NCBI GenBank assembly: GCA_012735465.1
Contig: JAAYHJ010000014.1
Span: 1 to 64,000 of the forward strand
Reading direction: 5' to 3'
DNA from: Clostridiaceae bacterium
GTDB taxonomy: Bacteria > Bacillota > Clostridia > SK-Y3
Length of the DNA stretch: 64,000 nt
The notes below the pieces were generated by a model, which had not been told where the DNA came from, did not search any database, and saw only the letters and a program-made list of their open reading frames with translations. The translations under genes were made by a program, and so were the position numbers. Shown here piece by piece: positions 1 through 64,000 of the stretch. How positions within the stretch are numbered: the stretch's first letter is position 1; every line of letters begins with the position of its first letter.

Positions 1-165
1 GGCAGATGGTGTAGCGTAAGCGATAGTCTGCCAGCCTAGGATGCTATATGCACTGTCCTAGGAGGGGTGATGACGCACCCTAAACTTTGGGGAACTACGG
101 ATACCGGAAATGGACTTCCGATTACCAACAAAGAATCCCCTGATTTTAGTCACGGGGAGTGTCAA
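1..165 (+). mobile_element. Right end of an IS200/IS605-like (possibly IStron) element with structured RNA
   Basis: The stretch folds into successive hairpins: GGCAGA/TCTGCC (1-6 with 27-32), CCTAGGA/TCCTAGG (35-41 with 56-62), GGGTG/CACCC (65-69 with 76-80), CGGAA/TTCCG (105-109 with 116-120) and CCCCTGA/TCA-GGGG (137-143 with 150-157). The last hairpin sits in AAGAATCCCC...GGGGAGTGTCAA, which resembles the right ends of tnpB-carrying IS605/IS1341 elements, where the omega RNA ends. The segment AAGCGATAGTCTG near 18-30 also resembles the 3' strand of the P7 core of group I introns, so a chimeric IStron is possible. The transposase or tnpB would lie to the left, outside the window. This assignment rests on sequence resemblance only. 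Confidence 0.5.
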
Positions 166-253
166 TCCAAGTAAATGTCCTATGTGTAAAGAAGGTCGCA
201 AATCGGATGCAATTATTGTTCATGGAGGTTATTTGAACATGCAAAGGAGTTGA
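164..253 (+). pseudogene. 3' fragment of a zinc-ribbon coding sequence interrupted by the element
   Basis: Directly after the presumed element end a frame reads NPSKCPMCKEGRKSDAIIVH and continues GGYLNMQRS before TGA at 251-253. There is no start codon or RBS of its own. The same frame is closed upstream by a stop at 71-73 inside the element. The CPxC followed by a V-H-G-G-x-L pattern weakly resembles the C-terminal zinc ribbon of class II (B12-dependent) ribonucleotide reductase, but later cysteines are missing, so the tail looks decayed. It may be the 3' exon of an interrupted gene or a dead remnant. The identity is a guess. Confidence 0.35.
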
Positions 254-288
254 AAATTAAAATACATCTGAAAAGGAGCTAATAAATA

Positions 289-1143
289 ATGGAGTACTTA
301 AGAACCGATTATCATGTTCATCCGAACTACTCTATAGACGCTTTCCCTGTCCAAATAAGGGAGTATTGTAAAAAGGCACTGGAATTAAATTTGGCGGAAA
401 TTTGTTTCACTACCCATATCGAACTGGAACCGGAACGCAGGGAAATTGACAATTTTGTTATTTTTAACGGAGAAAAGATATCGGTTTTCAACCATGCCTG
501 GCTGGACAGTTATTTAAGCGAAATTGCCCAAGCAAATCAAGAGTTTAGGCATTATAATCTCAAGGTAAAGGCCGGAATTGAAGTAGGATACTGCCGGGGC
601 TGCGAAAAATATGTAGAAGAAATCGTTAATAATTATCCCTTTGATTTTGTACTGGGAGCCATACACTGTCTCGACCATATTGCTATTTCATCCATGAAAG
701 AAAGCCCGTATTATTTCCAAAACAAGAGCCTGGCCGAATTGCGTAAGGAATACTTTACTACCCTTGAAGAGATGGTGACCACGGGACTTTTTGATTGTAT
801 TGCTCATTTGGATCTTTACATTAGGTATGGGCTTAGGCATTATGGGCCCGAGATTCTTACCATTCACCGTGGAGTAATAGAATCTATTTTTTCAGAAATG
901 ACCCGCAGGGGCATGGGGCTGGAAGTCAACACTTCCAGCCGCCGTAGGGGGTTAAAGGAATTTCATCCCATAAGGGAAATACTGGATTTGGCAGCAAGGG
1001 CAGGAATTAAAATCTTTACAGTTGGTTCTGATGCCCATTCTCTTGATCAACTGGGCGATTACATAGATGAAGCTCTGGACCTTTTAAAAGACCTTAACCT
1101 GCGCAATCATGTTTTCACCCGCCGAAAAGCAGTACCATGTTAA
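289..1143 (+). CDS. PHP-domain phosphoesterase, histidinol-phosphatase (HisK) type
   Basis: A 284-residue protein of the PHP metal-dependent phosphoesterase family. The metal-ligand pattern is visible: DYHVH at residues 7-11, the FTTHIE segment near 40, GAIHCLD near 125, a HLDLYIR segment near 165, and the terminal VGSDAH near 245. Histidinol-phosphate phosphatases of the HisK type have this length and motif order. No other his gene is nearby. The gene converges on the inositol operon and shares its last bases with it (stop codons overlap at 1140-1143), so a phosphatase acting on an inositol phosphate is an alternative I cannot exclude. An AAGGAG site lies about 9 bases before ATG 289. The fold is well supported, the substrate is not. 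Confidence 0.8.
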   Translation: MEYLRTDYHVHPNYSIDAFPVQIREYCKKALELNLAEICFTTHIELEPERREIDNFVIFNGEKISVFNHAWLDSYLSEIAQANQEFRHYNLKVKAGIEVGYCRGCEKYVEEIVNNYPFDFVLGAIHCLDHIAISSMKESPYYFQNKSLAELRKEYFTTLEEMVTTGLFDCIAHLDLYIRYGLRHYGPEILTIHRGVIESIFSEMTRRGMGLEVNTSSRRRGLKEFHPIREILDLAARAGIKIFTVGSDAHSLDQLGDYIDEALDLLKDLNLRNHVFTRRKAVPC

Positions 1144-2471
1144 GCTGCTTTTCTAAGATTGTAAAGGCGGATAAAAGTTTGCAGGTGGGTACCTATTGCT
1201 AGCAAGATTAGGGTGGCCGGCAGCAGGTTTAAAATGCCTCCCAGCATGATGATAAATAATCTGCCGTCGCGATTTGCCGGGAAGTAACGCATTATGCCAT
1301 CGTGTATTTCGGGAATAAACGGCTTGCCAAGGGCATTTCGGAATTTTTCTTTAAAAACCATGGACATGGGCATTCCTGTTAGGGCTGCTGCGCCTACCAG
1401 CAGCGCCATGGAATCACCTGTGGCGTGATACCACGAATAAACCATTCCAGCCACAATTAAATAATCCCCATAGCGATCAAGTATCGAATCAAAAACTTCA
1501 CCAAAACTGCTTTTTAAAAATTTTAAACGTGAAATTTCTCCATCCACTCCGTCCAGTACGGAAGCAAGCTGTGCCAAAAGCCCTCCCAGTAAGGGTTTTG
1601 CCATGGCAAAGGATACCGCTGCAACTGCTGTAATCAAGAAGGATAAAAGGGTCATCTGGTTTGGTGTTACTGATGTTGAGGCTAATAGCCTTGTTATCCT
1701 GATGGAAAACCTACGATTAAAAACTCGGGATATAAAGCCGTCTTTAGCAGGTATCAGCGATTTTAAAAGAATTTTTTCCGCATGTTTGTAACTATGATAA
1801 TCATCCACGTCAACCCAATTGTTTTTTACAAAGTGTAATTTAACCTTACCAAGTTCGGCCATAAGGTTAACCGCATCGGTAAGGGCATAGGCTCCCCTTT
1901 CAATTGACCTGGACAAGGCATCCAATAATGCCCCGGTGCCAATGAAAAGGCCACAGTCTACAGCATTATAATCATTAAGTCTTTTGCCGAGTTTTACGGC
2001 ATAGTTCCCCTCGAATTTTACTTTGGTACATTCATCAATATCATAAACTTTTTCCAGTTGACTGTCGGCAGCAAGCAGCAGTTCATCCTGCTTGATATTC
2101 TCTGCTTCTTTTATAAAATTCTTTAATAAGTCCAATTCAAAAACATGGTCGGACATCAATAAAACGAACTTTTCATGTTTGTGGTAGTCCTTTCGGAAGG
2201 TGTATGCCGACATGCCGTTTCCCTTTTCCCAGTCCGGGTTATGTAAATAGTTAAGGCTTACCCCGAACTTTTCACCATTGCCTAAATAATCCTTTAGCTC
2301 GGTAGAATAACAGCCTGTGATTATTATAAAATCCTTTATACCGCATTCCCTTAATGACAGGATGTTGCGTTCTATCAGCGTAAGACCTAGTAAACGTGCA
2401 AGAGGCTTTGGCCTGTTAAAGTAAGGCCGCAGCCTCCTTCCTTCACCGGCAGCTAACAATACGGCTCTCAT
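1140..2471 (-). CDS. Bifunctional inositol-1-phosphate cytidylyltransferase / CDP-inositol phosphotransferase (IPCT-DIPPS type)
   Basis: A 443-residue fusion. Residues 1 to about 225 form a sugar-nucleotide-type nucleotidyltransferase (MRAVLLAAGEGRRLRPY, then RPKPL). Residues about 245-443 form a membrane-embedded CDP-alcohol phosphatidyltransferase with the signature D-x2-DG-x2-SR-x8-G-x3-D-x3-D (DGVDGEISRL...GEVFDSILD). This architecture is known from enzymes that make CDP-inositol and join it to inositol-1-phosphate to give phosphorylated di-myo-inositol phosphate. The open frame extends further upstream, but those 87 codons only shadow the inositol synthase gene. ATG 2471 overlaps that gene's TAA as TAATG, which implies translational coupling. 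The acceptor in this organism (inositol phosphate or a lipid) cannot be read from sequence. Confidence 0.85.
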   Translation of the reverse strand: MRAVLLAAGEGRRLRPYFNRPKPLARLLGLTLIERNILSLRECGIKDFIIITGCYSTELKDYLGNGEKFGVSLNYLHNPDWEKGNGMSAYTFRKDYHKHEKFVLLMSDHVFELDLLKNFIKEAENIKQDELLLAADSQLEKVYDIDECTKVKFEGNYAVKLGKRLNDYNAVDCGLFIGTGALLDALSRSIERGAYALTDAVNLMAELGKVKLHFVKNNWVDVDDYHSYKHAEKILLKSLIPAKDGFISRVFNRRFSIRITRLLASTSVTPNQMTLLSFLITAVAAVSFAMAKPLLGGLLAQLASVLDGVDGEISRLKFLKSSFGEVFDSILDRYGDYLIVAGMVYSWYHATGDSMALLVGAAALTGMPMSMVFKEKFRNALGKPFIPEIHDGIMRYFPANRDGRLFIIMLGGILNLLPATLILLAIGTHLQTFIRLYNLRKAA

Positions 2472-3562
2472 TATCTTTCTCTCCTGCCATCTATGAATTC
2501 TTCTACCATTTTTTTCGCTTCCGTATCCGTGTATTGAATTGGCGGAGACTTCATGGTAAAAGCTGAGATGGAATCCAATGTGCCGCCAATCTTGCGGTCC
2601 AGGGCTATCTTCATACATCTGATGGCATCGATCATTACGCCTCCGCTGTTTGGAGAATCTTCTACCGAGAGCTTTACGTCCAGTGTCAGTGGAACATTTC
2701 CAAATCCTCTTCCTTCCATTCGAATAAAGCAAATCTTATTATCATTTAGCCATGGTACATAATCACTGGGGCCTATGTGTATGTTATCAGCTGTTAAGGC
2801 TGTTTTTAACTCTGATTGCACAGCTTGGGTTTTTGATTTTTTCTTGGATGCAAGTCTGCTGTGGTTAAGCATGTTTAAAAAGTCAGTGTTTCCTCCGAAA
2901 TTTAGTTGATAAGTACGATCAAGAACCACACCGCGGTTTTCAAATAACTTGGTTAAGGTGCGGTGAACAATGGTTGCTCCTACCTGGCTTTTAACGTCAT
3001 CACCTATTATCGGAATGTTTTTATCACGGAATTTTTTAGCCCAGGATTCATCGGAAGCAATAAAAACCGGCATAGCGTTGATAAAACCTACATTAGCTTC
3101 CAGGCATGCTTCAGCATAAAACTTTGCAGCATTTTCAGAGCCTACCGGCAGATAATTAATAAGAATTTCAGCCTTACTTTCCTTTAAAACTTTAGCTACA
3201 TCGCAGGGCTCCTGGTCTGCGACCACAAATCTTCTGTCTTCGTCATAATCACCCATATGTTCTGATACACCGTCCATGACCGGCCCCATATGAACCTGTA
3301 CAGGATAGTCCGGCAGCTTGTCATAAAATATAGTAGTGCAGTTGGGCTTGGAAAATATTGCCTCTTTAAGAGGTCTGCCTACTTTACGCTTGTCCACATC
3401 GAAGGCGGCAACAACATTGATATCGCTTGGTGTATAGCCGCCAAGGTTATAATTCATCAGCCCAATAATGTTTTCAGGTGACTCCTTATACATTTCAATA
3501 CCTTGTAACAAGGCACTGGCGCAGTTACCTATACCTGCAATAGCAATGTTGATCTTAGACAT
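2471..3562 (-). CDS. myo-Inositol-1(3)-phosphate synthase, Ino1 family
   Basis: A 363-residue NAD-dependent isomerase that converts glucose 6-phosphate to inositol 1(3)-phosphate. The N-terminal Rossmann motif GIGNCASALLQG lies at residues 11-22. Conserved family segments follow: NYLPVGSE, FINAMPVFIAS, GDDVKSQVGATIVHR and the NFGGNTDFLNM block. The length fits the short bacterial/archaeal form rather than the roughly 500-residue eukaryotic one. The stop overlaps the start of the cytidylyltransferase fusion, so the pair form an operon that makes an inositol phosphate and then activates it. An AAGGGGG RBS lies 8 bases before ATG. A long leader with a terminator-like hairpin precedes the gene. 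Confidence 0.9.
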   Translation of the reverse strand: MSKINIAIAGIGNCASALLQGIEMYKESPENIIGLMNYNLGGYTPSDINVVAAFDVDKRKVGRPLKEAIFSKPNCTTIFYDKLPDYPVQVHMGPVMDGVSEHMGDYDEDRRFVVADQEPCDVAKVLKESKAEILINYLPVGSENAAKFYAEACLEANVGFINAMPVFIASDESWAKKFRDKNIPIIGDDVKSQVGATIVHRTLTKLFENRGVVLDRTYQLNFGGNTDFLNMLNHSRLASKKKSKTQAVQSELKTALTADNIHIGPSDYVPWLNDNKICFIRMEGRGFGNVPLTLDVKLSVEDSPNSGGVMIDAIRCMKIALDRKIGGTLDSISAFTMKSPPIQYTDTEAKKMVEEFIDGRRER

Positions 3563-3688
3563 TATAAAATACCCCCTTGCTAAATTGATGTGTTTTAATA
3601 TTTACATTTTTCTACCTTTATAATTTTTGTGTTTGCTTTAAGTTGTGTTTTCTTGGAAATTAAGAAGGTTATAACTTGCACATATAAA

Positions 3689-3751
3689 AACACTTCCTGT
3701 TTGGAAGTGTTATCTTGCCGTTATTTAAATGTGAAATATGAAAACACTCCC
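3689..3751 (-). promoter_or_regulatory. Candidate attenuator in the leader of the inositol operon
   Basis: Read on the minus strand, AACACTTCC (3711-3703) pairs with GGAAGTGTT (3697-3689) around a 5-base loop and is followed by a T-run, as in an intrinsic terminator. Upstream, GGGAGTGTT (3751-3743) can pair with the same AACACTTCC over nine pairs including one G-T. The two helices are mutually exclusive, as expected of an antiterminator/terminator switch. The hairpin lies about 130 bases before the synthase start codon. I recognise no known riboswitch aptamer in the flanking leader. Confidence 0.5.
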
Positions 3752-3908
3752 AATTAATCAACTTGCTTAATTAATCAGAAGTCGTTAGAAGCGTTAGCAC
3801 TTGAGTTTGATTGCTGATAATAAGATTATACAAATATTATAATAGATATCTGGTAAAATTTCAAGACCAATTTGATCTTACAATAAATCTTTTATGTTGA
3901 AGAAATTA

Positions 3909-3937
3909 TTGATAATAAACCCGTATTTTGATATAAT
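3909..3937 (+). promoter_or_regulatory. Sigma-A-type promoter of the chemotaxis receptor gene
   Basis: TTGATA (3909-3914) and TATAAT (3932-3937) are separated by exactly 17 bases and lie 75 bases before the receptor start codon. The rest of the 450-base divergent gap (3563-4012) holds the inositol leader on the other strand and AT-rich DNA with two AATTAATC repeats near 3752 and 3769. Confidence 0.6.
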
Positions 3938-4012
3938 TTAGATGTTATTGACAAGATATTGAGTTTTTTATACATTTGCTTACTGATTATTTTAATATTG
4001 AGGTAGGAGAAT

Positions 4013-6130
4013 ATGAAAAAAATAAGTAGAAGGATTATTGTATTATTGGCATTGGTTGTGTTTTTTGTATGTTCTGGTTTAGGGATGGTAGCCTATGTAA
4101 AAGCCAGTAATTCACTGGTGGATGTATTAAAAGAAACCATGCCCAAAATTGCAGTAGAGGCAGCAATAACAATAGAAGACGGAATACAAAACAAACTTAA
4201 CACGTTGAGCATTATAGCATCATTGGACTACATGAATGTACTGAATGAGCCCGGTGCAGATTATTCTAAAATAAGGGCTATTATGTCGGATGAAGTAAAA
4301 AGATCAGGGCACAAACAAATGATATTGGTCGACAAAAACGGGAAAGCTTTATTTGATAATGGTACGGTTTCAGACTTGAGTAACAATCCAATCTTTGAGA
4401 ATGTCCTATCGAGTAAGGAATTTGTCTCGGAACCCGTACTGGATAGCAAAGGAACAGATATCATTATGATATATGCCGTCCCTATAAAAATAGACGGAGA
4501 AGTAGCAGGTGCATTGATGGCCATAAGGGACGGACTGGAGTTGAGTGATATTGCCGGAAAGATTAAGGTTGGACAGACAGGGGAGACTTTTATTATAAAT
4601 AGTCAGGGGAAAACCATTGCCCATACGGACAAAAACTTCCTGCTGGAGTTGATAAGTGTTGCCAGGTCGAGGAATTCTTCTGCATCTGCCGGTACCATTG
4701 CAAGCGACGGAATATCTTCAGCAACCGTTACCACCGAGACACCTGATGTAATTTCTTCTGCATCGCATGACTCAGGAAGCCTGTCTGAAAAATTAGGATT
4801 TGAGGGGTTCAATGATGTGCAAAGGGAAATGACGGAAGGGAAAATAGGCTTTGGAGAATATAAATTTCACGGCATCTCCAAAGTTTCAGGATATGCACCC
4901 CTTGAGCGGTATGGCTGGTGTATTGGCGTTGCAGTTAACAAAGAAGAAATGCTGGCAGGGCTGGCAGAGCTGCAGTGGGCTTTTATACTTATATCTATTA
5001 TATTTATACTGGTAGGATTTGTGGTTGCATATTTTATTGGAAAAGGTATTTCCAGACCCATAACCTTTTTATCGAATGAATGCAATATAATGTCCAATGG
5101 GGATTTTTCGAGAACCATGGAAGAAAAATATACGAAAAGACGTGATGAAATAGGTGATTTGGCCAGGTCTTTTAATAACATTAATGTAAATGTATCAAAG
5201 ATAATACGAAATGTTATTGAGGAAGCCAACAGTGTGGGCGAAGCAATTAAGAATATTGATGAAAACATGTCCTCACTTACTTCCGATATAAATTATATGT
5301 CCGGTATCATAAATAGGTTATCTTTAAAAATGGATGAGAATTCTGCTACTACACAAGAAATGAGTGCCACTTCCAATGATATTGAGGGAGCTATTGATTC
5401 CATAGCCAATGAAGTTCAGCATAGCGCACAAACGGCCGGAGAAGTAAGCAAGAGAGCAGAAAAGCTTAAAGCTACTGCTGTGGATTCTCAAAAAAGGGCC
5501 CAGGTAATTCAACAGGACGTTGCAGTAAAACTAAGAAAGGCTATAGAGCAGTCAAAAGCTGTAGAAAGAATACAAGTATTATCCGATGCGATATTGAATA
5601 TATCTTCAGAGACGAACCTGCTTGCGCTAAACGCAGCAATTGAAGCTTCACGGGCAGGAAGTGCAGGCTCGGGTTTTGCCGTTGTTGCAGGGGAAATAAA
5701 GAAACTGGCTGAGAGCTCAAAACAAACCGTAGATGAGATTAAAAAAGTAACAAAATTGATAATGGAATCGGTACAAATCCTTTCGGAAAGTGCCGAACAG
5801 GTTCTTGGCTTTTTAGAGGATAAGGTTGTAAAAGATTATGATATGCTTGCGGTGACTGCAGAGCAGTATAACAGGGATGCCCAACTGCTCAATGAAATGG
5901 TTACAAATTTAAGTGCTACTATAGAAGAATTATATGCTTCCATACACAGCATGACAAAAGCTATTAATGATGTTGCAGCTGCTTCAGAAGAGGGGGCATC
6001 TGAAACTTCAGACTTAACCAACGAAGCTGCCGTTATCGTCAAAAGGACAAGCGAAGTATTGAAAAAAACCAATGATGTCAACAAAAGTGCTGATAAATTA
6101 CTGAAACTTGTATCAATATTTAAGGTATAA
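4013..6130 (+). CDS. Methyl-accepting chemotaxis protein with periplasmic Cache-type sensor
   Basis: A 705-residue transmembrane chemoreceptor. A signal-anchor helix spans about residues 8-30. It is followed by an extracytoplasmic sensor of about 290 residues that looks like a double Cache domain (the [20 protein letters not shown] segment is typical). A second helix lies near 322-345, then HAMP and the cytoplasmic methylation/signalling coiled coil. The kinase-contact hairpin [15 protein letters not shown] falls near residues 530-545. No CheR-docking pentapeptide is seen at the C-terminus. Residues about 225-255 are a Ser/Thr/Ala-rich stretch, an unusual low-complexity insertion in the sensor. 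The hemerythrin gene follows 70 bases downstream and is probably co-transcribed. The ligand is unknown. Confidence 0.92.
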
Positions 6131-6200
6131 CACAGGTAATCTCAGGAAGGGAGAAAACAGCTGTGAGCAGAGGGTAAAAACAGATAGGGAGAGAATAAAT

Positions 6201-6602
6201 ATGTTTAAATGGAAAAGTGAATACGAAACCGGCATAAAACTTATAGACGAGCAGCATAAAAAGTTATTTGAAATTGCAAATCGGGTTTACGAATTATTGA
6301 TGAATGATTTATATGTTGATAAATACGATATGATCATAGAAGTCATAAACGAGCTTAAAGACTATACTGTTTATCATTTTCAAACAGAAGAAGAATACAT
6401 GATCAGGGCAAAATATAAAAAATTTTTTTCCCATAAAGCGGAACACGATGAATTCATTAAAAAAGTTAAAGAGGTTGATTTGTACAGCATTGATAATATG
6501 CAAAATCAATATCTACTGGAGTTATTAAATTTTATTGTTGAATGGATAGAAAAACATATATTGGAAGTAGATAAGCAATTATCAAAAACAATAATTCCAT
6601 GA
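6201..6602 (+). CDS. Bacteriohemerythrin
   Basis: A 133-residue single-domain hemerythrin that binds O2 at a non-heme di-iron site. Iron-ligand motifs are all present in order: D-E-Q-H-K near residue 18, H-F-Q-T-E-E-E in the middle, H-K-A-E-H-D, and W-I-E-K-H-I-L-E-V-D near the end. The frame stays open upstream to 6108, overlapping the receptor gene, but ATG 6201 starts the canonical MFKWKSEYETGI and has a GGGAGAG site before it. Lying directly after a chemoreceptor, it may buffer or deliver O2 for aerotaxis or for protecting anaerobic enzymes. That role is inference. Confidence 0.93.
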   Translation: MFKWKSEYETGIKLIDEQHKKLFEIANRVYELLMNDLYVDKYDMIIEVINELKDYTVYHFQTEEEYMIRAKYKKFFSHKAEHDEFIKKVKEVDLYSIDNMQNQYLLELLNFIVEWIEKHILEVDKQLSKTIIP

Positions 6603-6672
6603 CTTTACCTCTAATAACTTTTGTTGAAATGCACAAAAATTTCCATTTGCCCATCGTTTCATGGTTTTTCTA

Positions 6673-6701
6673 TTGACAAATAAATCATCTTTAATTATAA
6701 T
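6673..6701 (+). promoter_or_regulatory. Consensus sigma-A promoter of the amt leader
   Basis: TTGACA (6673-6678), a 17-base spacer and TATAAT (6696-6701) form a perfect consensus promoter. Transcription would start near 6708 and give a leader of about 160 bases before the ammonium transporter gene. A promoter this strong suggests control after initiation, which fits the hairpins in the leader. Confidence 0.75.
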
Positions 6702-6713
6702 AAGCTTAACAGC

Positions 6714-6840
6714 AAAGGCGCTGCGGATTATATCCACAGCGCCTTTATCGTTTTCATTGTAAAATTTAATACGCACAAAGGCGTGTGTTTTATTATGAGC
6801 ATCCTAAGATGCCGCAATAAAATACACGCCTTTAATTATT
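6714..6840 (+). promoter_or_regulatory. Two-hairpin leader, candidate attenuator of amt
   Basis: Hairpin 1 pairs AAAGGCGCTG (6714-6723) with CAGCGCCTTT (6737-6746). Hairpin 2 pairs an 18-base arm at 6777-6794 with 6816-6833 (17 of 18 match), with a small GCATC/GATGC helix in its loop, and is followed by T-rich DNA. The 3' arm of hairpin 1 (CGCCTTT) can also pair with the 5' arm of hairpin 2 (AAAGGCG), so alternative folds are possible. Hairpin 1 followed by TTTATCGTTTT could instead simply terminate upstream transcripts. I could not match a known riboswitch or an ANTAR target (the paired hexaloops are missing). Confidence 0.5.
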
Positions 6841-6867
6841 TTTAATTATTTTAAGGGGGAATGATTT

Positions 6868-8628
6868 ATGAGTACAACAATGATAGTTGATACCCTATGG
6901 GTACTGTTGGCAGCCGTATTAGTGTTTTTTATGAACCTTGGTTTTGCAGCGGTCGAATCTGGTTTTGCAAGATCAAAAAATACAGTTAATATTTTATCTA
7001 AGAACTTTATAGTTTTTGCTGTTTCTTCGCTTGGCTTTATGCTGCTTGGCTGGGGTCTTATGTTCGGCGGAGACAATCCGTTTATCGGCACGCAGCAACT
7101 GTTTATATTAGGTAATGCCAATACTGATTTCTACAAAGATACGCTGACATCAAATGTACCATTCTGGGGGAAGTTCTTTTTCCAGTTGGTATTCTGCGGC
7201 ACTGCGGCGACCATCGTATCCGGGGCTGTTGCAGAGCGTATCAAGTACATCTCTTTCATCGTGTTTTCATTCATACTGACCCTTATAATTTACCCGATAG
7301 TCGGCCACTGGATATGGGGCGGTGGTTGGTTGGCTAATCTTGGTTTCCTTGACTTTGCAGGTGATACCGTCGTCCACTCGGTAGGTGGTTGGGCAGCACT
7401 GGCAGGAGCTATTTTACTTGGACCTCGTTACGGTAAATATGATAAAAACGGGAAACCACAGGCAATCCCAGGTCATAATATGTCTCTGGCAGTTATAGGT
7501 CTTTTCGTCTTATGGCTCGGCTGGTTTGGTTTTAACCCTGGTTCCACCATGAGCTTTCAAAATCCTGCGGATGTTATGCATATACTTGTAACCACTAATA
7601 CTGCTGCCATTGCGGCTATACTTACCGCCACTGCCACGTCCTGGATTTTCATTGGCAAGCCGGATCTTGGAATGACCATCAACGGTTGCCTGGCAGGACT
7701 TGTAGGTATTACCGGAGGCTGTGCTTATGTAAGCGTTGCAAGTTCATTGATTATCGGTGCAATAGCCGGTGTGATAGTTGTATTTTCAGTATTGCTATTT
7801 GACCGAGCAAAAGTTGATGATCCGGTGGGTGCTACCTCCGTTCATTTAGTCTGCGGTGTTTTTGGTACGATTTCCGTGGGGCTTTTTGCCCAGGAAGGTG
7901 TAACCAGTCTTTCTACGGTTAACGGCTTATTCTTTGGAGGAGGATGGTCACTGCTTGGAGTAGAGGTTCTTGGTGTTATTGCGGTTGGTATATTTGTATT
8001 TGCTTCGTCTGTTCTTGTTTGGCTTATTATTAAAAATACTATTGGTATGCGTGTCAGCCTTGAAGAGGAAATTTTAGGCCTTGATATTGGTGAACACGGA
8101 AACTCTGCTTATCCCGATTTTGCTATCGTGGCTCCTATTATGGCTTCAGGAAACGGTATTGGGGACAAGGCAATGGTAGCAAGCCCCGTTGCAGTGCCGA
8201 AACCTGCTCACAAAGCGGTATCGCCGGAGGTTGCAATCCCTGTGGTCAATCGGTCAAGACCTAACGCTAAGATGACGAAGGTTACCGTTATCACAAACCA
8301 GGATAAGTTTACAAAACTTCAGTCCGACCTTGACAAGATCGGTATCACAGGGCTGACGGTTACAAATGTACTTGGTTATGGTATGCAGAAAGGACATACG
8401 GAGTACTTCCGCGGTGCGCCGGTGAAAACGAGGCTCCTACCCAAGGTCCAGGTTGACATTGTTGTATGCAAGATACCTACCGAGACGTTGGTAGACACGA
8501 TAAAGAAGTCTCTGTATACAGGCAATATGGGTGACGGAAAAATCTTTATTTACGATGTTGAAAATGTCATAAAAATCAGAACAGGTGAGGAAGGGTATGA
8601 TGCGTTGCAGGATGAGGAAGATGAATAG
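6868..8628 (+). CDS. Ammonium transporter fused to a PII regulatory domain (Amt-GlnK fusion)
   Basis: A 586-residue protein. Residues 1 to about 405 form the Amt/MEP/Rh channel (N-terminal MNLGFAAVESGF, GHWIWGGGW, VHSVGGWAALAGA and FWLGWFGFN-like motifs). After a linker of about 60 residues, a complete PII domain starts near residue 468 (KVTVITNQDKF) and includes YGMQKGHTEYFRGAP and the C-terminal GKIFIYDVENVIKIRTGEEG. PII proteins normally plug the Amt channel in trans, so here the plug is tethered. In the T-loop, the usual RGAEY is RGAPV, so the uridylylated tyrosine is absent and control by GlnD-type modification is unlikely. Ligand binding (ATP, ADP, 2-oxoglutarate) remains plausible. AAGGGGG precedes ATG 6868. 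Confidence 0.93.
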   Translation: MSTTMIVDTLWVLLAAVLVFFMNLGFAAVESGFARSKNTVNILSKNFIVFAVSSLGFMLLGWGLMFGGDNPFIGTQQLFILGNANTDFYKDTLTSNVPFWGKFFFQLVFCGTAATIVSGAVAERIKYISFIVFSFILTLIIYPIVGHWIWGGGWLANLGFLDFAGDTVVHSVGGWAALAGAILLGPRYGKYDKNGKPQAIPGHNMSLAVIGLFVLWLGWFGFNPGSTMSFQNPADVMHILVTTNTAAIAAILTATATSWIFIGKPDLGMTINGCLAGLVGITGGCAYVSVASSLIIGAIAGVIVVFSVLLFDRAKVDDPVGATSVHLVCGVFGTISVGLFAQEGVTSLSTVNGLFFGGGWSLLGVEVLGVIAVGIFVFASSVLVWLIIKNTIGMRVSLEEEILGLDIGEHGNSAYPDFAIVAPIMASGNGIGDKAMVASPVAVPKPAHKAVSPEVAIPVVNRSRPNAKMTKVTVITNQDKFTKLQSDLDKIGITGLTVTNVLGYGMQKGHTEYFRGAPVKTRLLPKVQVDIVVCKIPTETLVDTIKKSLYTGNMGDGKIFIYDVENVIKIRTGEEGYDALQDEEDE

Positions 8629-8658
8629 AAGATAATAAATATAAATAAATAGACTTCA

Positions 8659-8705
8659 ACCGGGAGCATATGAAGAAAAACCTCAATATGCTCTCGGTTT
8701 TTTTC
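8659..8705 (+). terminator. Intrinsic terminator after amt
   Basis: ACCGGGAGCATAT (8659-8671) pairs with ATATGCTCTCGGT (8686-8698) with one G-T wobble and is followed by a run of eight T. It separates the transporter from the convergent receptor gene, whose stop codon lies at 8704-8706. Confidence 0.9.
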
Positions 8706-10449
8706 ATACTTTGAACCTTGCAACCATGGTATTTAATCTTTCAGCCATTTCTGCCTGCATCTGAGCTGTTTTAGCCACTTCTTCCAAAGCTTTATTTGAT
8801 TCCAATGAATTGTTGCTGATTTCCTCAGAAGATGCGGTGGCCTCTTCTACAGTCGCAGCCACTTCCTCGATTGCTTTACCAATTTCTTCGATGGAAGTAG
8901 CAATCTGGGAGGCAATGGCAGCAAATTCGTTGGTCAAGCTTTTTACAAAGTTGGAATCTTCAGCATATTGCTCAGCAGTGTCTGCAAGTATGTTATAATC
9001 GGGTGTGACCTTCTCATCTATAAATTCCAGTATTTCCTTTGCACTGGTGGTAAGCTTCTCAACAGCATCATTGACCTGCTGGACTACCTGCTGAATATCC
9101 CTGGCTGTACTGGCCGAGTGTTCGGCTAATTTACGCACTTCTTCAGCCACAACTGCAAAACCTTGCCCGTGCTCCCCTGCATGGGCTGCTTCTATAGCAG
9201 CATTTAAAGCCAGGAGATTAGTTTGTTCGGCTATTTTCGAAATGACATTTACCATTTTTATTATTTCCCCTACAACCTTTACCTTTTCAATGGCCATCTT
9301 GATTTCCTGCTGTTTGACACGGTAGATATCACCGGCTGTTTGCTTTGAAAGACGGGCTGAATCCTTCATTTTTTCTGCCCTTTCTTTGATTTTTTCCACT
9401 TTTGCTTCACCGTCTATAGCCTCTTCCTTCATCTTTTGGACCCGGTTCCTTATTTCAGAGCTGGCTGTTGCTACTTTTTCTATAGAAGTACTGATTTCTT
9501 CCATACCAGTAGCAATTTGATGAACAGAGTTAGTGACGCTTTCCTGTTGAGCAGTAACTTCTTCTACAGTAGAGGATAGCTCCTGGCTTGATGCGCTGGT
9601 TTCTGCTACGGAGTGGCATACTTCTTTAAGCATGGCACGAATTTTATTGTTCATTTCAGAAAAAGCATTGGCCAGCATTCCTATTTCATCTTTGCGACGC
9701 CGTAATTTCTCCGGTACCTCACAGGTAAAGTCACCTTCGGACATTGAACTGGCACATTCTGCCAAGGATTGAAGCGATCGGGCAATCATTCTGGTTAAAA
9801 CTATGGTAAATCCCAGGACTGCCAGAAAACCAACTAATAATAATGCTATGGACATATTTCTTGAAAGGATGAATTTTCTCTTATTAGCATTCATCGAATC
9901 GGTAGCAATCTGTTCGTTCATTTTTTTCAGTCGTTCCAGCATGCTGGTAACTTCTTCACGCAAAAACCTTGCCTTCTTTTCGTTAAGTTCGACGGCCAAA
10001 CTAAATTGACCGTTTCTTACAGCTTCTATTACCTCTTCCCTGGTAGAACGATAGCTTGAGTTGGTAGCTTTTATATTCTCCCATAATTCTTTTTCTTCCG
10101 GCAAAAGATAATTTGCCTCGTATTGTTGGATTAACAGGTCATTTTCTTTCGTTATTTCATTCAGGGCTTCGACGGATGTATTAAAAACTGACTTGTCATT
10201 CATAGCTTTTGTTTTATATAGAATTCTTTGCATTTCTGTAGTTGATTTTTGCTGATTTAGCTGTATTTTACTTAATATCATGTTGCCCAGAAAGTTATTT
10301 GTATAAAAGTTGTCAAAATTGTTGCGGAGATCATTGGCGGTACGTAGTCCGTTTATACCTATTGTGATTGTGATTAGTAGTATTGTGAGAAAAGATGATA
10401 GGAGCTTAGCCCTGATTTTAAGATTGCTGATAAAAGCTGTTTTTTGCAC
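8704..10449 (-). CDS. Methyl-accepting chemotaxis protein with four-helix-bundle sensor
   Basis: A 581-residue chemoreceptor. The first helix spans residues about 13-33 and is followed by an all-helical sensor of about 150 residues of the 4HB_MCP type. A second membrane helix lies near 200-222, then HAMP ([19 protein letters not shown]) and the signalling coiled coil. The tip [20 protein letters not shown] lies near residues 400-420. Its C-terminal segment near [11 protein letters not shown] matches the corresponding part of the receptor at 4.0 kb, so the two share a signalling-domain subtype. No CheR-docking tail is seen. A diverged c-di-GMP-I-like riboswitch and a terminator lie in its leader, which would tie receptor synthesis to the second messenger. 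Confidence 0.92.
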
Positions 10450-10490
10450 TTTTTATTCACCTCTTTAAAAAATTTAATTCCAATCAATGT

Positions 10491-10525
10491 ATAAATAAAA
10501 TCTCTATGTGCTAGTCACATAGAGA
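10491..10525 (-). terminator. Leader terminator upstream of the second receptor gene
   Basis: On the minus strand TCTCTATGTG (10525-10516) pairs with CACATAGAGA around ACTAG and is followed by TTTTATTT. The perfect ten-pair stem lies directly downstream of the riboswitch-like sequence and upstream of the receptor RBS, so it can act as the expression platform. Confidence 0.75.
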
Positions 10526-10612
10526 ACTAATGTAACTGGCTGCAATAGAATTTATTCCTGAGATCCCTGGTTCTGTATTCCTGCCTTTTGTCAGGTTTAT
10601 CCTCTGAACAAT
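10526..10612 (-). promoter_or_regulatory. Putative c-di-GMP-I (GEMM) riboswitch, diverged core
   Basis: The minus-strand leader shows the layout of GEMM-I aptamers: ATAAACCTG, a short hairpin loop ACAAAAGG, CAGG, then a junction, then GGGATCTCAGG, an A-rich hairpin, and finally ATTGCAGCCAGTTAC, which matches the conserved 3' part (consensus close to GGCAGCCGGGTTACC). The usual GGGACGCAAAGCC junction reads GGAATACAGAACC, so parts of the ligand core differ. It sits between a good promoter and a terminator in front of a chemoreceptor gene, a common setting for this class. It may be degenerate or may have altered ligand preference. Confidence 0.5.
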
Positions 10613-10613
10613 T

Positions 10614-10642
10614 ATTATAATAGAAGTACTATAATTTTACAA
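10614..10642 (-). promoter_or_regulatory. Sigma-A-type promoter of the riboswitch-controlled receptor
   Basis: On the minus strand TTGTAA (10642-10637), 17 bases and TATAAT (10619-10614). Transcription would start a few bases before the aptamer. The remaining gap up to 10862 is AT-rich and shows nothing else that I can support. Confidence 0.6.
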
Positions 10643-10862
10643 TGTTCCTTATTTTTTTTATAAAAAAACAAATTATGCTTTAATGTTATAACGTATCTTT
10701 ATTGTGCTTATTTAAAACGTATTGATATAAGGGTTTGTTTTTATTACAAAATTACATGGAAAACAACACCCGTCCTTATTTTATGTAATATCCTTTAACA
10801 ATTTCCCTGAGATTAACATAAATTGATATTGTAAGTAACCTTTTTCATAGGGAGGTATTAAT

Positions 10863-11783
10863 ATGCTCTCAAACGTTGAATTTATACAACAATCCCTGGG
10901 GCTACATCTGTTTTTTGCAAGGATTATGAAAGAACACTCCTTTTTCCTTGAAGTTGGATTCACGCCAAGGGACTCAAGCTTTATCCAACAAGCAGATGCT
11001 TTCCGAAGGGAATTCGACAGACTTCTGGGAGAAACCATTTATCTTTCAAACGGCGTTGTTAATCCAAGAATTCTTCAATCCGGGGAGGTAATAACACCTT
11101 TCACCTTGAATGCAGAAATGGCAACCACATATTTCACGGGGGTACAGATACCAACTCAACTGACGCAGTCAGAAGCAGGACTGGTGGGTGGTATAGCAAA
11201 AGCCAATCCTATGCTTGAACAACGCGTATTTGCGCTTAACCAAAGGGCCATAAATGCAACTGCCGCGTTAATACAGTTTAAAAATAATACTTTATCTAAT
11301 GTTTTGAGATGCAAAATGTTTACATTAAACTATCCCTTGTTGATAAAACACATAACTCGTGAGGCAGAATTATATCTACTGCAGCTTAAAAAACTTCAAA
11401 GCAGGGAAAAAGTGAATATAGAAAGAGAAGCCTACGAATTAGAATTTTTCTGGAACAGGCAGATGGCAGAGCATGCTAAGTTCATAAGAGGTTTGCTTGA
11501 TCCAACGGAAAATAATTTGATTGACCAGGCCAATAATTTTGGAAAAGAGTTTGATCGATTGACAGCAGAAGCAAAGGCGGCATTGGATGCGGCTGCACCC
11601 TTGGATAAAGTTACTGACAAAAGCTTAAAAGCCACTGAGGCTTTACGGGACTTTAAAGCGCAAGGTACACAGGGTATTCTTGTGTGTAAGATAAGATCAA
11701 TTATTATACCTCTTCTGGGGGATCATGTATTACGTGAAGCAAATCATTATTTGCGGTTGCTTAAAATGTTTGAAAGAAGTTAA
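10863..11783 (+). CDS. DUF2935 family protein, two helical repeats
   Basis: A 306-residue soluble, all-helical protein of the DUF2935 family of Firmicutes, which is ferritin-like in fold and has no established function. Two copies of the same unit are visible: SLGLHLFFARIMKEHSFFLE...QQADAFRREFDRLL near residues 11-55, and ELEFFWNRQMAEHAKFIRG...DQANNFGKEFDRLT near 187-235. Each has an E/H-rich first helix (R-x-M-x-E-H) that could ligate metal. There is no signal peptide. GGGAGG precedes ATG 10863. It is flanked by a divergent receptor gene and followed by an alpha/beta hydrolase with 218 bases between, so it is probably monocistronic. Confidence 0.85.
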   Translation: MLSNVEFIQQSLGLHLFFARIMKEHSFFLEVGFTPRDSSFIQQADAFRREFDRLLGETIYLSNGVVNPRILQSGEVITPFTLNAEMATTYFTGVQIPTQLTQSEAGLVGGIAKANPMLEQRVFALNQRAINATAALIQFKNNTLSNVLRCKMFTLNYPLLIKHITREAELYLLQLKKLQSREKVNIEREAYELEFFWNRQMAEHAKFIRGLLDPTENNLIDQANNFGKEFDRLTAEAKAALDAAAPLDKVTDKSLKATEALRDFKAQGTQGILVCKIRSIIIPLLGDHVLREANHYLRLLKMFERS

Positions 11784-11941
11784 CAAAGGTATTTGAATTG
11801 TTTCCCTAGCCTGCTTTAATTAATAACAGGTTTTATTGTTTAATCGAAATCGGTGTCTGAGCAGCTTTTGAACTCAAAGAAAATGGTTAGGCATCACATT
11901 ATACCATCTTAATGAATATTATAAGATATAGTGAGTCAAAT

Positions 11942-11971
11942 ATATCCTCCGCCTATGAAGGCGGAGGATAT
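11942..11971 (+). repeat. Perfect 12-bp inverted repeat before the hydrolase gene
   Basis: ATATCCTCCGCC (11942-11953) and GGCGGAGGATAT (11960-11971) pair perfectly around TATGAA. It lies about 18 bases upstream of the AAGGAGGGAG ribosome binding site of the hydrolase gene. No T-run follows on either strand, so it is not a standard terminator. An operator or an mRNA-stabilising 5' hairpin would fit. Confidence 0.6.
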
Positions 11972-12001
11972 CATTATAATTATTCATTAAGGAGGGAGTA
12001 T

Positions 12002-12811
12002 ATGGGTTATTATGTAAAAGTGAATAATGTGAATATATATGTTGAGGATTTAAATCCTGAATCTAAAAAGACAATCCTGTTTTTGCATGGTTGGCCGGCT
12101 AACCATAATTTGTTTGAATATCAGTTTAATAAGTTACCCCAATTAGGATATCGATGTATTGGGATTGATACAAGAGGTTTTGGTAAGTCGGATAAACCGT
12201 TTTTTGGATACGATTATAATACCTTATCAGATGATGTGAGGGGTGTAGTGGAAACCTTAGGTTTGCGTGACTTTACTTTAGCCGGACACTCTACGGGCGG
12301 AGCAATAGCAGTAAGATATATGGGACGCCATAAAGGGTATGGAGTAGCTAAGCTGGTTCTTATTGCAGCTGCGGCGCCAAGCTTGATCAAACGTCCTGGT
12401 TTCCCGTATGGCATTGATCAAGAAACCGTATTGCAGATAATCGAGGGTACATATAATGATCGGCCTAAAATGCTTAAGGATTTTGGCGACAGATTCTTCT
12501 TTCAGCATACATCCCAGGCGTTCTCGGATTGGTTCTTCCAGTTAGGTTTGCAGGCGGCAGGGTGGGCAACCGCAGCGGTGGCAAGGACCTGGATTAATGA
12601 AGTGTTATTTGCCGATATGGAAGCTATTCATGTTCCTACCTTAATTATTCATGGCATTCATGATAAAATAGTTCCTTTTCAGCTTGGAGAGATACAACAT
12701 AGGATGATTCGAAAGTCTATATTGATACCCTTTGAATTTTCAGGGCATGGGTCTTTTTATGATCAGAAGGAAAAATTTAATGGTTTATTGGTAAGATTTA
12801 TGGAAAGTTAA
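12002..12811 (+). CDS. Alpha/beta hydrolase
   Basis: A 269-residue cytoplasmic alpha/beta-hydrolase. The oxyanion-hole motif HGWPANH lies near residues 29-35, the nucleophile elbow is GHSTGG with Ser97, the acid-bearing segment is HGIHDKIVP, and the catalytic His is in SGHGSFYDQ. This pattern suits haloperoxidase/esterase-type members. The substrate cannot be told. The frame extends upstream to 11912 but runs through the inverted repeat. ATG 12002 with AAGGAGGGAG before it is the clear start. It has no signal peptide, and the neighbouring AraC gene is 234 bases away. Confidence 0.88.
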   Translation: MGYYVKVNNVNIYVEDLNPESKKTILFLHGWPANHNLFEYQFNKLPQLGYRCIGIDTRGFGKSDKPFFGYDYNTLSDDVRGVVETLGLRDFTLAGHSTGGAIAVRYMGRHKGYGVAKLVLIAAAAPSLIKRPGFPYGIDQETVLQIIEGTYNDRPKMLKDFGDRFFFQHTSQAFSDWFFQLGLQAAGWATAAVARTWINEVLFADMEAIHVPTLIIHGIHDKIVPFQLGEIQHRMIRKSILIPFEFSGHGSFYDQKEKFNGLLVRFMES

Positions 12812-13045
12812 TTTAAATAGTGTTTTGAGTAAAGGTGTATGTAGATAAGAGATGAATTAGTTGTTTTTTTATTGAAATTATGATATTGTATCATCAATAT
12901 ATACATAAACGTTATAAAAAAATACAATTAGCAGATTAACAATTCAGAATATAGTATTATCATCTGGTGCCAGTGATTAAGTATCGACGATATGTATTTG
13001 ATGATGAAGTTTTGAACGTGCAAAAGAAATATTTAGGAGAAAAAC

Positions 13046-13909
13046 ATGAAGTCAGATTTTAGATATTTTATTGATATAATACCCGGGGACTTGTATTCAA
13101 GAACAAAAGCATATATTTGTCAGCATATTGCTATTTTTGAGCCGGAAGAGTATGCTGTCGGAAAGGTAATATGTGTTGATGATTATCATTTTATTTTATT
13201 TTTTTCCCATGCGCCTATAACGAGAATAGGTGACAAGGAATACAAAGTTAAAAAAGGGGATATGCTTGTTATCCAGCCGTGGGAACAGGTTTATGGGATA
13301 CCCTGCGAGAACAAAAAATATGATAAATATATACATATTGCTGTTAAAAAAGATTTTTTCTGGAAAGTAGCCGCAGAAATAGCAGGCGGAGGGTGTTTTG
13401 AATTCAAACAAATTCAAAATACCTATAGCAGACAGTTGCTGGATTTAATTGGTTCCTTTCAACGGGAGTTAATGGATCACGGAGAATCATATCCTCTGAT
13501 GATTGAAAGTATCTCTATACAAATCGTATTTCAGCTAATTCGTGACTTACAGGCGCATAATGGAGAAAGTACAAAAAAAGTAAGCAAGGATAATAAGTAT
13601 ATCAATAAAGCCATTCAATTTATGCATGAATATTATAGCAGCAATATTAGCATCAATGATATTTGCAATTTAATTTACCTAAGTCCTTGTCATTTTAAGC
13701 GCGTATTTAAAGAATGTACAGGGCAAACACCTCATCAGTATTTAACGCAAATACGCATAGAAAAGGCAAAGGAATTGCTTAGAATAAAAGAAAATTCCAT
13801 GGAGGAAATTGCCAAACTATGCGGTTTCATCAATCCGGGACACTTTTCAACGGTATTTAAACGTAATTTACACATGTCACCAACGGAATACAGAAAAATG
13901 GAGAAATAA
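13046..13909 (+). CDS. AraC-family transcriptional regulator
   Basis: A 287-residue regulator with an N-terminal cupin-like ligand domain (residues about 1-150) and a C-terminal AraC/XylS double helix-turn-helix (about 190-287). The hallmark segments are ISINDICNLIYLSPCHFKRVFK, TPHQYLTQIRIEKAKELL and CGFINPGHFSTVFKR. Regulators of this build often sense sugars. No sugar transporter or glycosidase is adjacent: the hydrolase lies upstream and an SLH protein downstream, so the target is unknown. AGGAG lies 7 bases before ATG 13046. Confidence 0.9.
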   Translation: MKSDFRYFIDIIPGDLYSRTKAYICQHIAIFEPEEYAVGKVICVDDYHFILFFSHAPITRIGDKEYKVKKGDMLVIQPWEQVYGIPCENKKYDKYIHIAVKKDFFWKVAAEIAGGGCFEFKQIQNTYSRQLLDLIGSFQRELMDHGESYPLMIESISIQIVFQLIRDLQAHNGESTKKVSKDNKYINKAIQFMHEYYSSNISINDICNLIYLSPCHFKRVFKECTGQTPHQYLTQIRIEKAKELLRIKENSMEEIAKLCGFINPGHFSTVFKRNLHMSPTEYRKMEK

Positions 13910-13911
13910 AG

Positions 13912-13948
13912 GGACTTGTCGGAGAATATCGGCAGGTCCTCTTAGTTT
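13912..13948 (+). terminator. Probable terminator after the AraC gene
   Basis: GGACTTGTCG (13912-13921) pairs with CGGCAGGTCC (13930-13939), including two G-T pairs, followed by TCTTAGTTTAT. The T-tract is weak. Confidence 0.55.
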
Positions 13949-14092
13949 ATAAGCAGGGTTTTTATATTGTCAGAGGAAAGCAACTGTAAAAATAGCACTT
14001 TTTGAAAAAAGAATGAGATTTTCTAAAAAATTTATTTAAGAATCCCATGATAATATGTATATAAATATAATGTATAAAAGGGGTAGATCGAT

Positions 14093-15121
14093 ATGATGAA
14101 AAAGATAATCAGCATGGCAATTTGTCTGATAGTGGTTATGACAGGCATGGTATATGCTGAATCAGGTACGGCTGCAGCCATTGAAGCACCTAAGGATCTT
14201 ACAGTTGAACTAATACACAGTGATGAAGGTTATCCTTATTTCCGATTGAAAATGCAGGTGCCTGCCACGGTCCAAGTATTAGGCGATAATATTACGGAAG
14301 ATGAAGGAGCCTTGTTTTATGAAGTGGAGTACAAAGTAGGAAACGAAGATTGGCGACCGGCTGGGGCTATAGAATATGCAATTGGTCCTGTTTTTGAAAT
14401 GACCCCTGAAGATATGGGCATAGGTGAGAATGTGGATATAAAGGCAAATGTATATCAGTTTCGGGTGAAATTTGGATATTACACTTTTGAAGAAGCCGAT
14501 GAATATGGGAACAGGATTGCTAAGGAGCCGATATTTTCTCCCTTTTCAAATATAGCTTCTATAGGTATTGCGGCTTATCAAAAGACGTATGAAGGAGCAA
14601 GTACATGGGCGATACCGGAACTTGACAAGGCAGAAGAATATGGATTCATAACAGAGAAAATTAAGGATAATATGAGCCAGCCTATTACCCGTGAAGAACT
14701 GTGTGAAGTTATTATGAAGCTTTATGAAAAAATGGTAGGCCATGCGGAATACAGTGATCCAAGCACTTTTTCCGATACAAAGAATCCCGAAATATACAAG
14801 GCTTATGGGCTGGGAATAGTTAAAGGTGTAGGAAACGACAAGTTTGCACCCAACGATTTGACAAACAGAGAACAGGTAGCAGCAATGCTCTATCGTGCTG
14901 CAAAGGTTATTAAACCGGAAGCTGATTTTAGTATAGACGGGGCGGAAAAATTCAAGGATGATAACCTGATTTCCTCCTGGGCGATAGAAGCTGTAAAGTT
15001 CATGAATAAAAATGGCCTAATCAAAGGCAGTGATGGTTATGTAAATCCAAAGGGTACCACCACCAGGGAACAGGCAGTATTGATCATTGTTAGAATTTAT
15101 GAGAAATATACATATAAATAA
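14093..15121 (+). CDS. Secreted S-layer-homology (SLH) domain protein
   Basis: A 342-residue exported protein. The signal peptide is MMKKIISMAICLIVVMTGMV with cleavage near VYAES. Residues about 35-155 form a beta-rich, fibronectin-like domain. Three SLH repeats follow: a divergent one near 165-215 (STWAIPELDKAEEYGF...PITREEL), a second near 220-268 (FSDTKNPEIYKAYGLGIVKG...LTNREQ) and a third near 280-340 (FKDDNLISSWAIEAVKFMNK...TTREQA). SLH triads bind pyruvylated secondary cell-wall polymer, so the protein should be displayed on the surface. Its N-terminal domain may bind a partner. A GGGG RBS precedes 14093, and ATG 14096 is an alternative start. Confidence 0.9.
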   Translation: MMKKIISMAICLIVVMTGMVYAESGTAAAIEAPKDLTVELIHSDEGYPYFRLKMQVPATVQVLGDNITEDEGALFYEVEYKVGNEDWRPAGAIEYAIGPVFEMTPEDMGIGENVDIKANVYQFRVKFGYYTFEEADEYGNRIAKEPIFSPFSNIASIGIAAYQKTYEGASTWAIPELDKAEEYGFITEKIKDNMSQPITREELCEVIMKLYEKMVGHAEYSDPSTFSDTKNPEIYKAYGLGIVKGVGNDKFAPNDLTNREQVAAMLYRAAKVIKPEADFSIDGAEKFKDDNLISSWAIEAVKFMNKNGLIKGSDGYVNPKGTTTREQAVLIIVRIYEKYTYK

Positions 15122-15197
15122 AAACTGGATGTATTAGTATGTACTTTTGTGAAAAAATAAAACAAACAGTACATTTAATCTAAGGAGGCTAGACAAG

Positions 15198-15626
15198 GTG
15201 CCAGACGAAAAAACAATAGAAGCACTTAACCAGTTTTTACAGGGAGAATATATGGCGGTAGAAAGTTTCAATAACTTCATATCAAGGTTAGAAGATGAGA
15301 ATGCAAAGCAAACTTTTCAGGAAGTACAGAAACAGCATAGAGAAAATATTGATAAATTAGCAAGTTATATTCAAGATATAGGTGGAAAACCAGATGAAAA
15401 CCTCGGCATGAAGGGGAAAATGGGGGAAATGAAGCTCAATATGGATTTGGGCTCAAGAACGGATGCAAATGAAATTATTAAAAAGGCTATAGAAGGAGAA
15501 ACTAAAGGCGTTAATATGGCTGAAAAAGTCCTGAGGGGTGACCTGGACGAAAGGTCAAGGGATATTGCAGGCGAGATACTACACAAGGACAGAAAATCCA
15601 TTGAAAAAATAAAAAAATTGCTATAG
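15198..15626 (+). CDS. DUF2383 ferritin-like protein
   Basis: A 142-residue all-helical protein of the DUF2383 group, predicted ferritin-like four-helix bundles of unknown function that are common in anaerobic and spore-forming bacteria. The E-x6-Y-x11-E spacing in ALNQFLQGEYMAVESFNNFI and the E...H pair in EVQKQHREN could hold iron. The start is GTG 15198 after TAAGGAGG, and no ATG fits. It has no signal peptide. It lies 77 bases after the SLH gene and ends in its own terminator, so it could be transcribed with the SLH gene or alone. Confidence 0.8.
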   Translation: MPDEKTIEALNQFLQGEYMAVESFNNFISRLEDENAKQTFQEVQKQHRENIDKLASYIQDIGGKPDENLGMKGKMGEMKLNMDLGSRTDANEIIKKAIEGETKGVNMAEKVLRGDLDERSRDIAGEILHKDRKSIEKIKKLL

Positions 15627-15642
15627 ATTAAATATATATTAA

Positions 15643-15667
15643 AAAGAGCCATGGGGCTCTTTTTTAT
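15643..15667 (+). terminator. Intrinsic terminator after DUF2383 gene
   Basis: AAAGAGCC (15643-15650) pairs with GGCTCTTT (15655-15662) around ATGG, followed by TTTTATT. The A-run before the stem makes it potentially bidirectional. Confidence 0.85.
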
Positions 15668-15744
15668 TGGGGGTTTTAAAAAGTTGGTAATAATAATAAA
15701 ATTGAAAGTAGCGGGTACATATATGTGTTATAAGGAGGCGGCAC

Positions 15745-15849
15745 ATGCTTGATTTTTTGATAGAACTAATTGCTGACATTTTTGAAGTTTTTATTGAGCT
15801 TTGGACTGATAAGGTATTGGCAAGATTTAACAAGGAAAAGATAAAATGA
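15745..15849 (+). CDS. 34-residue hydrophobic/amphipathic small protein
   Basis: ATG 15745 follows TAAGGAGGCGGCAC, a strong ribosome binding site, and the frame reads MLDFLIELIADIFEVFIELW followed by a basic tail ending NKEKIK before TGA at 15847. The first 20 residues would form one helix with regularly spaced acidic residues, and the last 12 are positively charged. A terminator follows 22 bases later, so it is a self-contained transcription unit between two terminators. It has no recognisable family that I can name with certainty. A membrane-associated small protein is plausible. Confidence 0.6.
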   Translation: MLDFLIELIADIFEVFIELWTDKVLARFNKEKIK

Positions 15850-15871
15850 TAAGGCCGTTTTTTATTTCCAC

Positions 15872-15905
15872 AACTTTCCTAAACAAAAAGGAAAGTTTTT
15901 TTATT
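15872..15905 (+). terminator. Intrinsic terminator after the small protein gene
   Basis: AACTTTCCT (15872-15880) pairs with AGGAAAGTT (15889-15897), followed by TTTTTTATT. Confidence 0.88.
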
Positions 15906-16513
15906 ATTTTCTGTAAACATAAAGAAAGTACCACCGTTGTGTCATAATGGTAAACTTTTTATAATTTTCTGCTTAAATTATTAAAAATATGAAAAAAAAT
16001 ATAGGCTAATTCATATATCAATATTATCCGATGACGCTTTAATAAAGATACATATATGTTAAATATATACATAAATTTGCAATCATAGGCAATGAAAGAA
16101 GCGTTTTCTGATGATATAATACTGCCAATAAATGTATAAAAATCAATGAGGGTCAGAATCTTATAAAAACCATTCCGGAATATAAATTAAAATCAATATA
16201 AATATTTAATAAATTATATAAATTAAGGATATAAAATGGTCCAACTTATTTAATAAATTTTATAAAGAATTAATTGAATTGCTGATGGTCAGAAAAGCTG
16301 TTGATTTTTCTTTTTGAAGCCTTAAAGTGAATTTAATTGCGTTCAGTTAAAATAAACCAGGCAATACCAAAGGACGCGGCATTGCTGGACGCTAGCAAAT
16401 AATTTTTCTGAAAGGGGATGAAAGATGATGGTTTAAATAGAAAGATGGGCTTCCATTGCCTTAAGCAAAGCATATTTTTCTATTTTCTAAACTTCTTAAG
16501 GAGGAGATGAGTG
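15906..16513 (+). other. Long non-coding leader region of the GH3 gene
   Basis: About 600 AT-rich bases without a convincing gene. Near the 3' end, CCAGGCAAT (16357-16365) can pair with ATTGCTGG (16381-16388), and GCGTTCAG (16339-16346) can pair with CTGGACGC (16385-16392). These two helices share CTGG and exclude each other. A G-rich AAAGGGG (16411-16417) is followed at good distance by ATG ATG GTT TAA (16425-16436), a start-stop micro-frame. I could not identify a known riboswitch or a clear promoter. Confidence 0.4.
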
Positions 16514-19500
16514 ATGGCAAAATTAACCGGGGTGAAGAAAAAAATCAGTATCCTATTAACTTTTTCGGTCTTATTTGTATGGTTTATAAGTCCAGTACAA
16601 ATAGCCATGGCTGAAAACGGCCAGTCTCAGCCTGTGGAGCCTGTGCAAATTCAGATTGTGCGCAGGGGAGATTCATGGAAATATTTAGATGATGGTTCCA
16701 ATCAGGGTGAAGCCTGGAGACAAATTAATTATGATGATAGCAGTTGGGCATCGGGACCGTCACCGTTAGGTTATGGTGGGACTGTTCCTGTAAGTACGGT
16801 AGTCGGTTATGGCCCTGATCCGAACAATAAATATATTACAACTTACTTCAGGAAAACCTTTGAAATTACGAATGTAAAGGATATAATCTCCCTTACGGCA
16901 ACGTATGTAAAAGATGATGGTGTGGTTATATATATCAACGGACAAGAAGTCATCAGAGACGGCATGCCTGACGGTGTTATCAACTTTGATACAAGGGCCT
17001 CAACGGTTGTAGCTTCAGACCGTATTGAATATCAAAGCTCTATCGATCCGTCTTATCTTGTAAACGGTATCAATGTTATTGCTGCTGAGGTTCATCAGGA
17101 TAGGCCTTCAAGTTCAGACATGTATTTTGATTTTGCTTTAGACGCTCTTGCAGCAGACCCTTCGGTGCCGCAAGTTCTACAGGAAGTGCTGATCAGCTGC
17201 AATAAGACAAGCGTGTTACCGGGAGAAACTGTGAAACTTAGTATAAGCGGTACCAGTAATTATGGTTTACCCATGGATATTAGTAAAGCGACGATAACCT
17301 ATTCGTGCAGTCGACCGGATATTGCTACCATTGATGCTGATGGAAATGTAACTGTAAATTCATATGCCTCCAATGGAACGACTTTTGATATTTGGGCAAA
17401 TGTGGCTTTGGACGGGGTTGAAGTTAAGTCGAATACCATTACTTTTATTGTCGAAATGCCCATATACAAGGATCCCAATGCGCCGGTTGAAGCAAGGGTT
17501 GCAGACTTGTTGTCAAGAATGACATTGGATGAAAAGGTCGGACAGATGGTTCAAGGTGAACTTGGCAATGATTCAAGCAGGGTGAGACCTCAGGACTGTA
17601 TTGATTATGCCATTGGATCGGTATTGAGCGGAGGGGACAGCGACCCGGCAACAGGAAACGACTTGCAAAGTTGGTACAATGATGTTACATCAAGGGTTGA
17701 GGCATCTTTACAGAGCAGGCTGGGCATACCTATTATTTATGGTATAGATGCTGTGCACGGTCATAGCAATGTACTTGAGGCTACCATCTTCCCTCATAAT
17801 ATAGGACTGGGTGCGATTGCAGCAGGTAATGAAGCAGTTGGTATTGATATCGTAAAAAGAATAGGGGCTGCAACGGCGGAAGAAATGAGAGTGACAAATA
17901 TTCCGTGGACTTTTGCACCATGTATTGCCGATCCTCAAAATATACGCTGGGGTAGAACCTATGAGGGCTTCAGTGACGACATTAACCTGGTTGCCAAGCT
18001 GGCTGTTGCTTATGTCCAAGGATTGCAGGGCGAGACCATTGAAGAGATGAAGAACCCAAATAAGGCAGCGGCAACAGTTAAGCATTATATTGGTGAAGGC
18101 TATACGGATAATGGTGCCAATGCAGGTAATATTTCAACCATGACCAAAGAAGAGGTTGCTCAGAAATTGATCAAGCCTTATGCCGATGCTGTTGCTGCAG
18201 GAGCGAGGACTTTGATGCCTTCCTTCCACAGCATACAAGGGGTAAGGATGCATGCAAGCAAATATTTGCTCACCGATGTGCTAAAGAACCAATTAGGTTT
18301 TGACGGTTTTGTAATCACGGACTGGAATGCTATTGCGCAGATCGATCTTTTGGAAGACGGAACCAGGGCAAGCGGATTAAAGCAACAGGTACGGGCTGCG
18401 GTAAATGCAGGATGCGATATGTTGATGCAGCCTACAAACTGGAAGCAAGTAATTACCTATCTGAAAGAACTTGTTGCAGATGAGCAGGCAAATCCGGGTA
18501 CCGGTATTCCTATGTCGAGGATTGATGATGCCGTATCCAGGATTTTAAGAGTGAAGTTCCAGTTAGGATTATTTGAAAATCCGATTACTCCAAACCCGGC
18601 AACAAATCCTGAAGTAGCGGCTAAGATGGGTTCGGCTGAAAACAGGGCACTGGCAAGAGAGGCTGTTGCCAAATCCCTTGTACTGTTGAAAAATGACCTG
18701 GTAAATGGGAAACCCATCCTTTCACAGTTGAAGGATATGAAAAAGATTTTTGTAGCAGGAAAGAGTGCAAATAATATAGGTAACCAGTATGGCGGATGGA
18801 CCATACGTTGGCAGGGGCAATCAGGAAATCCGGAAGACCCCGGAAACAGCAATAGTCTTCCTCACGGAGGTACTACTATTCTCAAAGGTATCCAGGATGC
18901 CCTTACCGCAGAACAAACATTGACATTTAATGAAGCCGGAATAGGTGCGGAAGGTCATGATGTCGCTGTACTGGTAGTTGGTGAGACGCCTTATGCAGAA
19001 GGAAATGGAGATAACCTTAACAAATTGAAGCTTGATGCTACCGATCGTGCCGCCCTTGAGAACCTGAAGGCTGCAGGTGTTCCCATTGTAATGGTGCTTG
19101 TTTCCGGAAGACCCTTGATAATCCACGAACATCTTGCAGACGTACAGGGATTGGTTGCAGCATGGTTACCGGGTACCGAGGGCAACGGTGTGGCGGACGT
19201 ATTATTTGGGGACCAGGATTTTGTAGGTAGATCTCCCATGAGATGGCCTTTCTATCTTGATTTGCTGCCCTATAAAGGGGAAGATGACCCGAATATTCTG
19301 TTCCCAACCGGATATGGTCTTACCAAGAATGAGCCAACTCCAAAGCTTCCCGAAAAGCCTACCCATCCTCATGATGTGCTGCCTGATGGAGATGGAGTTG
19401 CAATACCGGGGAAGGTGGAGATGGAAGATTTCACATATATTAATGGATGGGATCCAAACAGTGCATCCCAGTTCCCCAATAGTCCGGATGTTGGCGGCGG

Positions 19501-20419
19501 AAAATATTTTTATGCCGGAAGCAATTCAAGCGGAAACTATATGAAGTACTTTGTCAATGTTGCAAGGGCAGGAACGTATACAGCCAGCTTTAGGGTAGCT
19601 GCTTCAGCCACAAGAAACAATGCGTTCACGCTGACAGACGATACGGGCACGGTGCTTTGTACAATTTCCATACCTGCGTCCGGTGGCTCAGGAGGTAGTG
19701 CAAGCCATTGGCAGACGGTTACCGCCGAGGTTAAATTTGCTAAGCCGGGAAAACAGCTGCTAACGTTTACTTCCACCACTAATAGCTCATTTGGCATTAA
19801 CTGGATGTCTTTTGAGAAGGTTGATACCCTGCCTGTAGTTACCCTGACGGGTCCTGATGAAGCACATTATGAAGAAACCTTTGATGTAAGTATTGCTTTA
19901 TCCGATTTAGTGGAAAACGTTAATGCTGTGGATATGAGGATAAATTATGATGCTAATCTGTTCGATTTAATTGAAATCAGTTCAATCAGCGAAAAGATTA
20001 TACTCTTGGAAAAATCGGATATAGTTAACGGTTCCACCCGTGTGGTTCTGGCTACGAATGGTATGATCTCGTCAGATGAGGCTTTGGTAAAACTAACATT
20101 CAAGGCCAAGACGCTTGATCAGGCTGCAACCGGAAGCATTGAGGTAACAAATGTTGAATTGGGAGTTGCACCGGACGGTGATACTATAGAGGCTGAAGGT
20201 GCTGTTCTGAGTATTAAAGTTACGGAATATGTAATTCCAGGAGATCTCAATAATGACGGAAGGATAAGCATAGGAGACCTTGGAATTGCTGCCTACTATT
20301 ATCAGGCAAAAGCAGGGGATGACAACTGGGATTCAGCAAAAATAGCAGACGTCAATAAAGATGGTGTAGTAGATATTGCTGACTTGGCCTTTATTGCAAT
20401 GAGGATATTGGGTTTATAA
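16514..20419 (+). CDS. Secreted GH3 glycoside hydrolase with CBM6-like, cohesin-like and dockerin modules
   Basis: A 1301-residue exported enzyme. Order: signal peptide (about 1-34); beta-sandwich domain (about 48-215); Ig-like segment (about 220-315); GH3 catalytic core starting at DPNAPVEARVADLLSRMTLD, with the nucleophile Asp603 in GFDGFVITDWNA; GH3 C-terminal domain (VLLKNDL onward); CBM6-like module (about 962-1100, VEMEDFTYINGW); cohesin-like module (about 1105-1235); dockerin (about 1242-1301) with calcium loops DLNNDGRISIGD and DVNKDGVVDIAD. GH3 enzymes are beta-glucosidases or beta-xylosidases, and the substrate is not evident here. Dockerin contact positions are Ile-Gly and Ile-Ala rather than the Ser-Thr of classical type I. 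GTG 16511 is possible, but ATG 16514 after GGAGGAG is preferred. Confidence 0.92.
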   Translation: MAKLTGVKKKISILLTFSVLFVWFISPVQIAMAENGQSQPVEPVQIQIVRRGDSWKYLDDGSNQGEAWRQINYDDSSWASGPSPLGYGGTVPVSTVVGYGPDPNNKYITTYFRKTFEITNVKDIISLTATYVKDDGVVIYINGQEVIRDGMPDGVINFDTRASTVVASDRIEYQSSIDPSYLVNGINVIAAEVHQDRPSSSDMYFDFALDALAADPSVPQVLQEVLISCNKTSVLPGETVKLSISGTSNYGLPMDISKATITYSCSRPDIATIDADGNVTVNSYASNGTTFDIWANVALDGVEVKSNTITFIVEMPIYKDPNAPVEARVADLLSRMTLDEKVGQMVQGELGNDSSRVRPQDCIDYAIGSVLSGGDSDPATGNDLQSWYNDVTSRVEASLQSRLGIPIIYGIDAVHGHSNVLEATIFPHNIGLGAIAAGNEAVGIDIVKRIGAATAEEMRVTNIPWTFAPCIADPQNIRWGRTYEGFSDDINLVAKLAVAYVQGLQGETIEEMKNPNKAAATVKHYIGEGYTDNGANAGNISTMTKEEVAQKLIKPYADAVAAGARTLMPSFHSIQGVRMHASKYLLTDVLKNQLGFDGFVITDWNAIAQIDLLEDGTRASGLKQQVRAAVNAGCDMLMQPTNWKQVITYLKELVADEQANPGTGIPMSRIDDAVSRILRVKFQLGLFENPITPNPATNPEVAAKMGSAENRALAREAVAKSLVLLKNDLVNGKPILSQLKDMKKIFVAGKSANNIGNQYGGWTIRWQGQSGNPEDPGNSNSLPHGGTTILKGIQDALTAEQTLTFNEAGIGAEGHDVAVLVVGETPYAEGNGDNLNKLKLDATDRAALENLKAAGVPIVMVLVSGRPLIIHEHLADVQGLVAAWLPGTEGNGVADVLFGDQDFVGRSPMRWPFYLDLLPYKGEDDPNILFPTGYGLTKNEPTPKLPEKPTHPHDVLPDGDGVAIPGKVEMEDFTYINGWDPNSASQFPNSPDVGGGKYFYAGSNSSGNYMKYFVNVARAGTYTASFRVAASATRNNAFTLTDDTGTVLCTISIPASGGSGGSASHWQTVTAEVKFAKPGKQLLTFTSTTNSSFGINWMSFEKVDTLPVVTLTGPDEAHYEETFDVSIALSDLVENVNAVDMRINYDANLFDLIEISSISEKIILLEKSDIVNGSTRVVLATNGMISSDEALVKLTFKAKTLDQAATGSIEVTNVELGVAPDGDTIEAEGAVLSIKVTEYVIPGDLNNDGRISIGDLGIAAYYYQAKAGDDNWDSAKIADVNKDGVVDIADLAFIAMRILGL

Positions 20420-20491
20420 ACTGTAAAGATGTCTATACCCATGTACATGGTGGGGGCCGGTACATTATAAACCAATACTAAATAAGTTCAC

Positions 20492-20535
20492 GAGGAGTAT
20501 ATTGAGTTAAACTCAATATACTCCTCACTTTTACA
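20492..20535 (+). terminator. Terminator after the GH3 gene
   Basis: GAGGAGTATATTGAG (from 20492) pairs perfectly with CTCAATATACTCCTC (to 20526) around TTAAA, followed by ACTTTTAC. The stem is unusually long, while the T-tract is short. Confidence 0.75.
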
Positions 20536-20648
20536 CCGAAACCTTTTATGTTGCCCATGCTAATCGGAAAAAGAAAAAGGTAGTATTTTTTGGTTTGAGA
20601 TAAAATTAGAATAAAAGCTTTTATCATCAACAATATTATAAGCATTTA

Positions 20649-20677
20649 TTGACAACAATGTTTTCTGGTAGTATTAT
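20649..20677 (+). promoter_or_regulatory. Sigma-A promoter of the Rrf2 regulator operon
   Basis: TTGACA (20649-20654), 17 bases, TATTAT (20672-20677), ending 42 bases before the regulator start. It would drive the rrf2-ridA-trans-sulfuration genes. Confidence 0.65.
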
Positions 20678-20719
20678 TATATTATATAAAACATATATGA
20701 ATAGTCGGATACGGAGGTG

Positions 20720-21175
20720 GTGAAAATAAGGCTTTCAACCAAAGGAAGGTACGGTCTCAGGGCCATGGTTGATCTTGCGGTTCACTCAAAGGGAGATCAT
20801 GTGGCATTAAACAGCATTGCCCAAAGGCAAGGGATTTCGATCCATTATCTGGAACAGGTTTTTTCTCAATTAAGAAAGTCAGGGCTTGTGAAAAGCGTTA
20901 AAGGTGCGCAAGGGGGATATACATTGGCTGAGCCACCCGAAAATATTACGGTGGGTAGAATTTTAAGGGCCCTTGAAGGTCCCCTTTCCATTATTGATAA
21001 GGATGAACAAAACACCGGTGAAGAAGAAACAAGTATTGAGCAGTGTATCAGGATAAAGGTATGGGATAAAATGAATGAATGCCTGAATGAACTGGTTGAT
21101 TCTATTACCTTAGAGGATTTGGTAGAAGATTACCGTAAAATTAATGAAGAAGAATATATAATGTATTATATTTAA
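20720..21175 (+). CDS. Rrf2-family transcriptional regulator (CymR/IscR-like)
   Basis: A 151-residue winged-helix regulator. The N-terminus KIRLSTKGRYGLRAMVDLAV and the HTH segment ISIHYLEQVFSQLRKSGLVKSVKGAQGGY are typical of Rrf2 proteins. There are no three clustered cysteines (only the single C of EQCIRIKVW), so an Fe-S cluster as in IscR is unlikely, and a CymR-type regulator of cysteine metabolism is the better match. Its position at the head of a run of Cys/Met genes supports this. The start is uncertain: GTG 20717 and GTG 20720 both overlap or crowd the GGAGG at 20713-20717, and no ATG is available. Confidence 0.88.
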   Translation: MKIRLSTKGRYGLRAMVDLAVHSKGDHVALNSIAQRQGISIHYLEQVFSQLRKSGLVKSVKGAQGGYTLAEPPENITVGRILRALEGPLSIIDKDEQNTGEEETSIEQCIRIKVWDKMNECLNELVDSITLEDLVEDYRKINEEEYIMYYI

Positions 21176-21205
21176 GGATTAATCTTTTGAAAGGGAAGGA
21201 TAAGC

Positions 21206-21583
21206 ATGATTAATGTTATTAAGACAGATAAGGCTCCTGCAGCAATTGGCCCCTATTCACAGGGAATTGTTACAGATTTCTTTATTTACACCTCGGGGCA
21301 AATTCCCCTTAATCCGGAAACGGGAGAAGTGGTGGACGGTGGGATTGAGGAGCAAACGGAGCAGGTGATGAAAAACCTCAAAGCTGTTCTGGAAGCAGCA
21401 GGTAGCAGCATGGACAAGGTGGTAAAAACCACTGTATTTATAAAGGATATAAATAGCTTTTCAAAAGTGAACGAGGTGTATGCAAAGTATTTTTCCGGGC
21501 CTTATCCGGCGAGGTCATGTGTGGAAGTATCAAAGCTTCCAAAGGGTGTATTAATAGAAATTGAAGCAATTGCAATAAAATGA
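21206..21583 (+). CDS. RidA-family reactive intermediate (enamine/imine) deaminase
   Basis: A 125-residue RidA/YjgF protein that hydrolyses 2-aminoacrylate and related enamines released by PLP enzymes acting on serine, cysteine or cystathionine. The family signatures [26 protein letters not shown] and the C-terminal [24 protein letters not shown] are complete, including the Arg that binds the substrate carboxylate. It sits between the Rrf2 regulator and two PLP lyases that would generate such enamines, a sensible partnership. AAGGGAAGG lies before ATG 21206. Confidence 0.92.
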
Positions 21584-21611
21584 GAGAAGGAGGATTAACA
21601 TTGGGAATGTA

Positions 21612-22751
21612 TTGAAATATGGTATTGGTACAAAGGTGGTACGTGGATTTAAGGGCTATGATCCGCATACGGGCGCAGTGAGCTTTCCTATATATCAAAG
21701 CGCAACGTTCAGGCATCCGGGACTGTATCAGACTACCGGTTATGATTATTCACGACTGCAGAACCCCACAAGGGAAGAACTTGAAAATACTATTGCAAAC
21801 CTTGAAAACGGAAAGTTTGGTTTTGCTTTTTCCAGCGGTATGGCTGCTGTTTCGACCGTTCTTTCTCTCTTTTCACCGGGAGATCATATTATTGTTTCTG
21901 ATGATCTCTATGGGGGTACTTTCAGGCTGTTTGATGAAATATATAAAAAATACGGGATTGGATTTTCATACGTTAACACAAGCGGTATTGAAGAGATTGA
22001 AGATGCCGTAAGAAACAACACCAGGGCAATTTTTGTTGAAACCCCATCAAACCCTATGATGAAAGTGGCGGATTTGAGGAAGATATCGGAGCTTACAAAA
22101 AACAAAGATATGCTTTTAATTGTCGATAATACCTTTTTGACTCCCTATTTCCAGAGGCCCTTGGAACTTGGGGCGGATATTGTAATACACAGCGCAACAA
22201 AATATCTTGGTGGGCATAATGATACTTTAGCCGGGTTGGTTGTAGTAAATGATGATGAACTGGCAGAAAGGTTAAAGTTTGTGCAGAAGTCCGAAGGGGC
22301 TGTATTATCGCCTTTTGACAGCTGGCTTATTTTAAGGGGTATAAAAACCCTTGGTGTCAGGCTTGAAAAGCAGCAGGAAAATGCTATGAAAATTGCAGAA
22401 TGGCTCAGGACAAATAAAAATGTTACAAAGGTATACTATGTTGGTTTACCTGACCATGAAGGTTACAGCATATCCAAATCCCAGGCTTCCGGATTTGGAG
22501 CCATGATTTCCTTTAATGTAAAAGATAAGCTTATCGTTGAAAAAGTCTTGGAAAAAGTACAATTAATCCTGTTTGCTGAAAGTCTTGGCGGTGTGGAAAG
22601 CCTGATTACCTATCCTGTGGTGCAGACCCATTCAGCTATTCCGGAGGAAATGCGGGAGAGAATCGGAGTTAATGATACACTTTTACGACTTTCGGTAGGT
22701 ATTGAAGATGCGGAGGACATAATTGCCGATCTTGAACAGGCGTTGGAATAG
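21612..22751 (+). CDS. Cystathionine gamma-synthase/lyase family PLP enzyme
   Basis: A 379-residue trans-sulfuration enzyme (Cys/Met metabolism PLP family). The PLP lysine is Lys197 in HSATKYLGGHND. YDYSRLQNPTREELE, the substrate-loop tyrosine and SLGGVESLITYP are conserved. Sequence alone does not separate gamma-synthase, gamma-lyase and O-acetylhomoserine sulfhydrylase. The start is odd: the strong GAAGGAGG (21586-21593) is 18 bases from the in-frame TTG 21612, while the optimally spaced in-frame codon is ATT 21600, and TTG 21601 and ATG 21607 are in another frame that stops at once. The PatB-like gene follows after 11 bases. Confidence 0.88.
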   Translation: MKYGIGTKVVRGFKGYDPHTGAVSFPIYQSATFRHPGLYQTTGYDYSRLQNPTREELENTIANLENGKFGFAFSSGMAAVSTVLSLFSPGDHIIVSDDLYGGTFRLFDEIYKKYGIGFSYVNTSGIEEIEDAVRNNTRAIFVETPSNPMMKVADLRKISELTKNKDMLLIVDNTFLTPYFQRPLELGADIVIHSATKYLGGHNDTLAGLVVVNDDELAERLKFVQKSEGAVLSPFDSWLILRGIKTLGVRLEKQQENAMKIAEWLRTNKNVTKVYYVGLPDHEGYSISKSQASGFGAMISFNVKDKLIVEKVLEKVQLILFAESLGGVESLITYPVVQTHSAIPEEMRERIGVNDTLLRLSVGIEDAEDIIADLEQALE

Positions 22752-22762
22752 GAGGATATTAA

Positions 22763-23941
22763 ATGGGCAGCATATTTGATGAAATTATAGACAGGAAAAA
22801 CACAAAAAGCCTGAAATGGGACTATTGCAGGCAAAGATTCGGAAAAGATGATATTCTGCCTATGTGGGTTGCCGACATGGATTTTAAGTCACCGTCTCCC
22901 ATAATTGAGGCAATAATACGCAGAGCAGAGCATGGAGTATTTGGTTATACGGAGGCATCGGAGAAGCTTTCAGATGCATTGGCAGGATGGATGAAAAACA
23001 GACATAACTGGAGGATAGATAATAAGTGGATCGTATATAGCCCAGGTGTTGTCACTTCTGTAAATACGGCAATACTTGCTTATACAAATCCCGGGGACAG
23101 AATTTTGATGCAAACGCCTATATACTATCCTTTTTATTCCAGCATCAGGGATAATGAAAGGGAACTGGTAGTAAATCCTCTTAAGAAAAATAATGGATAC
23201 TATGAAATTGACTTTGACGATCTTGAAAATAAACTTGCCGACAATGTTAAACTAATGATTTTTTGCAGCCCGCACAACCCTATCGGAAGAGTGTGGAAGC
23301 TTTGTGAGTTGGAAGAAGTATTAAGGCTTTGTAAAAAATATGATGTTATTCTAGTTTCAGACGAGATACACTCGGATTTAGTTTTTAAGGGACACAAACA
23401 TATACCTATTAATTCTCTGGCGGAGGGAATTCATAAAAAATGCATTACTTTGGTTTCTCCTACAAAAACCTTCAACATTGCCGGATTGTCGGTCTCCGCT
23501 GCTATAATACCTGATTTGGAGCTAAAAAGTGGATTTAAAAAATTTTTGAATAAAAACGGATCAAATATGCTAAACATATTTGGGCTTACCGCTGCCGAAG
23601 CTGCTTATACAAGCTGTGAAAAGTGGCTGGGTGAATTATTGGAGTATCTTGAGGATAACCTGAATATATTGGTTGAGTATTTTCAAAGTAATATTCCGCA
23701 GATAAAAGTTATACGGCCGGAAGCCACATATCTTGCATGGCTTGATTGTAATGATTTGCCGGTCCCGGCAGACAAATTGAAGGAATTTTTCGTGAACAAG
23801 GCCGGTGTAGGACTGAATGACGGAATAACCTTTGGTAAGGAAGGCTATGGATTCCAACGGTTGAATTTTGCTTGCCCCAGGAAGATGTTACTGGAAGGAA
23901 TGGAAAGGATAAAGAAGGCCGTTCAGGCTCTCTACATTTAA
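22763..23941 (+). CDS. MalY/PatB-type PLP C-S lyase (cystathionine beta-lyase)
   Basis: A 392-residue class I/II aminotransferase-fold enzyme of the MalY/PatB group, which cleaves cystathionine to homocysteine, pyruvate and ammonia. Diagnostic segments are KWDYCRQRFGKDDILPMWVADMDF cut short here as LPMWVADMDF, SPHNPIGRVW (as FCSPHNPIG), SDEIHSDL and SPTKTFNIAG with PLP Lys235. With the preceding gamma-family enzyme it could complete conversion between cysteine and homocysteine. GGAGG precedes ATG 22763, 11 bases after the previous stop. It ends the first sulfur transcription unit. Confidence 0.9.
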   Translation: MGSIFDEIIDRKNTKSLKWDYCRQRFGKDDILPMWVADMDFKSPSPIIEAIIRRAEHGVFGYTEASEKLSDALAGWMKNRHNWRIDNKWIVYSPGVVTSVNTAILAYTNPGDRILMQTPIYYPFYSSIRDNERELVVNPLKKNNGYYEIDFDDLENKLADNVKLMIFCSPHNPIGRVWKLCELEEVLRLCKKYDVILVSDEIHSDLVFKGHKHIPINSLAEGIHKKCITLVSPTKTFNIAGLSVSAAIIPDLELKSGFKKFLNKNGSNMLNIFGLTAAEAAYTSCEKWLGELLEYLEDNLNILVEYFQSNIPQIKVIRPEATYLAWLDCNDLPVPADKLKEFFVNKAGVGLNDGITFGKEGYGFQRLNFACPRKMLLEGMERIKKAVQALYI

Positions 23942-24025
23942 TAAGCAGTTAGAAGATGTCTTGATTGAACCTAATATTTTTTTGTTATTAATGCAACAAG
24001 TTATATATGAATAGTTATAAATCTG

Positions 24026-24098
24026 GAAGTATTAATGTGGATTTCTCTCTCGGTTAAAATACCGAAATAAAAATGCCACAAAAATACTTCTTTTTTTG
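24026..24098 (+). terminator. Terminator between the two sulfur units
   Basis: A three-part stem: GAAGTATT/AATACTTC (24026-24033 with 24083-24090), GTGG/CCAC and CGGT/ACCG inside, followed by seven T. The large interrupted stem is unlike the compact terminators elsewhere here and could be part of a regulated leader. Confidence 0.7.
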
Positions 24099-24116
24099 TT
24101 GATAATTTATAAAACC

Positions 24117-24204
24117 TATAGGAATAATAAAATTTTTTGCCAAATCTATTGACAAATAAATTTCCAGATATTAAAATTAATACAACAAATCATATAGGAA
24201 TACT
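24117..24204 (+). promoter_or_regulatory. cysK promoter flanked by repeated TATAGGAATA motifs
   Basis: TTGACA (24149-24154), 17 bases and TAAAAT (24172-24177) form a promoter. TATAGGAATA occurs twice, at 24117-24126 upstream of the -35 and at 24193-24202 in the transcribed leader. Duplicate motifs around a sulfur-gene promoter suggest operators, with the Rrf2 protein encoded 3.5 kb upstream as the obvious candidate. Binding is inferred. Confidence 0.5.
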
Positions 24205-24228
24205 CAAATTTAAAATGGAGGAGATAAA

Positions 24229-25164
24229 ATGTCAAAAATAGCAAAGAATCTTACCGATCTCATTGGGAACACGCCTTTACTTGAACTGACCAATTACAAC
24301 AAGGAGAATGGTCTGGAGGCCAGGGTTATTGCGAAGCTGGAATATTTTAATCCTGCTTCAAGCGTCAAGGACAGAATTGGCTATGCAATGATAAAAGATG
24401 CAGAGGAAAAGGGACTAATCAATAAGGATACCGTCATCATTGAACCTACGAGCGGAAATACCGGTATTGCACTGGCTTTTGTTGCAGCCGCAAGAGGCTA
24501 CAGGCTAATACTGACGATGCCGGATACAATGAGCATTGAAAGAAGAAATCTTTTGAAAGCATTGGGAGCGGAATTAATTCTTACCCCCGGAGCGGAAGGA
24601 ATGCCGGGTGCTATAAAGAAAGCTGAAGAAATAGCAAGCACGATACCCAATTCATATATCCCCCAGCAATTTAAGAATCCTGCAAATCCTGAAATTCACA
24701 GGAAAACCACTGCAGAAGAAATATGGAGAGATACCGACGGACAGGTGGATATAGTCGTAGGAGGAGTTGGCACAGGTGGTACAATTTCCGGAGTCGGTGA
24801 AGTTTTGAAGCAGAGAAAGCCGGATGTACAAATTGTTGCAGTTGAACCCTTTGATTCACCGGTTTTATCCGGAGGGAAAAAAGGACCTCATAAAATTCAG
24901 GGAATAGGCGCAGGTTTTGTACCTGAAAACTTCAATAGAGAAGTTGTTGATGAAATCTATAAGGTCAGGAACGAAGAAGCTTTTGAAACTTCAAGAAAAC
25001 TTGCAAGAACCGAAGGCCTGATAGTTGGAATATCCTCAGGCGCAGCAGCCTTTGCAGCAACACAAATTGCGAAAAGGCCTGAAAACAAAGGTAAGATGAT
25101 AGTGGTGGTCCTTCCGGATACCGGAGAAAGATACCTCTCTACACCATTATTCCAGGAAGATTAA
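24229..25164 (+). CDS. cysK: Cysteine synthase A (O-acetylserine sulfhydrylase)
   Basis: A 311-residue PLP enzyme that makes cysteine from O-acetylserine and sulfide. The PLP lysine is Lys47 in [25 protein letters not shown] binds the substrate carboxylate, [13 protein letters not shown] holds the phosphate, and the C-terminal IVGISSGAA is also conserved. The length matches CysK. GGAGGAG lies 6 bases before ATG. It opens a unit that continues into the methionine transporter genes. A GGGGGAG/CTCCCC hairpin in the 88-base gap to metQ (about 25180-25197) may lower downstream transcription. Confidence 0.94.
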
Positions 25165-25252
25165 ACCATATGCTGCAAAAGGGGGAGTTTCTCCCCTCTG
25201 TTTATATATACAAATCTAAATTTATTTTATTTATTTCAAAGGGGAGGGTCAT

Positions 25253-26176
25253 ATGAGAGACAAATTTGTAAAACGATGGAGTGTACTTATCTTATTATTA
25301 GCCCTTTCGATACAGCTAACAGGCTGCGGGAAAAGTGAAGGAAGAAACAATTCATCTGCTGCATCAAATGCAGGTAATGTACCTGCAAATGCAAAGGTGG
25401 AGACGATAGTTTTTGGGGTTGCACCGGGTCCCTATGGAGATATGATGGAGGTGGCTGTTAAACCTGAGCTTGAAAAAAAGGGTTATAAGGTAGAAATTAA
25501 AGAGTTCAGCGATTATGTACAGCCAAATCTTGCGCTGGCCAATGGAGAAATAAATGCAAATGCTTTTCAGCATTCACGTTATTTGAAAAAGTTTTGTGAG
25601 GATAAGAATCTCAAGCTTTCAGAAGTTATAAAAATACCTACTGCGGCATTGGGAATTTATTCTAATAAACTAAAGGCTAAGAATGTGGAAGAACTTAAAA
25701 AGGAGCTTAAAGCAGGGGATACGGTTACCATTGCCAATGACCCTACAAATCTGGCAAGAGCATTAGTGTTTTTACAGGATGTTGGCTTAATTACCATTAA
25801 ACCGGATATAAACCCCACAACGGCATCTGAAAAGGATATTGATCAAAACCCTTATGGCCTTGTAATTCAGCCTGTTGAAGCGGCACAGCTGCCAAGAACC
25901 CTTGATAGTGTAACGATTTCCGTAATAAACGGCAATTATGCAATTGCGGCAGGTATACCCCTTTCCAGTGCTATTGCCAAGGAGAAACTTGTGGAAGATA
26001 CCGTGAATCTTGTTGCCGTAAGGACGGAAGATTTGGAAAAACAGTTTGTAAAGGATATTAAAGAAGCTGTGGAATCTGAATTCTTTAAAAATGTGATTGA
26101 AAGTACGGAATACGAATTTAAAGAGTTCCAAAGGCCTGAATGGTATGTTAAAAAATGGAATATACAAAACGAGTAA
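25253..26176 (+). CDS. metQ: Methionine ABC transporter substrate-binding lipoprotein
   Basis: A 307-residue NlpA/MetQ-family lipoprotein. The lipobox is LTGC with lipidated Cys25 after a hydrophobic signal. A Ser/Asn/Ala linker leads to the binding domain, starting VFGVAPGPYGDMMEVAVKPEL. The family segments NANAFQHSRYL and TIANDPTNLARAL are conserved. It delivers methionine (or its D-isomer or sulfoxide) to MetNI. Here it precedes metN by 79 bases, whereas the order metN-metI-metQ is also common. GGGGAGG lies before ATG 25253. Confidence 0.92.
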   Translation: MRDKFVKRWSVLILLLALSIQLTGCGKSEGRNNSSAASNAGNVPANAKVETIVFGVAPGPYGDMMEVAVKPELEKKGYKVEIKEFSDYVQPNLALANGEINANAFQHSRYLKKFCEDKNLKLSEVIKIPTAALGIYSNKLKAKNVEELKKELKAGDTVTIANDPTNLARALVFLQDVGLITIKPDINPTTASEKDIDQNPYGLVIQPVEAAQLPRTLDSVTISVINGNYAIAAGIPLSSAIAKEKLVEDTVNLVAVRTEDLEKQFVKDIKEAVESEFFKNVIESTEYEFKEFQRPEWYVKKWNIQNE

Positions 26177-26255
26177 AGGATGCAAATGCTTGTATTGCAA
26201 TAAAGTAATTTGTTTATGGTTTATACCCTTGAAAGCATAAAAAGGAAGTGTTGAT

Positions 26256-27263
26256 ATGATTAGGTTTCAAAATGTCCATGTCAACTTTGAAGTAAAAAAC
26301 AAAATAATAGAAGCTGTTAAGGATGTATCCTTTGAGATTAACCGCGGAGAGATTTTTGGTATTGTTGGAACCAGTGGTGCAGGAAAAAGTACACTTCTTC
26401 GAACCATAAACCTTTTGCAAAAGCCAAGTAAAGGGAGAGTGGTAATTAACGGTAAGGATATTACCGACCTGAAGGGAGAAGAACTCAGGCAACACAGAGC
26501 AAAAACAGGAATGGTTTTTCAGCACTTTAACCTTATACATACAAAAACGGTGTTTGAGAATGTTGCTTTTGCCATGAAGGCCGCCGGGAAAAGCAGGGAA
26601 GAGATAAATAAAAGGGTTCCTGAAGTACTTGAGTTGGTCGGTCTTTCGGATAGAGCCACAGCTTATCCGTCAAAGCTTAGCGGAGGGCAGAAGCAAAGAG
26701 TGGGGATCGCAAGAGCCATTGCAAACAATCCTGAAATACTTTTGTGTGATGAGCCAACATCAGCCCTTGATTTAGAGACAACCAATTCCATACTGGAGCT
26801 TTTGAAGAAAATCAATAAGCAACTGGGAATCACCACTGTCATCATATCCCATGAAATGAATGTTATTAAAAAGATTTGTGACAGGGTGGCCGTAATGAAG
26901 GATGCGGAAGTGGTGGAAATTGATACGGTGTATAATGTTTTTGCATCGCCAAAACATCCTTTTTCAAGGCAGTTGGTTAATTACACCATAAACCTGGAAC
27001 TGCCTAAAAGGCTCTTTAGAGAAAAAGGAAAGAGACTTTTAAAAATAGTATATAGGGGAGAAAGGGCTGAAGAGCCGGTAATTTCAGATATAATAAAGCA
27101 CTTTGGTGTTGACATAAACATACTTCACGGAAAAATTGAATACATATCCGATCAGCCAATAGGTATTCTTGTGGTTCACATTGATGGAAATAAGGACGTT
27201 ATTACCGCTGCTGAAGAATATTTAAAGACGAGAGTGCCGGAGGTGGAGGTGCTAAATGAATAA
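26256..27263 (+). CDS. metN: Methionine ABC transporter ATP-binding protein
   Basis: A 335-residue ABC ATPase. Walker A is GTSGAGKST, the signature is LSGGQKQRVGIARA, Walker B is ILLCDEPTSALD, and the switch His lies in VIISHEM. A C-terminal NIL domain (about residues 265-335), which binds methionine and inhibits transport, is present, as typical of MetN. The last eight bases overlap the start of metI, so the two are translationally coupled. Confidence 0.94.
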   Translation: MIRFQNVHVNFEVKNKIIEAVKDVSFEINRGEIFGIVGTSGAGKSTLLRTINLLQKPSKGRVVINGKDITDLKGEELRQHRAKTGMVFQHFNLIHTKTVFENVAFAMKAAGKSREEINKRVPEVLELVGLSDRATAYPSKLSGGQKQRVGIARAIANNPEILLCDEPTSALDLETTNSILELLKKINKQLGITTVIISHEMNVIKKICDRVAVMKDAEVVEIDTVYNVFASPKHPFSRQLVNYTINLELPKRLFREKGKRLLKIVYRGERAEEPVISDIIKHFGVDINILHGKIEYISDQPIGILVVHIDGNKDVITAAEEYLKTRVPEVEVLNE

Positions 27264-27921
27264 ATTAAGTTTTTCGGAATTATTGCAGAACCTGACAAAA
27301 GCCTTTGCTGAAACCTTCCTGATGTGTGGTACTTCCCTGGGGCTGGCGATACTGCTGGGAGTTCCACTGGGGCTTTTTATTTACATTACAAGAAAAGGTC
27401 TTTTCTGGGAAAACAGAATCTTAAATTTTATAGGTGGATTTCTCATTAACATCATTAGATCCACGCCCTTTGTCATACTTTTGGTGTTATTGATTCCACT
27501 TACTCAAAGGATAGTGGGTTCTACCATTGGACCGCTGGCGGCATCGGTTCCTTTATCGGTAGCTGCAATTGCATTTTTTGCACGGCTGGTTGAAAATGCA
27601 TTATGCGAAGTGGACAAAGGGGTTATTGAAGCGGCTGTTGCCACAGGGGCCTCCACCTTTATGATTATCAAGGATGTATTGCTGGCGGAGGCTCTGCCTG
27701 GAATAATCAGGGGACTTACGGTGACTGCAATAAGTCTTGTCGGATATTCGGCAATGGCAGGTATAGTAGGAGGTGGCGGTGTAGGAGACCTGGCAGTACG
27801 TTTTGGATATTACAGGTATCAGACGGATGTGATGATTATTACAGTGGCATCTCTGATTGTACTTGTTCAGTTACTTCAAACTATTGGTGATTTTATAGCA
27901 AAAAAGGCGGACAGAAGATAG
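27256..27921 (+). CDS. metI: Methionine ABC transporter permease
   Basis: A 221-residue inner-membrane permease with five predicted helices and the MetI-type EAA loop (EAAVATGASTFMIIKDVLLAEALPGI cut to the core EAAVATGAST). FINIIRSTPFVILLVLL-like N-terminal and SLVGYSAMAGIVGGGGVGDL segments are typical. ATG 27256 lies inside the end of metN after GGAGGTGGAGG. Only 16 bases separate it from the CoA-ligase-like gene. Confidence 0.93.
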   Translation: MNKLSFSELLQNLTKAFAETFLMCGTSLGLAILLGVPLGLFIYITRKGLFWENRILNFIGGFLINIIRSTPFVILLVLLIPLTQRIVGSTIGPLAASVPLSVAAIAFFARLVENALCEVDKGVIEAAVATGASTFMIIKDVLLAEALPGIIRGLTVTAISLVGYSAMAGIVGGGGVGDLAVRFGYYRYQTDVMIITVASLIVLVQLLQTIGDFIAKKADRR

Positions 27922-27937
27922 ATAAAGGGGTGTTATT

Positions 27938-29251
27938 ATGGGGGTAAGTTTGTATTGGGATGAGGGAATTGAAACCCTTTCCAGAGAAAAGCTGGAGAGG
28001 ACGCAGGAAACATTGCTTGCAGAGCATATTGCTCTTGCATATGATAAGTCGGATTATTACAGGGAAGCCTTTGATAAGGCGGGGGTAAAACCGTCCGATT
28101 TTAAACAACTTTCTGATATAAGCAAATTTCCTTTTACAAATAAGTACATAGAACGGGAAAGACAACTTAAAAAACCTTTGCTGGGGGACATGATTGCTGT
28201 TTCCGAAGAAGAAGTGGTTTTTGTATCCGCTTCCAGTGGTTCTACAGGTGTTCCCACGTTGAGCCCTTTTACAAAAAAGGATTTTGAAGAATTTCAGGAT
28301 GTACAAAGCAGACTTTTCTGGGCTGCCGGCATGAGGCCAACCGACCGTTATGTTCACGCCCTTAATTTTACTTTGTTTGTAGGAGGGCCGGATGTTATAG
28401 GCGCTCAAAACCTGGGAGCTCTTTGTATCTGGGCAGGAGCCATACCTTCCGATAGATTGCTTTTCATACTTAAAGAGTTCCAGCCAAACGTAATATGGAC
28501 GACGCCGTCCTATGCATCGTATCTGGGAGAAACGGCAAAAAAACAGGGAATTGATCCGGCACATGAGCTTGCCATTAATAAAATCATCGTGGCAGGTGAG
28601 CCGGGAGGCTCTATTCCTGCTACCAGAAAAGCCATTGAGGAGCTTTGGGATGCAAAGGTATACGATTTCTATGGAATTTCGGATATCTTCGGTGCCTGTG
28701 CAGGAATGTGCAGTGAAAGAAATGGCCTTCATTTAGCAGAGGATCATATACTTGTTGAAGTAATCAATCCTGATACTTTACAACCTGTAGCTGAAGGAGA
28801 AAGGGGAGAAATTGTGCTGACAACCCTTAGAAAAACTGCCAGGCCCATGATACGCTTCCGGACCGGGGATATTGGGACTGTAAATAAAGATAAATGTGCC
28901 TGCGGGCGTACCCATGCCCGGATAAATATCATGGGACGCTTGGATGATATGCTGATTGTTTCGGGAGTTAATATATTTCCAAGTGATATAGAGTTTGTAA
29001 TACGCAACATGGAAGAGCTTTCCGGGGAATACAGAATTATTGCTTTTACTGAGAACTTTACTACAAAATTTAGGGTTGAAGTTGAACGGGCTTTGGACAA
29101 TAATGAGGATAAAGAAACAATTGCAGAAAAAGTTTCAGCAAATATCAAAATGCGTTTAGGTGTCAAGCCGAAGGAAGTCGTTGTCCTGGAAAACGGTGAA
29201 CTGCCGAGGGCTACGCATAAGGCAAAACGACTGATTGATGAACGAAAATAG
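27938..29251 (+). CDS. Phenylacetate-CoA ligase-like (PaaK family) adenylate-forming enzyme
   Basis: A 437-residue member of the PaaK branch of acyl-adenylate enzymes, which activate an aryl-acetic acid with ATP and CoA. The P-loop SASSGSTGVPTLSPFT, YDFYGISDIFG, the adenylate-binding RFRTGDIG, a Zn-ribbon-like CACGRTHARI and the C-terminal GELPRATHKAKR catalytic-lysine region are present. In anaerobes such genes usually sit with indolepyruvate:ferredoxin oxidoreductase, which is absent here. Instead the gene lies 16 bases after metI and 9 before an aminotransferase. The acid it activates is unknown. Confidence 0.88.
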   Translation: MGVSLYWDEGIETLSREKLERTQETLLAEHIALAYDKSDYYREAFDKAGVKPSDFKQLSDISKFPFTNKYIERERQLKKPLLGDMIAVSEEEVVFVSASSGSTGVPTLSPFTKKDFEEFQDVQSRLFWAAGMRPTDRYVHALNFTLFVGGPDVIGAQNLGALCIWAGAIPSDRLLFILKEFQPNVIWTTPSYASYLGETAKKQGIDPAHELAINKIIVAGEPGGSIPATRKAIEELWDAKVYDFYGISDIFGACAGMCSERNGLHLAEDHILVEVINPDTLQPVAEGERGEIVLTTLRKTARPMIRFRTGDIGTVNKDKCACGRTHARINIMGRLDDMLIVSGVNIFPSDIEFVIRNMEELSGEYRIIAFTENFTTKFRVEVERALDNNEDKETIAEKVSANIKMRLGVKPKEVVVLENGELPRATHKAKRLIDERK

Positions 29252-29260
29252 GAGGGGTTT

Positions 29261-30430
29261 ATGCCAAGGCTAAGCAATAGAATAGAAAATTTTACCGATT
29301 CGGTTATAAGAAGAATGACCCGTATTGCCAATACCTGTGGAGCTGTTAACCTTTCTCAGGGATTTCCGGATTTTGATCCTCCCGTGGAATTAAAAAAGGC
29401 TCTGGAAAAAGTAGCTGTCGGCAGCATACATCAATATGCTGTGACCTGGGGGGCAAAGAATTTTCGTGAGGCACTGGCAAAAAAGCAATCCAGATTCATG
29501 GGAATTCCTATAGACCCGGACACTCAAATTGTTGTAACCTGTGGGAGCACGGAAGCCATGATGGCTGCAATGATGACGGTTTGTAATCCGGGAGATAAAG
29601 TGGTGGTGTTTTCTCCCTTTTACGAAAACTATGCTGCAGATGCCATCCTTTCAGGTGCAGAACCAATATATGTTCCTTTGAGACCTCCCGAATTTAATTT
29701 TGATATAAAGGAGTTGGAGGAAGCTTTTGAACTAAGGCCAAAGGCACTGATATTATGTAACCCTGCGAATCCTACCGGAAAGGTTTTTACCCTGGAGGAA
29801 CTGCAGGTCATTGCCCGGCTGGTTGAGAAGTATGATGCCTTTGTCATTACAGATGAGGTGTATGAACATATTGTCTATGAACCGTATAAGCACATATATT
29901 TTGCGTCCCTGCCAGGTATGTTTGACAGGACCATATCCTGCAGTTCCCTGTCAAAAACCTATTCCATTACAGGATGGAGATTGGGGTATTTGATTGCACC
30001 TGCTCACATTGTTGACGGGGCAAGAAAGGTTCATGATTTTTTGACAGTAGGTGCGGCAGCTCCTCTGCAAGAAGCGGCGGTGGTTGCACTGAACTTTGAA
30101 GATAATTATTATCAGGAACTAAAAGATATGTATACCGAAAAAAGAGATTTTTTTATAAAGGGGTTGGATCGGCTGGGGCTTAAGTATACGGTTCCCCAGG
30201 GAGCCTATTATGTAATGGTGGACATTTCAGAATTTGGTGCAAAAAGCGACTTGGAATTTTGTGAATGGCTTGCGCAGGAAGTGGGTGTTGCGGCAGTTCC
30301 CGGGTCGAGCTTTTTCAAGGAAGATGTCAATCATTTAATCAGGTTCCATTTTGCAAAAAAGAAAGAAACCCTGGAAGAGGCGCTAAAACGGCTTGGAAAT
30401 CTAAGGGAAAAAGCAAAGGAGAAGTGGTGA
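29261..30430 (+). CDS. Class I/II pyridoxal-phosphate aminotransferase
   Basis: A 389-residue fold-type I aminotransferase of the aspartate/aromatic/methionine-type group. SQGFPDFDPP is near the N-terminus, NPANPTGKVFT binds the cofactor phosphate region, TDEVYEHIVY carries the PLP-ring Asp, SSLSKTYSITGWRLGY contains PLP Lys232, and the substrate-carboxylate Arg lies in LIRFHFA. Candidate reactions are transamination of methionine, an aromatic amino acid, or the 4-methylthio-2-oxobutanoate of methionine salvage. Placement after metQNI and the PaaK-like gene hints at amino acid catabolism or scavenging. It is the last gene before a strong terminator. Confidence 0.88.
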   Translation: MPRLSNRIENFTDSVIRRMTRIANTCGAVNLSQGFPDFDPPVELKKALEKVAVGSIHQYAVTWGAKNFREALAKKQSRFMGIPIDPDTQIVVTCGSTEAMMAAMMTVCNPGDKVVVFSPFYENYAADAILSGAEPIYVPLRPPEFNFDIKELEEAFELRPKALILCNPANPTGKVFTLEELQVIARLVEKYDAFVITDEVYEHIVYEPYKHIYFASLPGMFDRTISCSSLSKTYSITGWRLGYLIAPAHIVDGARKVHDFLTVGAAAPLQEAAVVALNFEDNYYQELKDMYTEKRDFFIKGLDRLGLKYTVPQGAYYVMVDISEFGAKSDLEFCEWLAQEVGVAAVPGSSFFKEDVNHLIRFHFAKKKETLEEALKRLGNLREKAKEKW

Positions 30431-30433
30431 AAC

Positions 30434-30470
30434 AAAGCGGTGGCTATATCCACCGCTTTTTTTATATTTT
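30434..30470 (+). terminator. Terminator of the cysK-met-aminotransferase unit
   Basis: AAAGCGGTGG (30434-30443) pairs with CCACCGCTTT (30450-30459), followed by a T-run. It begins four bases after the stop codon. Confidence 0.92.
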
Positions 30471-30564
30471 GGTTAAATAAATCTCCTCTGCAAAAGAATA
30501 CAAATAATGGATTGATTTTTCATGCTCTGAATTGTATTTTTATGTATTCCTAATAAAATTATGC

Positions 30565-30593
30565 TTGTATTATATTGATTTTTTATGTATAAT
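30565..30593 (+). promoter_or_regulatory. Sigma-A-type promoter of the GH127 gene
   Basis: TTGTAT (30565-30570), 17 bases, TATAAT (30588-30593), about 100 bases before the start codon. Confidence 0.6.
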
Positions 30594-30691
30594 AAATATT
30601 GGATATGCTGCCAACATTGCTTATGAGATGTAAGTATATCCGCAAAATGTTTCATCTTGAGGGGGTAAAAAATTTTATGGGAGGTAGTGTA

Positions 30692-33600
30692 ATGAAAAGA
30701 AGAACTCTATCAATGACATTGGTATTAGTGATGTTATTTACCCTAATGCCGTCATTCCAGTCCGTTTATGCAGCGCTTCCCACAACTAATGATGTGGTTA
30801 GCCTTGAAAACGGTAACGTGGCACGGGCAGGTATCATCACGGCTGTTTATTCGAATAATACCAATGGTTCACCTGAGGTTCAATGTGCGCGCATAAATGA
30901 CGGTCGGATTCCACAAAACGATCATCCAAATCAAGGCTGGAATTCATGGAACACACCTACAAACCCGCTGTGGGTTGAATGTACTTGGCAGGAGCCCTAT
31001 GCAATAGATGCCACTAGGGTTATGTGGTGGTATGACAATGGTGGTGTTAGACTTCCGCAAAGCGCAATCGTTCAGTGGTGGAACGGTACTGAATTCGTTG
31101 AAGTTACCAACATGAAGGATGCTTCCGGTAATCCTGTAACTTCTATTGGTGTTCAAGGCAGTGGTGCAGGCGGAGCAAACAGGATTTGGAATGGTGTGAC
31201 TTTTGATCCTGTAGTAACAACAAGGTTGCGCCTTATCATCACAAAACCTGCTGGTTCCACCGGTGCCGGTATCAGTGAGTGGGAAATATTTGGTGCAACC
31301 GGTGATCCAGAACTTCGTTCTGTGACTATTGCCGGTAAAGACAAACCTATTGTAAGCGAGGTTAACAGTTATACCGCATATACTGTTTTCCCAAATCTCG
31401 AAGGCGCTACCTATGAATGGAGTGTTGACAAAGAAGACATACTCAAGATTGTCGGTGATAACACAGGAAAAACAGTAAATGTGGAAGCTGTGAGCTTAGG
31501 TACCGCAAAGCTTTCAGTAAAGGTAAAACATAATTCGGGAGTTCAGGAAGCGGTTGCTAATATGGATATAAATGTTCAAAATATATCTGTTAGCATAGCA
31601 GGTCAACCCTTGGCTGCTGTAGGCTTCCAGAATACATATACCTCTAGTGTCGTTGCCGGAACTTTGCAAGACCTCACTTATGAATGGAGTCTTGACAACG
31701 AAAACGCTAAGATTGTTGGCAGCAACACAGACAGTACGGTTACTATAGAAGGTGTTGCAGAAGGTACTGCAAAACTTACATTAAAAGTAAGTTCTCCCAG
31801 CAAGGGTGTTCAGGCTACCAACTCTTATGACTTGAGAATTAAAGAAAGAAAGGCAAGAAATTATATTACAGGTACTGCAGCTGGTAGAGCACCTATCCTT
31901 CCAAGGAGAGTTGTAGTAGACGGACTTATTTTTGATACGCCAACACCTGATACTACAGGAAGATATAATTTTGGTGAATCCTTTGAATCGAGTTTGGTTC
32001 CGGTTGTATGGGATATGGACAGCTTCTCAGAAGCAGACTATGCGGCTGACAAGATCGGAACTACTTTTGAAGTAACCGGTGTTACAGCTGAAGGCAGCAG
32101 AGCGCCTGGTTTGCCGGTTAAAGCGATTGTAACCGTTAATGAGCCTTTAAAGGCACCTGATTATAACCATTCTGTAACATCCGAGAACGTTGTATTCAAT
32201 GATGTATTCTGGAAACCAAAGCAATTGGTAAATGCTACCGCAACATTTGATGCTGCTATGACACAGCTTGCTAGTTCTGCTTCCTATGCAGAAAGGAACT
32301 TTGTAAACGCAATAGACAGACTGAATAAGGTTCACAATGGCGATATGAACCCGCCTATGGGAGTATTCAGCGGATATGTATTCCAGGATACGGATATTTA
32401 CAAAACCTTAGAAGCTTTTGCCTATAACCTGGCAGCTATTTGGGACGATCCTTCAATGGTTGAAAGAAGACAGGTATTACAGAATAAATGTGATCAATGG
32501 ATTGGCTACATTGAAGCAATCCAGTATGCCGATGGTTATATCAACTCCTGCTTCTCAAACCGTTCGGATGTAAGCGCCGGTGGTTCCAATACTGGTTTCT
32601 GGCGCTGGAGATGGATGGACAGACATGAAATGTACAATATAGGTCATCTCCTTGAAGCTGCAGTTGCTTATACTCGTTATACCATAGGAACAGAACAATA
32701 TGATTACAGATTGTATGAAATCGGTAAGAGAGCAGCAGATCATATTGTTGATACCTTTGGCCGCAACGGAACACGTGTAGAAGTTCCGGGACACCAGGAA
32801 ATCGAGCTTGCTCTTATGAAATGGGCTGCGTTGACTGATGAACTCGAAGGTGCCGGTACAGGGGATAAATATAGGGATACAGCTCATATTCTTGTTGACA
32901 GACGCGGAAGAAGATCCGGTGAATATACAAGAGAAAGCGGATACAACGGAGGTACCTATTCACAAGACGCAACACCTCTTGTAAATGAGACCAACGCTGT
33001 GGGCCATGCTGTAAGAGCTATGTATTACTACACAGGAGCAACTGACGTTGCAATTTGGTTGCCAGATGATCATCCGGATAAGCAAGCTTATTTGAAAGCA
33101 ATAACCGGTATATATGACAGAGCATCTGAGCGCAATACCTACATAACGGGTGGTTTGGGCTCCGGTGAATCCAGTGAAGGTTTCGGTGCTGACTACAGAC
33201 TCCGCAACACAAATGCTTACACTGAAACTTGTGCAGCTATTGCAGGTGCTAACTGGTATCAAAGATTGAACCTCTTCTATGAAGATGCTAAATATGTTGA
33301 CTCTTATGAAAGAGCTTTGTATAACGGTGTTCTGGTAGGTGTAAACCTCAGTGGCGGACTGTTCTACTACAGCTGTGGACTTGACGAAGGCTCAAAACCA
33401 CGTTCTTCATGGTTTGGCTGTGCTTGCTGTCCTCCGAACTTGATGAGAACAATTGCAAATATAGGCGGATATATGTACACAGTTAATAAAGATAAGATTT
33501 TTGTGAACATGTACGCCGGAAGCACCGCTAATATAAATGTAGAAGGTTCAAATGTTGAGGTTGTACAGGAAACAAATTATCCTTGGGATGGATTTGTTAA

Positions 33601-34879
33601 AATGACAGTTAAACCCGAGGCTACAAGAGATATGACTTTGAACATCCGTATTCCTGGATGGATTAAAGCTCAGAAGAATCAATATGTAGAAATAACAGTA
33701 GACGGTCAAGTGATCGATTCTACTCCTAGCGAAAAAGGATATGTATCCATCACAAGAACCTGGCCGGCAGATGGTACTGTCATCACAATTGATATGCCAA
33801 TGGAAATCAGAATGACCGAAGCTGATGACAATGTTCATTACACAGGTTCAGGTCAATCGGATTACGGTCAGAGAAATAAGGTAGTTATCGAAAGAGGACC
33901 TATTGTTTACAATTTGGAAACTCCTGGAGTTCCTGTATCCGAAACCAGCGGTAGAGATGCAAGAAAAGTTGTTATTCCAAGAGATATAGAGCTTACCGCA
34001 ACCTGGAGACCGGACCTTCTGAGAGGCGTAGTTGAAATCACAGGTATGGCATATTGGGACAACGGTTCCGAATTAGAACCGCAGTTCATCCAGCTGACAC
34101 CGTACTATACCCGTAACAATAGAGGTAACAACCCGTCCAACTTAGGTAGTTCGGGTTCGGCTAATAACTGTAACTCATTCAGAGTATGGATCAATGCTAT
34201 AGGCAGAGATGTTGAAATCAGAGGTCAGAAAACCAAACTCAATGTTGGAGAAGTAACCGCATTGAAGGCTGAACCTAAAGTTAACTATAACGAAAAGAGT
34301 CTTCCTGCTTCTTATGAATGGAGTGTAGAAGGTCCTGTTGAAATCATCGATGTACAGGCTGGATTGACAGACAACAAGGGCCCGGCTAAGATCGGTGGTA
34401 TAGGTCACGAACGTGTTAACAGTACAGCTACCATTAAAGCTGTAGGTAGTGGTGAGGCAGTAGTTACAGTTAAAATGAAGGACAGCGCAGGTAATGTATT
34501 GGCAACCGATACCTATACTTTGGAAGTAGGTGGAGGACAACAGGAGGATATAACCTTTGATATTAAGACAACATTTAATATGGATAAATTGACTCCTGGT
34601 CGTATGCTTACTGCTAAGGTAGAGGCTAAGAATATTGGTACTGAAGCACAAAAGGTACTGGTTATTGCCGCACTTTATGATGAAACGGAAAGAATGATAA
34701 ATGTATCATACATCTCGAAGCTGATTGCACCTGGTGCAACAGAAAATCTGTCTTCCGGATTCATACTGCCTTTTGATGTAACAAATCACGAGGCAAGAGT
34801 ATTCGTTTGGGATGGGGACAGCCTGAACAATACCAGTATGATACCTCTATCAAAGGTAGAAAAGTTAACAAGCGAATAA
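30692..34879 (+). CDS. Secreted GH127-type beta-L-arabinofuranosidase, multidomain
   Basis: A 1395-residue exported enzyme. Signal peptide (MKRRTLSMTLVLVML to VYAA), a discoidin-like carbohydrate-binding domain (about 35-180), two Ig-like repeats (about 185-385), then the GH127 (alpha/alpha)6 barrel from FNDVFWKPKQ near residue 500. The zinc-thiolate catalytic site of the family is recognisable: YTETCAAI near 842-849 and FGCACCPPN near 906-914. GH127 enzymes release L-arabinofuranose in beta linkage. After a further Ig-like segment, residues about 1289-1395 are the module shared with three other proteins in this window. The frame opens 31 codons earlier, but ATG 30692 after GGGAGGTAG starts the signal peptide. 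Confidence 0.92.
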   Translation: MKRRTLSMTLVLVMLFTLMPSFQSVYAALPTTNDVVSLENGNVARAGIITAVYSNNTNGSPEVQCARINDGRIPQNDHPNQGWNSWNTPTNPLWVECTWQEPYAIDATRVMWWYDNGGVRLPQSAIVQWWNGTEFVEVTNMKDASGNPVTSIGVQGSGAGGANRIWNGVTFDPVVTTRLRLIITKPAGSTGAGISEWEIFGATGDPELRSVTIAGKDKPIVSEVNSYTAYTVFPNLEGATYEWSVDKEDILKIVGDNTGKTVNVEAVSLGTAKLSVKVKHNSGVQEAVANMDINVQNISVSIAGQPLAAVGFQNTYTSSVVAGTLQDLTYEWSLDNENAKIVGSNTDSTVTIEGVAEGTAKLTLKVSSPSKGVQATNSYDLRIKERKARNYITGTAAGRAPILPRRVVVDGLIFDTPTPDTTGRYNFGESFESSLVPVVWDMDSFSEADYAADKIGTTFEVTGVTAEGSRAPGLPVKAIVTVNEPLKAPDYNHSVTSENVVFNDVFWKPKQLVNATATFDAAMTQLASSASYAERNFVNAIDRLNKVHNGDMNPPMGVFSGYVFQDTDIYKTLEAFAYNLAAIWDDPSMVERRQVLQNKCDQWIGYIEAIQYADGYINSCFSNRSDVSAGGSNTGFWRWRWMDRHEMYNIGHLLEAAVAYTRYTIGTEQYDYRLYEIGKRAADHIVDTFGRNGTRVEVPGHQEIELALMKWAALTDELEGAGTGDKYRDTAHILVDRRGRRSGEYTRESGYNGGTYSQDATPLVNETNAVGHAVRAMYYYTGATDVAIWLPDDHPDKQAYLKAITGIYDRASERNTYITGGLGSGESSEGFGADYRLRNTNAYTETCAAIAGANWYQRLNLFYEDAKYVDSYERALYNGVLVGVNLSGGLFYYSCGLDEGSKPRSSWFGCACCPPNLMRTIANIGGYMYTVNKDKIFVNMYAGSTANINVEGSNVEVVQETNYPWDGFVKMTVKPEATRDMTLNIRIPGWIKAQKNQYVEITVDGQVIDSTPSEKGYVSITRTWPADGTVITIDMPMEIRMTEADDNVHYTGSGQSDYGQRNKVVIERGPIVYNLETPGVPVSETSGRDARKVVIPRDIELTATWRPDLLRGVVEITGMAYWDNGSELEPQFIQLTPYYTRNNRGNNPSNLGSSGSANNCNSFRVWINAIGRDVEIRGQKTKLNVGEVTALKAEPKVNYNEKSLPASYEWSVEGPVEIIDVQAGLTDNKGPAKIGGIGHERVNSTATIKAVGSGEAVVTVKMKDSAGNVLATDTYTLEVGGGQQEDITFDIKTTFNMDKLTPGRMLTAKVEAKNIGTEAQKVLVIAALYDETERMINVSYISKLIAPGATENLSSGFILPFDVTNHEARVFVWDGDSLNNTSMIPLSKVEKLTSE

Positions 34880-34898
34880 TAGGAATGTCACATACACA

Positions 34899-34938
34899 AA
34901 TAAGGGTCGGACGATAATGTCCGCCCTTATTTTTTTTG
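34899..34938 (+). terminator. Terminator after GH127
   Basis: AATAAGGGTCGGAC (34899-34912) pairs with GTCCGCCCTTATT (34919-34931) with one bulge or mismatch, followed by a long T-run. Confidence 0.9.
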
Positions 34939-34960
34939 TTCAAAAAATTATAAAAAGCTA

Positions 34961-35015
34961 TTGTGTTGATAAAATTTGGATGGTATAATAGGTATTGATA
35001 ATGATAACCATTATC
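34961..35015 (+). promoter_or_regulatory. feo promoter with Fur box
   Basis: TTGTGT (34961-34966), 17 bases and TATAAT (34984-34989) form a promoter. GATAATGATAACCATTATC at 34997-35015 matches the classical 19-base Fur box consensus at all but one position and would cover the transcription start. Iron-dependent repression of feoAB follows from established Fur biology. Confidence 0.88.
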
Positions 35016-35109
35016 AATTAGACGATATAAACAGTAGCTACTTAAGGATATTGTACAATAAAATTTGCTATAAATTAATATAAGGGATATGGATCTTGGA
35101 GGTGTACCT

Positions 35110-35382
35110 ATGGAGAGCGTTATCATGTCAAGAGTATTTAACAGGAAAAAAAGACTGGATGCTTCGGTTATGAACTTGGCACAGGCAAATATCAATACTG
35201 AGTATGTAATAAAAGATATAAGGACAAAGGACAGAGAATTTAAGAATTTCTTGTTCACATTAGGCTGTTATCCTGGAGAAAAAGTAACTGTTATATCTGC
35301 CCTTGCTGAAAATTATGTCATTTCATTAAAGGATGCAAAATATTGTATAGATAAAGATTTAGCCAAAGCTATTATAATATAG
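35110..35382 (+). CDS. feoA: FeoA domain protein
   Basis: A 90-residue small cytoplasmic SH3-like FeoA protein that assists FeoB in Fe2+ uptake. The core reads LFTLGCYPGEKVTVISALAENY, with the conserved Gly-x-x-Pro-Gly turn. A short N-terminal extension (MESVIMSRVFNRKKRLD) is unusual for FeoA. ATG 35089 is also in frame, but GGAGG at 35098-35102 points to ATG 35110. It lies 94 bases before feoB under the Fur-box promoter. Confidence 0.88.
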   Translation: MESVIMSRVFNRKKRLDASVMNLAQANINTEYVIKDIRTKDREFKNFLFTLGCYPGEKVTVISALAENYVISLKDAKYCIDKDLAKAIII

Positions 35383-35476
35383 ATTAAATAACATGGACTT
35401 GGCGGAAAAGCTGTGCATTGAACTATAAAACTATAAAATACGGTTAAAGCAGTAAAATGAAATAGGGGGTAAATTA

Positions 35477-37486
35477 ATGGGGAGTATCAGAGTAGCGTTA
35501 GCAGGCAATCCTAATAGCGGAAAAACAACATTATTCAATGCATTAACGGGGAGACTTGAACGGGTAGGTAATTGGGCCGGTGTTACCATTGAAAAAAAGG
35601 AAGGTTATGTTAAGAAAAGTCTTAATAAAACAGATACGCAAATCATGGTTGTGGATCTTCCGGGAGCATATTCAATGTCACCGTTTACATCTGAGGAAAG
35701 CATTGCAAGTGACTATGTTAAGAATGAAAACCCGGATGTTATTATTAATATTGTTGATGCCACAAACCTAAGCAGGAGCTTATTTTTCACGACTCAACTT
35801 CTTGAATTGAGTATACCGGTCGTTATTGCTTTAAATAAGAGTGACTTAACCAGGAAGAAAAAGACAAAAATAAACGTGGATAGACTATCTGAATTATTGG
35901 GATGTCCTGTAATTGAAACCGTATCCACAAAGTCAAGAGATAATGGCTTGGAAGAGCTTGTGTATAAAGTAGTAGAGGTTAAGGGTAACGCTCAAATTGC
36001 TCCCTTTGATGCTGAAGAAGTAGATATGTCGGATAAAAGCTCCGTTGAAGCTTCTGATAAGAAAAGATATGAGTTTGTAAAGGGAATTGTTTCTCAGGTG
36101 GAAAACAGGCAGATAAGCAGTAGTGCTCAAACAATACAGGATTCGATAGACAGAATTTTAGCTAATAAATGGTTGGGTATTCCTATTTTTGCAGTTGTCA
36201 TGTGGGTAGTTTTTTCAATTTCACAAACCTACGTAGGTCCTTTTCTGGCAGATATATTTGTTGGCTGGATTGATTTATTTTATGCGTGGGTAGAAAGACT
36301 AATAGGTGAAGGGGCATCACCCGTACTTACTTCAATTTTATTGGACGGAATTATAGGCGGAGTTGGAGCAGTGGTTGGTTTCCTGCCGCTCATAATGTTA
36401 TTATTCTTTTTATTGGCACTGCTTGAAGACTGTGGTTATATGGCTCGTGTTGCTGTTGTCATGGACCCCTTCTTCAAAAAAGTTGGTTTGTCGGGCAAAT
36501 CAATTATTCCTATGATTCTTGGTACCGGTTGTGCTATTCCCGGGGTTATGGCAACAAGAACAATTAAAAACGATAGGCAAAGAAGAACAACTGCAATGTT
36601 GACACCTTTTATGCCGTGTGGAGCAAAACTGCCTGTTATTGCATTATTTTCAGGTGCATTTTTTAATGATGCGGCATGGGTAGGAACCCTAATGTATTTT
36701 GTAGGTATTGCAATAATCGTGGTAGGAGCCCTTTTGGTATCAAGAATAACCGGCGAGAAATATTCAAGGTCCTTTTTCATAATGGAATTACCGGAATATA
36801 AGTTCCCAAGTATTAAAAGAGCGGTTGTTTCCATGCTGTCCAGGGCAAAAGCATTCATTATCAAAGCCGGTACCATAATCCTTCTGTGTAATGCAGCAGT
36901 ACAAATTATGCAAACCTTTAACTGGAAGTTCCAGGTTGTTGCCGAGGGGGCGGAAAATACCAGCATTTTAGCAAGCATAGCAACCCCCTTTGCCATATTA
37001 TTAATACCGTTGGGTTTTGGTGTATGGCAATTGGCAGCAGCGTCAATTACCGGTTTTATTGCAAAAGAGAATGTGGTTGGTACAATAGCGGTTTTATATG
37101 GAATAACCAACTTTATTGATACGGAAGAACTGTCACTGGTATCTGACGGAGCAAGTGTTGCAGGTATATTGGGCTTATCCTCTGTAGCTGCATTGGCATA
37201 CCTGATGTTTAATTTGTTCACTCCACCTTGTTTTGCTGCAATTGGTGCTATGAATGCGGAGATGGAAAGCAAAAAGTGGTTATTGGGTGCTATTGCTTTT
37301 CAGTTTGGCATGGGTTATACCGTAGCATTTATTACTTACCAGGTAGGTACTTTGATAACTACAGGTTCCTTTGGTATTGCTTTCATACCCGGTTTGATTA
37401 TTGTGTCAATGATTATAGGATGTATTGCATTCCTTGTTAAGAAAGGTAATGAAAGGGCGGAAAAAAATCTGGCGCTAAGTGTCTAG
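35477..37486 (+). CDS. feoB: Ferrous iron transporter FeoB
   Basis: A 669-residue Fe2+ permease with an N-terminal G domain. G1 is GNPNSGKTT (residues 10-18), G3 is DLPGAYS, G4 is NKSD. A helical spacer leads to the membrane part with the two Gate-type repeats (PLIMLLFFLLALLEDCGYMARVA and GCAIPGVMATR; MLSRAKAFIIKAGT). The length matches family members. GGGGG precedes ATG 35477. The partner Cys-rich protein gene follows 9 bases after the stop. Confidence 0.95.
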   Translation: MGSIRVALAGNPNSGKTTLFNALTGRLERVGNWAGVTIEKKEGYVKKSLNKTDTQIMVVDLPGAYSMSPFTSEESIASDYVKNENPDVIINIVDATNLSRSLFFTTQLLELSIPVVIALNKSDLTRKKKTKINVDRLSELLGCPVIETVSTKSRDNGLEELVYKVVEVKGNAQIAPFDAEEVDMSDKSSVEASDKKRYEFVKGIVSQVENRQISSSAQTIQDSIDRILANKWLGIPIFAVVMWVVFSISQTYVGPFLADIFVGWIDLFYAWVERLIGEGASPVLTSILLDGIIGGVGAVVGFLPLIMLLFFLLALLEDCGYMARVAVVMDPFFKKVGLSGKSIIPMILGTGCAIPGVMATRTIKNDRQRRTTAMLTPFMPCGAKLPVIALFSGAFFNDAAWVGTLMYFVGIAIIVVGALLVSRITGEKYSRSFFIMELPEYKFPSIKRAVVSMLSRAKAFIIKAGTIILLCNAAVQIMQTFNWKFQVVAEGAENTSILASIATPFAILLIPLGFGVWQLAAASITGFIAKENVVGTIAVLYGITNFIDTEELSLVSDGASVAGILGLSSVAALAYLMFNLFTPPCFAAIGAMNAEMESKKWLLGAIAFQFGMGYTVAFITYQVGTLITTGSFGIAFIPGLIIVSMIIGCIAFLVKKGNERAEKNLALSV

Positions 37487-37495
37487 GAGGTAATT

Positions 37496-37648
37496 ATGGG
37501 AGATATTATTTTAACTTTAATTATATTAGCAATAGTGGGTGTTGCAGTTGCAAAGATTATTATTGAAAAGAAAAAAGGTGCTAAATGTATCGGATGCCCG
37601 TCTGGGAGAACCTGTAAAAGCAATTGCAATTGCAGCCTGTCCGAGTAG
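37496..37648 (+). CDS. FeoB-associated Cys-rich membrane protein
   Basis: A 50-residue protein: one N-terminal membrane helix (MGDIILTLIILAIVGVAVAK), a basic turn, then a Cys-rich tail C-I-G-C-P-x4-C-x3-C-x-C before TAG at 37646. This matches the small FeoB-associated cysteine-rich membrane proteins found after feoB in Firmicutes, thought to help FeoB assemble or handle iron. TAGGAGG overlaps the feoB stop region and sets ATG 37496, so it is the third gene of the feo operon. Confidence 0.85.
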   Translation: MGDIILTLIILAIVGVAVAKIIIEKKKGAKCIGCPSGRTCKSNCNCSLSE

Positions 37649-37672
37649 TATTGAAAAAAACTATAAAGATTG

Positions 37673-37717
37673 AATAAGCATGATGGTCATTTGTGATCCT
37701 CATGCTTATTTTTTTAT
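37673..37717 (+). terminator. Terminator of the feo operon
   Basis: AATAAGCATGATGG (37673-37686) pairs with CCTCATGCTTATT (37698-37710) with one mismatch, followed by TTTTTTATC. Confidence 0.9.
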
Positions 37718-37941
37718 CTTTTTTTGCTTTGTAGGGCAAAAAAAATAATAAATTTTTACATAAAAAGTGGGGTAAAAATATTATAACTATAATTGTAACT
37801 TAATACGTTAAAGCTATGTAAATAATAATATGTTACAAAACAGGGGGAGGTTGGATTTCTTAAATAATCTGATATTATCATAAAGGATGTGTTGGCCAGG
37901 ATGATATTGGGTGAAATAAGAATAAGAGGGGCGTGTAATAA

Positions 37942-40900
37942 ATGATCTTCATAGGAAAAGACTTATTAAAAAAACTAAAACTAAAAAGAAATAATCTGGG
38001 AGATTTAAGGAAAAGTTACAGGCACCTGGAGGAAAATATTATATATTCTCAAAAGATTACAAGGATTGGAAGCTGGACCTATGATATTCAAAAAGACGAA
38101 ATATTTTTTACCAATGAAGTTTACGGTATATTGGGGTGCGGACCTGAAGAAATAGGGGGTAAACTTGAAAACTATTATTCATTTGTTCATCCTGAATACC
38201 TGCATGAGGTAAGAAAAGCTATGGAGGAAGCCTTATGCGGCAAGGAATGTAGTATTAAATTCCGTATCATTGCAAAAAACGGAATGGGAAAATATGTACA
38301 TAAACGAAACAAGGTTATATATGATGAAAAGAATAGGCCAATAAGAATAGTTGGTATTATAAAGGATATTACCGATCAGAAATTAAGGGAAGAGCATATA
38401 AAAAAGATTGGAGATAATTTTAGTCAAGCGCTTAGACTGGCTGGAGTCGCTAGCTGGAAATATGATGTGGTAGAGGATGAGTTTTATGGTAGTGATGAAA
38501 TGTTCACTATCTTTGGCATTGAGCGTTTAGGGTTTGATAATGACTTTAACAATGTTATAAAGTTAGTGCATCCAGATGACCAATATATTGTACAGGAGGC
38601 GATGCAAAAATATTTGGCGGGACAGTCTTGCGCTGTCGAATTTCGCATCCTTCAGCAGGACGGGACAAATAAGTACGTGATAGGAAAAGCGGAACCGGTA
38701 TTTGATGCAGAAGGACGTGTTATAAACATTATAGGTACCTTACAGGATATAACGAAGTACAAATTGTTAGAGCAGGAATTAAAGAGGAGTTATAAAATTA
38801 TTAACCAAGCCCAAGCCTTGGCACGTATAGGAAGCTGGGAAGCAGATATTGTTAACAATAAGATTTACTGGTCGGATGAAGCCTGCAGAATATTTGGTTT
38901 TTCTTCCAATACATCTTGTGAGACGATTGAGGACTTTAAAAAATATGTTTATCCGGAAGATGCAAAAGCCATCGATGATATGTTAGCAAATCCTGCTAAT
39001 AAACCAATTGAACTGGAATTTAGGATTATACGTCAGGATGGTTCCGTCAGAAATTTATACGAATTGGTAGAATTCATTTTTGACAAGGAAGGAAATCCTA
39101 TACGCATATATGGAACTGTTCAGGATATAACAGATAAAAAAGAACTAGAGAAAGAAGCAGAGCTGAAACAAGAAAAAATAAATAAAATCCAAAAAAGATT
39201 TGATGCTTTAGTAAAGGAATCCATTGATATTTTTGAGATTTTGGATTCTGAGGGGAGAATATTGTATATAAGTAAAGGATCTGAGAAGATCACCGGTTAT
39301 AAGCCTGAAGAACGTATAGGCAGGAAGATATATGAATTTTATGAAAAGCCGGAAGCTCAAAAACTAGCCAAAATTATTGAAATTGTATTAAAAAATCCTG
39401 AAAAGAAAGTTAAAACGGATATTTTATTCAAGGCAAAGGATGGAAGAGACATCTATCTGGAGTTTTATATGCGAAAATTTTTACATGATCCGGCAGTAGA
39501 AGGGATTGTAGTAAATTTTAGAGATATTACGGATAGGATAAAAAACCAGCAGAGGATTGCATACCTATCCACCCATGATCAATTGACTGGGTTGCCTAAT
39601 AAACTTTGTTTTGAAAAAAAATATAAGATGTTGCTGAAGAAGGCAAAAGAAGATGGTACAGAATTTGCCATATTTATGCTTGATATTGATAGTTTAGCAT
39701 ATATGAAGAATACTTTGGGGCAAGAGTTGGCAGAACAATATATCACACGGATAGCTGTAAAACTTAAACTATATTGTGGAACTGAAAATTTTTTATGTCG
39801 TTATTGTGATGACAGATTTGCCATTATTATTGTAGGTAAGCATACGATTTCCGAATATGAAACCATTATAAAAGATATTTTCGATTTGTTCTCGCAAACT
39901 ATAAAAGTGGATAAATATGAATTGGATGTAGATATAAGCATGGGCATAAGTATTTATCAAAAGGATGGAGAGGAAAATGAGCTGCTTGTCAGGAATTCTG
40001 AAACCGCATTGTTCCTGGCAAAAAACGAGGGAAAGAACCGATATAGGTTTTATTCTCCGGATATAAATATTCAGAGTTACAAACAATTTATTCTTCGTAA
40101 TGACTTAAAAAAGGCTATGGAAAAGGATCAGCTTAAAATATACTATCAACCAATCGTAAACCTCATAACGGATAGCATATTAGCTGCTGAAGCATTAATC
40201 AGATGGGAACATCCTGAATGGGGAGTAGTTTCGCCTGCTGAATTTATTGCCATAGCAGAAGAAACAGGATGTATAATTAAGATAGGAGACTGGCTGTTAA
40301 GGGAAGTATGCCGTAATTATAAGCAGTGGTTAAATAAGGGACTGCCTAATATAAAGATATCTATAAATTATTCAACCATGCAGTTTCTTGAGTCTGATTT
40401 CGTGGAGAAAATTAAAAATATAATTGATGAACATGGGTTGAACCCTGATTTTTTGATTATAGAAATAAAAGAAAACATGTTGATGGAAAGAACAGACAAA
40501 GTAATTACAGATATTAAAAGGTTACAAGCCCTTGGTATACAGATTGCTCTTGATAATTTTGGTAAAGGATATTCTTCATTAGCTTATTTGGCTTCTCTTA
40601 ACATTGATATTATAAAAATAGATGGGTATTTTATAAAAAACATAAATATAAATGAGAAAAATACCACTATAATTCGGTATATAATTAAAATGGCAAAAGA
40701 ATTGAAAATTAAGTTAGTTGCAGAGCATGTGGAGACATTGGAACAGCTGGATTTCCTTAGGGAGCTAAAATGCTATACGGGACAAGGTCATATATTTAGC
40801 AAACCGGTTCCATTGGCAGACTTCGAAGAAATATTGGCTAAGAGGAAATGTACACCGTTAGTGACACAAAGCGTAAAAGTTCAACAGGACAGGCGTAAAT

Positions 40901-41319
40901 TTTTCCGAATAAAGTTTGTACAGCTACTGGAAGCTGATTTAAGTATTTTAGAGATTAAAGGTAAAAAGGTAAATGTGGGTAATACTAAAGTGCTGGTAAA
41001 GAATATTGGCCCCGGAGGTTTATGCTTTATCTCTCCTATCAGATTCCCTATTATAAGAGAGATAATTTTGCAATTCATAACCCAGTTAATAGGAGAAGAA
41101 ATAATTGTATATGGTTGCCCGGTATGGACACGTGAAATTGATGATGGTTTGTTTGAATATGGTGTCGAATTTACTTTCGATGAAAATAAAAGAACGGAAT
41201 TAATCAGGGTATTGAATCAGGTTCAGATTAAAATGAAAAACGATATTTTATTTGCCGATGGCAACTTTGTTTCCATATCGCCTAATTCTTATTTTAAGAT
41301 TAATACCGTTGTACAATAA
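37942..41319 (+). CDS. PAS(x4)-GGDEF(degenerate)-EAL-PilZ cyclic-di-GMP signalling protein
   Basis: A 1125-residue cytoplasmic protein without membrane segments. Four PAS sensors (about 30-150, 155-280, 285-410, 415-535; each ends in a DIT motif) precede a GGDEF domain whose signature is YCDDRFA near residue 621, so diguanylate cyclase activity is unlikely. The EAL domain keeps Glu750 in EALIRW, the Asn of INYS, IEIKEN, IKID, VAEHVET and the final GQGH, but the DDFGTG loop reads DNFGKG (Asp871, Asn872), which may weaken phosphodiesterase activity. A C-terminal PilZ-like domain has RRKFFR (984-989) and NIGPGG (from 1021), where the usual Ser is Gly. The protein thus senses, and perhaps degrades, c-di-GMP. 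It is monocistronic. Confidence 0.92.
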   Translation: MIFIGKDLLKKLKLKRNNLGDLRKSYRHLEENIIYSQKITRIGSWTYDIQKDEIFFTNEVYGILGCGPEEIGGKLENYYSFVHPEYLHEVRKAMEEALCGKECSIKFRIIAKNGMGKYVHKRNKVIYDEKNRPIRIVGIIKDITDQKLREEHIKKIGDNFSQALRLAGVASWKYDVVEDEFYGSDEMFTIFGIERLGFDNDFNNVIKLVHPDDQYIVQEAMQKYLAGQSCAVEFRILQQDGTNKYVIGKAEPVFDAEGRVINIIGTLQDITKYKLLEQELKRSYKIINQAQALARIGSWEADIVNNKIYWSDEACRIFGFSSNTSCETIEDFKKYVYPEDAKAIDDMLANPANKPIELEFRIIRQDGSVRNLYELVEFIFDKEGNPIRIYGTVQDITDKKELEKEAELKQEKINKIQKRFDALVKESIDIFEILDSEGRILYISKGSEKITGYKPEERIGRKIYEFYEKPEAQKLAKIIEIVLKNPEKKVKTDILFKAKDGRDIYLEFYMRKFLHDPAVEGIVVNFRDITDRIKNQQRIAYLSTHDQLTGLPNKLCFEKKYKMLLKKAKEDGTEFAIFMLDIDSLAYMKNTLGQELAEQYITRIAVKLKLYCGTENFLCRYCDDRFAIIIVGKHTISEYETIIKDIFDLFSQTIKVDKYELDVDISMGISIYQKDGEENELLVRNSETALFLAKNEGKNRYRFYSPDINIQSYKQFILRNDLKKAMEKDQLKIYYQPIVNLITDSILAAEALIRWEHPEWGVVSPAEFIAIAEETGCIIKIGDWLLREVCRNYKQWLNKGLPNIKISINYSTMQFLESDFVEKIKNIIDEHGLNPDFLIIEIKENMLMERTDKVITDIKRLQALGIQIALDNFGKGYSSLAYLASLNIDIIKIDGYFIKNININEKNTTIIRYIIKMAKELKIKLVAEHVETLEQLDFLRELKCYTGQGHIFSKPVPLADFEEILAKRKCTPLVTQSVKVQQDRRKFFRIKFVQLLEADLSILEIKGKKVNVGNTKVLVKNIGPGGLCFISPIRFPIIREIILQFITQLIGEEIIVYGCPVWTREIDDGLFEYGVEFTFDENKRTELIRVLNQVQIKMKNDILFADGNFVSISPNSYFKINTVVQ

Positions 41320-41329
41320 TATCCGCTTT

Positions 41330-41360
41330 GGGCAGTAACACTGCCCTTTTTTATTATTTT
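41330..41360 (+). terminator. Terminator after the c-di-GMP protein gene
   Basis: GGGCAGT (41330-41336) pairs with ACTGCCC (41340-41346) around AAC, followed by TTTTTTATTATTTT. Confidence 0.9.
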
Positions 41361-41639
41361 AAGGTGCTATATTGGATTGTATTTTATTAACTGTCTATAA
41401 GGTACATCCCATATAATGAAAATAATAAATTTACATTAGTATATTTACATCTATAGAAAAATAGTGTAATATTTAATTAAATAGTAAACAAAAAATTACA
41501 TAAACAGTAAGCCCAAAATAACAATTTTAAGCAGCCGCTTATTATGACTTCTAAGGGAGGGAGTAATGCCTATGAGGGTATATTAACAACTTTCCTGTAA
41601 AATAAAGAAGTCAAAAAAAATAAAAGGAGTGTATTGTGA
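41361..41639 (+). other. Upstream region of the first GH43 gene
   Basis: AT-rich DNA without a gene. A strong Shine-Dalgarno run CTAAGGGAGGGAG (41551-41563) precedes a six-codon frame ATG CCT ATG AGG GTA TAT TAA (41566-41586), about 55 bases before the real start codon. This could be a leader peptide or a decayed start. No convincing promoter hexamers were picked out. Confidence 0.35.
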
Positions 41640-44591
41640 ATGAAAACAAGGATATTGACTACTATTATGGTCATTACCGTAATAGTAATGATGTTCATGG
41701 CTTTATCCATGATTAATGTTTCGGCTTCAACATTCCCTGATACATTCTGTAATCCAATCAATATTGAGTATAACTGGTGGAACACTTCGGAAAGCTTTAA
41801 GGCAGCAGCAGACCCGGTAATTAAAGTTTATAAAGGTGAATACTACCTATTTGCCTCCCAGTCCGCCGGATACTGGTGGTCTTCGGATATGGTTAATTGG
41901 AACTTCGTCAAACCTACAGGTCTCGATGTCGTTAAGTATGCACCTTCGGTATTGGTAATCGGAGATACCATGTACTATACCTCGTCGGAGAATGGAAATA
42001 TATACAAGACCAATGATCCTAAAAGCGGAGTATGGGAATTAGTGAGAACGAACACCGGTTTCCAAGATCCTTATCTGTTTCTTGATGATGACGGAAGAGT
42101 TTACTGTTATTACGGCCTTGCAGCCCATGGCAGCATCTCGGTTGTCGAGCTCGATCCCAATAATAATATGAGCCAAATTGGTTCTCCTATCGTATTAATA
42201 TCTTCGAATAAAGCAGAAAACGGATATGAAGTATTTGGAGATGATAATACAAATTACGATGGCGATTCTTGGTTTGAAGGAGCCATAATGACAAAATATA
42301 ACGGGAAATACTACCTGCAGTATGCGACGCCGGGAACGGAAATGAGAAGCTATTGCGATGGTTATTATGTTTCCGATTCGCCTACAGGTCCGTTTACATT
42401 AGCCCCCAATAGTCCTGCAACAATGAAGCAGACCGGTTTTGTTACGGGTACCGGACACGGAGATTTATTCCAGGATTTGAACGGAAACTGGTGGAAGATT
42501 GATTGTGTGACAATCTCTGTAAAGCATATGTTCGAGAGAAGGCTTGCCATCATACCGGCAGGATTTGATGAGGATGGCCTGTTGTACACAAACACTGTAT
42601 TTTGTGATTATCCCCAGTACATACCCGGAGTAAAATCCGATCCGGTAAAGGACAACTCTCCTGGTTGGTATTTGGTGTCATTTAATAAACCGGTTACCGC
42701 TTCCTCGGTTGTTAGTCCCGAATATGCACCTTCCAATGCAGTAGATGAGAATATCAGGACATCCTGGAGCGCAGTTTCAGGAAATGAAGGAGAATGGCTG
42801 CAGATAGACCTGGAAGACGTTAAGACAGTTCATGCAATTCAGGTTAACTTTGGATGTTATGGAAGCACTTATTATGACGCAAATCAAACCCGACCGGTAC
42901 AGTTCTCATACAAGTATTTGTTGGAGTACTCTTTGGACGGCACGACATGGCATGTACTGGCTGATAAGAGCAACAATGATAAGGAATATAGTAATGACTA
43001 CATTCAATTACCCGAGCCGGTTAACGCCAGATATATAAAAATAACCAATAAAGGCCCATTCCCGGGTTATGGTAACTTTTCCATCATGGATCTGAGGGTG
43101 TTTGGTAAAGGCGATGGCACGTTGCCTGGCAAGGTTGAAACCGTTAAAGTGGCAAGGCAGATGGACAGAAGGTCAGCTGTCGTTTATTGGAACAGTGTAC
43201 CGAATGCCCAGGGATATATAATCCGCTACGGTATTGCTCCAGATAAATTATATAATCATTATCAGGTACTCTCAGGGACCGCTACCTCTTTTAAAATTAA
43301 TTCTTTAATCGTTGGACAGGAATACTACTTTACGGTTGATGCCTATAATGAAAATGGTATTACCAGAAGCGATGTGATAGGAGAAAACCTTGATAATACG
43401 CTGAGCAGCCTGAAAGTGAACGGCAAACAATTGAGTGAATTCAATCCGAATGTGTTTAATTATAGTATGATACTTCCGGAAGGTACCACATCAATTCCAC
43501 AGGTAGAGGCAACAGCTAGCGACCCCAATTGCACGGTAACCATAACCCAGGCTTCTGCACCAACAGGAGAAGCTACAGTTACCGTAAGCAATGAATACAA
43601 TCAGTATGTTTACAAGATTAATTTCAACTATGCTATCCGCGGAAGTGACGAGTTTGATTCGGAGACACTGGGACCCCAATGGAGATGGATAAGGGAGAAT
43701 CCTAATAACTGGAGCCTTATCAAAAACCCCGGTTCTATGACCATAACTTCTGAAACCGGGGATCTCGAGGGCAGTACAAATACAGCAAGAAACATATTGA
43801 TTCAGGATGCACCCGGTGACTGGGTAATGGAGTCAAAACTGGTATTTTCCAAGAGACCTTCAACCCGTTATGAGCAGGGTGGAATAATTGCCTACCAGGA
43901 TGATGATAATTACCTGAAACTAACCTGGGAATACAATTCTTTCTTTGGAACGGCGAGCCGTTTTGTAGTACTGGGTGAAACCAATGGAAGAGCGTCTACA
44001 AGGTTCACTGTTGCAAATGCACAAAACATTGTAGGAAGTGGAAATGCCGTATGGTTCAGAATGGTGAAAAAAGGCAATAAATATTCCTTGTATTACTCGG
44101 TTGACGGTGAAGAGTTTGTACTTATAGGCACAACCGAAATAAATTTAAGTGATGTAAAAGCAGGATTGGTTGCATTTAATCGCTCCGGTTCAAGTACCGA
44201 TTTAAACGTTGCTTATGATTATTTCCATATTGAAAGTATAGGTGAACTTGTAAGTGCAGACGAAAGTGATATCAAAGTAAATGCTACATTCAACATCGAT
44301 CGCCTCATTCCGAACAAGACTTTAATGGCAGATGTAAATGCCCAAAACACCGGTACCGAGGAATATAAAGTGATGGTCATTGTTGCACTATATGACCAGG
44401 AAAACAGAATGATAAATGTATCATACATCTCAAAACCGATACCTGCCGGCGGCTCAGAGATCTTGGGTGCTGGATTCCTGTTGCCTGCAGATGTGACAGG
44501 TCATAAAGTTAAAGTGTTTGTATGGGACGGAGAAAACATCGATGAAACCAGCATGATACCCTTATCAAATGTTGTGGAGCTTACTGCTTAA
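41640..44591 (+). CDS. Secreted GH43 glycosidase with discoidin, Fn3 and concanavalin-like modules
   Basis: A 983-residue exported enzyme. Signal peptide about 1-30. A five-bladed GH43 propeller follows with the catalytic base in AAADPVIK (Asp near 57), the pKa-modulating Asp in FQDPYLF (near 142) and the acid Glu213 in WFEGAIM. It then carries a discoidin-type domain (about 345-490), Fn3 (494-585), a cadherin-like Ig sandwich (587-665), a concanavalin-like C-terminal domain (669-870; DEFDSETLGPQWRW) and the shared module (880-983). GH43 members are arabinofuranosidases, xylosidases or arabinanases. With GH127 and the other GH43 nearby, arabinose-containing polymers are likely targets. AAAGGAG lies before ATG 41640. 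Confidence 0.92.
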   Translation: MKTRILTTIMVITVIVMMFMALSMINVSASTFPDTFCNPINIEYNWWNTSESFKAAADPVIKVYKGEYYLFASQSAGYWWSSDMVNWNFVKPTGLDVVKYAPSVLVIGDTMYYTSSENGNIYKTNDPKSGVWELVRTNTGFQDPYLFLDDDGRVYCYYGLAAHGSISVVELDPNNNMSQIGSPIVLISSNKAENGYEVFGDDNTNYDGDSWFEGAIMTKYNGKYYLQYATPGTEMRSYCDGYYVSDSPTGPFTLAPNSPATMKQTGFVTGTGHGDLFQDLNGNWWKIDCVTISVKHMFERRLAIIPAGFDEDGLLYTNTVFCDYPQYIPGVKSDPVKDNSPGWYLVSFNKPVTASSVVSPEYAPSNAVDENIRTSWSAVSGNEGEWLQIDLEDVKTVHAIQVNFGCYGSTYYDANQTRPVQFSYKYLLEYSLDGTTWHVLADKSNNDKEYSNDYIQLPEPVNARYIKITNKGPFPGYGNFSIMDLRVFGKGDGTLPGKVETVKVARQMDRRSAVVYWNSVPNAQGYIIRYGIAPDKLYNHYQVLSGTATSFKINSLIVGQEYYFTVDAYNENGITRSDVIGENLDNTLSSLKVNGKQLSEFNPNVFNYSMILPEGTTSIPQVEATASDPNCTVTITQASAPTGEATVTVSNEYNQYVYKINFNYAIRGSDEFDSETLGPQWRWIRENPNNWSLIKNPGSMTITSETGDLEGSTNTARNILIQDAPGDWVMESKLVFSKRPSTRYEQGGIIAYQDDDNYLKLTWEYNSFFGTASRFVVLGETNGRASTRFTVANAQNIVGSGNAVWFRMVKKGNKYSLYYSVDGEEFVLIGTTEINLSDVKAGLVAFNRSGSSTDLNVAYDYFHIESIGELVSADESDIKVNATFNIDRLIPNKTLMADVNAQNTGTEEYKVMVIVALYDQENRMINVSYISKPIPAGGSEILGAGFLLPADVTGHKVKVFVWDGENIDETSMIPLSNVVELTA

Positions 44592-44607
44592 AAGGGTATT
44601 TGGAAAT

Positions 44608-44641
44608 AAAAGCACTTGCTGTTTAAACAGCAAGTGCTTTT
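44608..44641. terminator. Bidirectional terminator between GH43 and thiD
   Basis: A 34-base perfect palindrome: AAAAGCACTTGCTG pairs with CAGCAAGTGCTTTT around TTTAAA. T-runs exist on both strands, so it can serve both convergent genes. Confidence 0.9.
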
Positions 44642-44647
44642 ACATTA

Positions 44648-45436
44648 TTAATGCTTACAAATATTCCATAAATGATTAAGAGGCCCTCTCCCTTTTCCTA
44701 AATCAAGCATTGCCTTTAATGCACCGGATACGTATTCCTTTGCTGATTGGATTGATGTTTCCAAATCCATACCTTTGGCAAGGCCGGCAGCGATAGCGCT
44801 GGATAAAGTACATCCTGTCCCGTGGTTGTTTTTAGTGTTAATTTTCTCTCCTATAAACCACTTGTATTTGTTGTCATGGTACAATAAATCATTAGCGTCG
44901 TTTATATTATGCCCGCCTTTGCATAAAACGGCACATCCATATCCTTTACTGATTATTTCAGCTGCTTTTATCATATCCGTTTCATTTTTAATGGGTATTC
45001 CCGATAAAACAGATGCTTCCGGAATATTCGGGGTTAATAAAACCGCCATAGGGAACAAACAGTTTTTCAAAGTTTCCACCGCATCATCCTGAAGAAGTTT
45101 TGAACCGCTTTTGGAAAACATTACAGGGTCCACAACAATGTTTTTTGCATTATAAAACTTTAGTTTTTCTGCTATTGTTTCAATCAATTTAACGGATGAA
45201 ACCATACCGATTTTTACCGCATCCGGGAATATATCAGTAAAAATGCTGTCCAACTGTTTTCCTAAAAACTCCGGAGTAACCTCCATCACGCCTGTAACGC
45301 CGGTTGTATTTTGTGCGGTAAGCGCAGTAATTGCACTCATGGCATATACGCCGTTTACGGTCATTGTCTTAATATCTGCCTGGATACCGGCGCCTCCGCA
45401 AGAGTCGCTTCCTGCAATTGTTAATGCTGTTTTCAT
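44648..45436 (-). CDS. thiD: Hydroxymethylpyrimidine kinase / phosphomethylpyrimidine kinase
   Basis: A 262-residue ribokinase-fold kinase that phosphorylates HMP and then HMP-P for thiamine synthesis. Signatures: TIAGSDSCGGAGIQADIKT at the N-terminus, the VDPVM segment, and the anion-hole NNHGTGCTLSSAIAA near the C-terminus. The frame opens at 45448, but GGAGG overlaps that codon and points to ATG 45436. It follows thiM by 33 bases in a salvage operon under the TPP riboswitch. Confidence 0.94.
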   Translation of the reverse strand: MKTALTIAGSDSCGGAGIQADIKTMTVNGVYAMSAITALTAQNTTGVTGVMEVTPEFLGKQLDSIFTDIFPDAVKIGMVSSVKLIETIAEKLKFYNAKNIVVDPVMFSKSGSKLLQDDAVETLKNCLFPMAVLLTPNIPEASVLSGIPIKNETDMIKAAEIISKGYGCAVLCKGGHNINDANDLLYHDNKYKWFIGEKINTKNNHGTGCTLSSAIAAGLAKGMDLETSIQSAKEYVSGALKAMLDLGKGRGPLNHLWNICKH

Positions 45437-45469
45437 TTTATCCTCCATTCTACTGTATATTAAGCTTTT

Positions 45470-46291
45470 TTATCGAATTTCATATCTTGCTCCCTTTTCC
45501 AACATCTCTCCATCCATTTTATAAATAGCATCAATGATTCTGTTTCTATAGGTTGAATTCCCCTCTGAAGGCTGCATATTGCTCCAGCCTATTTCTCCTG
45601 CAAGGCCCATGGTGCATACGGCTGCAGCGGCTGCCTCAAGCTCCCTGTCCGGATTGGCAACAAGAAATGCTGTCATTATGGCTGAAAGCTGACAACCTGT
45701 GCCTGTAATTTTTCCCATTTCTGCCCTACCATTTCTGATGACATAACATTGATTACCATCCGTTACAAGGTCAATGGCCCCTGTCACAGCTACAATGCAT
45801 CCTGCTTCTTTTGCAAAGGTTTTTACAAAGTCCACCGCATTATTAAGAGAATCTTCGGTTACCATATCAGCCACGTTGGCATCAACACCCTTTGTATTGC
45901 CCCTTCCAAGGGCTAATGCCTTGATTTCAGAAATGTTTCCTCTTATGGCGTTGAATTTAACCTCTTTCATCAGCTTAACTGCTGTATCCGTACGCAGTTT
46001 GCTTGCACCGGCGCCAACCGGGTCAAGCAAGACTTTGTGTTTTAATTCGTTTGCTTTTTTTCCGGCAAGGAACATAGAGGGGATTGTATTCTTATTCAGT
46101 GTTCCGATATTGATGCTCAGCCCGTCGCAAAGGGATGTGATTTCTTCCACTTCTTCCCAATCATCGGACATAATAGGGCTTGCTCCACAGGCAAGAAGGG
46201 CATTTGCAACATCATTTACGGTTACATAGTTTGTAATATTGTGTATAAGGGGAGTTTTTTTGCGGACATTTTCAATACATTCTTTAAACAT
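45470..46291 (-). CDS. thiM: Hydroxyethylthiazole kinase
   Basis: A 273-residue kinase that salvages thiazole alcohol for thiamine. PLIHNITNYVTVNDVANALLA at the N-terminus, LLDPVGAGASKLRT, GNISEIKAL and the C-terminal GTGCQLSAI with its catalytic cysteine are all conserved. It is the first gene after the TPP riboswitch, with a GGAG site before ATG 46291. Having thiM-thiD without thiE here implies salvage enzymes joined by a thiE elsewhere. Confidence 0.94.
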   Translation of the reverse strand: MFKECIENVRKKTPLIHNITNYVTVNDVANALLACGASPIMSDDWEEVEEITSLCDGLSINIGTLNKNTIPSMFLAGKKANELKHKVLLDPVGAGASKLRTDTAVKLMKEVKFNAIRGNISEIKALALGRGNTKGVDANVADMVTEDSLNNAVDFVKTFAKEAGCIVAVTGAIDLVTDGNQCYVIRNGRAEMGKITGTGCQLSAIMTAFLVANPDRELEAAAAAVCTMGLAGEIGWSNMQPSEGNSTYRNRIIDAIYKMDGEMLEKGARYEIR

Positions 46292-46333
46292 ACCTATCTC
46301 CTTTCCAAATTAAAACCCAGGATAGGGCAGGAC

Positions 46334-46372
46334 AAAAAATGCATACATACCAATGAAAGTATATATGCATTA
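46334..46372 (-). terminator. Expression-platform terminator of the TPP riboswitch
   Basis: On the minus strand AATGCATATATAC (46372-46360) pairs with GTATGTATGCATT around TTTCATTG-type loop bases, followed by TTTTTT. It lies between the aptamer and thiM, so thiamine pyrophosphate would promote termination. Confidence 0.85.
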
Positions 46373-46387
46373 ATTTCTCCTGAATAT

Positions 46388-46476
46388 ATCCCTACGTTGG
46401 CATTACCCAAATCAGGTTACGGGTCTAAGCACACAGCTTAATTTCAGCCTGCTTATTGCAAGCTCCCCTTGTATTT
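46388..46476 (-). promoter_or_regulatory. TPP (THI-element) riboswitch
   Basis: The minus strand carries the conserved blocks in order: AAGGGGAGC, GGCTGAAAT (consensus CTGAGA, one change), AGACCC, ACCTGATTTGGGTAATGCCA and CGTAGGGA. The last two are nearly invariant in thiamine pyrophosphate aptamers. A promoter with TTGATT and TATAAT lies just upstream on the same strand (about 46485-46512). It controls thiM-thiD. Confidence 0.95.
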
Positions 46477-46643
46477 TTCTTATATTATAATACGAGCTGA
46501 TGAAAAATCAAGTATATTATCATAAATGAACTTTTGAAAACTATAGCACTCACTTGATAATAATAACTTATTTGTATAAAATGGAACAAAACAATGCATA
46601 TAAATGCATATGTAAGAAACCTTTTGAACAAGGAGGACTATTT

Positions 46644-47432
46644 ATGAAGAATGTTGTGATAACCGGAAGCACCAGGGGTATTGGTTTTGCTATGGCAAAA
46701 GAGTTTCTGAAAGCAGGATGTAACGTTACACTGTCCGGGCGTGGTGAAACCTTGTCGGAAGCGGCTAGCAGTGAACTGTTGCCTTATAAAGGTAAATACA
46801 TTTATGTTCAGTGCAATGTCCAGGAAAAAGCAAGTCTGCAAAATCTTTGGGATACTTCTTTTAAACAGTGGGGAAGCATAGATATATGGATCAATAATGC
46901 GGGCCAAAACGCACCATATATGTTTTCGTGGGAAACGGGACAATCGTATACTGAAAATGTTATTAGGACCAACATTATCGGTATGATATACGGTTCTCAA
47001 ATTGCAGCAGCGGGCATGCTAAAACAAGGACATGGTGCAATATACAGCATGGAAGGATTAGGTTCCAACAATATGATTCAATTAAAGACTATACTTTATG
47101 GGACCACCAAGTGTGCATTAACGTATTTTATGAAAGGACTGGCCAGAGAATTAAGTGGTACAGGCATAATAGCAGGACGTTTATCACCCGGTATGATGCT
47201 GACCGATTTCATTACTAAAACACCGGATGGAGAACAGTCAGAAGTTATATCGGACGAAAGGTTCAAAAAACTGTTTAATATATTGGCGGACAGGCCTGAA
47301 ACGGTTGCAAAGTTTTTCATACCCAAAATACTAAACAACACAAAAAATGACGTTCAGATTGCCTGGCTGACAAACAGAAAGGCAGCCTGGCGTTTTATTA
47401 CTGCAGGTTTCCGGAGAAGAAAATTAATATAA
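46644..47432 (+). CDS. Short-chain dehydrogenase/reductase
   Basis: A 262-residue NAD(P)-dependent classical SDR. TGSTRGIGFAMAKEF binds the cofactor, NNAGQNAP is the central motif, and YGTTK (Tyr-x3-Lys) is the active site, followed by SPGMMLTD. The substrate is unknown. The frame extends to 46554, but ATG 46644 after AAGGAGG is the start. The C-terminal ARKA/RR-rich tail is basic. It lies 41 bases before an amidohydrolase in the same direction and may be co-transcribed. Confidence 0.9.
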   Translation: MKNVVITGSTRGIGFAMAKEFLKAGCNVTLSGRGETLSEAASSELLPYKGKYIYVQCNVQEKASLQNLWDTSFKQWGSIDIWINNAGQNAPYMFSWETGQSYTENVIRTNIIGMIYGSQIAAAGMLKQGHGAIYSMEGLGSNNMIQLKTILYGTTKCALTYFMKGLARELSGTGIIAGRLSPGMMLTDFITKTPDGEQSEVISDERFKKLFNILADRPETVAKFFIPKILNNTKNDVQIAWLTNRKAAWRFITAGFRRRKLI

Positions 47433-47473
47433 CAAAGCGTAAATAAAGTATTTTCACAGAAGAGGGTCTTTTT

Positions 47474-48265
47474 ATGAAAATAATTGATATACATTGTCAT
47501 ATATTTCCTGAGAAGATAGCCAATAAAGCAGTCAAGTCGATTGGGGATTACTATAATATATCCATGTATGGGGAGGGAACCATATCGGACTTAAAAGTTC
47601 AAGGGGAAAAGGCCGGTATTGATAAGTTTGTCGTTCATTCCACGGCAACCAAACCAGAGCAGGTAAAATCCATTAATGATTTTATTGCTGGAATCATAAA
47701 CAAAAATTCCAATTGTATAGGGTTTGCTACCTTACACCCGGGACTTGTGGACATTGAGGCTGAGATTGAAAGGGTAATGCTTATGGGACTTCGGGGAATT
47801 AAGCTGCATCCTGATTTTCAGGGTTTTAATATTGATGATGAAGGGATGATGCCTATATACAAAGCTTTAGAAGGAAGATTGATTGTCCTTATGCACATGG
47901 GTGATGAAAATAGTGATGCTTCCAGTCCACAAAGGCTTGCAAGGGTATTGGACATGTTTCCCCGCCTTACGGTGATAGCAGCACATTTGGGAGGATATAG
48001 CATGTGGAGGGAGTCCATGGAATATTTAGTTGGTCGAAATGTGTATTTTGACACATCCAGTTCTTTGGCTTTTCTGAGCAGGGATAGGGCAAAAGAAATG
48101 ATTCGAAAACATGGGGTTCATAAAGTGCTCTTTGGAAGTGATTACCCCATGTGGTCACCCCTTGAGGAATTAGAACGGTTTATGAATCTTGGCTTTACGC
48201 CGGAGGAGCAGAACAAGATTTTATGGGAAAACAGTTCTGCTTTGCTAAAGCTATGTATTGAGTAA
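47474..48265 (+). CDS. Amidohydrolase-2-type metal-dependent hydrolase
   Basis: A 263-residue TIM-barrel hydrolase or decarboxylase of the amidohydrolase-2 group. The metal-binding IDIHCHIFPE (residues 4-13), GIKLHPDFQGF, VLMHMGDE, AAHLGG and GSDYPMW segments mark the barrel strands. Members act as decarboxylases of aromatic acids or as lactonases, and the substrate here is unknown. GAGGG precedes ATG 47474. It is followed by the riboswitch region. Confidence 0.9.
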   Translation: MKIIDIHCHIFPEKIANKAVKSIGDYYNISMYGEGTISDLKVQGEKAGIDKFVVHSTATKPEQVKSINDFIAGIINKNSNCIGFATLHPGLVDIEAEIERVMLMGLRGIKLHPDFQGFNIDDEGMMPIYKALEGRLIVLMHMGDENSDASSPQRLARVLDMFPRLTVIAAHLGGYSMWRESMEYLVGRNVYFDTSSSLAFLSRDRAKEMIRKHGVHKVLFGSDYPMWSPLEELERFMNLGFTPEEQNKILWENSSALLKLCIE

Positions 48266-48306
48266 AGATTTTAGCTGTGCCTGAAGAGTCAAAGGGGTAT
48301 TAATTA

Positions 48307-48335
48307 TTGACAATATAAGAAAGTTGTAGTAGAAT
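48307..48335 (+). promoter_or_regulatory. Sigma-A promoter of the Mn2+-riboswitch transcript
   Basis: TTGACA (48307-48312), 17 bases, TAGAAT (48330-48335), about 20 bases before the aptamer. Confidence 0.65.
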
Positions 48336-48356
48336 ACAACTAAATTAAATAAGTTC

Positions 48357-48456
48357 TAAAAGGGAGTAGCTATGGCTATAAGCCAAAATAAAATCAACAT
48401 GCTGGAGAAATCCTGGTTTTATTTACTTTAGCATTGACTAAAGGAGCGAGACTTTT
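48357..48456 (+). promoter_or_regulatory. yybP-ykoY (Mn2+) riboswitch
   Basis: The aptamer opens with AAAAGGGAGTAGC (from 48358) and closes with GCGAGACTTTT (to 48456), the two paired halves of P1 in this class, with two internal hairpins between (the first closed by GGCTATAAGCC). The class senses Mn2+ and commonly precedes Mn efflux genes, and a UPF0016 exporter gene follows. The loop-1 GGAGTAGC block is intact. The GAGAAAT near 48405 should provide part of the second metal loop. Confidence 0.85.
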
Positions 48457-48510
48457 AGATTAGTAGGCCATTATGTATGGCTTGTTAATCTATTGGTCTC
48501 GCTCTTATTT
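48444..48510 (+). terminator. Riboswitch-controlled terminator
   Basis: GAGCGAGAC (48444-48452) pairs with GTCTCGCTC (48496-48504), with TAGATTA/TAATCTA continuing the stem inside, followed by TTATTT. The first arm overlaps the 3' strand of aptamer P1, so ligand binding and termination exclude each other: Mn2+ would switch expression on. Confidence 0.85.
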
Positions 48511-48558
48511 GATTATGAGCAATGATTTCTATAACGATTACACTGGGAGGAAGATTAT

Positions 48559-49659
48559 ATGCAAGAAATACTAAAGGCATTTATGCTGATTTTCATAGCC
48601 GAAATGGGGGACAAGACCCAGATACTGGCAATGGCGTTTGCCACGAAGTTTCCGGTAAAAAAGGTGCTCCTGGGTATTTTTTTAGGTGCTTTTCTCAATC
48701 ATGGAATGGCAGTAGCCCTGGGCAGCTATATCTCAGGCTATATCCCTGTCAATGTGGTGCAAATAACAGCAGGGGCTGCATTTATAGGGTTTTCAATTTG
48801 GACTTTGAAATCAGAGGACAGTGAGGATGAGGATGAAGGGCAGAAATTTAAGTCTGGACCCGTGCTAACAGTGGCTTTGGCATTTTTTATAGGAGAATTG
48901 GGTGACAAGACTCAATTAACAGCAATAACCCTGGCGGCTGATACAGCATACCCGTTATATGTTTTGTGCGGAACTGTTCTTGGAATGGTTGTTACCGGTG
49001 GAATAGGTATAATCATCGGCAAAAAGCTGGGCGATAAAATGCCGGAATTTGCAGTTAAAATTTTAGCGGCGTCAGTGTTCATGTTCTTTGGTATATCCAA
49101 GCTGTATCGATCTATACCAAGGCAGTATATAACCTTACAAAGTGTTTCAATATTTTCCGTAATAATTCTTATATTAATACTTACAACATTAATGCCGGTA
49201 ATTGAAAGAAGAAAGCAAGGTAAAATCTCTTTGTTCAAAACAAAATCCAGAGAATTATATAACTATTACAAGCAAGCAGAGGAAAACATCAATAAGATTT
49301 GCCTGGGCGTACAAACTTGTGGGGAGTGCCAGGGTAATAGCTGCATAGTAGGCTATACAAAAACCTTGATAAAAAGAGGCCTGGAAGAAGATGAGTTTTT
49401 GGAATTGGGTGCGTTTGTCCCAAAAGAAGTAGCTTTGAGCAAGAAATATGACAAGGAAAGGGTATCGGAAGCCTTAAATATAACATTGGCTTTGCTTAAA
49501 AAAGATCCAAGTAAAAATGAGTACCAAAATATCCATGAAATAAGAAAACAGCTTGAAACCATATTGTTTAATAAAAGCATTGATCATATGGATAGCTGGG
49601 AGGAGTATCAAAAACACCTGAATGATATTGATAAAGCCCATATTGTTAAAATATATTAA
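48559..49659 (+). CDS. UPF0016/Gdt1-family Mn2+ exporter with C-terminal cytosolic extension
   Basis: A 366-residue membrane protein. Two inverted repeats of the UPF0016 family carry the signature E-x-G-D-K-T-Q (AEMGDKTQILAMAFA near 14; GELGDKTQLTAITLA near 115). Six to seven helices occupy residues about 1-215. A charged cytosolic region of about 150 residues follows, including CLGVQTCGECQGNSC, a Cys-rich motif that could bind metal. UPF0016 proteins are usually about 190-230 residues, so this tail is extra. The upstream Mn2+ riboswitch supports manganese efflux. GGGAGG lies before ATG 48559. Confidence 0.9.
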   Translation: MQEILKAFMLIFIAEMGDKTQILAMAFATKFPVKKVLLGIFLGAFLNHGMAVALGSYISGYIPVNVVQITAGAAFIGFSIWTLKSEDSEDEDEGQKFKSGPVLTVALAFFIGELGDKTQLTAITLAADTAYPLYVLCGTVLGMVVTGGIGIIIGKKLGDKMPEFAVKILAASVFMFFGISKLYRSIPRQYITLQSVSIFSVIILILILTTLMPVIERRKQGKISLFKTKSRELYNYYKQAEENINKICLGVQTCGECQGNSCIVGYTKTLIKRGLEEDEFLELGAFVPKEVALSKKYDKERVSEALNITLALLKKDPSKNEYQNIHEIRKQLETILFNKSIDHMDSWEEYQKHLNDIDKAHIVKIY

Positions 49660-49681
49660 TAATTGTTAAAATATATTAATA
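49642..49681 (+). repeat. 20-bp exact tandem duplication at the exporter stop codon
   Basis: ATTGTTAAAATATATTAATA occurs at 49642-49661 and again at 49662-49681. The first copy encodes the last codons and TAA (49657-49659), and the second is non-coding. It looks like replication slippage. Confidence 0.85.
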
Positions 49682-49693
49682 TTTATATAAACG

Positions 49694-49725
49694 AAAAAAA
49701 GTTTGGGAATCCCAAGCTTTTTTTG
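49694..49725. terminator. Terminator after the Mn exporter gene
   Basis: AAAAAAAGTTTGGG pairs with CCCAAGCTTTTTTT around AAT, with T-runs on both strands. Confidence 0.88.
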
Positions 49726-50077
49726 ATTCAATACTTTTTTGTAATTATTAGTTGGATATTTTTAATAATGCATATGAGAATAAATGTCCATTTGTCTGTA
49801 AAAAACATATTAAAAATAGTAAAAGAGGGATAAAGAAGTAAACACTTGAAGATGGTAATTGGTTTGTACTTATTATATAATATATAAAAAAGCCTTCAAA
49901 CCTAAGAATTATTAGCTTTAGCTTATCCAGTATAAAGATAAGGGGGGGTGGGTAAGAAGAAATGACATAACAGTTACTGGAGTTAAAGCGACAGGACCTT
50001 TTGTAAGGCTTGTGTAATTTGTGAAGGCTGTCGACAGTAATGTTGGAACAGTATAATTAATGAAAGGATGGTTTGAA
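49726..50077 (+). other. Upstream region of the second GH43 gene
   Basis: About 350 AT-rich bases without a supported gene. A G-rich AAGGGGGGGTGGG (49940-49952) precedes ATG ACA TAA (49962-49970), another start-stop micro-frame. A short out-of-frame reading near 49960-50010 (NDITVTGVKATGPFVRLV) resembles the edge of a carbohydrate-binding domain and could be a remnant of a lost gene. I saw no clear promoter. Confidence 0.3.
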
Positions 50078-53000
50078 GTGAAGCGGAAAATGAGGTTTTT
50101 ATCAGCAATTTTGGTAATGACGATGTTAATGAGCGTATTACCTTCTTTTATATTACCTACTAACGTAAAGGCAGTAAACCCATATCTGCCATTATGGGAG
50201 CATTTGCCGGACGGAGAACCTAAAGTTTTTGAGGACCCTGACAATCCAGGAAAATACCGCGTCTATATTATTGGTTCCCATGATGTTAGATACACCAGTT
50301 ACTGCGGTCCTGACATAAGGGCCTGGTCTGCACCGGTAGAAGACTTAACCAATTGGCGTGATGAAGGACCTATTTTCACATATTATATAGACGGACAATG
50401 GGATGTCATGTATGCGCCGGATCTCGTAGAGGTTAGAAGGAGAGACGGTACAAAGGAATACTATCTGTACCCGCACAGCCGTGGTGCCAACAGAATAGCA
50501 ATGGTATGTAAATCAGACAGACCGACCGGTCCCTTTGTTCCCATCAATATGACCGAGGATGGAAGAAGGACGGTACCCGGTAGCATCCTGGGCTTTGACC
50601 CGGCCGTATGGATTGAATACATTGATGATCCAAGCGACCCGGATTATGAGATTGGCTTCAGGGCTTATGCATACTGGGGATTTGCAGGAAGCAATGAAAA
50701 GTCATGGGCATGTGAGCTGGATCAAAATACGATGTATTCGGTAAGACCCGGCACCCAGGCTATACAGTATTTTATGCCTTGTAGTTCCAGCTACGGTAAT
50801 ATTAATGACCCGCCGGGAACCACATATCCTTACATTTATCCCGATGAAGATATCACAAAATTCAACTTTTTTGAAGCTTCGTCCATACGTAAGATTGGAA
50901 ACAAATACATAATGATTTACAGCGGATATTCAGGACCCGACTATGGACTGAGCAGCACCAACTCCGCATTGCGTTATGCTTATGGTGACACTCCTCTGGG
51001 GCCGTGGAGAAGCGGTGGAGTACTTGTCGACTCCCGGGCACCGGTATTGAACCGTGACGGAAGCAGTTTACAGACAAGCTATCCAGGTCATAATACCCAT
51101 GGAAGTTTATTGGAAATTAATGGAAACTGGTATGTTTTCTATCACAGGGCGCCCAGGGGTTATGGATATGCACGTCAGCCGATGGTAGCACCGGTAAAGA
51201 TTACATGGGACGAAAAACCGGTGGCTGAAGGCGGAAAGGTTGTTATCAGGGCATTTGATCCCTATTCGGAAGACAATACCTGGACTGCAAAGGACAGCCG
51301 TGGCAATGAATATACCGGAGCCGAAGTGACTTCGGAAGGTTTTGAAATATTTGGTTTGGACCCGTACAAGTATTATTCTGCAGGATATGCATGTTATATG
51401 TCTAATCCCAACACCCAGCAGGATTCCTTTGACATATGGGATAATAACATGCCCATTACAAACGTGCGAAACGGACATATAATTGGATACAAGTATTTCG
51501 GTTTTGGCGGACTCAGTGCAGATTTAGCAGCTAAATACGGTCTCAAACCCTTTGAAGGAACCAAGCCGGGCAATAATACAAAGTTTAACCTGTTCCTTAC
51601 CCCAAGAACAACAAATAGTTTTAAGATCAATGTCTGGATGGACGGTCCGTACGATACTCCGGCATGGAATGGTAAGAAAATAGGTGAGATAGTAGTTCCC
51701 GCAAACTCCGAGCAGGTAGTTACAAAATTCTCAGTGGATGTATCTGAGTTCGTAGACTATGCGGACAAGAAACATGCTATCTTCCTTGTAGCTGAAGGAG
51801 GCTCGGGCAATCTTTTCGATTTAATCGGCCTTGGATTTAGCTCGGATACGAAGGACATAGACTATGTTGCTCCTCCTGCAATAAGCATTCAGGTGGATGG
51901 AGTACCGTTGACTCTGCCGACTACACCGGTTAGGTCTACCAATGCCAACGGTATTGTTGGTTACGACCTTTATGAGTTAAGCTATACACTTCCATCTTCG
52001 ACAACCGGTATCCCTGTTATAACGGCATCTTCAGTAGATCCGAGTGTAAAAATAACTATTTCTCAGCCGCCTGTGCAGAATGGCGTAGCCGTTGTTAGGT
52101 TTAATAAAGATGGAGTAGTCAAGACATATAGAGTTCAGCTTTCCAATTCTTCAGGATCAGTACCATATAACGGAGCTGAAGTTCCGGATGTACAGGCTGT
52201 AGAGCAAGCCGAAAAAATAATAGGAAATATTATAGGTGTTCCGGATGAAGATTATGCAACACCTGAGGAAAAGGCAGCTAAGGCTGAGGCGGTGCTTAAA
52301 GCAAATAAAGAAATTGCTGCCCTTGGCGTTGATATTGATGTTTCTTATGCAGACGGATCATTCGGTCTGAAGATAAGCAGAGGTAATACAAGTATGACTA
52401 TAGCGCCTGTTACTGTTGGATATTATCCGATAGAAGGCTTTGAACTGAGCGACAGTACTATTACCATAAAGGACAGAATGACCGCACAGCTCACTGCAAC
52501 AGTCACTCCTTCCTATGCTTACACAGGAGGAATTCAATGGCAAAGCAGTGACCCGGATGTTGCTACTGTAAGTGATACAGGATTGGTAACCGGAATAAAA
52601 CCAGGAAAAGCAATCATTACTGCAAAAACCGTTGAAGGCGATTTTTCGGCACAATGCGAGGTAAATGTAATACAGCGTACAGCCGTAACTGGAATAACCC
52701 TTAATAAGAATGAAATTTTATTTGAAGGATTTAAGACAGAAACACTTACTGCTTCGGTAATTCCTTCTGACGCCGACTTCAAGAGGGTAAGATTTGAATC
52801 AAGCAATCCAGAGGTTGTAAGATTATCCAATGAAAATTTCAACCCGCAGACAGGAGTTTCAAGCGTAACAGTTGAGGCGTTGAATCTGGGAACAGCTGTT
52901 ATAACCGCTCGTGCGGAAGACAATGACGAGATTACGGCAGTATGTAATGTCAGGGTGGTTAATGTTGCTCCAAGAATAACGATAACTTCAAGCAAAACTG

Positions 53001-54445
53001 CAACATTCCCGGAAGTAAGTCTGAGAAGCACTATTACCGATGACGGTTTCCCATCGAGCAATCTTGATATAACATGGAGCTTGGTTAGCGGACCGGGCGA
53101 AGTGCAGTTTGTAAATGCAAAGGCTGCAAATACAAAAGCAACTGTAACAGCATTAGGAGATTATGAATTTAAGCTCACTGTAAGTGACGGTGATTTGACC
53201 GCTACAGCTAATATAACGGTAACGGTTAAGGAAGCTCCCAATGGAGGGGGAGACGTAGCCTGGTACAGATTTGATGAATTAAGCGGTGCTGTAGCAATTG
53301 ATTCATCGGGCAGAGAAAATGACGGAACCATCATCGGAGCAACAGGAGACAGAGCACAAGGTATATTTGGAAATGCTTTGCGTCTGTCAGGTGCAAATAA
53401 TCAACATATGAAATTGCCTAACGGAATTGTATCAGATCTTGATGATTTTACGATTGCTACCTGGGTAAACATCGAAAGAATGGACACATGGGCAAGAATT
53501 TTTGACTTTGGTGATGACCAGAATAATTACATGTTCCTCACCGTGAGGGCAAGTAATAATAACAGGCCCAGATTTGCAATTAAGGTAAATGGTTCTTCAG
53601 AGCAAGTCCTTGATGCAGGTGCAGGATATACCTTGTCAGAAAATAAATGGTATCATATAGCAATTACAAGACAAGGCAATACGGCAAGGATATACCTAAA
53701 CGGTGAATTGGCCGGAACAAATACAAACATGACATTTAAGCCGTCGGATTTGGGCTTTACAACCAATAACATGATCGGAAATTCCCAGTGGCCAGACCCG
53801 TTATATCAAGGAAGAATAGATGAATTCTCCATATTCAGCTACGCATTGAGTGCTGAGCAGATTAAAGCGCTGACCATTACAAGTGTACCTGAGATAGAAG
53901 TAAGAACTACAAAAGGAGTAGAACCTGAGCTTCCTGAAACTGTTGATGTTACCTATATGGAAGATATTAGTGGAACTGCAGCAGTTACATGGCCGGAAAT
54001 TGATCCATGTGCTTATGCAAATGTAGGTACATTCTCTGTAACAGGTACGATAAAGGGTTCTGCACTTCCTGTAAAGGCTAACGTGAAAGTAATTGATCCA
54101 TCATCTGCTCTGGAGCAGATTACGATTACCGGCACTTTCGACGCCGACAGGCTTATACCTGACAAGGTTCTGACCGCCACCGTAACTGCCAGAAACGATA
54201 GCCTTGAAGATTACAATGTATTGGTTATTGTAGCATTGTATGATGGAAACAGGATGGTTAATGTCTCATATATTTCTAAACTGCTACCTGCAGAAGGAGG
54301 AGAAGAGAAGATAACCGCTGGATTCAGGCTGCCTTCGGATGTAACAGGTCACACTGCAAGAGTATTTGTATGGGAAGGCGAAACATTGGATGATACTTCA
54401 ATGCAGCCATTGTCAAAAGTTATATCCTTACCTGCTCAGAATTAA
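50078..54445 (+). CDS. Secreted GH43-family glycosidase with Big2, LamG and shared C-terminal modules
   Basis: A 1455-residue exported enzyme. Signal peptide about 1-35. GH43-type propeller: FEDPDNPGKYRVYIIGSHD (base Asp near 53), GFDPAVWIE (Asp near 174) and NFFEASSIRK (acid Glu near 265). Further modules: a beta-sandwich domain (about 395-590), an Ig-like segment, two Big2-type repeats (about 784-965), a PKD-like repeat (about 967-1050), a LamG/concanavalin-like domain (about 1056-1262), a Big4-like repeat (about 1265-1345) and the shared module (about 1350-1455). The start is GTG 50078, which has AAAGGATGG six bases before it. ATG 50060 has no good site. Confidence 0.9.
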   Translation: MKRKMRFLSAILVMTMLMSVLPSFILPTNVKAVNPYLPLWEHLPDGEPKVFEDPDNPGKYRVYIIGSHDVRYTSYCGPDIRAWSAPVEDLTNWRDEGPIFTYYIDGQWDVMYAPDLVEVRRRDGTKEYYLYPHSRGANRIAMVCKSDRPTGPFVPINMTEDGRRTVPGSILGFDPAVWIEYIDDPSDPDYEIGFRAYAYWGFAGSNEKSWACELDQNTMYSVRPGTQAIQYFMPCSSSYGNINDPPGTTYPYIYPDEDITKFNFFEASSIRKIGNKYIMIYSGYSGPDYGLSSTNSALRYAYGDTPLGPWRSGGVLVDSRAPVLNRDGSSLQTSYPGHNTHGSLLEINGNWYVFYHRAPRGYGYARQPMVAPVKITWDEKPVAEGGKVVIRAFDPYSEDNTWTAKDSRGNEYTGAEVTSEGFEIFGLDPYKYYSAGYACYMSNPNTQQDSFDIWDNNMPITNVRNGHIIGYKYFGFGGLSADLAAKYGLKPFEGTKPGNNTKFNLFLTPRTTNSFKINVWMDGPYDTPAWNGKKIGEIVVPANSEQVVTKFSVDVSEFVDYADKKHAIFLVAEGGSGNLFDLIGLGFSSDTKDIDYVAPPAISIQVDGVPLTLPTTPVRSTNANGIVGYDLYELSYTLPSSTTGIPVITASSVDPSVKITISQPPVQNGVAVVRFNKDGVVKTYRVQLSNSSGSVPYNGAEVPDVQAVEQAEKIIGNIIGVPDEDYATPEEKAAKAEAVLKANKEIAALGVDIDVSYADGSFGLKISRGNTSMTIAPVTVGYYPIEGFELSDSTITIKDRMTAQLTATVTPSYAYTGGIQWQSSDPDVATVSDTGLVTGIKPGKAIITAKTVEGDFSAQCEVNVIQRTAVTGITLNKNEILFEGFKTETLTASVIPSDADFKRVRFESSNPEVVRLSNENFNPQTGVSSVTVEALNLGTAVITARAEDNDEITAVCNVRVVNVAPRITITSSKTATFPEVSLRSTITDDGFPSSNLDITWSLVSGPGEVQFVNAKAANTKATVTALGDYEFKLTVSDGDLTATANITVTVKEAPNGGGDVAWYRFDELSGAVAIDSSGRENDGTIIGATGDRAQGIFGNALRLSGANNQHMKLPNGIVSDLDDFTIATWVNIERMDTWARIFDFGDDQNNYMFLTVRASNNNRPRFAIKVNGSSEQVLDAGAGYTLSENKWYHIAITRQGNTARIYLNGELAGTNTNMTFKPSDLGFTTNNMIGNSQWPDPLYQGRIDEFSIFSYALSAEQIKALTITSVPEIEVRTTKGVEPELPETVDVTYMEDISGTAAVTWPEIDPCAYANVGTFSVTGTIKGSALPVKANVKVIDPSSALEQITITGTFDADRLIPDKVLTATVTARNDSLEDYNVLVIVALYDGNRMVNVSYISKLLPAEGGEEKITAGFRLPSDVTGHTARVFVWEGETLDDTSMQPLSKVISLPAQN

Positions 54446-54495
54446 TCATGCAGCGGCAATAAGCTGATGGTATAAAGGCAAATAAATGAAAGAAA

Positions 54496-54556
54496 GGGAG
54501 TAATTCCTGCGAAGAATAAATGTGGGGATTACTCCCTATTTTATTTGAATAACAGG
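54496..54556 (+). terminator. Terminator after the second GH43 gene
   Basis: GGGAGTAATTCC (54496-54507) pairs with GGGGATTACTCCC (to 54546) with one mismatch across a 25-base loop, followed by TATTTTATTT. Confidence 0.75.
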
Positions 54557-54568
54557 AGGGTAAATATT

Positions 54569-55333
54569 GTGTCAAGTGTTGAAGAAAAACTTGCTAAGTC
54601 GTTAACAGCGGAATCTACGGAGCTGATTCCATACCTACCCTATTTATTGCAGGATTTATGGGAATAGGGTTCGTCACCAAAAGATATACTGGATTTGATT
54701 TTAAAGCATATTAAGGTATCGGAAAAAACCAAGATGCTTGACCTGGCTTGCGGGAAAGGAGCTGTAAGTGTCAGGCTGGCAAAAGAATTATGCTGCAAGG
54801 TAAAGGGTATTGATATATTATCGGAGTTTATTGATTTTGCCGAAAAAAAAGCTAAGGAATACGGCGTGGAAAACTTGTGTGAATTCCAGGTGGGCGATAT
54901 AAATGAGTCGGTTAGGATTGAAAAGGATTATGATGTTGTAATTCTGGGGGCTGCCGGAGATGTGCTGGGCAATCCGGAAGAAACAATTAAAAAATTAAAA
55001 GGTACAGTGAAAAAGGGTGGGTACATATTTATAGATGATGCCTATGGAAAAGACAATTCTGACGGGAAATACCTAACGAGGCAGCAATGGCTTATGGTTT
55101 TTCAAAATACGGGAGTCGAGCTTGTGGATGAAAAGTTTATTGAAGATGAGGAGTTGTCAAATATTAATGAAGAACAGCAGGGCTTTATATTAATGAGAGC
55201 AAATGAATTAAAAGAAAAGTACCCGGAAAAAGCTTATCTTTTTGAAAGTTATATCAGGAGTCAGCAGGCTGAATGTAATGAACTGGAAAATGAAATATCC
55301 GGGGTTACGTTGCTTCTGAAGGTAATCTCATAG
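54569..55333 (+). pseudogene. Class I SAM-dependent methyltransferase with in-frame amber stop
   Basis: After AGGAGGG, GTG 54569 starts a frame reading SSVEEKLAKSLTAESTELIP, then YLPYLLQDLWE, then TAG (54665-54667), then GSSPKDILDLILKHIKVSEK and on to the end at 55333 without another stop. The join LWE-x-GSSP is what intact relatives should show, with the TAG replacing one residue, probably a Leu codon (TTG). The SAM-binding motif is MLDLACGKGAVSVRLA. A downstream ATG at 54695 could give a 212-residue product, but it has no RBS and lacks the N-terminal helices. So the gene is either freshly inactivated, read through, or mis-sequenced. Its substrate is unknown. Confidence 0.75.
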
Positions 55334-55359
55334 TAAATAAACTATGTTGCTGGAAAAGC

Positions 55360-55408
55360 TTAGAACCTGTTTAAACCATAAAATATTAGGTATTAAAACA
55401 GGTTCTAA
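55360..55408. terminator. Hairpin between convergent methyltransferase and M6 peptidase genes
   Basis: TTAGAACCTGTTT (55360-55372) pairs perfectly with AAACAGGTTCTAA (55396-55408) across a 23-base loop. T-rich tracts are short on both sides, so its strength as a terminator is uncertain. Confidence 0.6.
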
Positions 55409-55425
55409 ACTTAATAATTTTTCAA

Positions 55426-57507
55426 TTAGTTTCTTGTTACGGTTACAATTGCCACATCGTTGGCAGTATAAAGACCGTTCGTGCTGTAAGCGTTATAGTT
55501 ACTGATATCATCAACATGAATGGTTATTCCGTATTGTTCATCGGTAAAGCTATCCCCCGGCTGGAAACAGCAACCTGAGTCATAACCGGAGGTGCTGGAA
55601 TTGATTGGCCTGAAAGGAGGGGCCGTATAACCCTGCTTAAACCAAAAGTTGGAGATTACTTGAGCACAAGCTTTGGGAACATTGTCAGCAGTGACCGGGC
55701 CGTAAGAATAGGAAACGGAAGAATCTACCCGGTAGATGAGAACTCCCCAATCGGTAGCTCTTTCAGCATTATTCCCTTGTTTGGTACGAAATTCTGCTAC
55801 ATATGCCATAGAAGAGCTGACAGGTATAACTACCATTTTGGTCCCGCCGGGAGTTTCTACAGGTGACAGGTAATGGGTAGTCTGACCTCTTTGGGTTACT
55901 GCATCTACCTGATCGTCACGTATCCAGCCAAATTTCCATTTTTCCCAAGCAAAGTGTTCGGTGGATTGACCGCCTATATTACCCATTATGCCCCAGCCGC
56001 CTATCCAAAACATGCTGTTTGGCAGTTCCCATCCATATAAATCCGGAAGACCAAGATTATGACCGGTTTCATGTATCAGCCACCTATATCCCCAACTGTA
56101 CAAATCGGCTCCTGCCGTACTTGCGGTCTTAATATAACGTGGAACTCCGTTATCCATGTAGGCATGGGTATTATTTGTTCCGCTTCGTATATAAGCAGGA
56201 CCGTTTGCAATTCCCCTTTGGGATTTTGCCGGAATAATGGTAAGCGCATCATATTCATCGGCACGGATACCCCAATGATCAAACGCATACTGGCAGGCTT
56301 CGCGTATATATGAGATATGTAAAGAAGCTGTGCTGAAATAACCCGAACTGTCGGTATAATCTGAGCTGTTTTTACTCATTTGAATCCAACCCAGATTATT
56401 TTCATATTGAGGGGAGACAAGGTTTAATTCCAGTTGGCCATAAGAAGAATTTGCATACCATTGTCTGGCACCTTCCAGATAATCCATATAGGCCTTCATG
56501 CCGCTGCTGAAGCTGACTCCGTTGAAGCTGCCTGTAGAGGCACTGTTTTTGGCATCGGGGAATTCCACAAAAAGAACCAGCATGTTCATTGTTTTTTTAA
56601 CCGGTACCTTGGTGCCGTTTGGGTTGGATATGGGATTGCCGTAAATATCCCTATTGGGTTGTGGGCTTGTGAATCTGTTGTAATTAGTAAAGTGCCCCAT
56701 GTCCGTCCAATTGGTATGGCTTGGTATTTTTCCGTTTTCAGCCGGTTCACCAACTTTCTGCACCACGACGGCAGAAGAAGCTGCATACGGACCAAAAGCC
56801 TTGGTGGAAATGGTGGTACCATCAGAGGTAATACGGGCAAAGGCAGAAGAATCAATTTTGACCCTTAGTGTTTTTGTATCCTTATTAAAATCAACCGAAA
56901 GAATCTTGCCTTGAGGCAAAGTACTTTGATCGGGCAAGACTATTTGAACTTCATCTGTTCCAATACCGGTCAGGTCAACATCCGATTGTACCTGAATAAT
57001 GGTTAAACCGTTAAATTGAGCGTTTGTGAGTTTTGGCGTTATTGGAAGAGGCAAGATATCATTGTGGATGCCTGCTTCATCAATGGAAACGGTATTTGAT
57101 AAGGGCATCATATTAGTGTCGGTAAGACTTGTACCGTCCCATACAAATACTTTTGCCACGCAACCGGTTATATCGTCCGGGAGTCTAAAGCCTGTAGTCA
57201 AAGTCTCGCTTTTACCCATATCAATAGATTTTGAATTATATGCTGCATTTATCATTTTATTTGATGAATCGTAAAGGGCTGCTATGGCAATTGTAGGAAT
57301 TATGCTTTCGCTGTTGTTTGTAACGGATACACTGGCATTAAGAATTGCTCCGGGCGTGAGAGCTTGCATATTAAAACCTGTGGTGACAATATAGGGTGGG
57401 GTTGTTGCATTATCAGCCGAAACATTAATGCTCATGACAGAAAGCATGGATGAGAGCAGGGTGAGAATCAAGCAAATACCAACGGCTCTTTTTATTTTTT
57501 GTTTCAT
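55426..57507 (-). CDS. Secreted M6-family (immune inhibitor A-like) metallopeptidase
   Basis: A 693-residue exported zinc peptidase. Signal peptide about 1-32 (ending near SADNA). Residues about 40-145 are the shared module, here at the N-terminus. A linker domain (about 150-245) precedes the M6 catalytic domain, with the zinc motif H479-E-T-G-H483 in RWLIHETGHNLGLPD and a downstream GWGIMGN Met-turn-like segment. InhA-type peptidases degrade extracellular proteins. Being in a polysaccharide degrader, it may act on plant or competitor proteins. ATG 57513 is too close to GGAG, so the second ATG, 57507, with a 7-base spacing is preferred. It has no dockerin or SLH domain. Confidence 0.88.
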   Translation of the reverse strand: MKQKIKRAVGICLILTLLSSMLSVMSINVSADNATTPPYIVTTGFNMQALTPGAILNASVSVTNNSESIIPTIAIAALYDSSNKMINAAYNSKSIDMGKSETLTTGFRLPDDITGCVAKVFVWDGTSLTDTNMMPLSNTVSIDEAGIHNDILPLPITPKLTNAQFNGLTIIQVQSDVDLTGIGTDEVQIVLPDQSTLPQGKILSVDFNKDTKTLRVKIDSSAFARITSDGTTISTKAFGPYAASSAVVVQKVGEPAENGKIPSHTNWTDMGHFTNYNRFTSPQPNRDIYGNPISNPNGTKVPVKKTMNMLVLFVEFPDAKNSASTGSFNGVSFSSGMKAYMDYLEGARQWYANSSYGQLELNLVSPQYENNLGWIQMSKNSSDYTDSSGYFSTASLHISYIREACQYAFDHWGIRADEYDALTIIPAKSQRGIANGPAYIRSGTNNTHAYMDNGVPRYIKTASTAGADLYSWGYRWLIHETGHNLGLPDLYGWELPNSMFWIGGWGIMGNIGGQSTEHFAWEKWKFGWIRDDQVDAVTQRGQTTHYLSPVETPGGTKMVVIPVSSSMAYVAEFRTKQGNNAERATDWGVLIYRVDSSVSYSYGPVTADNVPKACAQVISNFWFKQGYTAPPFRPINSSTSGYDSGCCFQPGDSFTDEQYGITIHVDDISNYNAYSTNGLYTANDVAIVTVTRN

Positions 57508-57621
57508 ATCCATTCTCCTTTTAAAATATTATATACGGCAATTATACCAGAATTCCATATATTTTGAAGGTGTTTTTTAACTTTTGACAAGATTTAAGTT
57601 AATCTGACGGATAAAAATTTC

Positions 57622-57657
57622 TTGACTTCACATGTATAACTGTATACAATTATACAT
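57622..57657 (+). promoter_or_regulatory. Promoter and 26-bp palindromic operator of the citrate operon
   Basis: TTGACT (57622-57627), 17 bases and TACAAT (57645-57650) form a promoter. A near-perfect 26-base palindrome at 57632-57657 (24 of 26 positions, centred on GTATAC, with ATGTATAA and TTATACAT arms) covers the spacer and -10. A further ATATACA half-site lies near 57673. The GntR-family gene at the end of this operon is the natural candidate to bind here, which would make the operon autoregulated. Confidence 0.7.
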
Positions 57658-57715
57658 ATAAACGCGTATGGCAATATACAAATATACATAATCATGGGAT
57701 AAGGAGGTCTGTCAG

Positions 57716-59098
57716 ATGCTGGAATTCAGTAAAAAAACTAATACATTGGAACAAGCAGCATATAAATATACTTTACAAGATGTTCAAGAACCTAATCTAT
57801 ATCGTGCAATATATCCGTATGATGAAGTGCCTAAAATACCTTTTAACCATCGCAGGGTTCCGTTCGGTGTGCCGGATGAAATATGGATTACCGATACCAC
57901 CTTTAGAGATGGGCAGCAGTCGCGTGCACCTTATACAACTAAACAGATGGTTGATATTTTCGATATGCTCCATCGTTTGAGCGGGCCAAAGGGTATTATA
58001 CGTCAAACGGAATTCTTTATTTATAGTGAAAAAGATCGGAATGCAGTATATAAATGTATGGAAAGAGGTTACGAATTTCCGGAGGTAACCACATGGATAC
58101 GGGCAACAAAGAGTGATTTCCAGCTTGTTAAGGAGATTGGTATTAAGGAGACGGGCATCTTGGTAAGCTGTTCTGATTATCACATTTTTAAAAAGCTAAA
58201 AATGACTCGAAGACAGGCAGCGGACCATTATTTGAGTGTTGTTAAAGAGGCTTTGGATTTTGGTATCAGGCCCAGGTGTCATTTGGAAGATATCACCCGA
58301 GCGGATTTTTATGGATTTGTTGTTCCCTTTGTAAATGAGCTCATGGATTTGTCCCGTGAGGCAGGTATTCCTATAAAGATAAGAGCTTGTGATACCATGG
58401 GTTATGGAGTACCCTATCCCGGAGTTGCACTTCCGCGAAGCGTTCAGGGTATTGTATATGGCTTGCATCATTATTCTGGTGTGCCCAATGAATTAATTGA
58501 ATGGCACGGGCATAATGATTTTTATAAGGGAGTGGCTAATGCAGCAACAGCCTGGTTGTACGGTGCATCAGCTGTAAACTGTTCATTGCTTGGGATAGGC
58601 GAGCGAACAGGCAATGTGCCTTTGGAAGCAATGGTATTTGAATATGCAGCTTTAAGGGGAACGACCGATGGCATGGATACAACCGTGATTACAGAAATTG
58701 CAGAATACTTTGAAAAGGAAATTGGATATGAGATTCCCCCTATGACACCTTTTGTCGGGAAGAATTTTAATGTAACCAGGGCGGGAATACATGCGGACGG
58801 TTTATTAAAAGATGATGAAATATACAATATATTTGATACTGAAAAGCTGCTTAAAAGACCTCCCATGGTGGCGGTTACCAACCTTTCCGGGCTGGCAGGC
58901 ATTGCCCATTGGATAAACACCCGTTATAAATTGAAAGGAGATAAAAAAATTGATAAAAGGGACCCGTTAGTTATAAAAATTAAGGAATGGGTAGATGCGG
59001 AATACAATGGAGGAAGGGTTAGCGCCATAAGTGACGAAGAACTGGAGGCGTTGGTGAACCAGTATGCTCCCGGGAGATTTGACGGGGTTGTTGAATGA
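57716..59098 (+). CDS. Re-type citrate synthase (DRE-TIM, homocitrate synthase-like)
   Basis: A 460-residue member of the DRE-TIM metallolyase superfamily. The signature is TDTTFRDGQQSRAPYT (Arg-Asp with downstream His pair in EWHGHNDF). An N-terminal extension before the barrel (IYPYDEVPKIPFNHR) and the length of about 450 fit the Re-citrate synthase described from Clostridium kluyveri rather than 2-isopropylmalate synthase, which carries a C-terminal regulatory domain absent here. Directly downstream aconitase and isocitrate dehydrogenase genes complete a route from acetyl-CoA and oxaloacetate to 2-oxoglutarate, which strongly supports the call. GGAGG lies before ATG 57716. Confidence 0.88.
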   Translation: MLEFSKKTNTLEQAAYKYTLQDVQEPNLYRAIYPYDEVPKIPFNHRRVPFGVPDEIWITDTTFRDGQQSRAPYTTKQMVDIFDMLHRLSGPKGIIRQTEFFIYSEKDRNAVYKCMERGYEFPEVTTWIRATKSDFQLVKEIGIKETGILVSCSDYHIFKKLKMTRRQAADHYLSVVKEALDFGIRPRCHLEDITRADFYGFVVPFVNELMDLSREAGIPIKIRACDTMGYGVPYPGVALPRSVQGIVYGLHHYSGVPNELIEWHGHNDFYKGVANAATAWLYGASAVNCSLLGIGERTGNVPLEAMVFEYAALRGTTDGMDTTVITEIAEYFEKEIGYEIPPMTPFVGKNFNVTRAGIHADGLLKDDEIYNIFDTEKLLKRPPMVAVTNLSGLAGIAHWINTRYKLKGDKKIDKRDPLVIKIKEWVDAEYNGGRVSAISDEELEALVNQYAPGRFDGVVE

Positions 59099-59151
59099 TT
59101 GACAATATGTTAGTATCATTATAGATTGTTATTTATAAAGGGGGAGAATAG

Positions 59152-61086
59152 ATGGGATACAATTTGGCACAAAAGATTATTAAAGAACACCTGGTGAGCG
59201 GTGAAATGAAGGCAGGACAGGAAATATCCATAAAGATAGATCAGACGCTTACCCAGGATTCAACAGGAACAATGGCGTATCTTCAGTTCGAAGCCATGGG
59301 CATACCGAGGGTGAGGACAAAAAAGTCCGTGGCATATATTGACCATAATACATTGCAGACAGGATTTGAAAATGCGGATGATCATAAGTATATACAAACG
59401 GTAGCTTCCAAGTATGGAGTGTATTTTTCGAGGCCGGGTAATGGTATTTGCCATCAAGTACATCTTGAACGCTTTGGGGTTCCCGGCATGACATTGCTGG
59501 GCTCCGACAGCCATACTCCAACCTGTGGCGGGTTGGGTATGCTGGCTATCGGCGCAGGAGGATTGGATGTGGCCGTTGCAATGGGAGGCGGCCCGTATTA
59601 TCTTACAATGCCCAAGGTTTGTAAAGTTGAGTTAAGGGGAAGGCTAAGGCCCTGGGTATCGGCAAAGGATATTATCCTTGAACTCTTGAGAATTATGACG
59701 GTAAAAGGTGGAGTAGGAAAGATAATTGAGTATGGAGGAGAAGGGGTTAAGACCTTAACAGTACCTGAAAGGGCAACCATTACCAATATGGGTGCTGAAT
59801 TAGGTGCTACCACGTCCATTTTCCCAAGCGATGAAATTACACGGGCCTTTTTGAAAGCCCAGGGAAGGGAACAGGATTGGGTGGAACTGCTTCCGGACAG
59901 CGATGCGGTTTATGATGAAGAAATAGTTATAAATCTTGACGAGCTGGAGCCGTTGGCTGCAAGGCCCCATAGCCCGGATAATGTAGCAAAGGTCAGTGAA
60001 ATTGGCAAAATAAAAGTGGACCAGGTGGCCATTGGAAGCTGTACCAATTCTTCTTACCTTGATATGATGAAGGTAGCAAAGATATTAAAGGGAAGAACGG
60101 TCCATCCCAATGTAAGCCTTGTTATTGCTCCCGGTTCCAGGCAGGTTCTTAACATGCTGGCACAAAACGGCGCATTGGCGGACATGGTAGCAGCAGGAGC
60201 AAGGATACTGGAGTCGGCTTGCGGACCATGTATAGGAATGGGTCAGGCACCATGTACCAATGCCGTATCCCTTAGAACCTTTAACAGAAATTTTGAGGGG
60301 CGAAGCGGAACCAAGTCGGCGCAGGTGTACCTGGTGAGCCCGGAAGTAGCTGCGGTCAGCGCCATTACAGGAGTTTTAACCAATCCTATGGAATTTGGCG
60401 AAGCCCCGGTAGTGGATATTCCCACAGAGTTCCTTATAAATGATAACATGGTGATTCCACCGGCACCGGAAGGGCAGGAAGTGGAAGTTGTACGAGGGCC
60501 AAACATTAAACCTTTCCCTGTGAATGTTCCATTGCCGGAACGGGTACAAGGAAAGGTCCTGATAAAAGTTGGGGACAATATTACCACCGACCACATAATG
60601 CCTTCCAATGCAAAACTCCTTCCATTCCGTTCAAACATTCCTTATCTTTCCCAGTACTGTCTTACACCTTGTGATGAGGAGTTCCCCAATAGGGCGAAGG
60701 AAAACGGAGGAGGCTTTATTGTAGGAGGCGTAAACTATGGACAAGGTTCCAGCCGCGAACATGCAGCACTGGTACCCTTATATCTGGGGGTAAAGGGAGT
60801 TATAGCAAAATCCTTTGCAAGAATCCATAGAGCAAATCTAATTAATTCGGGTATTTTGCCTCTGACTTTTGAAAATGAAGAAGACTATGATAATATGGAA
60901 TTGTATGATGAACTGGTTATTGAAAATGCAGTGGAGCAGATTAAAGCAGGAAATACAATAGTCTTGAGAAATATAACAAAAAATAAGGATATAAAACTCA
61001 ATATATCTTTATCAGAGCGTCAAAAGGAAATGATACTGGCAGGAGGCCTTTTAAATTACACCAGAAAGCAAAGCGAAAATAAATAA
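59152..61086 (+). CDS. Aconitate hydratase (monomeric, Aquifex-type)
   Basis: A 644-residue aconitase. The [4Fe-4S] ligands are Cys297 in GSCTNSSYLDMM and Cys357/Cys360 in CGPCIGMG. The N-terminal QDSTGTMAYLQFEAMG, HQVHLERFGVPG and GSDSHTPTCGGLGMLA blocks and the swivel-domain NYGQGSSREHAAL are conserved. The length is shorter than AcnA (about 890), as in the Aquifex-type or mitochondrial-like subfamily common in anaerobes. It is 53 bases after the citrate synthase gene and 29 before the dehydrogenase gene. Confidence 0.93.
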   Translation: MGYNLAQKIIKEHLVSGEMKAGQEISIKIDQTLTQDSTGTMAYLQFEAMGIPRVRTKKSVAYIDHNTLQTGFENADDHKYIQTVASKYGVYFSRPGNGICHQVHLERFGVPGMTLLGSDSHTPTCGGLGMLAIGAGGLDVAVAMGGGPYYLTMPKVCKVELRGRLRPWVSAKDIILELLRIMTVKGGVGKIIEYGGEGVKTLTVPERATITNMGAELGATTSIFPSDEITRAFLKAQGREQDWVELLPDSDAVYDEEIVINLDELEPLAARPHSPDNVAKVSEIGKIKVDQVAIGSCTNSSYLDMMKVAKILKGRTVHPNVSLVIAPGSRQVLNMLAQNGALADMVAAGARILESACGPCIGMGQAPCTNAVSLRTFNRNFEGRSGTKSAQVYLVSPEVAAVSAITGVLTNPMEFGEAPVVDIPTEFLINDNMVIPPAPEGQEVEVVRGPNIKPFPVNVPLPERVQGKVLIKVGDNITTDHIMPSNAKLLPFRSNIPYLSQYCLTPCDEEFPNRAKENGGGFIVGGVNYGQGSSREHAALVPLYLGVKGVIAKSFARIHRANLINSGILPLTFENEEDYDNMELYDELVIENAVEQIKAGNTIVLRNITKNKDIKLNISLSERQKEMILAGGLLNYTRKQSENK

Positions 61087-61115
61087 TATAAATTATATGG
61101 GGAGAGGAATGGCAT

Positions 61116-62279
61116 ATGAGTGACTTTATAGCGGCAGCAGCAGAAAAGTTTACAAAGCTGGTTGAAGAACAGTTAAAAAGGGTAGAAAGAATGAAGCAGG
61201 ATAAGGATTTTATTCAGTATGATAAGCTGGATAAGATCATAATAGGCATTGTAGGGGGAGACGGGATTGGGCCGGCCATTACCAATGAAGCCCACAGGAT
61301 TTTGGAGTTTCTCCTGAAAGACGAGGTTCAAAAAGGAAGAATAGAATTTAAAGTTATTGACGGCCTGACCATAGAAAGACGTGCGGAGGTAATGAAGGCC
61401 ATACCGGATGATGTGCTGGAAGAGCTTAAGAAATGTCATGTCATTTTAAAGGGGCCTACCACTACGCCAAGAGCAGGGGACCCGTGGCCCAATATAGAAA
61501 GTGCAAATGTAGCAATGAGAAAGGAATTGGATTTATTTGCAAATGTGCGCCCGGTAAAGGTGCCGGAGCTGGGAATTGACTGGACCTTCTTCAGGGAAAA
61601 CACGGAAGGGGCCTATGCTTTGGGAAGCAAAGGTTTCCATATAAATGAAGATATTGCTCTTGATTTTCCCGTTACCACAACTGAAGGTACCGAAAGGATT
61701 GCCCGTGCTGCCTTTGACTATGCAGTAAAAAACAATAAGAAAAGGGTAACCATTGTAACAAAAGCAAATGTGGTAAAGACTACCGACGGAAAGTTCCTGA
61801 ATATATGCCAGGAAATAGCCAAAGAATATCCGGGTATTGAAGTGGATGACTGGTATATTGATATTATGACGGCAAAATTAGTGGATGAAAAAAGAAGAAC
61901 TCAATTCCAGGTGTTTATACTGCCCAACCTTTACGGAGATATTTTAACCGATGAGGCAGCGGAGTTCCAGGGTGGAGTTGGTACTGCCGGCAGTGCAAAT
62001 ATTGGAAAACGTTATGCCATGTTTGAAGCAATTCATGGTTCGGCTCCCCGGATGGTTCAAGAAGGCAGAGCAAAATATGCGGATCCGAGCAGTATCATAA
62101 GGGCAGCAGCAATGCTCTTATCCCATATTGGTTATGGGGACAGGGCTAAAAAACTTGAAGAGGCACTGGACATTTGTATGTTTAAAGAAAGGAAGCTTGT
62201 GGTTACAGGAAGGGATACGGGTGCTACAGGGGCTGAATTTGCGGACTATGTCATGGATACTATAAAGTCCCTGGATTGA
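61116..62279 (+). CDS. Isocitrate dehydrogenase, isocitrate/isopropylmalate dehydrogenase family
   Basis: A 387-residue decarboxylating dehydrogenase. GGDGIGPAI, LKGPTTTPR, RENTEGAYALGS, VTKANVVKTTDG and NLYGDILTDEAA (divalent metal Asps) are present, and HGSAPRM closes the active site. The operon context identifies isocitrate as substrate. The NAD/NADP preference is not settled by what I can read, though the family context favours NAD. An unusual N-terminal helix of about 45 residues (KLVEEQLKRVERMKQDKDF) precedes the Rossmann-like start. GGGGAGAGG lies before ATG 61116. Confidence 0.9.
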   Translation: MSDFIAAAAEKFTKLVEEQLKRVERMKQDKDFIQYDKLDKIIIGIVGGDGIGPAITNEAHRILEFLLKDEVQKGRIEFKVIDGLTIERRAEVMKAIPDDVLEELKKCHVILKGPTTTPRAGDPWPNIESANVAMRKELDLFANVRPVKVPELGIDWTFFRENTEGAYALGSKGFHINEDIALDFPVTTTEGTERIARAAFDYAVKNNKKRVTIVTKANVVKTTDGKFLNICQEIAKEYPGIEVDDWYIDIMTAKLVDEKRRTQFQVFILPNLYGDILTDEAAEFQGGVGTAGSANIGKRYAMFEAIHGSAPRMVQEGRAKYADPSSIIRAAAMLLSHIGYGDRAKKLEEALDICMFKERKLVVTGRDTGATGAEFADYVMDTIKSLD

Positions 62280-62366
62280 CCTTCCAAATGACTAAAGAAC
62301 AATTATTGTATTACCATATTGCTGTTCCTAGAATTTGGATCGGGCATTAGTATGGGGGAGGTGTCT

Positions 62367-63047
62367 ATGCGAAAAATAGATGTGGATCTAGAAGGTGAAA
62401 ACTATTCATTAAGGGCTAAAGTATTTAGAGCATTGGAGGAAGATATTTTAAATGGGAAACTCCAGCCGGGTGACAGCCTTATTGAAACAAAACTATCCGA
62501 TGAGTTAGGAGTTAGCCGGACCCCAATTCGGGAAGCCATTCGACAGTTGGAATTGGAAGGGCTTGTAAAGGCGGTTCCAAATAAAGGGGCAGTAGTGTTG
62601 GGTGTTTCTGCTCAGGATATACAGGATATATATGTAATCCGCATGATGATAGAAGGCCTTGCAGCACGATGGGCTGCAGAAAAGATCAATGATGATGAAA
62701 TTGAGCAGTTAAAGGAAACGGTGGAACTGTCTGAATTTTATACAAACAAGAATGATATGCAGCGCCTCCAGGAGCTCGATTCCAAGTTTCATGAATTGAT
62801 TTATGAAGCTTGCAAAAGTAAGCCTTTGCGGCAGGTTCTGACGATGTTTCATCATCATATTAAAAGAGCAAGAGGTGCATCCTTTGCAACTCCAGGGAGA
62901 GCAAAAAAAACATTGGAAGAACATAAGGCAATTCTTAAAGCCATTATTGATCGGGACGGCGAAAGAGCAGAAAAGCTTACTTATGAGCATATTAAAAATG
63001 CAAATATAAATCTGGCAAAGCAAAAAAAAAGTGAGATTAAAAAATAA
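62367..63047 (+). CDS. GntR-family regulator, FadR/FCD type
   Basis: A 226-residue regulator. The N-terminal winged helix (SLRAKVFRALEEDILNGKLQ, LSDELGVSRTPIREAIRQLE) is followed by a C-terminal all-helical FCD ligand domain with metal-binding Asp/His positions (RMMIEGLAARWAA, LDSKFHELIYEA, EEHKAILKAI). FCD regulators often sense organic acids, so citrate or a relative is a reasonable effector. The frame opens at 62319, but GGGGGAGG before ATG 62367 sets the start. As last gene of the citrate operon, it probably acts on the palindrome at 57632-57657. Confidence 0.92.
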   Translation: MRKIDVDLEGENYSLRAKVFRALEEDILNGKLQPGDSLIETKLSDELGVSRTPIREAIRQLELEGLVKAVPNKGAVVLGVSAQDIQDIYVIRMMIEGLAARWAAEKINDDEIEQLKETVELSEFYTNKNDMQRLQELDSKFHELIYEACKSKPLRQVLTMFHHHIKRARGASFATPGRAKKTLEEHKAILKAIIDRDGERAEKLTYEHIKNANINLAKQKKSEIKK

Positions 63048-63083
63048 CAAAAAGGCAACTATTGAGGTTGCCTTTTTGTTATT
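63043..63083. terminator. Bidirectional terminator after the citrate operon
   Basis: AATAACAAAAAGGCAAC (63043-63059) pairs with GTTGCCTTTTTGTTATT (63067-63083) around TATTGAG. It overlaps the stop codons of both convergent genes. Confidence 0.92.
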
Positions 63084-63990
63084 TAATCTGTCTGTTCAGA
63101 AAAAATGAGAGAGATGCAGTAATAATTCCTGAAATTAAGATAATCAAGATATCACACGGAGAAAAAGGAACTGTACCTAAAGGTTCAAAGAATATACATT
63201 TTCCAAGAACAAACAAATAACCGTCCATAAGAAGGAGTTCTCCAATGTACATAGCTATTGTCGTGAGCATTGCAGTGGCTGCAGGAATCCAAACACTTAG
63301 CAGCCTGCTTTTACCGTAAAAATGGCCGGCAAAATATGTTCCGAAGGTTACGCCAAACACAATGAAAAATAAACCGGTAAGGAAGGCCGAAAGGGGTGAA
63401 ATATGCAATGTTCCGTTTCGATAGAATGCTGTAAAACAGGCAAGAATGCATAAACCCACAAAGACAGTAATGCATATTAGCTGAACAACAAGAGACTTCT
63501 TTTTTTGATATAAGCCTTCTTTGAACATTCTCATAAATCCATATAAAAGTCCAATTATATTTAGAATAATTACGATTGCAATCATATAAAAGTGCAGTTT
63601 AAAAACAGGATTGTTTTCAGCATAGATTGGTTCACCTATTGATTGGAGGACTTCCGGTGTGGCAGCGCAGAGACTGTATTGCCAGGATTGAAGCGGCAGC
63701 ACAGTATATCCTTCAATGACCTTTATTTGTTCAAAGAACAGTTCCCCGGCAAGGAACAAAGCAATCCCTATACAAGAGTCTATTATAAGGGAATAGCGCT
63801 TTGACAATTTGTATATTAGCGGAAGCAACGATGCAGAAACTATTATGGCAATGCACATAGGTGTATATGGAATGATGTATTTAGGATATTCTTCTGCTGT
63901 AACATAACCGTTTTGCAGGTATTGCAAAAAAACCGCTATACCCATATATATTGGATAAATCGATAGTAAAATAAGAATAATAATTGACAA
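63079..63990 (-). CDS. Polytopic membrane protein of unknown function, 5' end uncertain
   Basis: A protein of at least 303 residues with about eight hydrophobic helices (for example IIILILLSIYPIYMGIAVF, PMCIAIIVSASLLPLIYKL, FYMIAIVIILNIIGLLYGF, LICITVFVGLCILACFTAF). A loop of about 45 residues between helices three and four (residues about 90-130) should face outside. I recognise no family motif. The only start visible is TTG 63990, ten bases from the window edge, with no RBS in view, and the frame is still open beyond it, so the real start may lie outside. It faces the citrate operon and shares its terminator. Confidence 0.65.
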   Translation of the reverse strand: MSIIILILLSIYPIYMGIAVFLQYLQNGYVTAEEYPKYIIPYTPMCIAIIVSASLLPLIYKLSKRYSLIIDSCIGIALFLAGELFFEQIKVIEGYTVLPLQSWQYSLCAATPEVLQSIGEPIYAENNPVFKLHFYMIAIVIILNIIGLLYGFMRMFKEGLYQKKKSLVVQLICITVFVGLCILACFTAFYRNGTLHISPLSAFLTGLFFIVFGVTFGTYFAGHFYGKSRLLSVWIPAATAMLTTIAMYIGELLLMDGYLFVLGKCIFFEPLGTVPFSPCDILIILISGIITASLSFFLNRQIK

Positions 63991-64000
63991 TATGTAAAAA

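Follow-up and report, generated by a model that had tools for sequence, protein, structure and literature searches.

The DNA analyzed here (hereafter, the window) is a 64,000-nucleotide stretch from the genome of a Clostridiaceae bacterium (assembly of 2.32 Mb in 95 contigs, with 98.57% estimated completeness), and its first base is the first base of contig C92. Its left edge comprises the last codons of a tnpB gene, a conserved RNA fold that overlaps the tnpB 3′ end and runs to what is almost certainly the right end of an IS605-type element, and, directly beyond that end, the 3′ end of a phosphoribosyltransferase-like gene (Table 1). Nothing to the left of the contig start can be read directly, including the left part of this element copy.

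Table 1. Features at the left edge of the window
Feature	Position	Strand	Basis
tnpB, last codons and stop (ADGVA, TAA at 17-19); remainder off contig	1..19	+	Translation
Omega RNA (reRNA) scaffold, overlapping tnpB 3′ end and right end	1..165	+	Covariation, fold
Stem 1 (1-7 paired with 26-32)	1..32	+	Helix 1: 5 of 7 pairs changed on both sides, 98.1% of cells paired
Stem 2	35..62	+	Helices 2 and 3: 6 of 10 pairs changed on both sides
Stem 3	64..81	+	Helix 4: 2 of 6 pairs changed on both sides
Stem 4 with inner stem 98-120	85..133	+	Helices 5, 6, and 7: 11 of 13 pairs changed on both sides
Right guide sequence GAAT (GR)	133..136	+	Letters read; identical to IS608 GR (excerpt of PMC5934647)
Right-end hairpin (helix 8), imperfect palindrome of the TnpA-bound kind	136..158	+	RNA fold, DNA fold, helix 8 (4 of 9 pairs changed on both sides)
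Right cleavage site TCAA (CR); element end at 165	162..165	+	Match ends; identical to IS608 CR (excerpt of PMC5934647)
Predicted guide, 16 bases directly outside the right end	166..181	+	Inferred from ISDra2 (excerpt of PMC8612924)
3′ end of phosphoribosyltransferase-like gene; 28 codons starting at 167, ending with the stop (251-253)	166..253	+	Homologue C-termini, profile match

The tnpB tail was recognized by comparison with related elements. The first 20 bases of the window are identical to those of locus L077, whose tnpB reads ATVADGVA and a stop in the same register, and the tnpB genes of L087 and L091 likewise stop at the position of window base 19. A stop at 37-39 in frame 1, suggested by four relatives that terminate there, was rejected because frame 2 yields ADGVA and a stop as in L077.

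A guide sequence, a hairpin, and a cleavage site are all present at the right end. Folded as DNA, the hairpin has a z-score of -2.01, with 9 of 200 shuffles folding equally well. A search of 398 genomes of the phylum with a 170-base query, in which at most two candidates were scored per listed genome, yielded at least 35 non-self matches; at least 23 genomes matched, counting the source genome itself (at least 22 of the 397 others). Twenty-seven of the 35 matches end at query base 165, 166, or 167, and the remaining 8 end before base 165; beyond 165-167, the flanks of the related copies differ. Given this shared stop and the differing flanks, we placed the right end of the element at 165, which bears out the IS605-type end, AATCCCC...GGGGAGTGTCAA, that had been described in a first-pass annotation of this DNA.

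Elsewhere, a distant DNA search with window positions 1-300 matched 19 plasmid records, including 10 from Bacillus and 6 from Paenibacillus, and the matches in Paenibacillus larvae and Peptoclostridium acidaminophilum overlap the end of an annotated RNA-guided endonuclease TnpB. A DNA search of 99 genomes found the same DNA in none of the 98 relatives of the source genome, the window itself being the sole match; the element is thus patchily distributed. With a covariance model, 4 of 59 other relatives gave additional but weaker matches (best E-value, 1.7e-8), and no second right end was detected among the 150 of 351 candidates scored in the source assembly. A phage-borne IS605-type element was also observed in Geobacillus virus E3 (L026, ~4001-4036), where the last 36 bases, corresponding to window positions 131-166, are 94.4% identical.

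The hairpins could alternatively be a regulatory or terminator structure of the PHP-domain gene that starts shortly downstream, at 289, and not part of a transposon. We consider the probability of this reading negligible because related 165-base copies precede unrelated flanks in many genomes and terminate at the same base, and because positions 1-165 contain a tnpB tail and end motifs exactly as in IS608. We assign positions 1-165, with very high confidence, to the right end of an insertion sequence of the IS605 group (IS200/IS605 family, with IS608-like ends) of the kind that carries both tnpA and tnpB. That such an element end lies against the end of a coding gene, as originally proposed, is upheld by the tnpB tail, the right-end motifs, and the C-terminal piece of the host protein.

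Positions 1-165 fold into the five consecutive hairpins previously noted, with a minimum free energy of -59.9 kcal/mol, a stability reached by 1 of 200 shuffles (z = -3.15). The description of these folds as omega-RNA-like found support in an alignment of 15 sequences, for which the RNAalifold consensus contains 45 pairs, 28 of them with changes on both sides. In this alignment, 95.2% of 672 cells pair, versus 29.9-46.8% when the partners are slid by one to three columns, a comparison biased in favor of the consensus, which was derived from the same alignment. The covariation score was reached by none of 500 shuffles; the 15 sequences are related, some of them near copies, and their cells are not independent events. 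The window sequence itself forms 43 of the 45 conserved pairs. Both of its unpaired cells are in helix 5, the outer part of stem 4, which is displaced by one base in the best fold of the window sequence alone. Judging from this covariation, positions 1-165 fold into an omega RNA, the guide scaffold that is predicted to bind TnpB.

Two mini-elements in genome G306, L083 (reverse complement of 2975-3253) and L084 (2795-3158), span 279 and 364 bases, respectively, from TTAC to TCAA and are thus too short to accommodate tnpA or tnpB. Of the 45 conserved pairs, 41 and 42, respectively, still form in them. These mini-elements hint that the omega RNA might be maintained by selection apart from a tnpB in cis, a scenario that we deem unlikely. 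If it holds, the mini-elements might supply guide RNAs in trans to TnpB encoded elsewhere, as might the window copy, provided that its tnpB is damaged.

The left end of the element was approached through relatives and through other contigs of the source genome. In all nine relatives examined, two of which (L083 and L084) are copies within one genome, TTAC lies 7-15 bases before a left-end hairpin motif, and AAAG directly precedes the hairpin in eight of the nine, the exception being L087. The motif list was drawn up after the sequences had been viewed, and in four of the nine loci a second motif match lies 39-198 bases from TTAC. With TTAC at 0.08-0.49% of the positions of these loci, nine chance occurrences at such a distance are unlikely. 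We infer that TTAC also precedes the window copy; TTGAT, our first guess at the target, was dropped because the relatives show TTAC.

Contig C87 of the source genome ends inside a tnpB of the same subfamily and carries TTAC at C87:21632, followed by a left-end hairpin with AAAG, a tnpA gene (Y1_Tnp, PF01797, E-value 2.2e-41; TnpA is also present in some relatives), and the first 241 codons of tnpB (PF01385, 2.7e-7), whose product is 62% identical to the TnpB of L087. Comparison with L087 suggests a gap of approximately 100 tnpB codons from C87 to the window. The terminal 127 bases of C87 (22760-22886), inside tnpB, are identical to the end of contig C90 (8499-8625; L163 and L173), in which the tnpB match sets in near codon 200 and is not preceded by a left end of the same element. 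This common end resembles the k-mer overlap expected where an assembly breaks, and it implies that at least two tnpB copies or partial copies seem to enter the same unassembled middle. The break at base 1 of the window contig was probably caused by at least two copies or partial copies with common tnpB sequence. Contigs of other genomes (L077, L081, L082, and L064) likewise start 15-162 bases ahead of the right part that was matched, a type of assembly break like that of the window contig.

Two candidates for the left part of the window copy were considered. The reading obtained by joining C87 to the window, GYQVTPSKCPMC, is suggestive, but its score was reached by 104 of 300 shuffles of the left flank; C87 is a candidate rather than a proven left neighbor. 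The tnpA and tnpB of contig C78 were rejected as the source element because the tnpB tail and the right end differ. The C78 locus (1150-2760; L037) is a second, different IS200/IS605 element in which tnpB is open whereas a stop interrupts the tnpA match; pieces of a more decayed copy similar to this element are found at C90:5600-6370 (L173).

The translation of positions 167-253, PSKCPMCKEGRKSDAIIVHGGYLNMQRS, proceeds without an internal stop or frameshift across 28 codons and contains the CPMC and VHGG motifs that had been noted in the first-pass annotation. Homology to the host protein begins at 167, one base past the base that follows the element end, and the piece starts at codon 189 of a 213-aa homologue. 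Six of 98 other genomes match it at E-values of 1.1e-4 or lower, with all further matches at 0.06 or higher, and all six homologues are open proteins of 211-215 aa, with start codons that we selected. A profile search of named genomes identified 57 loci of the host gene, many of them in Clostridia MAGs and Lachnospiraceae; in a search limited to these loci, the 28-aa piece matched 37 of the 57 at E-values of 1e-3 or better. The neighborhood does not appear to be conserved: no match to the PHP protein with an E-value below 1e-5 was detected near the 57 loci, in fetched flanks some of which are ended by contig ends.

The host protein family matches the orotate phosphoribosyltransferase model TIGR01367 at 3.2e-4 but far below the cut-off of that model, three of five members match PF00156 (best E-value, 0.042), and the solved orotate phosphoribosyltransferase 4paw matches at 0.011. 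The host protein would thus appear to be phosphoribosyltransferase-like, with approximately 213 residues, its family being weakly placed. The length of the full-length homologues and this weak similarity contradict the earlier suggestion that the fragment belongs to a ribonucleotide reductase.

At the exact site of insertion, the intact homologue L111 reads TTAC followed by TCCAAG and L097 reads TTAC followed by TCTAA; TTAC followed by T occurs at this site in 2 of the 32 intact homologues shown. As the right end abuts the gene and these two homologues carry TTAC and T, insertion into such a gene is likely. Neither a single protein nor a five-sequence profile located the first 188 codons in the 98.57%-complete assembly; insertion into a working gene is therefore not proven. 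In both searches the C-terminal piece was the sole confident match in the source genome, and both alignments overrun the element boundary by two or three codons, presumably a chance extension. Weak matches on contigs C8 and C44 (E-values of 0.008 to 0.026; 23% and 32% identity) may be other phosphoribosyltransferases.

The chance is slightly less than even that the host piece is an old stub, having lost its first 188 codons either ahead of the insertion or later, such that no working gene was interrupted. The absence of the 5′ part from an assembly of this completeness points in this direction, as does its absence from beside the element on both C87 and C90, which end in the common tnpB sequence; against it, the 28 codons are free of stops and frameshifts, and the 5′ part could reside with an additional copy whose contig was lost or left unbinned.

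The first-pass annotation had also raised the possibility of an IStron. In that case, a group I intron at the off-contig 5′ side of the element would be spliced from the host mRNA. The element does adjoin a coding gene, the left side of the window copy is off the contig, and TTAC followed by T lies in the reading frame of the intact homologue L111, such that precise removal could restore the frame. Searches for the intron itself argue against this proposal. An Rfam search for Intron_gpI gave no match in the source genome among the 138 of 169 candidates scored, with a model that may miss IStron introns; a control search for group I introns gave matches in 4 of 14 genomes, above the cut-off in 2. 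No group I intron was detected at the gathering score in 25 loci (23 fetched loci and the ends of C87 and C90), most of which contain related elements and several of which are cut off on the left. Across the whole window, Rfam yielded no group I intron, the one match being a TPP riboswitch (46372-46479, minus strand, 61.7 bits). With E-values up to 10, positions 1-600 gave four chance-level matches and no group I intron at the gathering score; the GIR1 match at 213-295 scores 13 bits versus a gathering score of 100.

The P7-strand motif that prompted the proposal, GATAGTCTG, is indeed present at 22-30 and is the only exact occurrence in the window, but with up to one mismatch the window contains 8 matches against 8.59 expected, which is the chance level. 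Positions 26-30 lie within the 3′ strand of the covarying stem 1, and this overlap explains the motif without a group I intron. In addition, according to the excerpt of PMC4227781, the IS component of IStrons is located downstream of intron P9.2, so a P7 strand is not expected after tnpB. The same excerpt describes IS200/IS605-type (group A) IStrons as ending in TCAG and following TTGAT, ATTAT, or TTTAT, and gives the 3′ terminus of group B IStrons as CGG, once CAG; the element described here ends in TCAA, and its relatives follow TTAC. Finally, the left part on C87 has 113 bases between TTAC and tnpA, which leaves no room for an intron core, the ribozyme comprising 200-500 bases in that excerpt. 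Taken together, these observations make an IStron very improbable.

Excision and insertion by TnpA at TTAC and retention by TnpB are established knowledge of the IS200/IS605 family. Under the favored interpretation as a tnpA- and tnpB-bearing element, TnpA would recognize the end hairpins and cut the right end after TCAA and the left end after TTAC; it would carry the element to new TTAC sites in the form of a single-stranded circle. TnpB would bind the RNA from positions 1-165 together with ~16 flanking bases (166-181), and the guide would direct TnpB against the empty site once resealed (TTAC followed by TCCAAG); repair after the cut would restore the copy, which would thereby be retained. 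For the window element, activity, transcription, and the guide are predicted by analogy with these systems.

The element is a further example of a common, known type of bacterial jumping gene with an RNA-guided nuclease. It adds a TnpB and omega RNA element with a well-supported RNA fold and a predicted TTAC target motif, might be of some use for choosing small RNA-guided nucleases, and provides an example of a short group I-like motif arising from an omega RNA stem.

Apart from the element, the window encodes, at 1140-3562 on the minus strand, a cytidylyltransferase fused to a CDP-alcohol phosphotransferase, adjoining an inositol-1-phosphate synthase; the best solved relative of the fusion is 4mnd (3.3e-52), a bifunctional inositol-phosphate enzyme. 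The fusion and the synthase perhaps represent the di-myo-inositol phosphate pathway. This pathway is typical of heat-loving microbes.

Among known systems, IS608 of Helicobacter pylori has, according to the excerpt of PMC5934647, GAAT and AAAG as its right and left guides and TCAA and TTAC as its right and left cleavage sites. The GAAT, hairpin, and TCAA of the window agree with IS608 letter for letter, and TTAC is found at all nine related left ends, with AAAG preceding the hairpin in eight of them; the host is different, and the likeness of the window concerns the end motifs, as seen at the right end alone. Group A IStrons such as CdISt1 are, as far as the excerpted source describes them, also built on IS200/IS605 elements, and differ from the window element, in which no intron core was found, in the terminus (TCAG versus TCAA) and the target. 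In ISDra2 of Deinococcus radiodurans, the guide RNA likewise consists of the tnpB 3′ end and the right end, with ~16 nt of flanking DNA forming the guide (excerpt of PMC8612924), whereas its target is TTGAT versus the TTAC predicted here. Similarity at the DNA level extends to the IS605-type elements on plasmids of Paenibacillus larvae (82% identity over 25-139) and in Peptoclostridium acidaminophilum (74% over 25-165), both overlapping the end of an annotated TnpB; the tnpB genes of these elements stop at the position of window base 39, whereas the window tnpB stops at 19.
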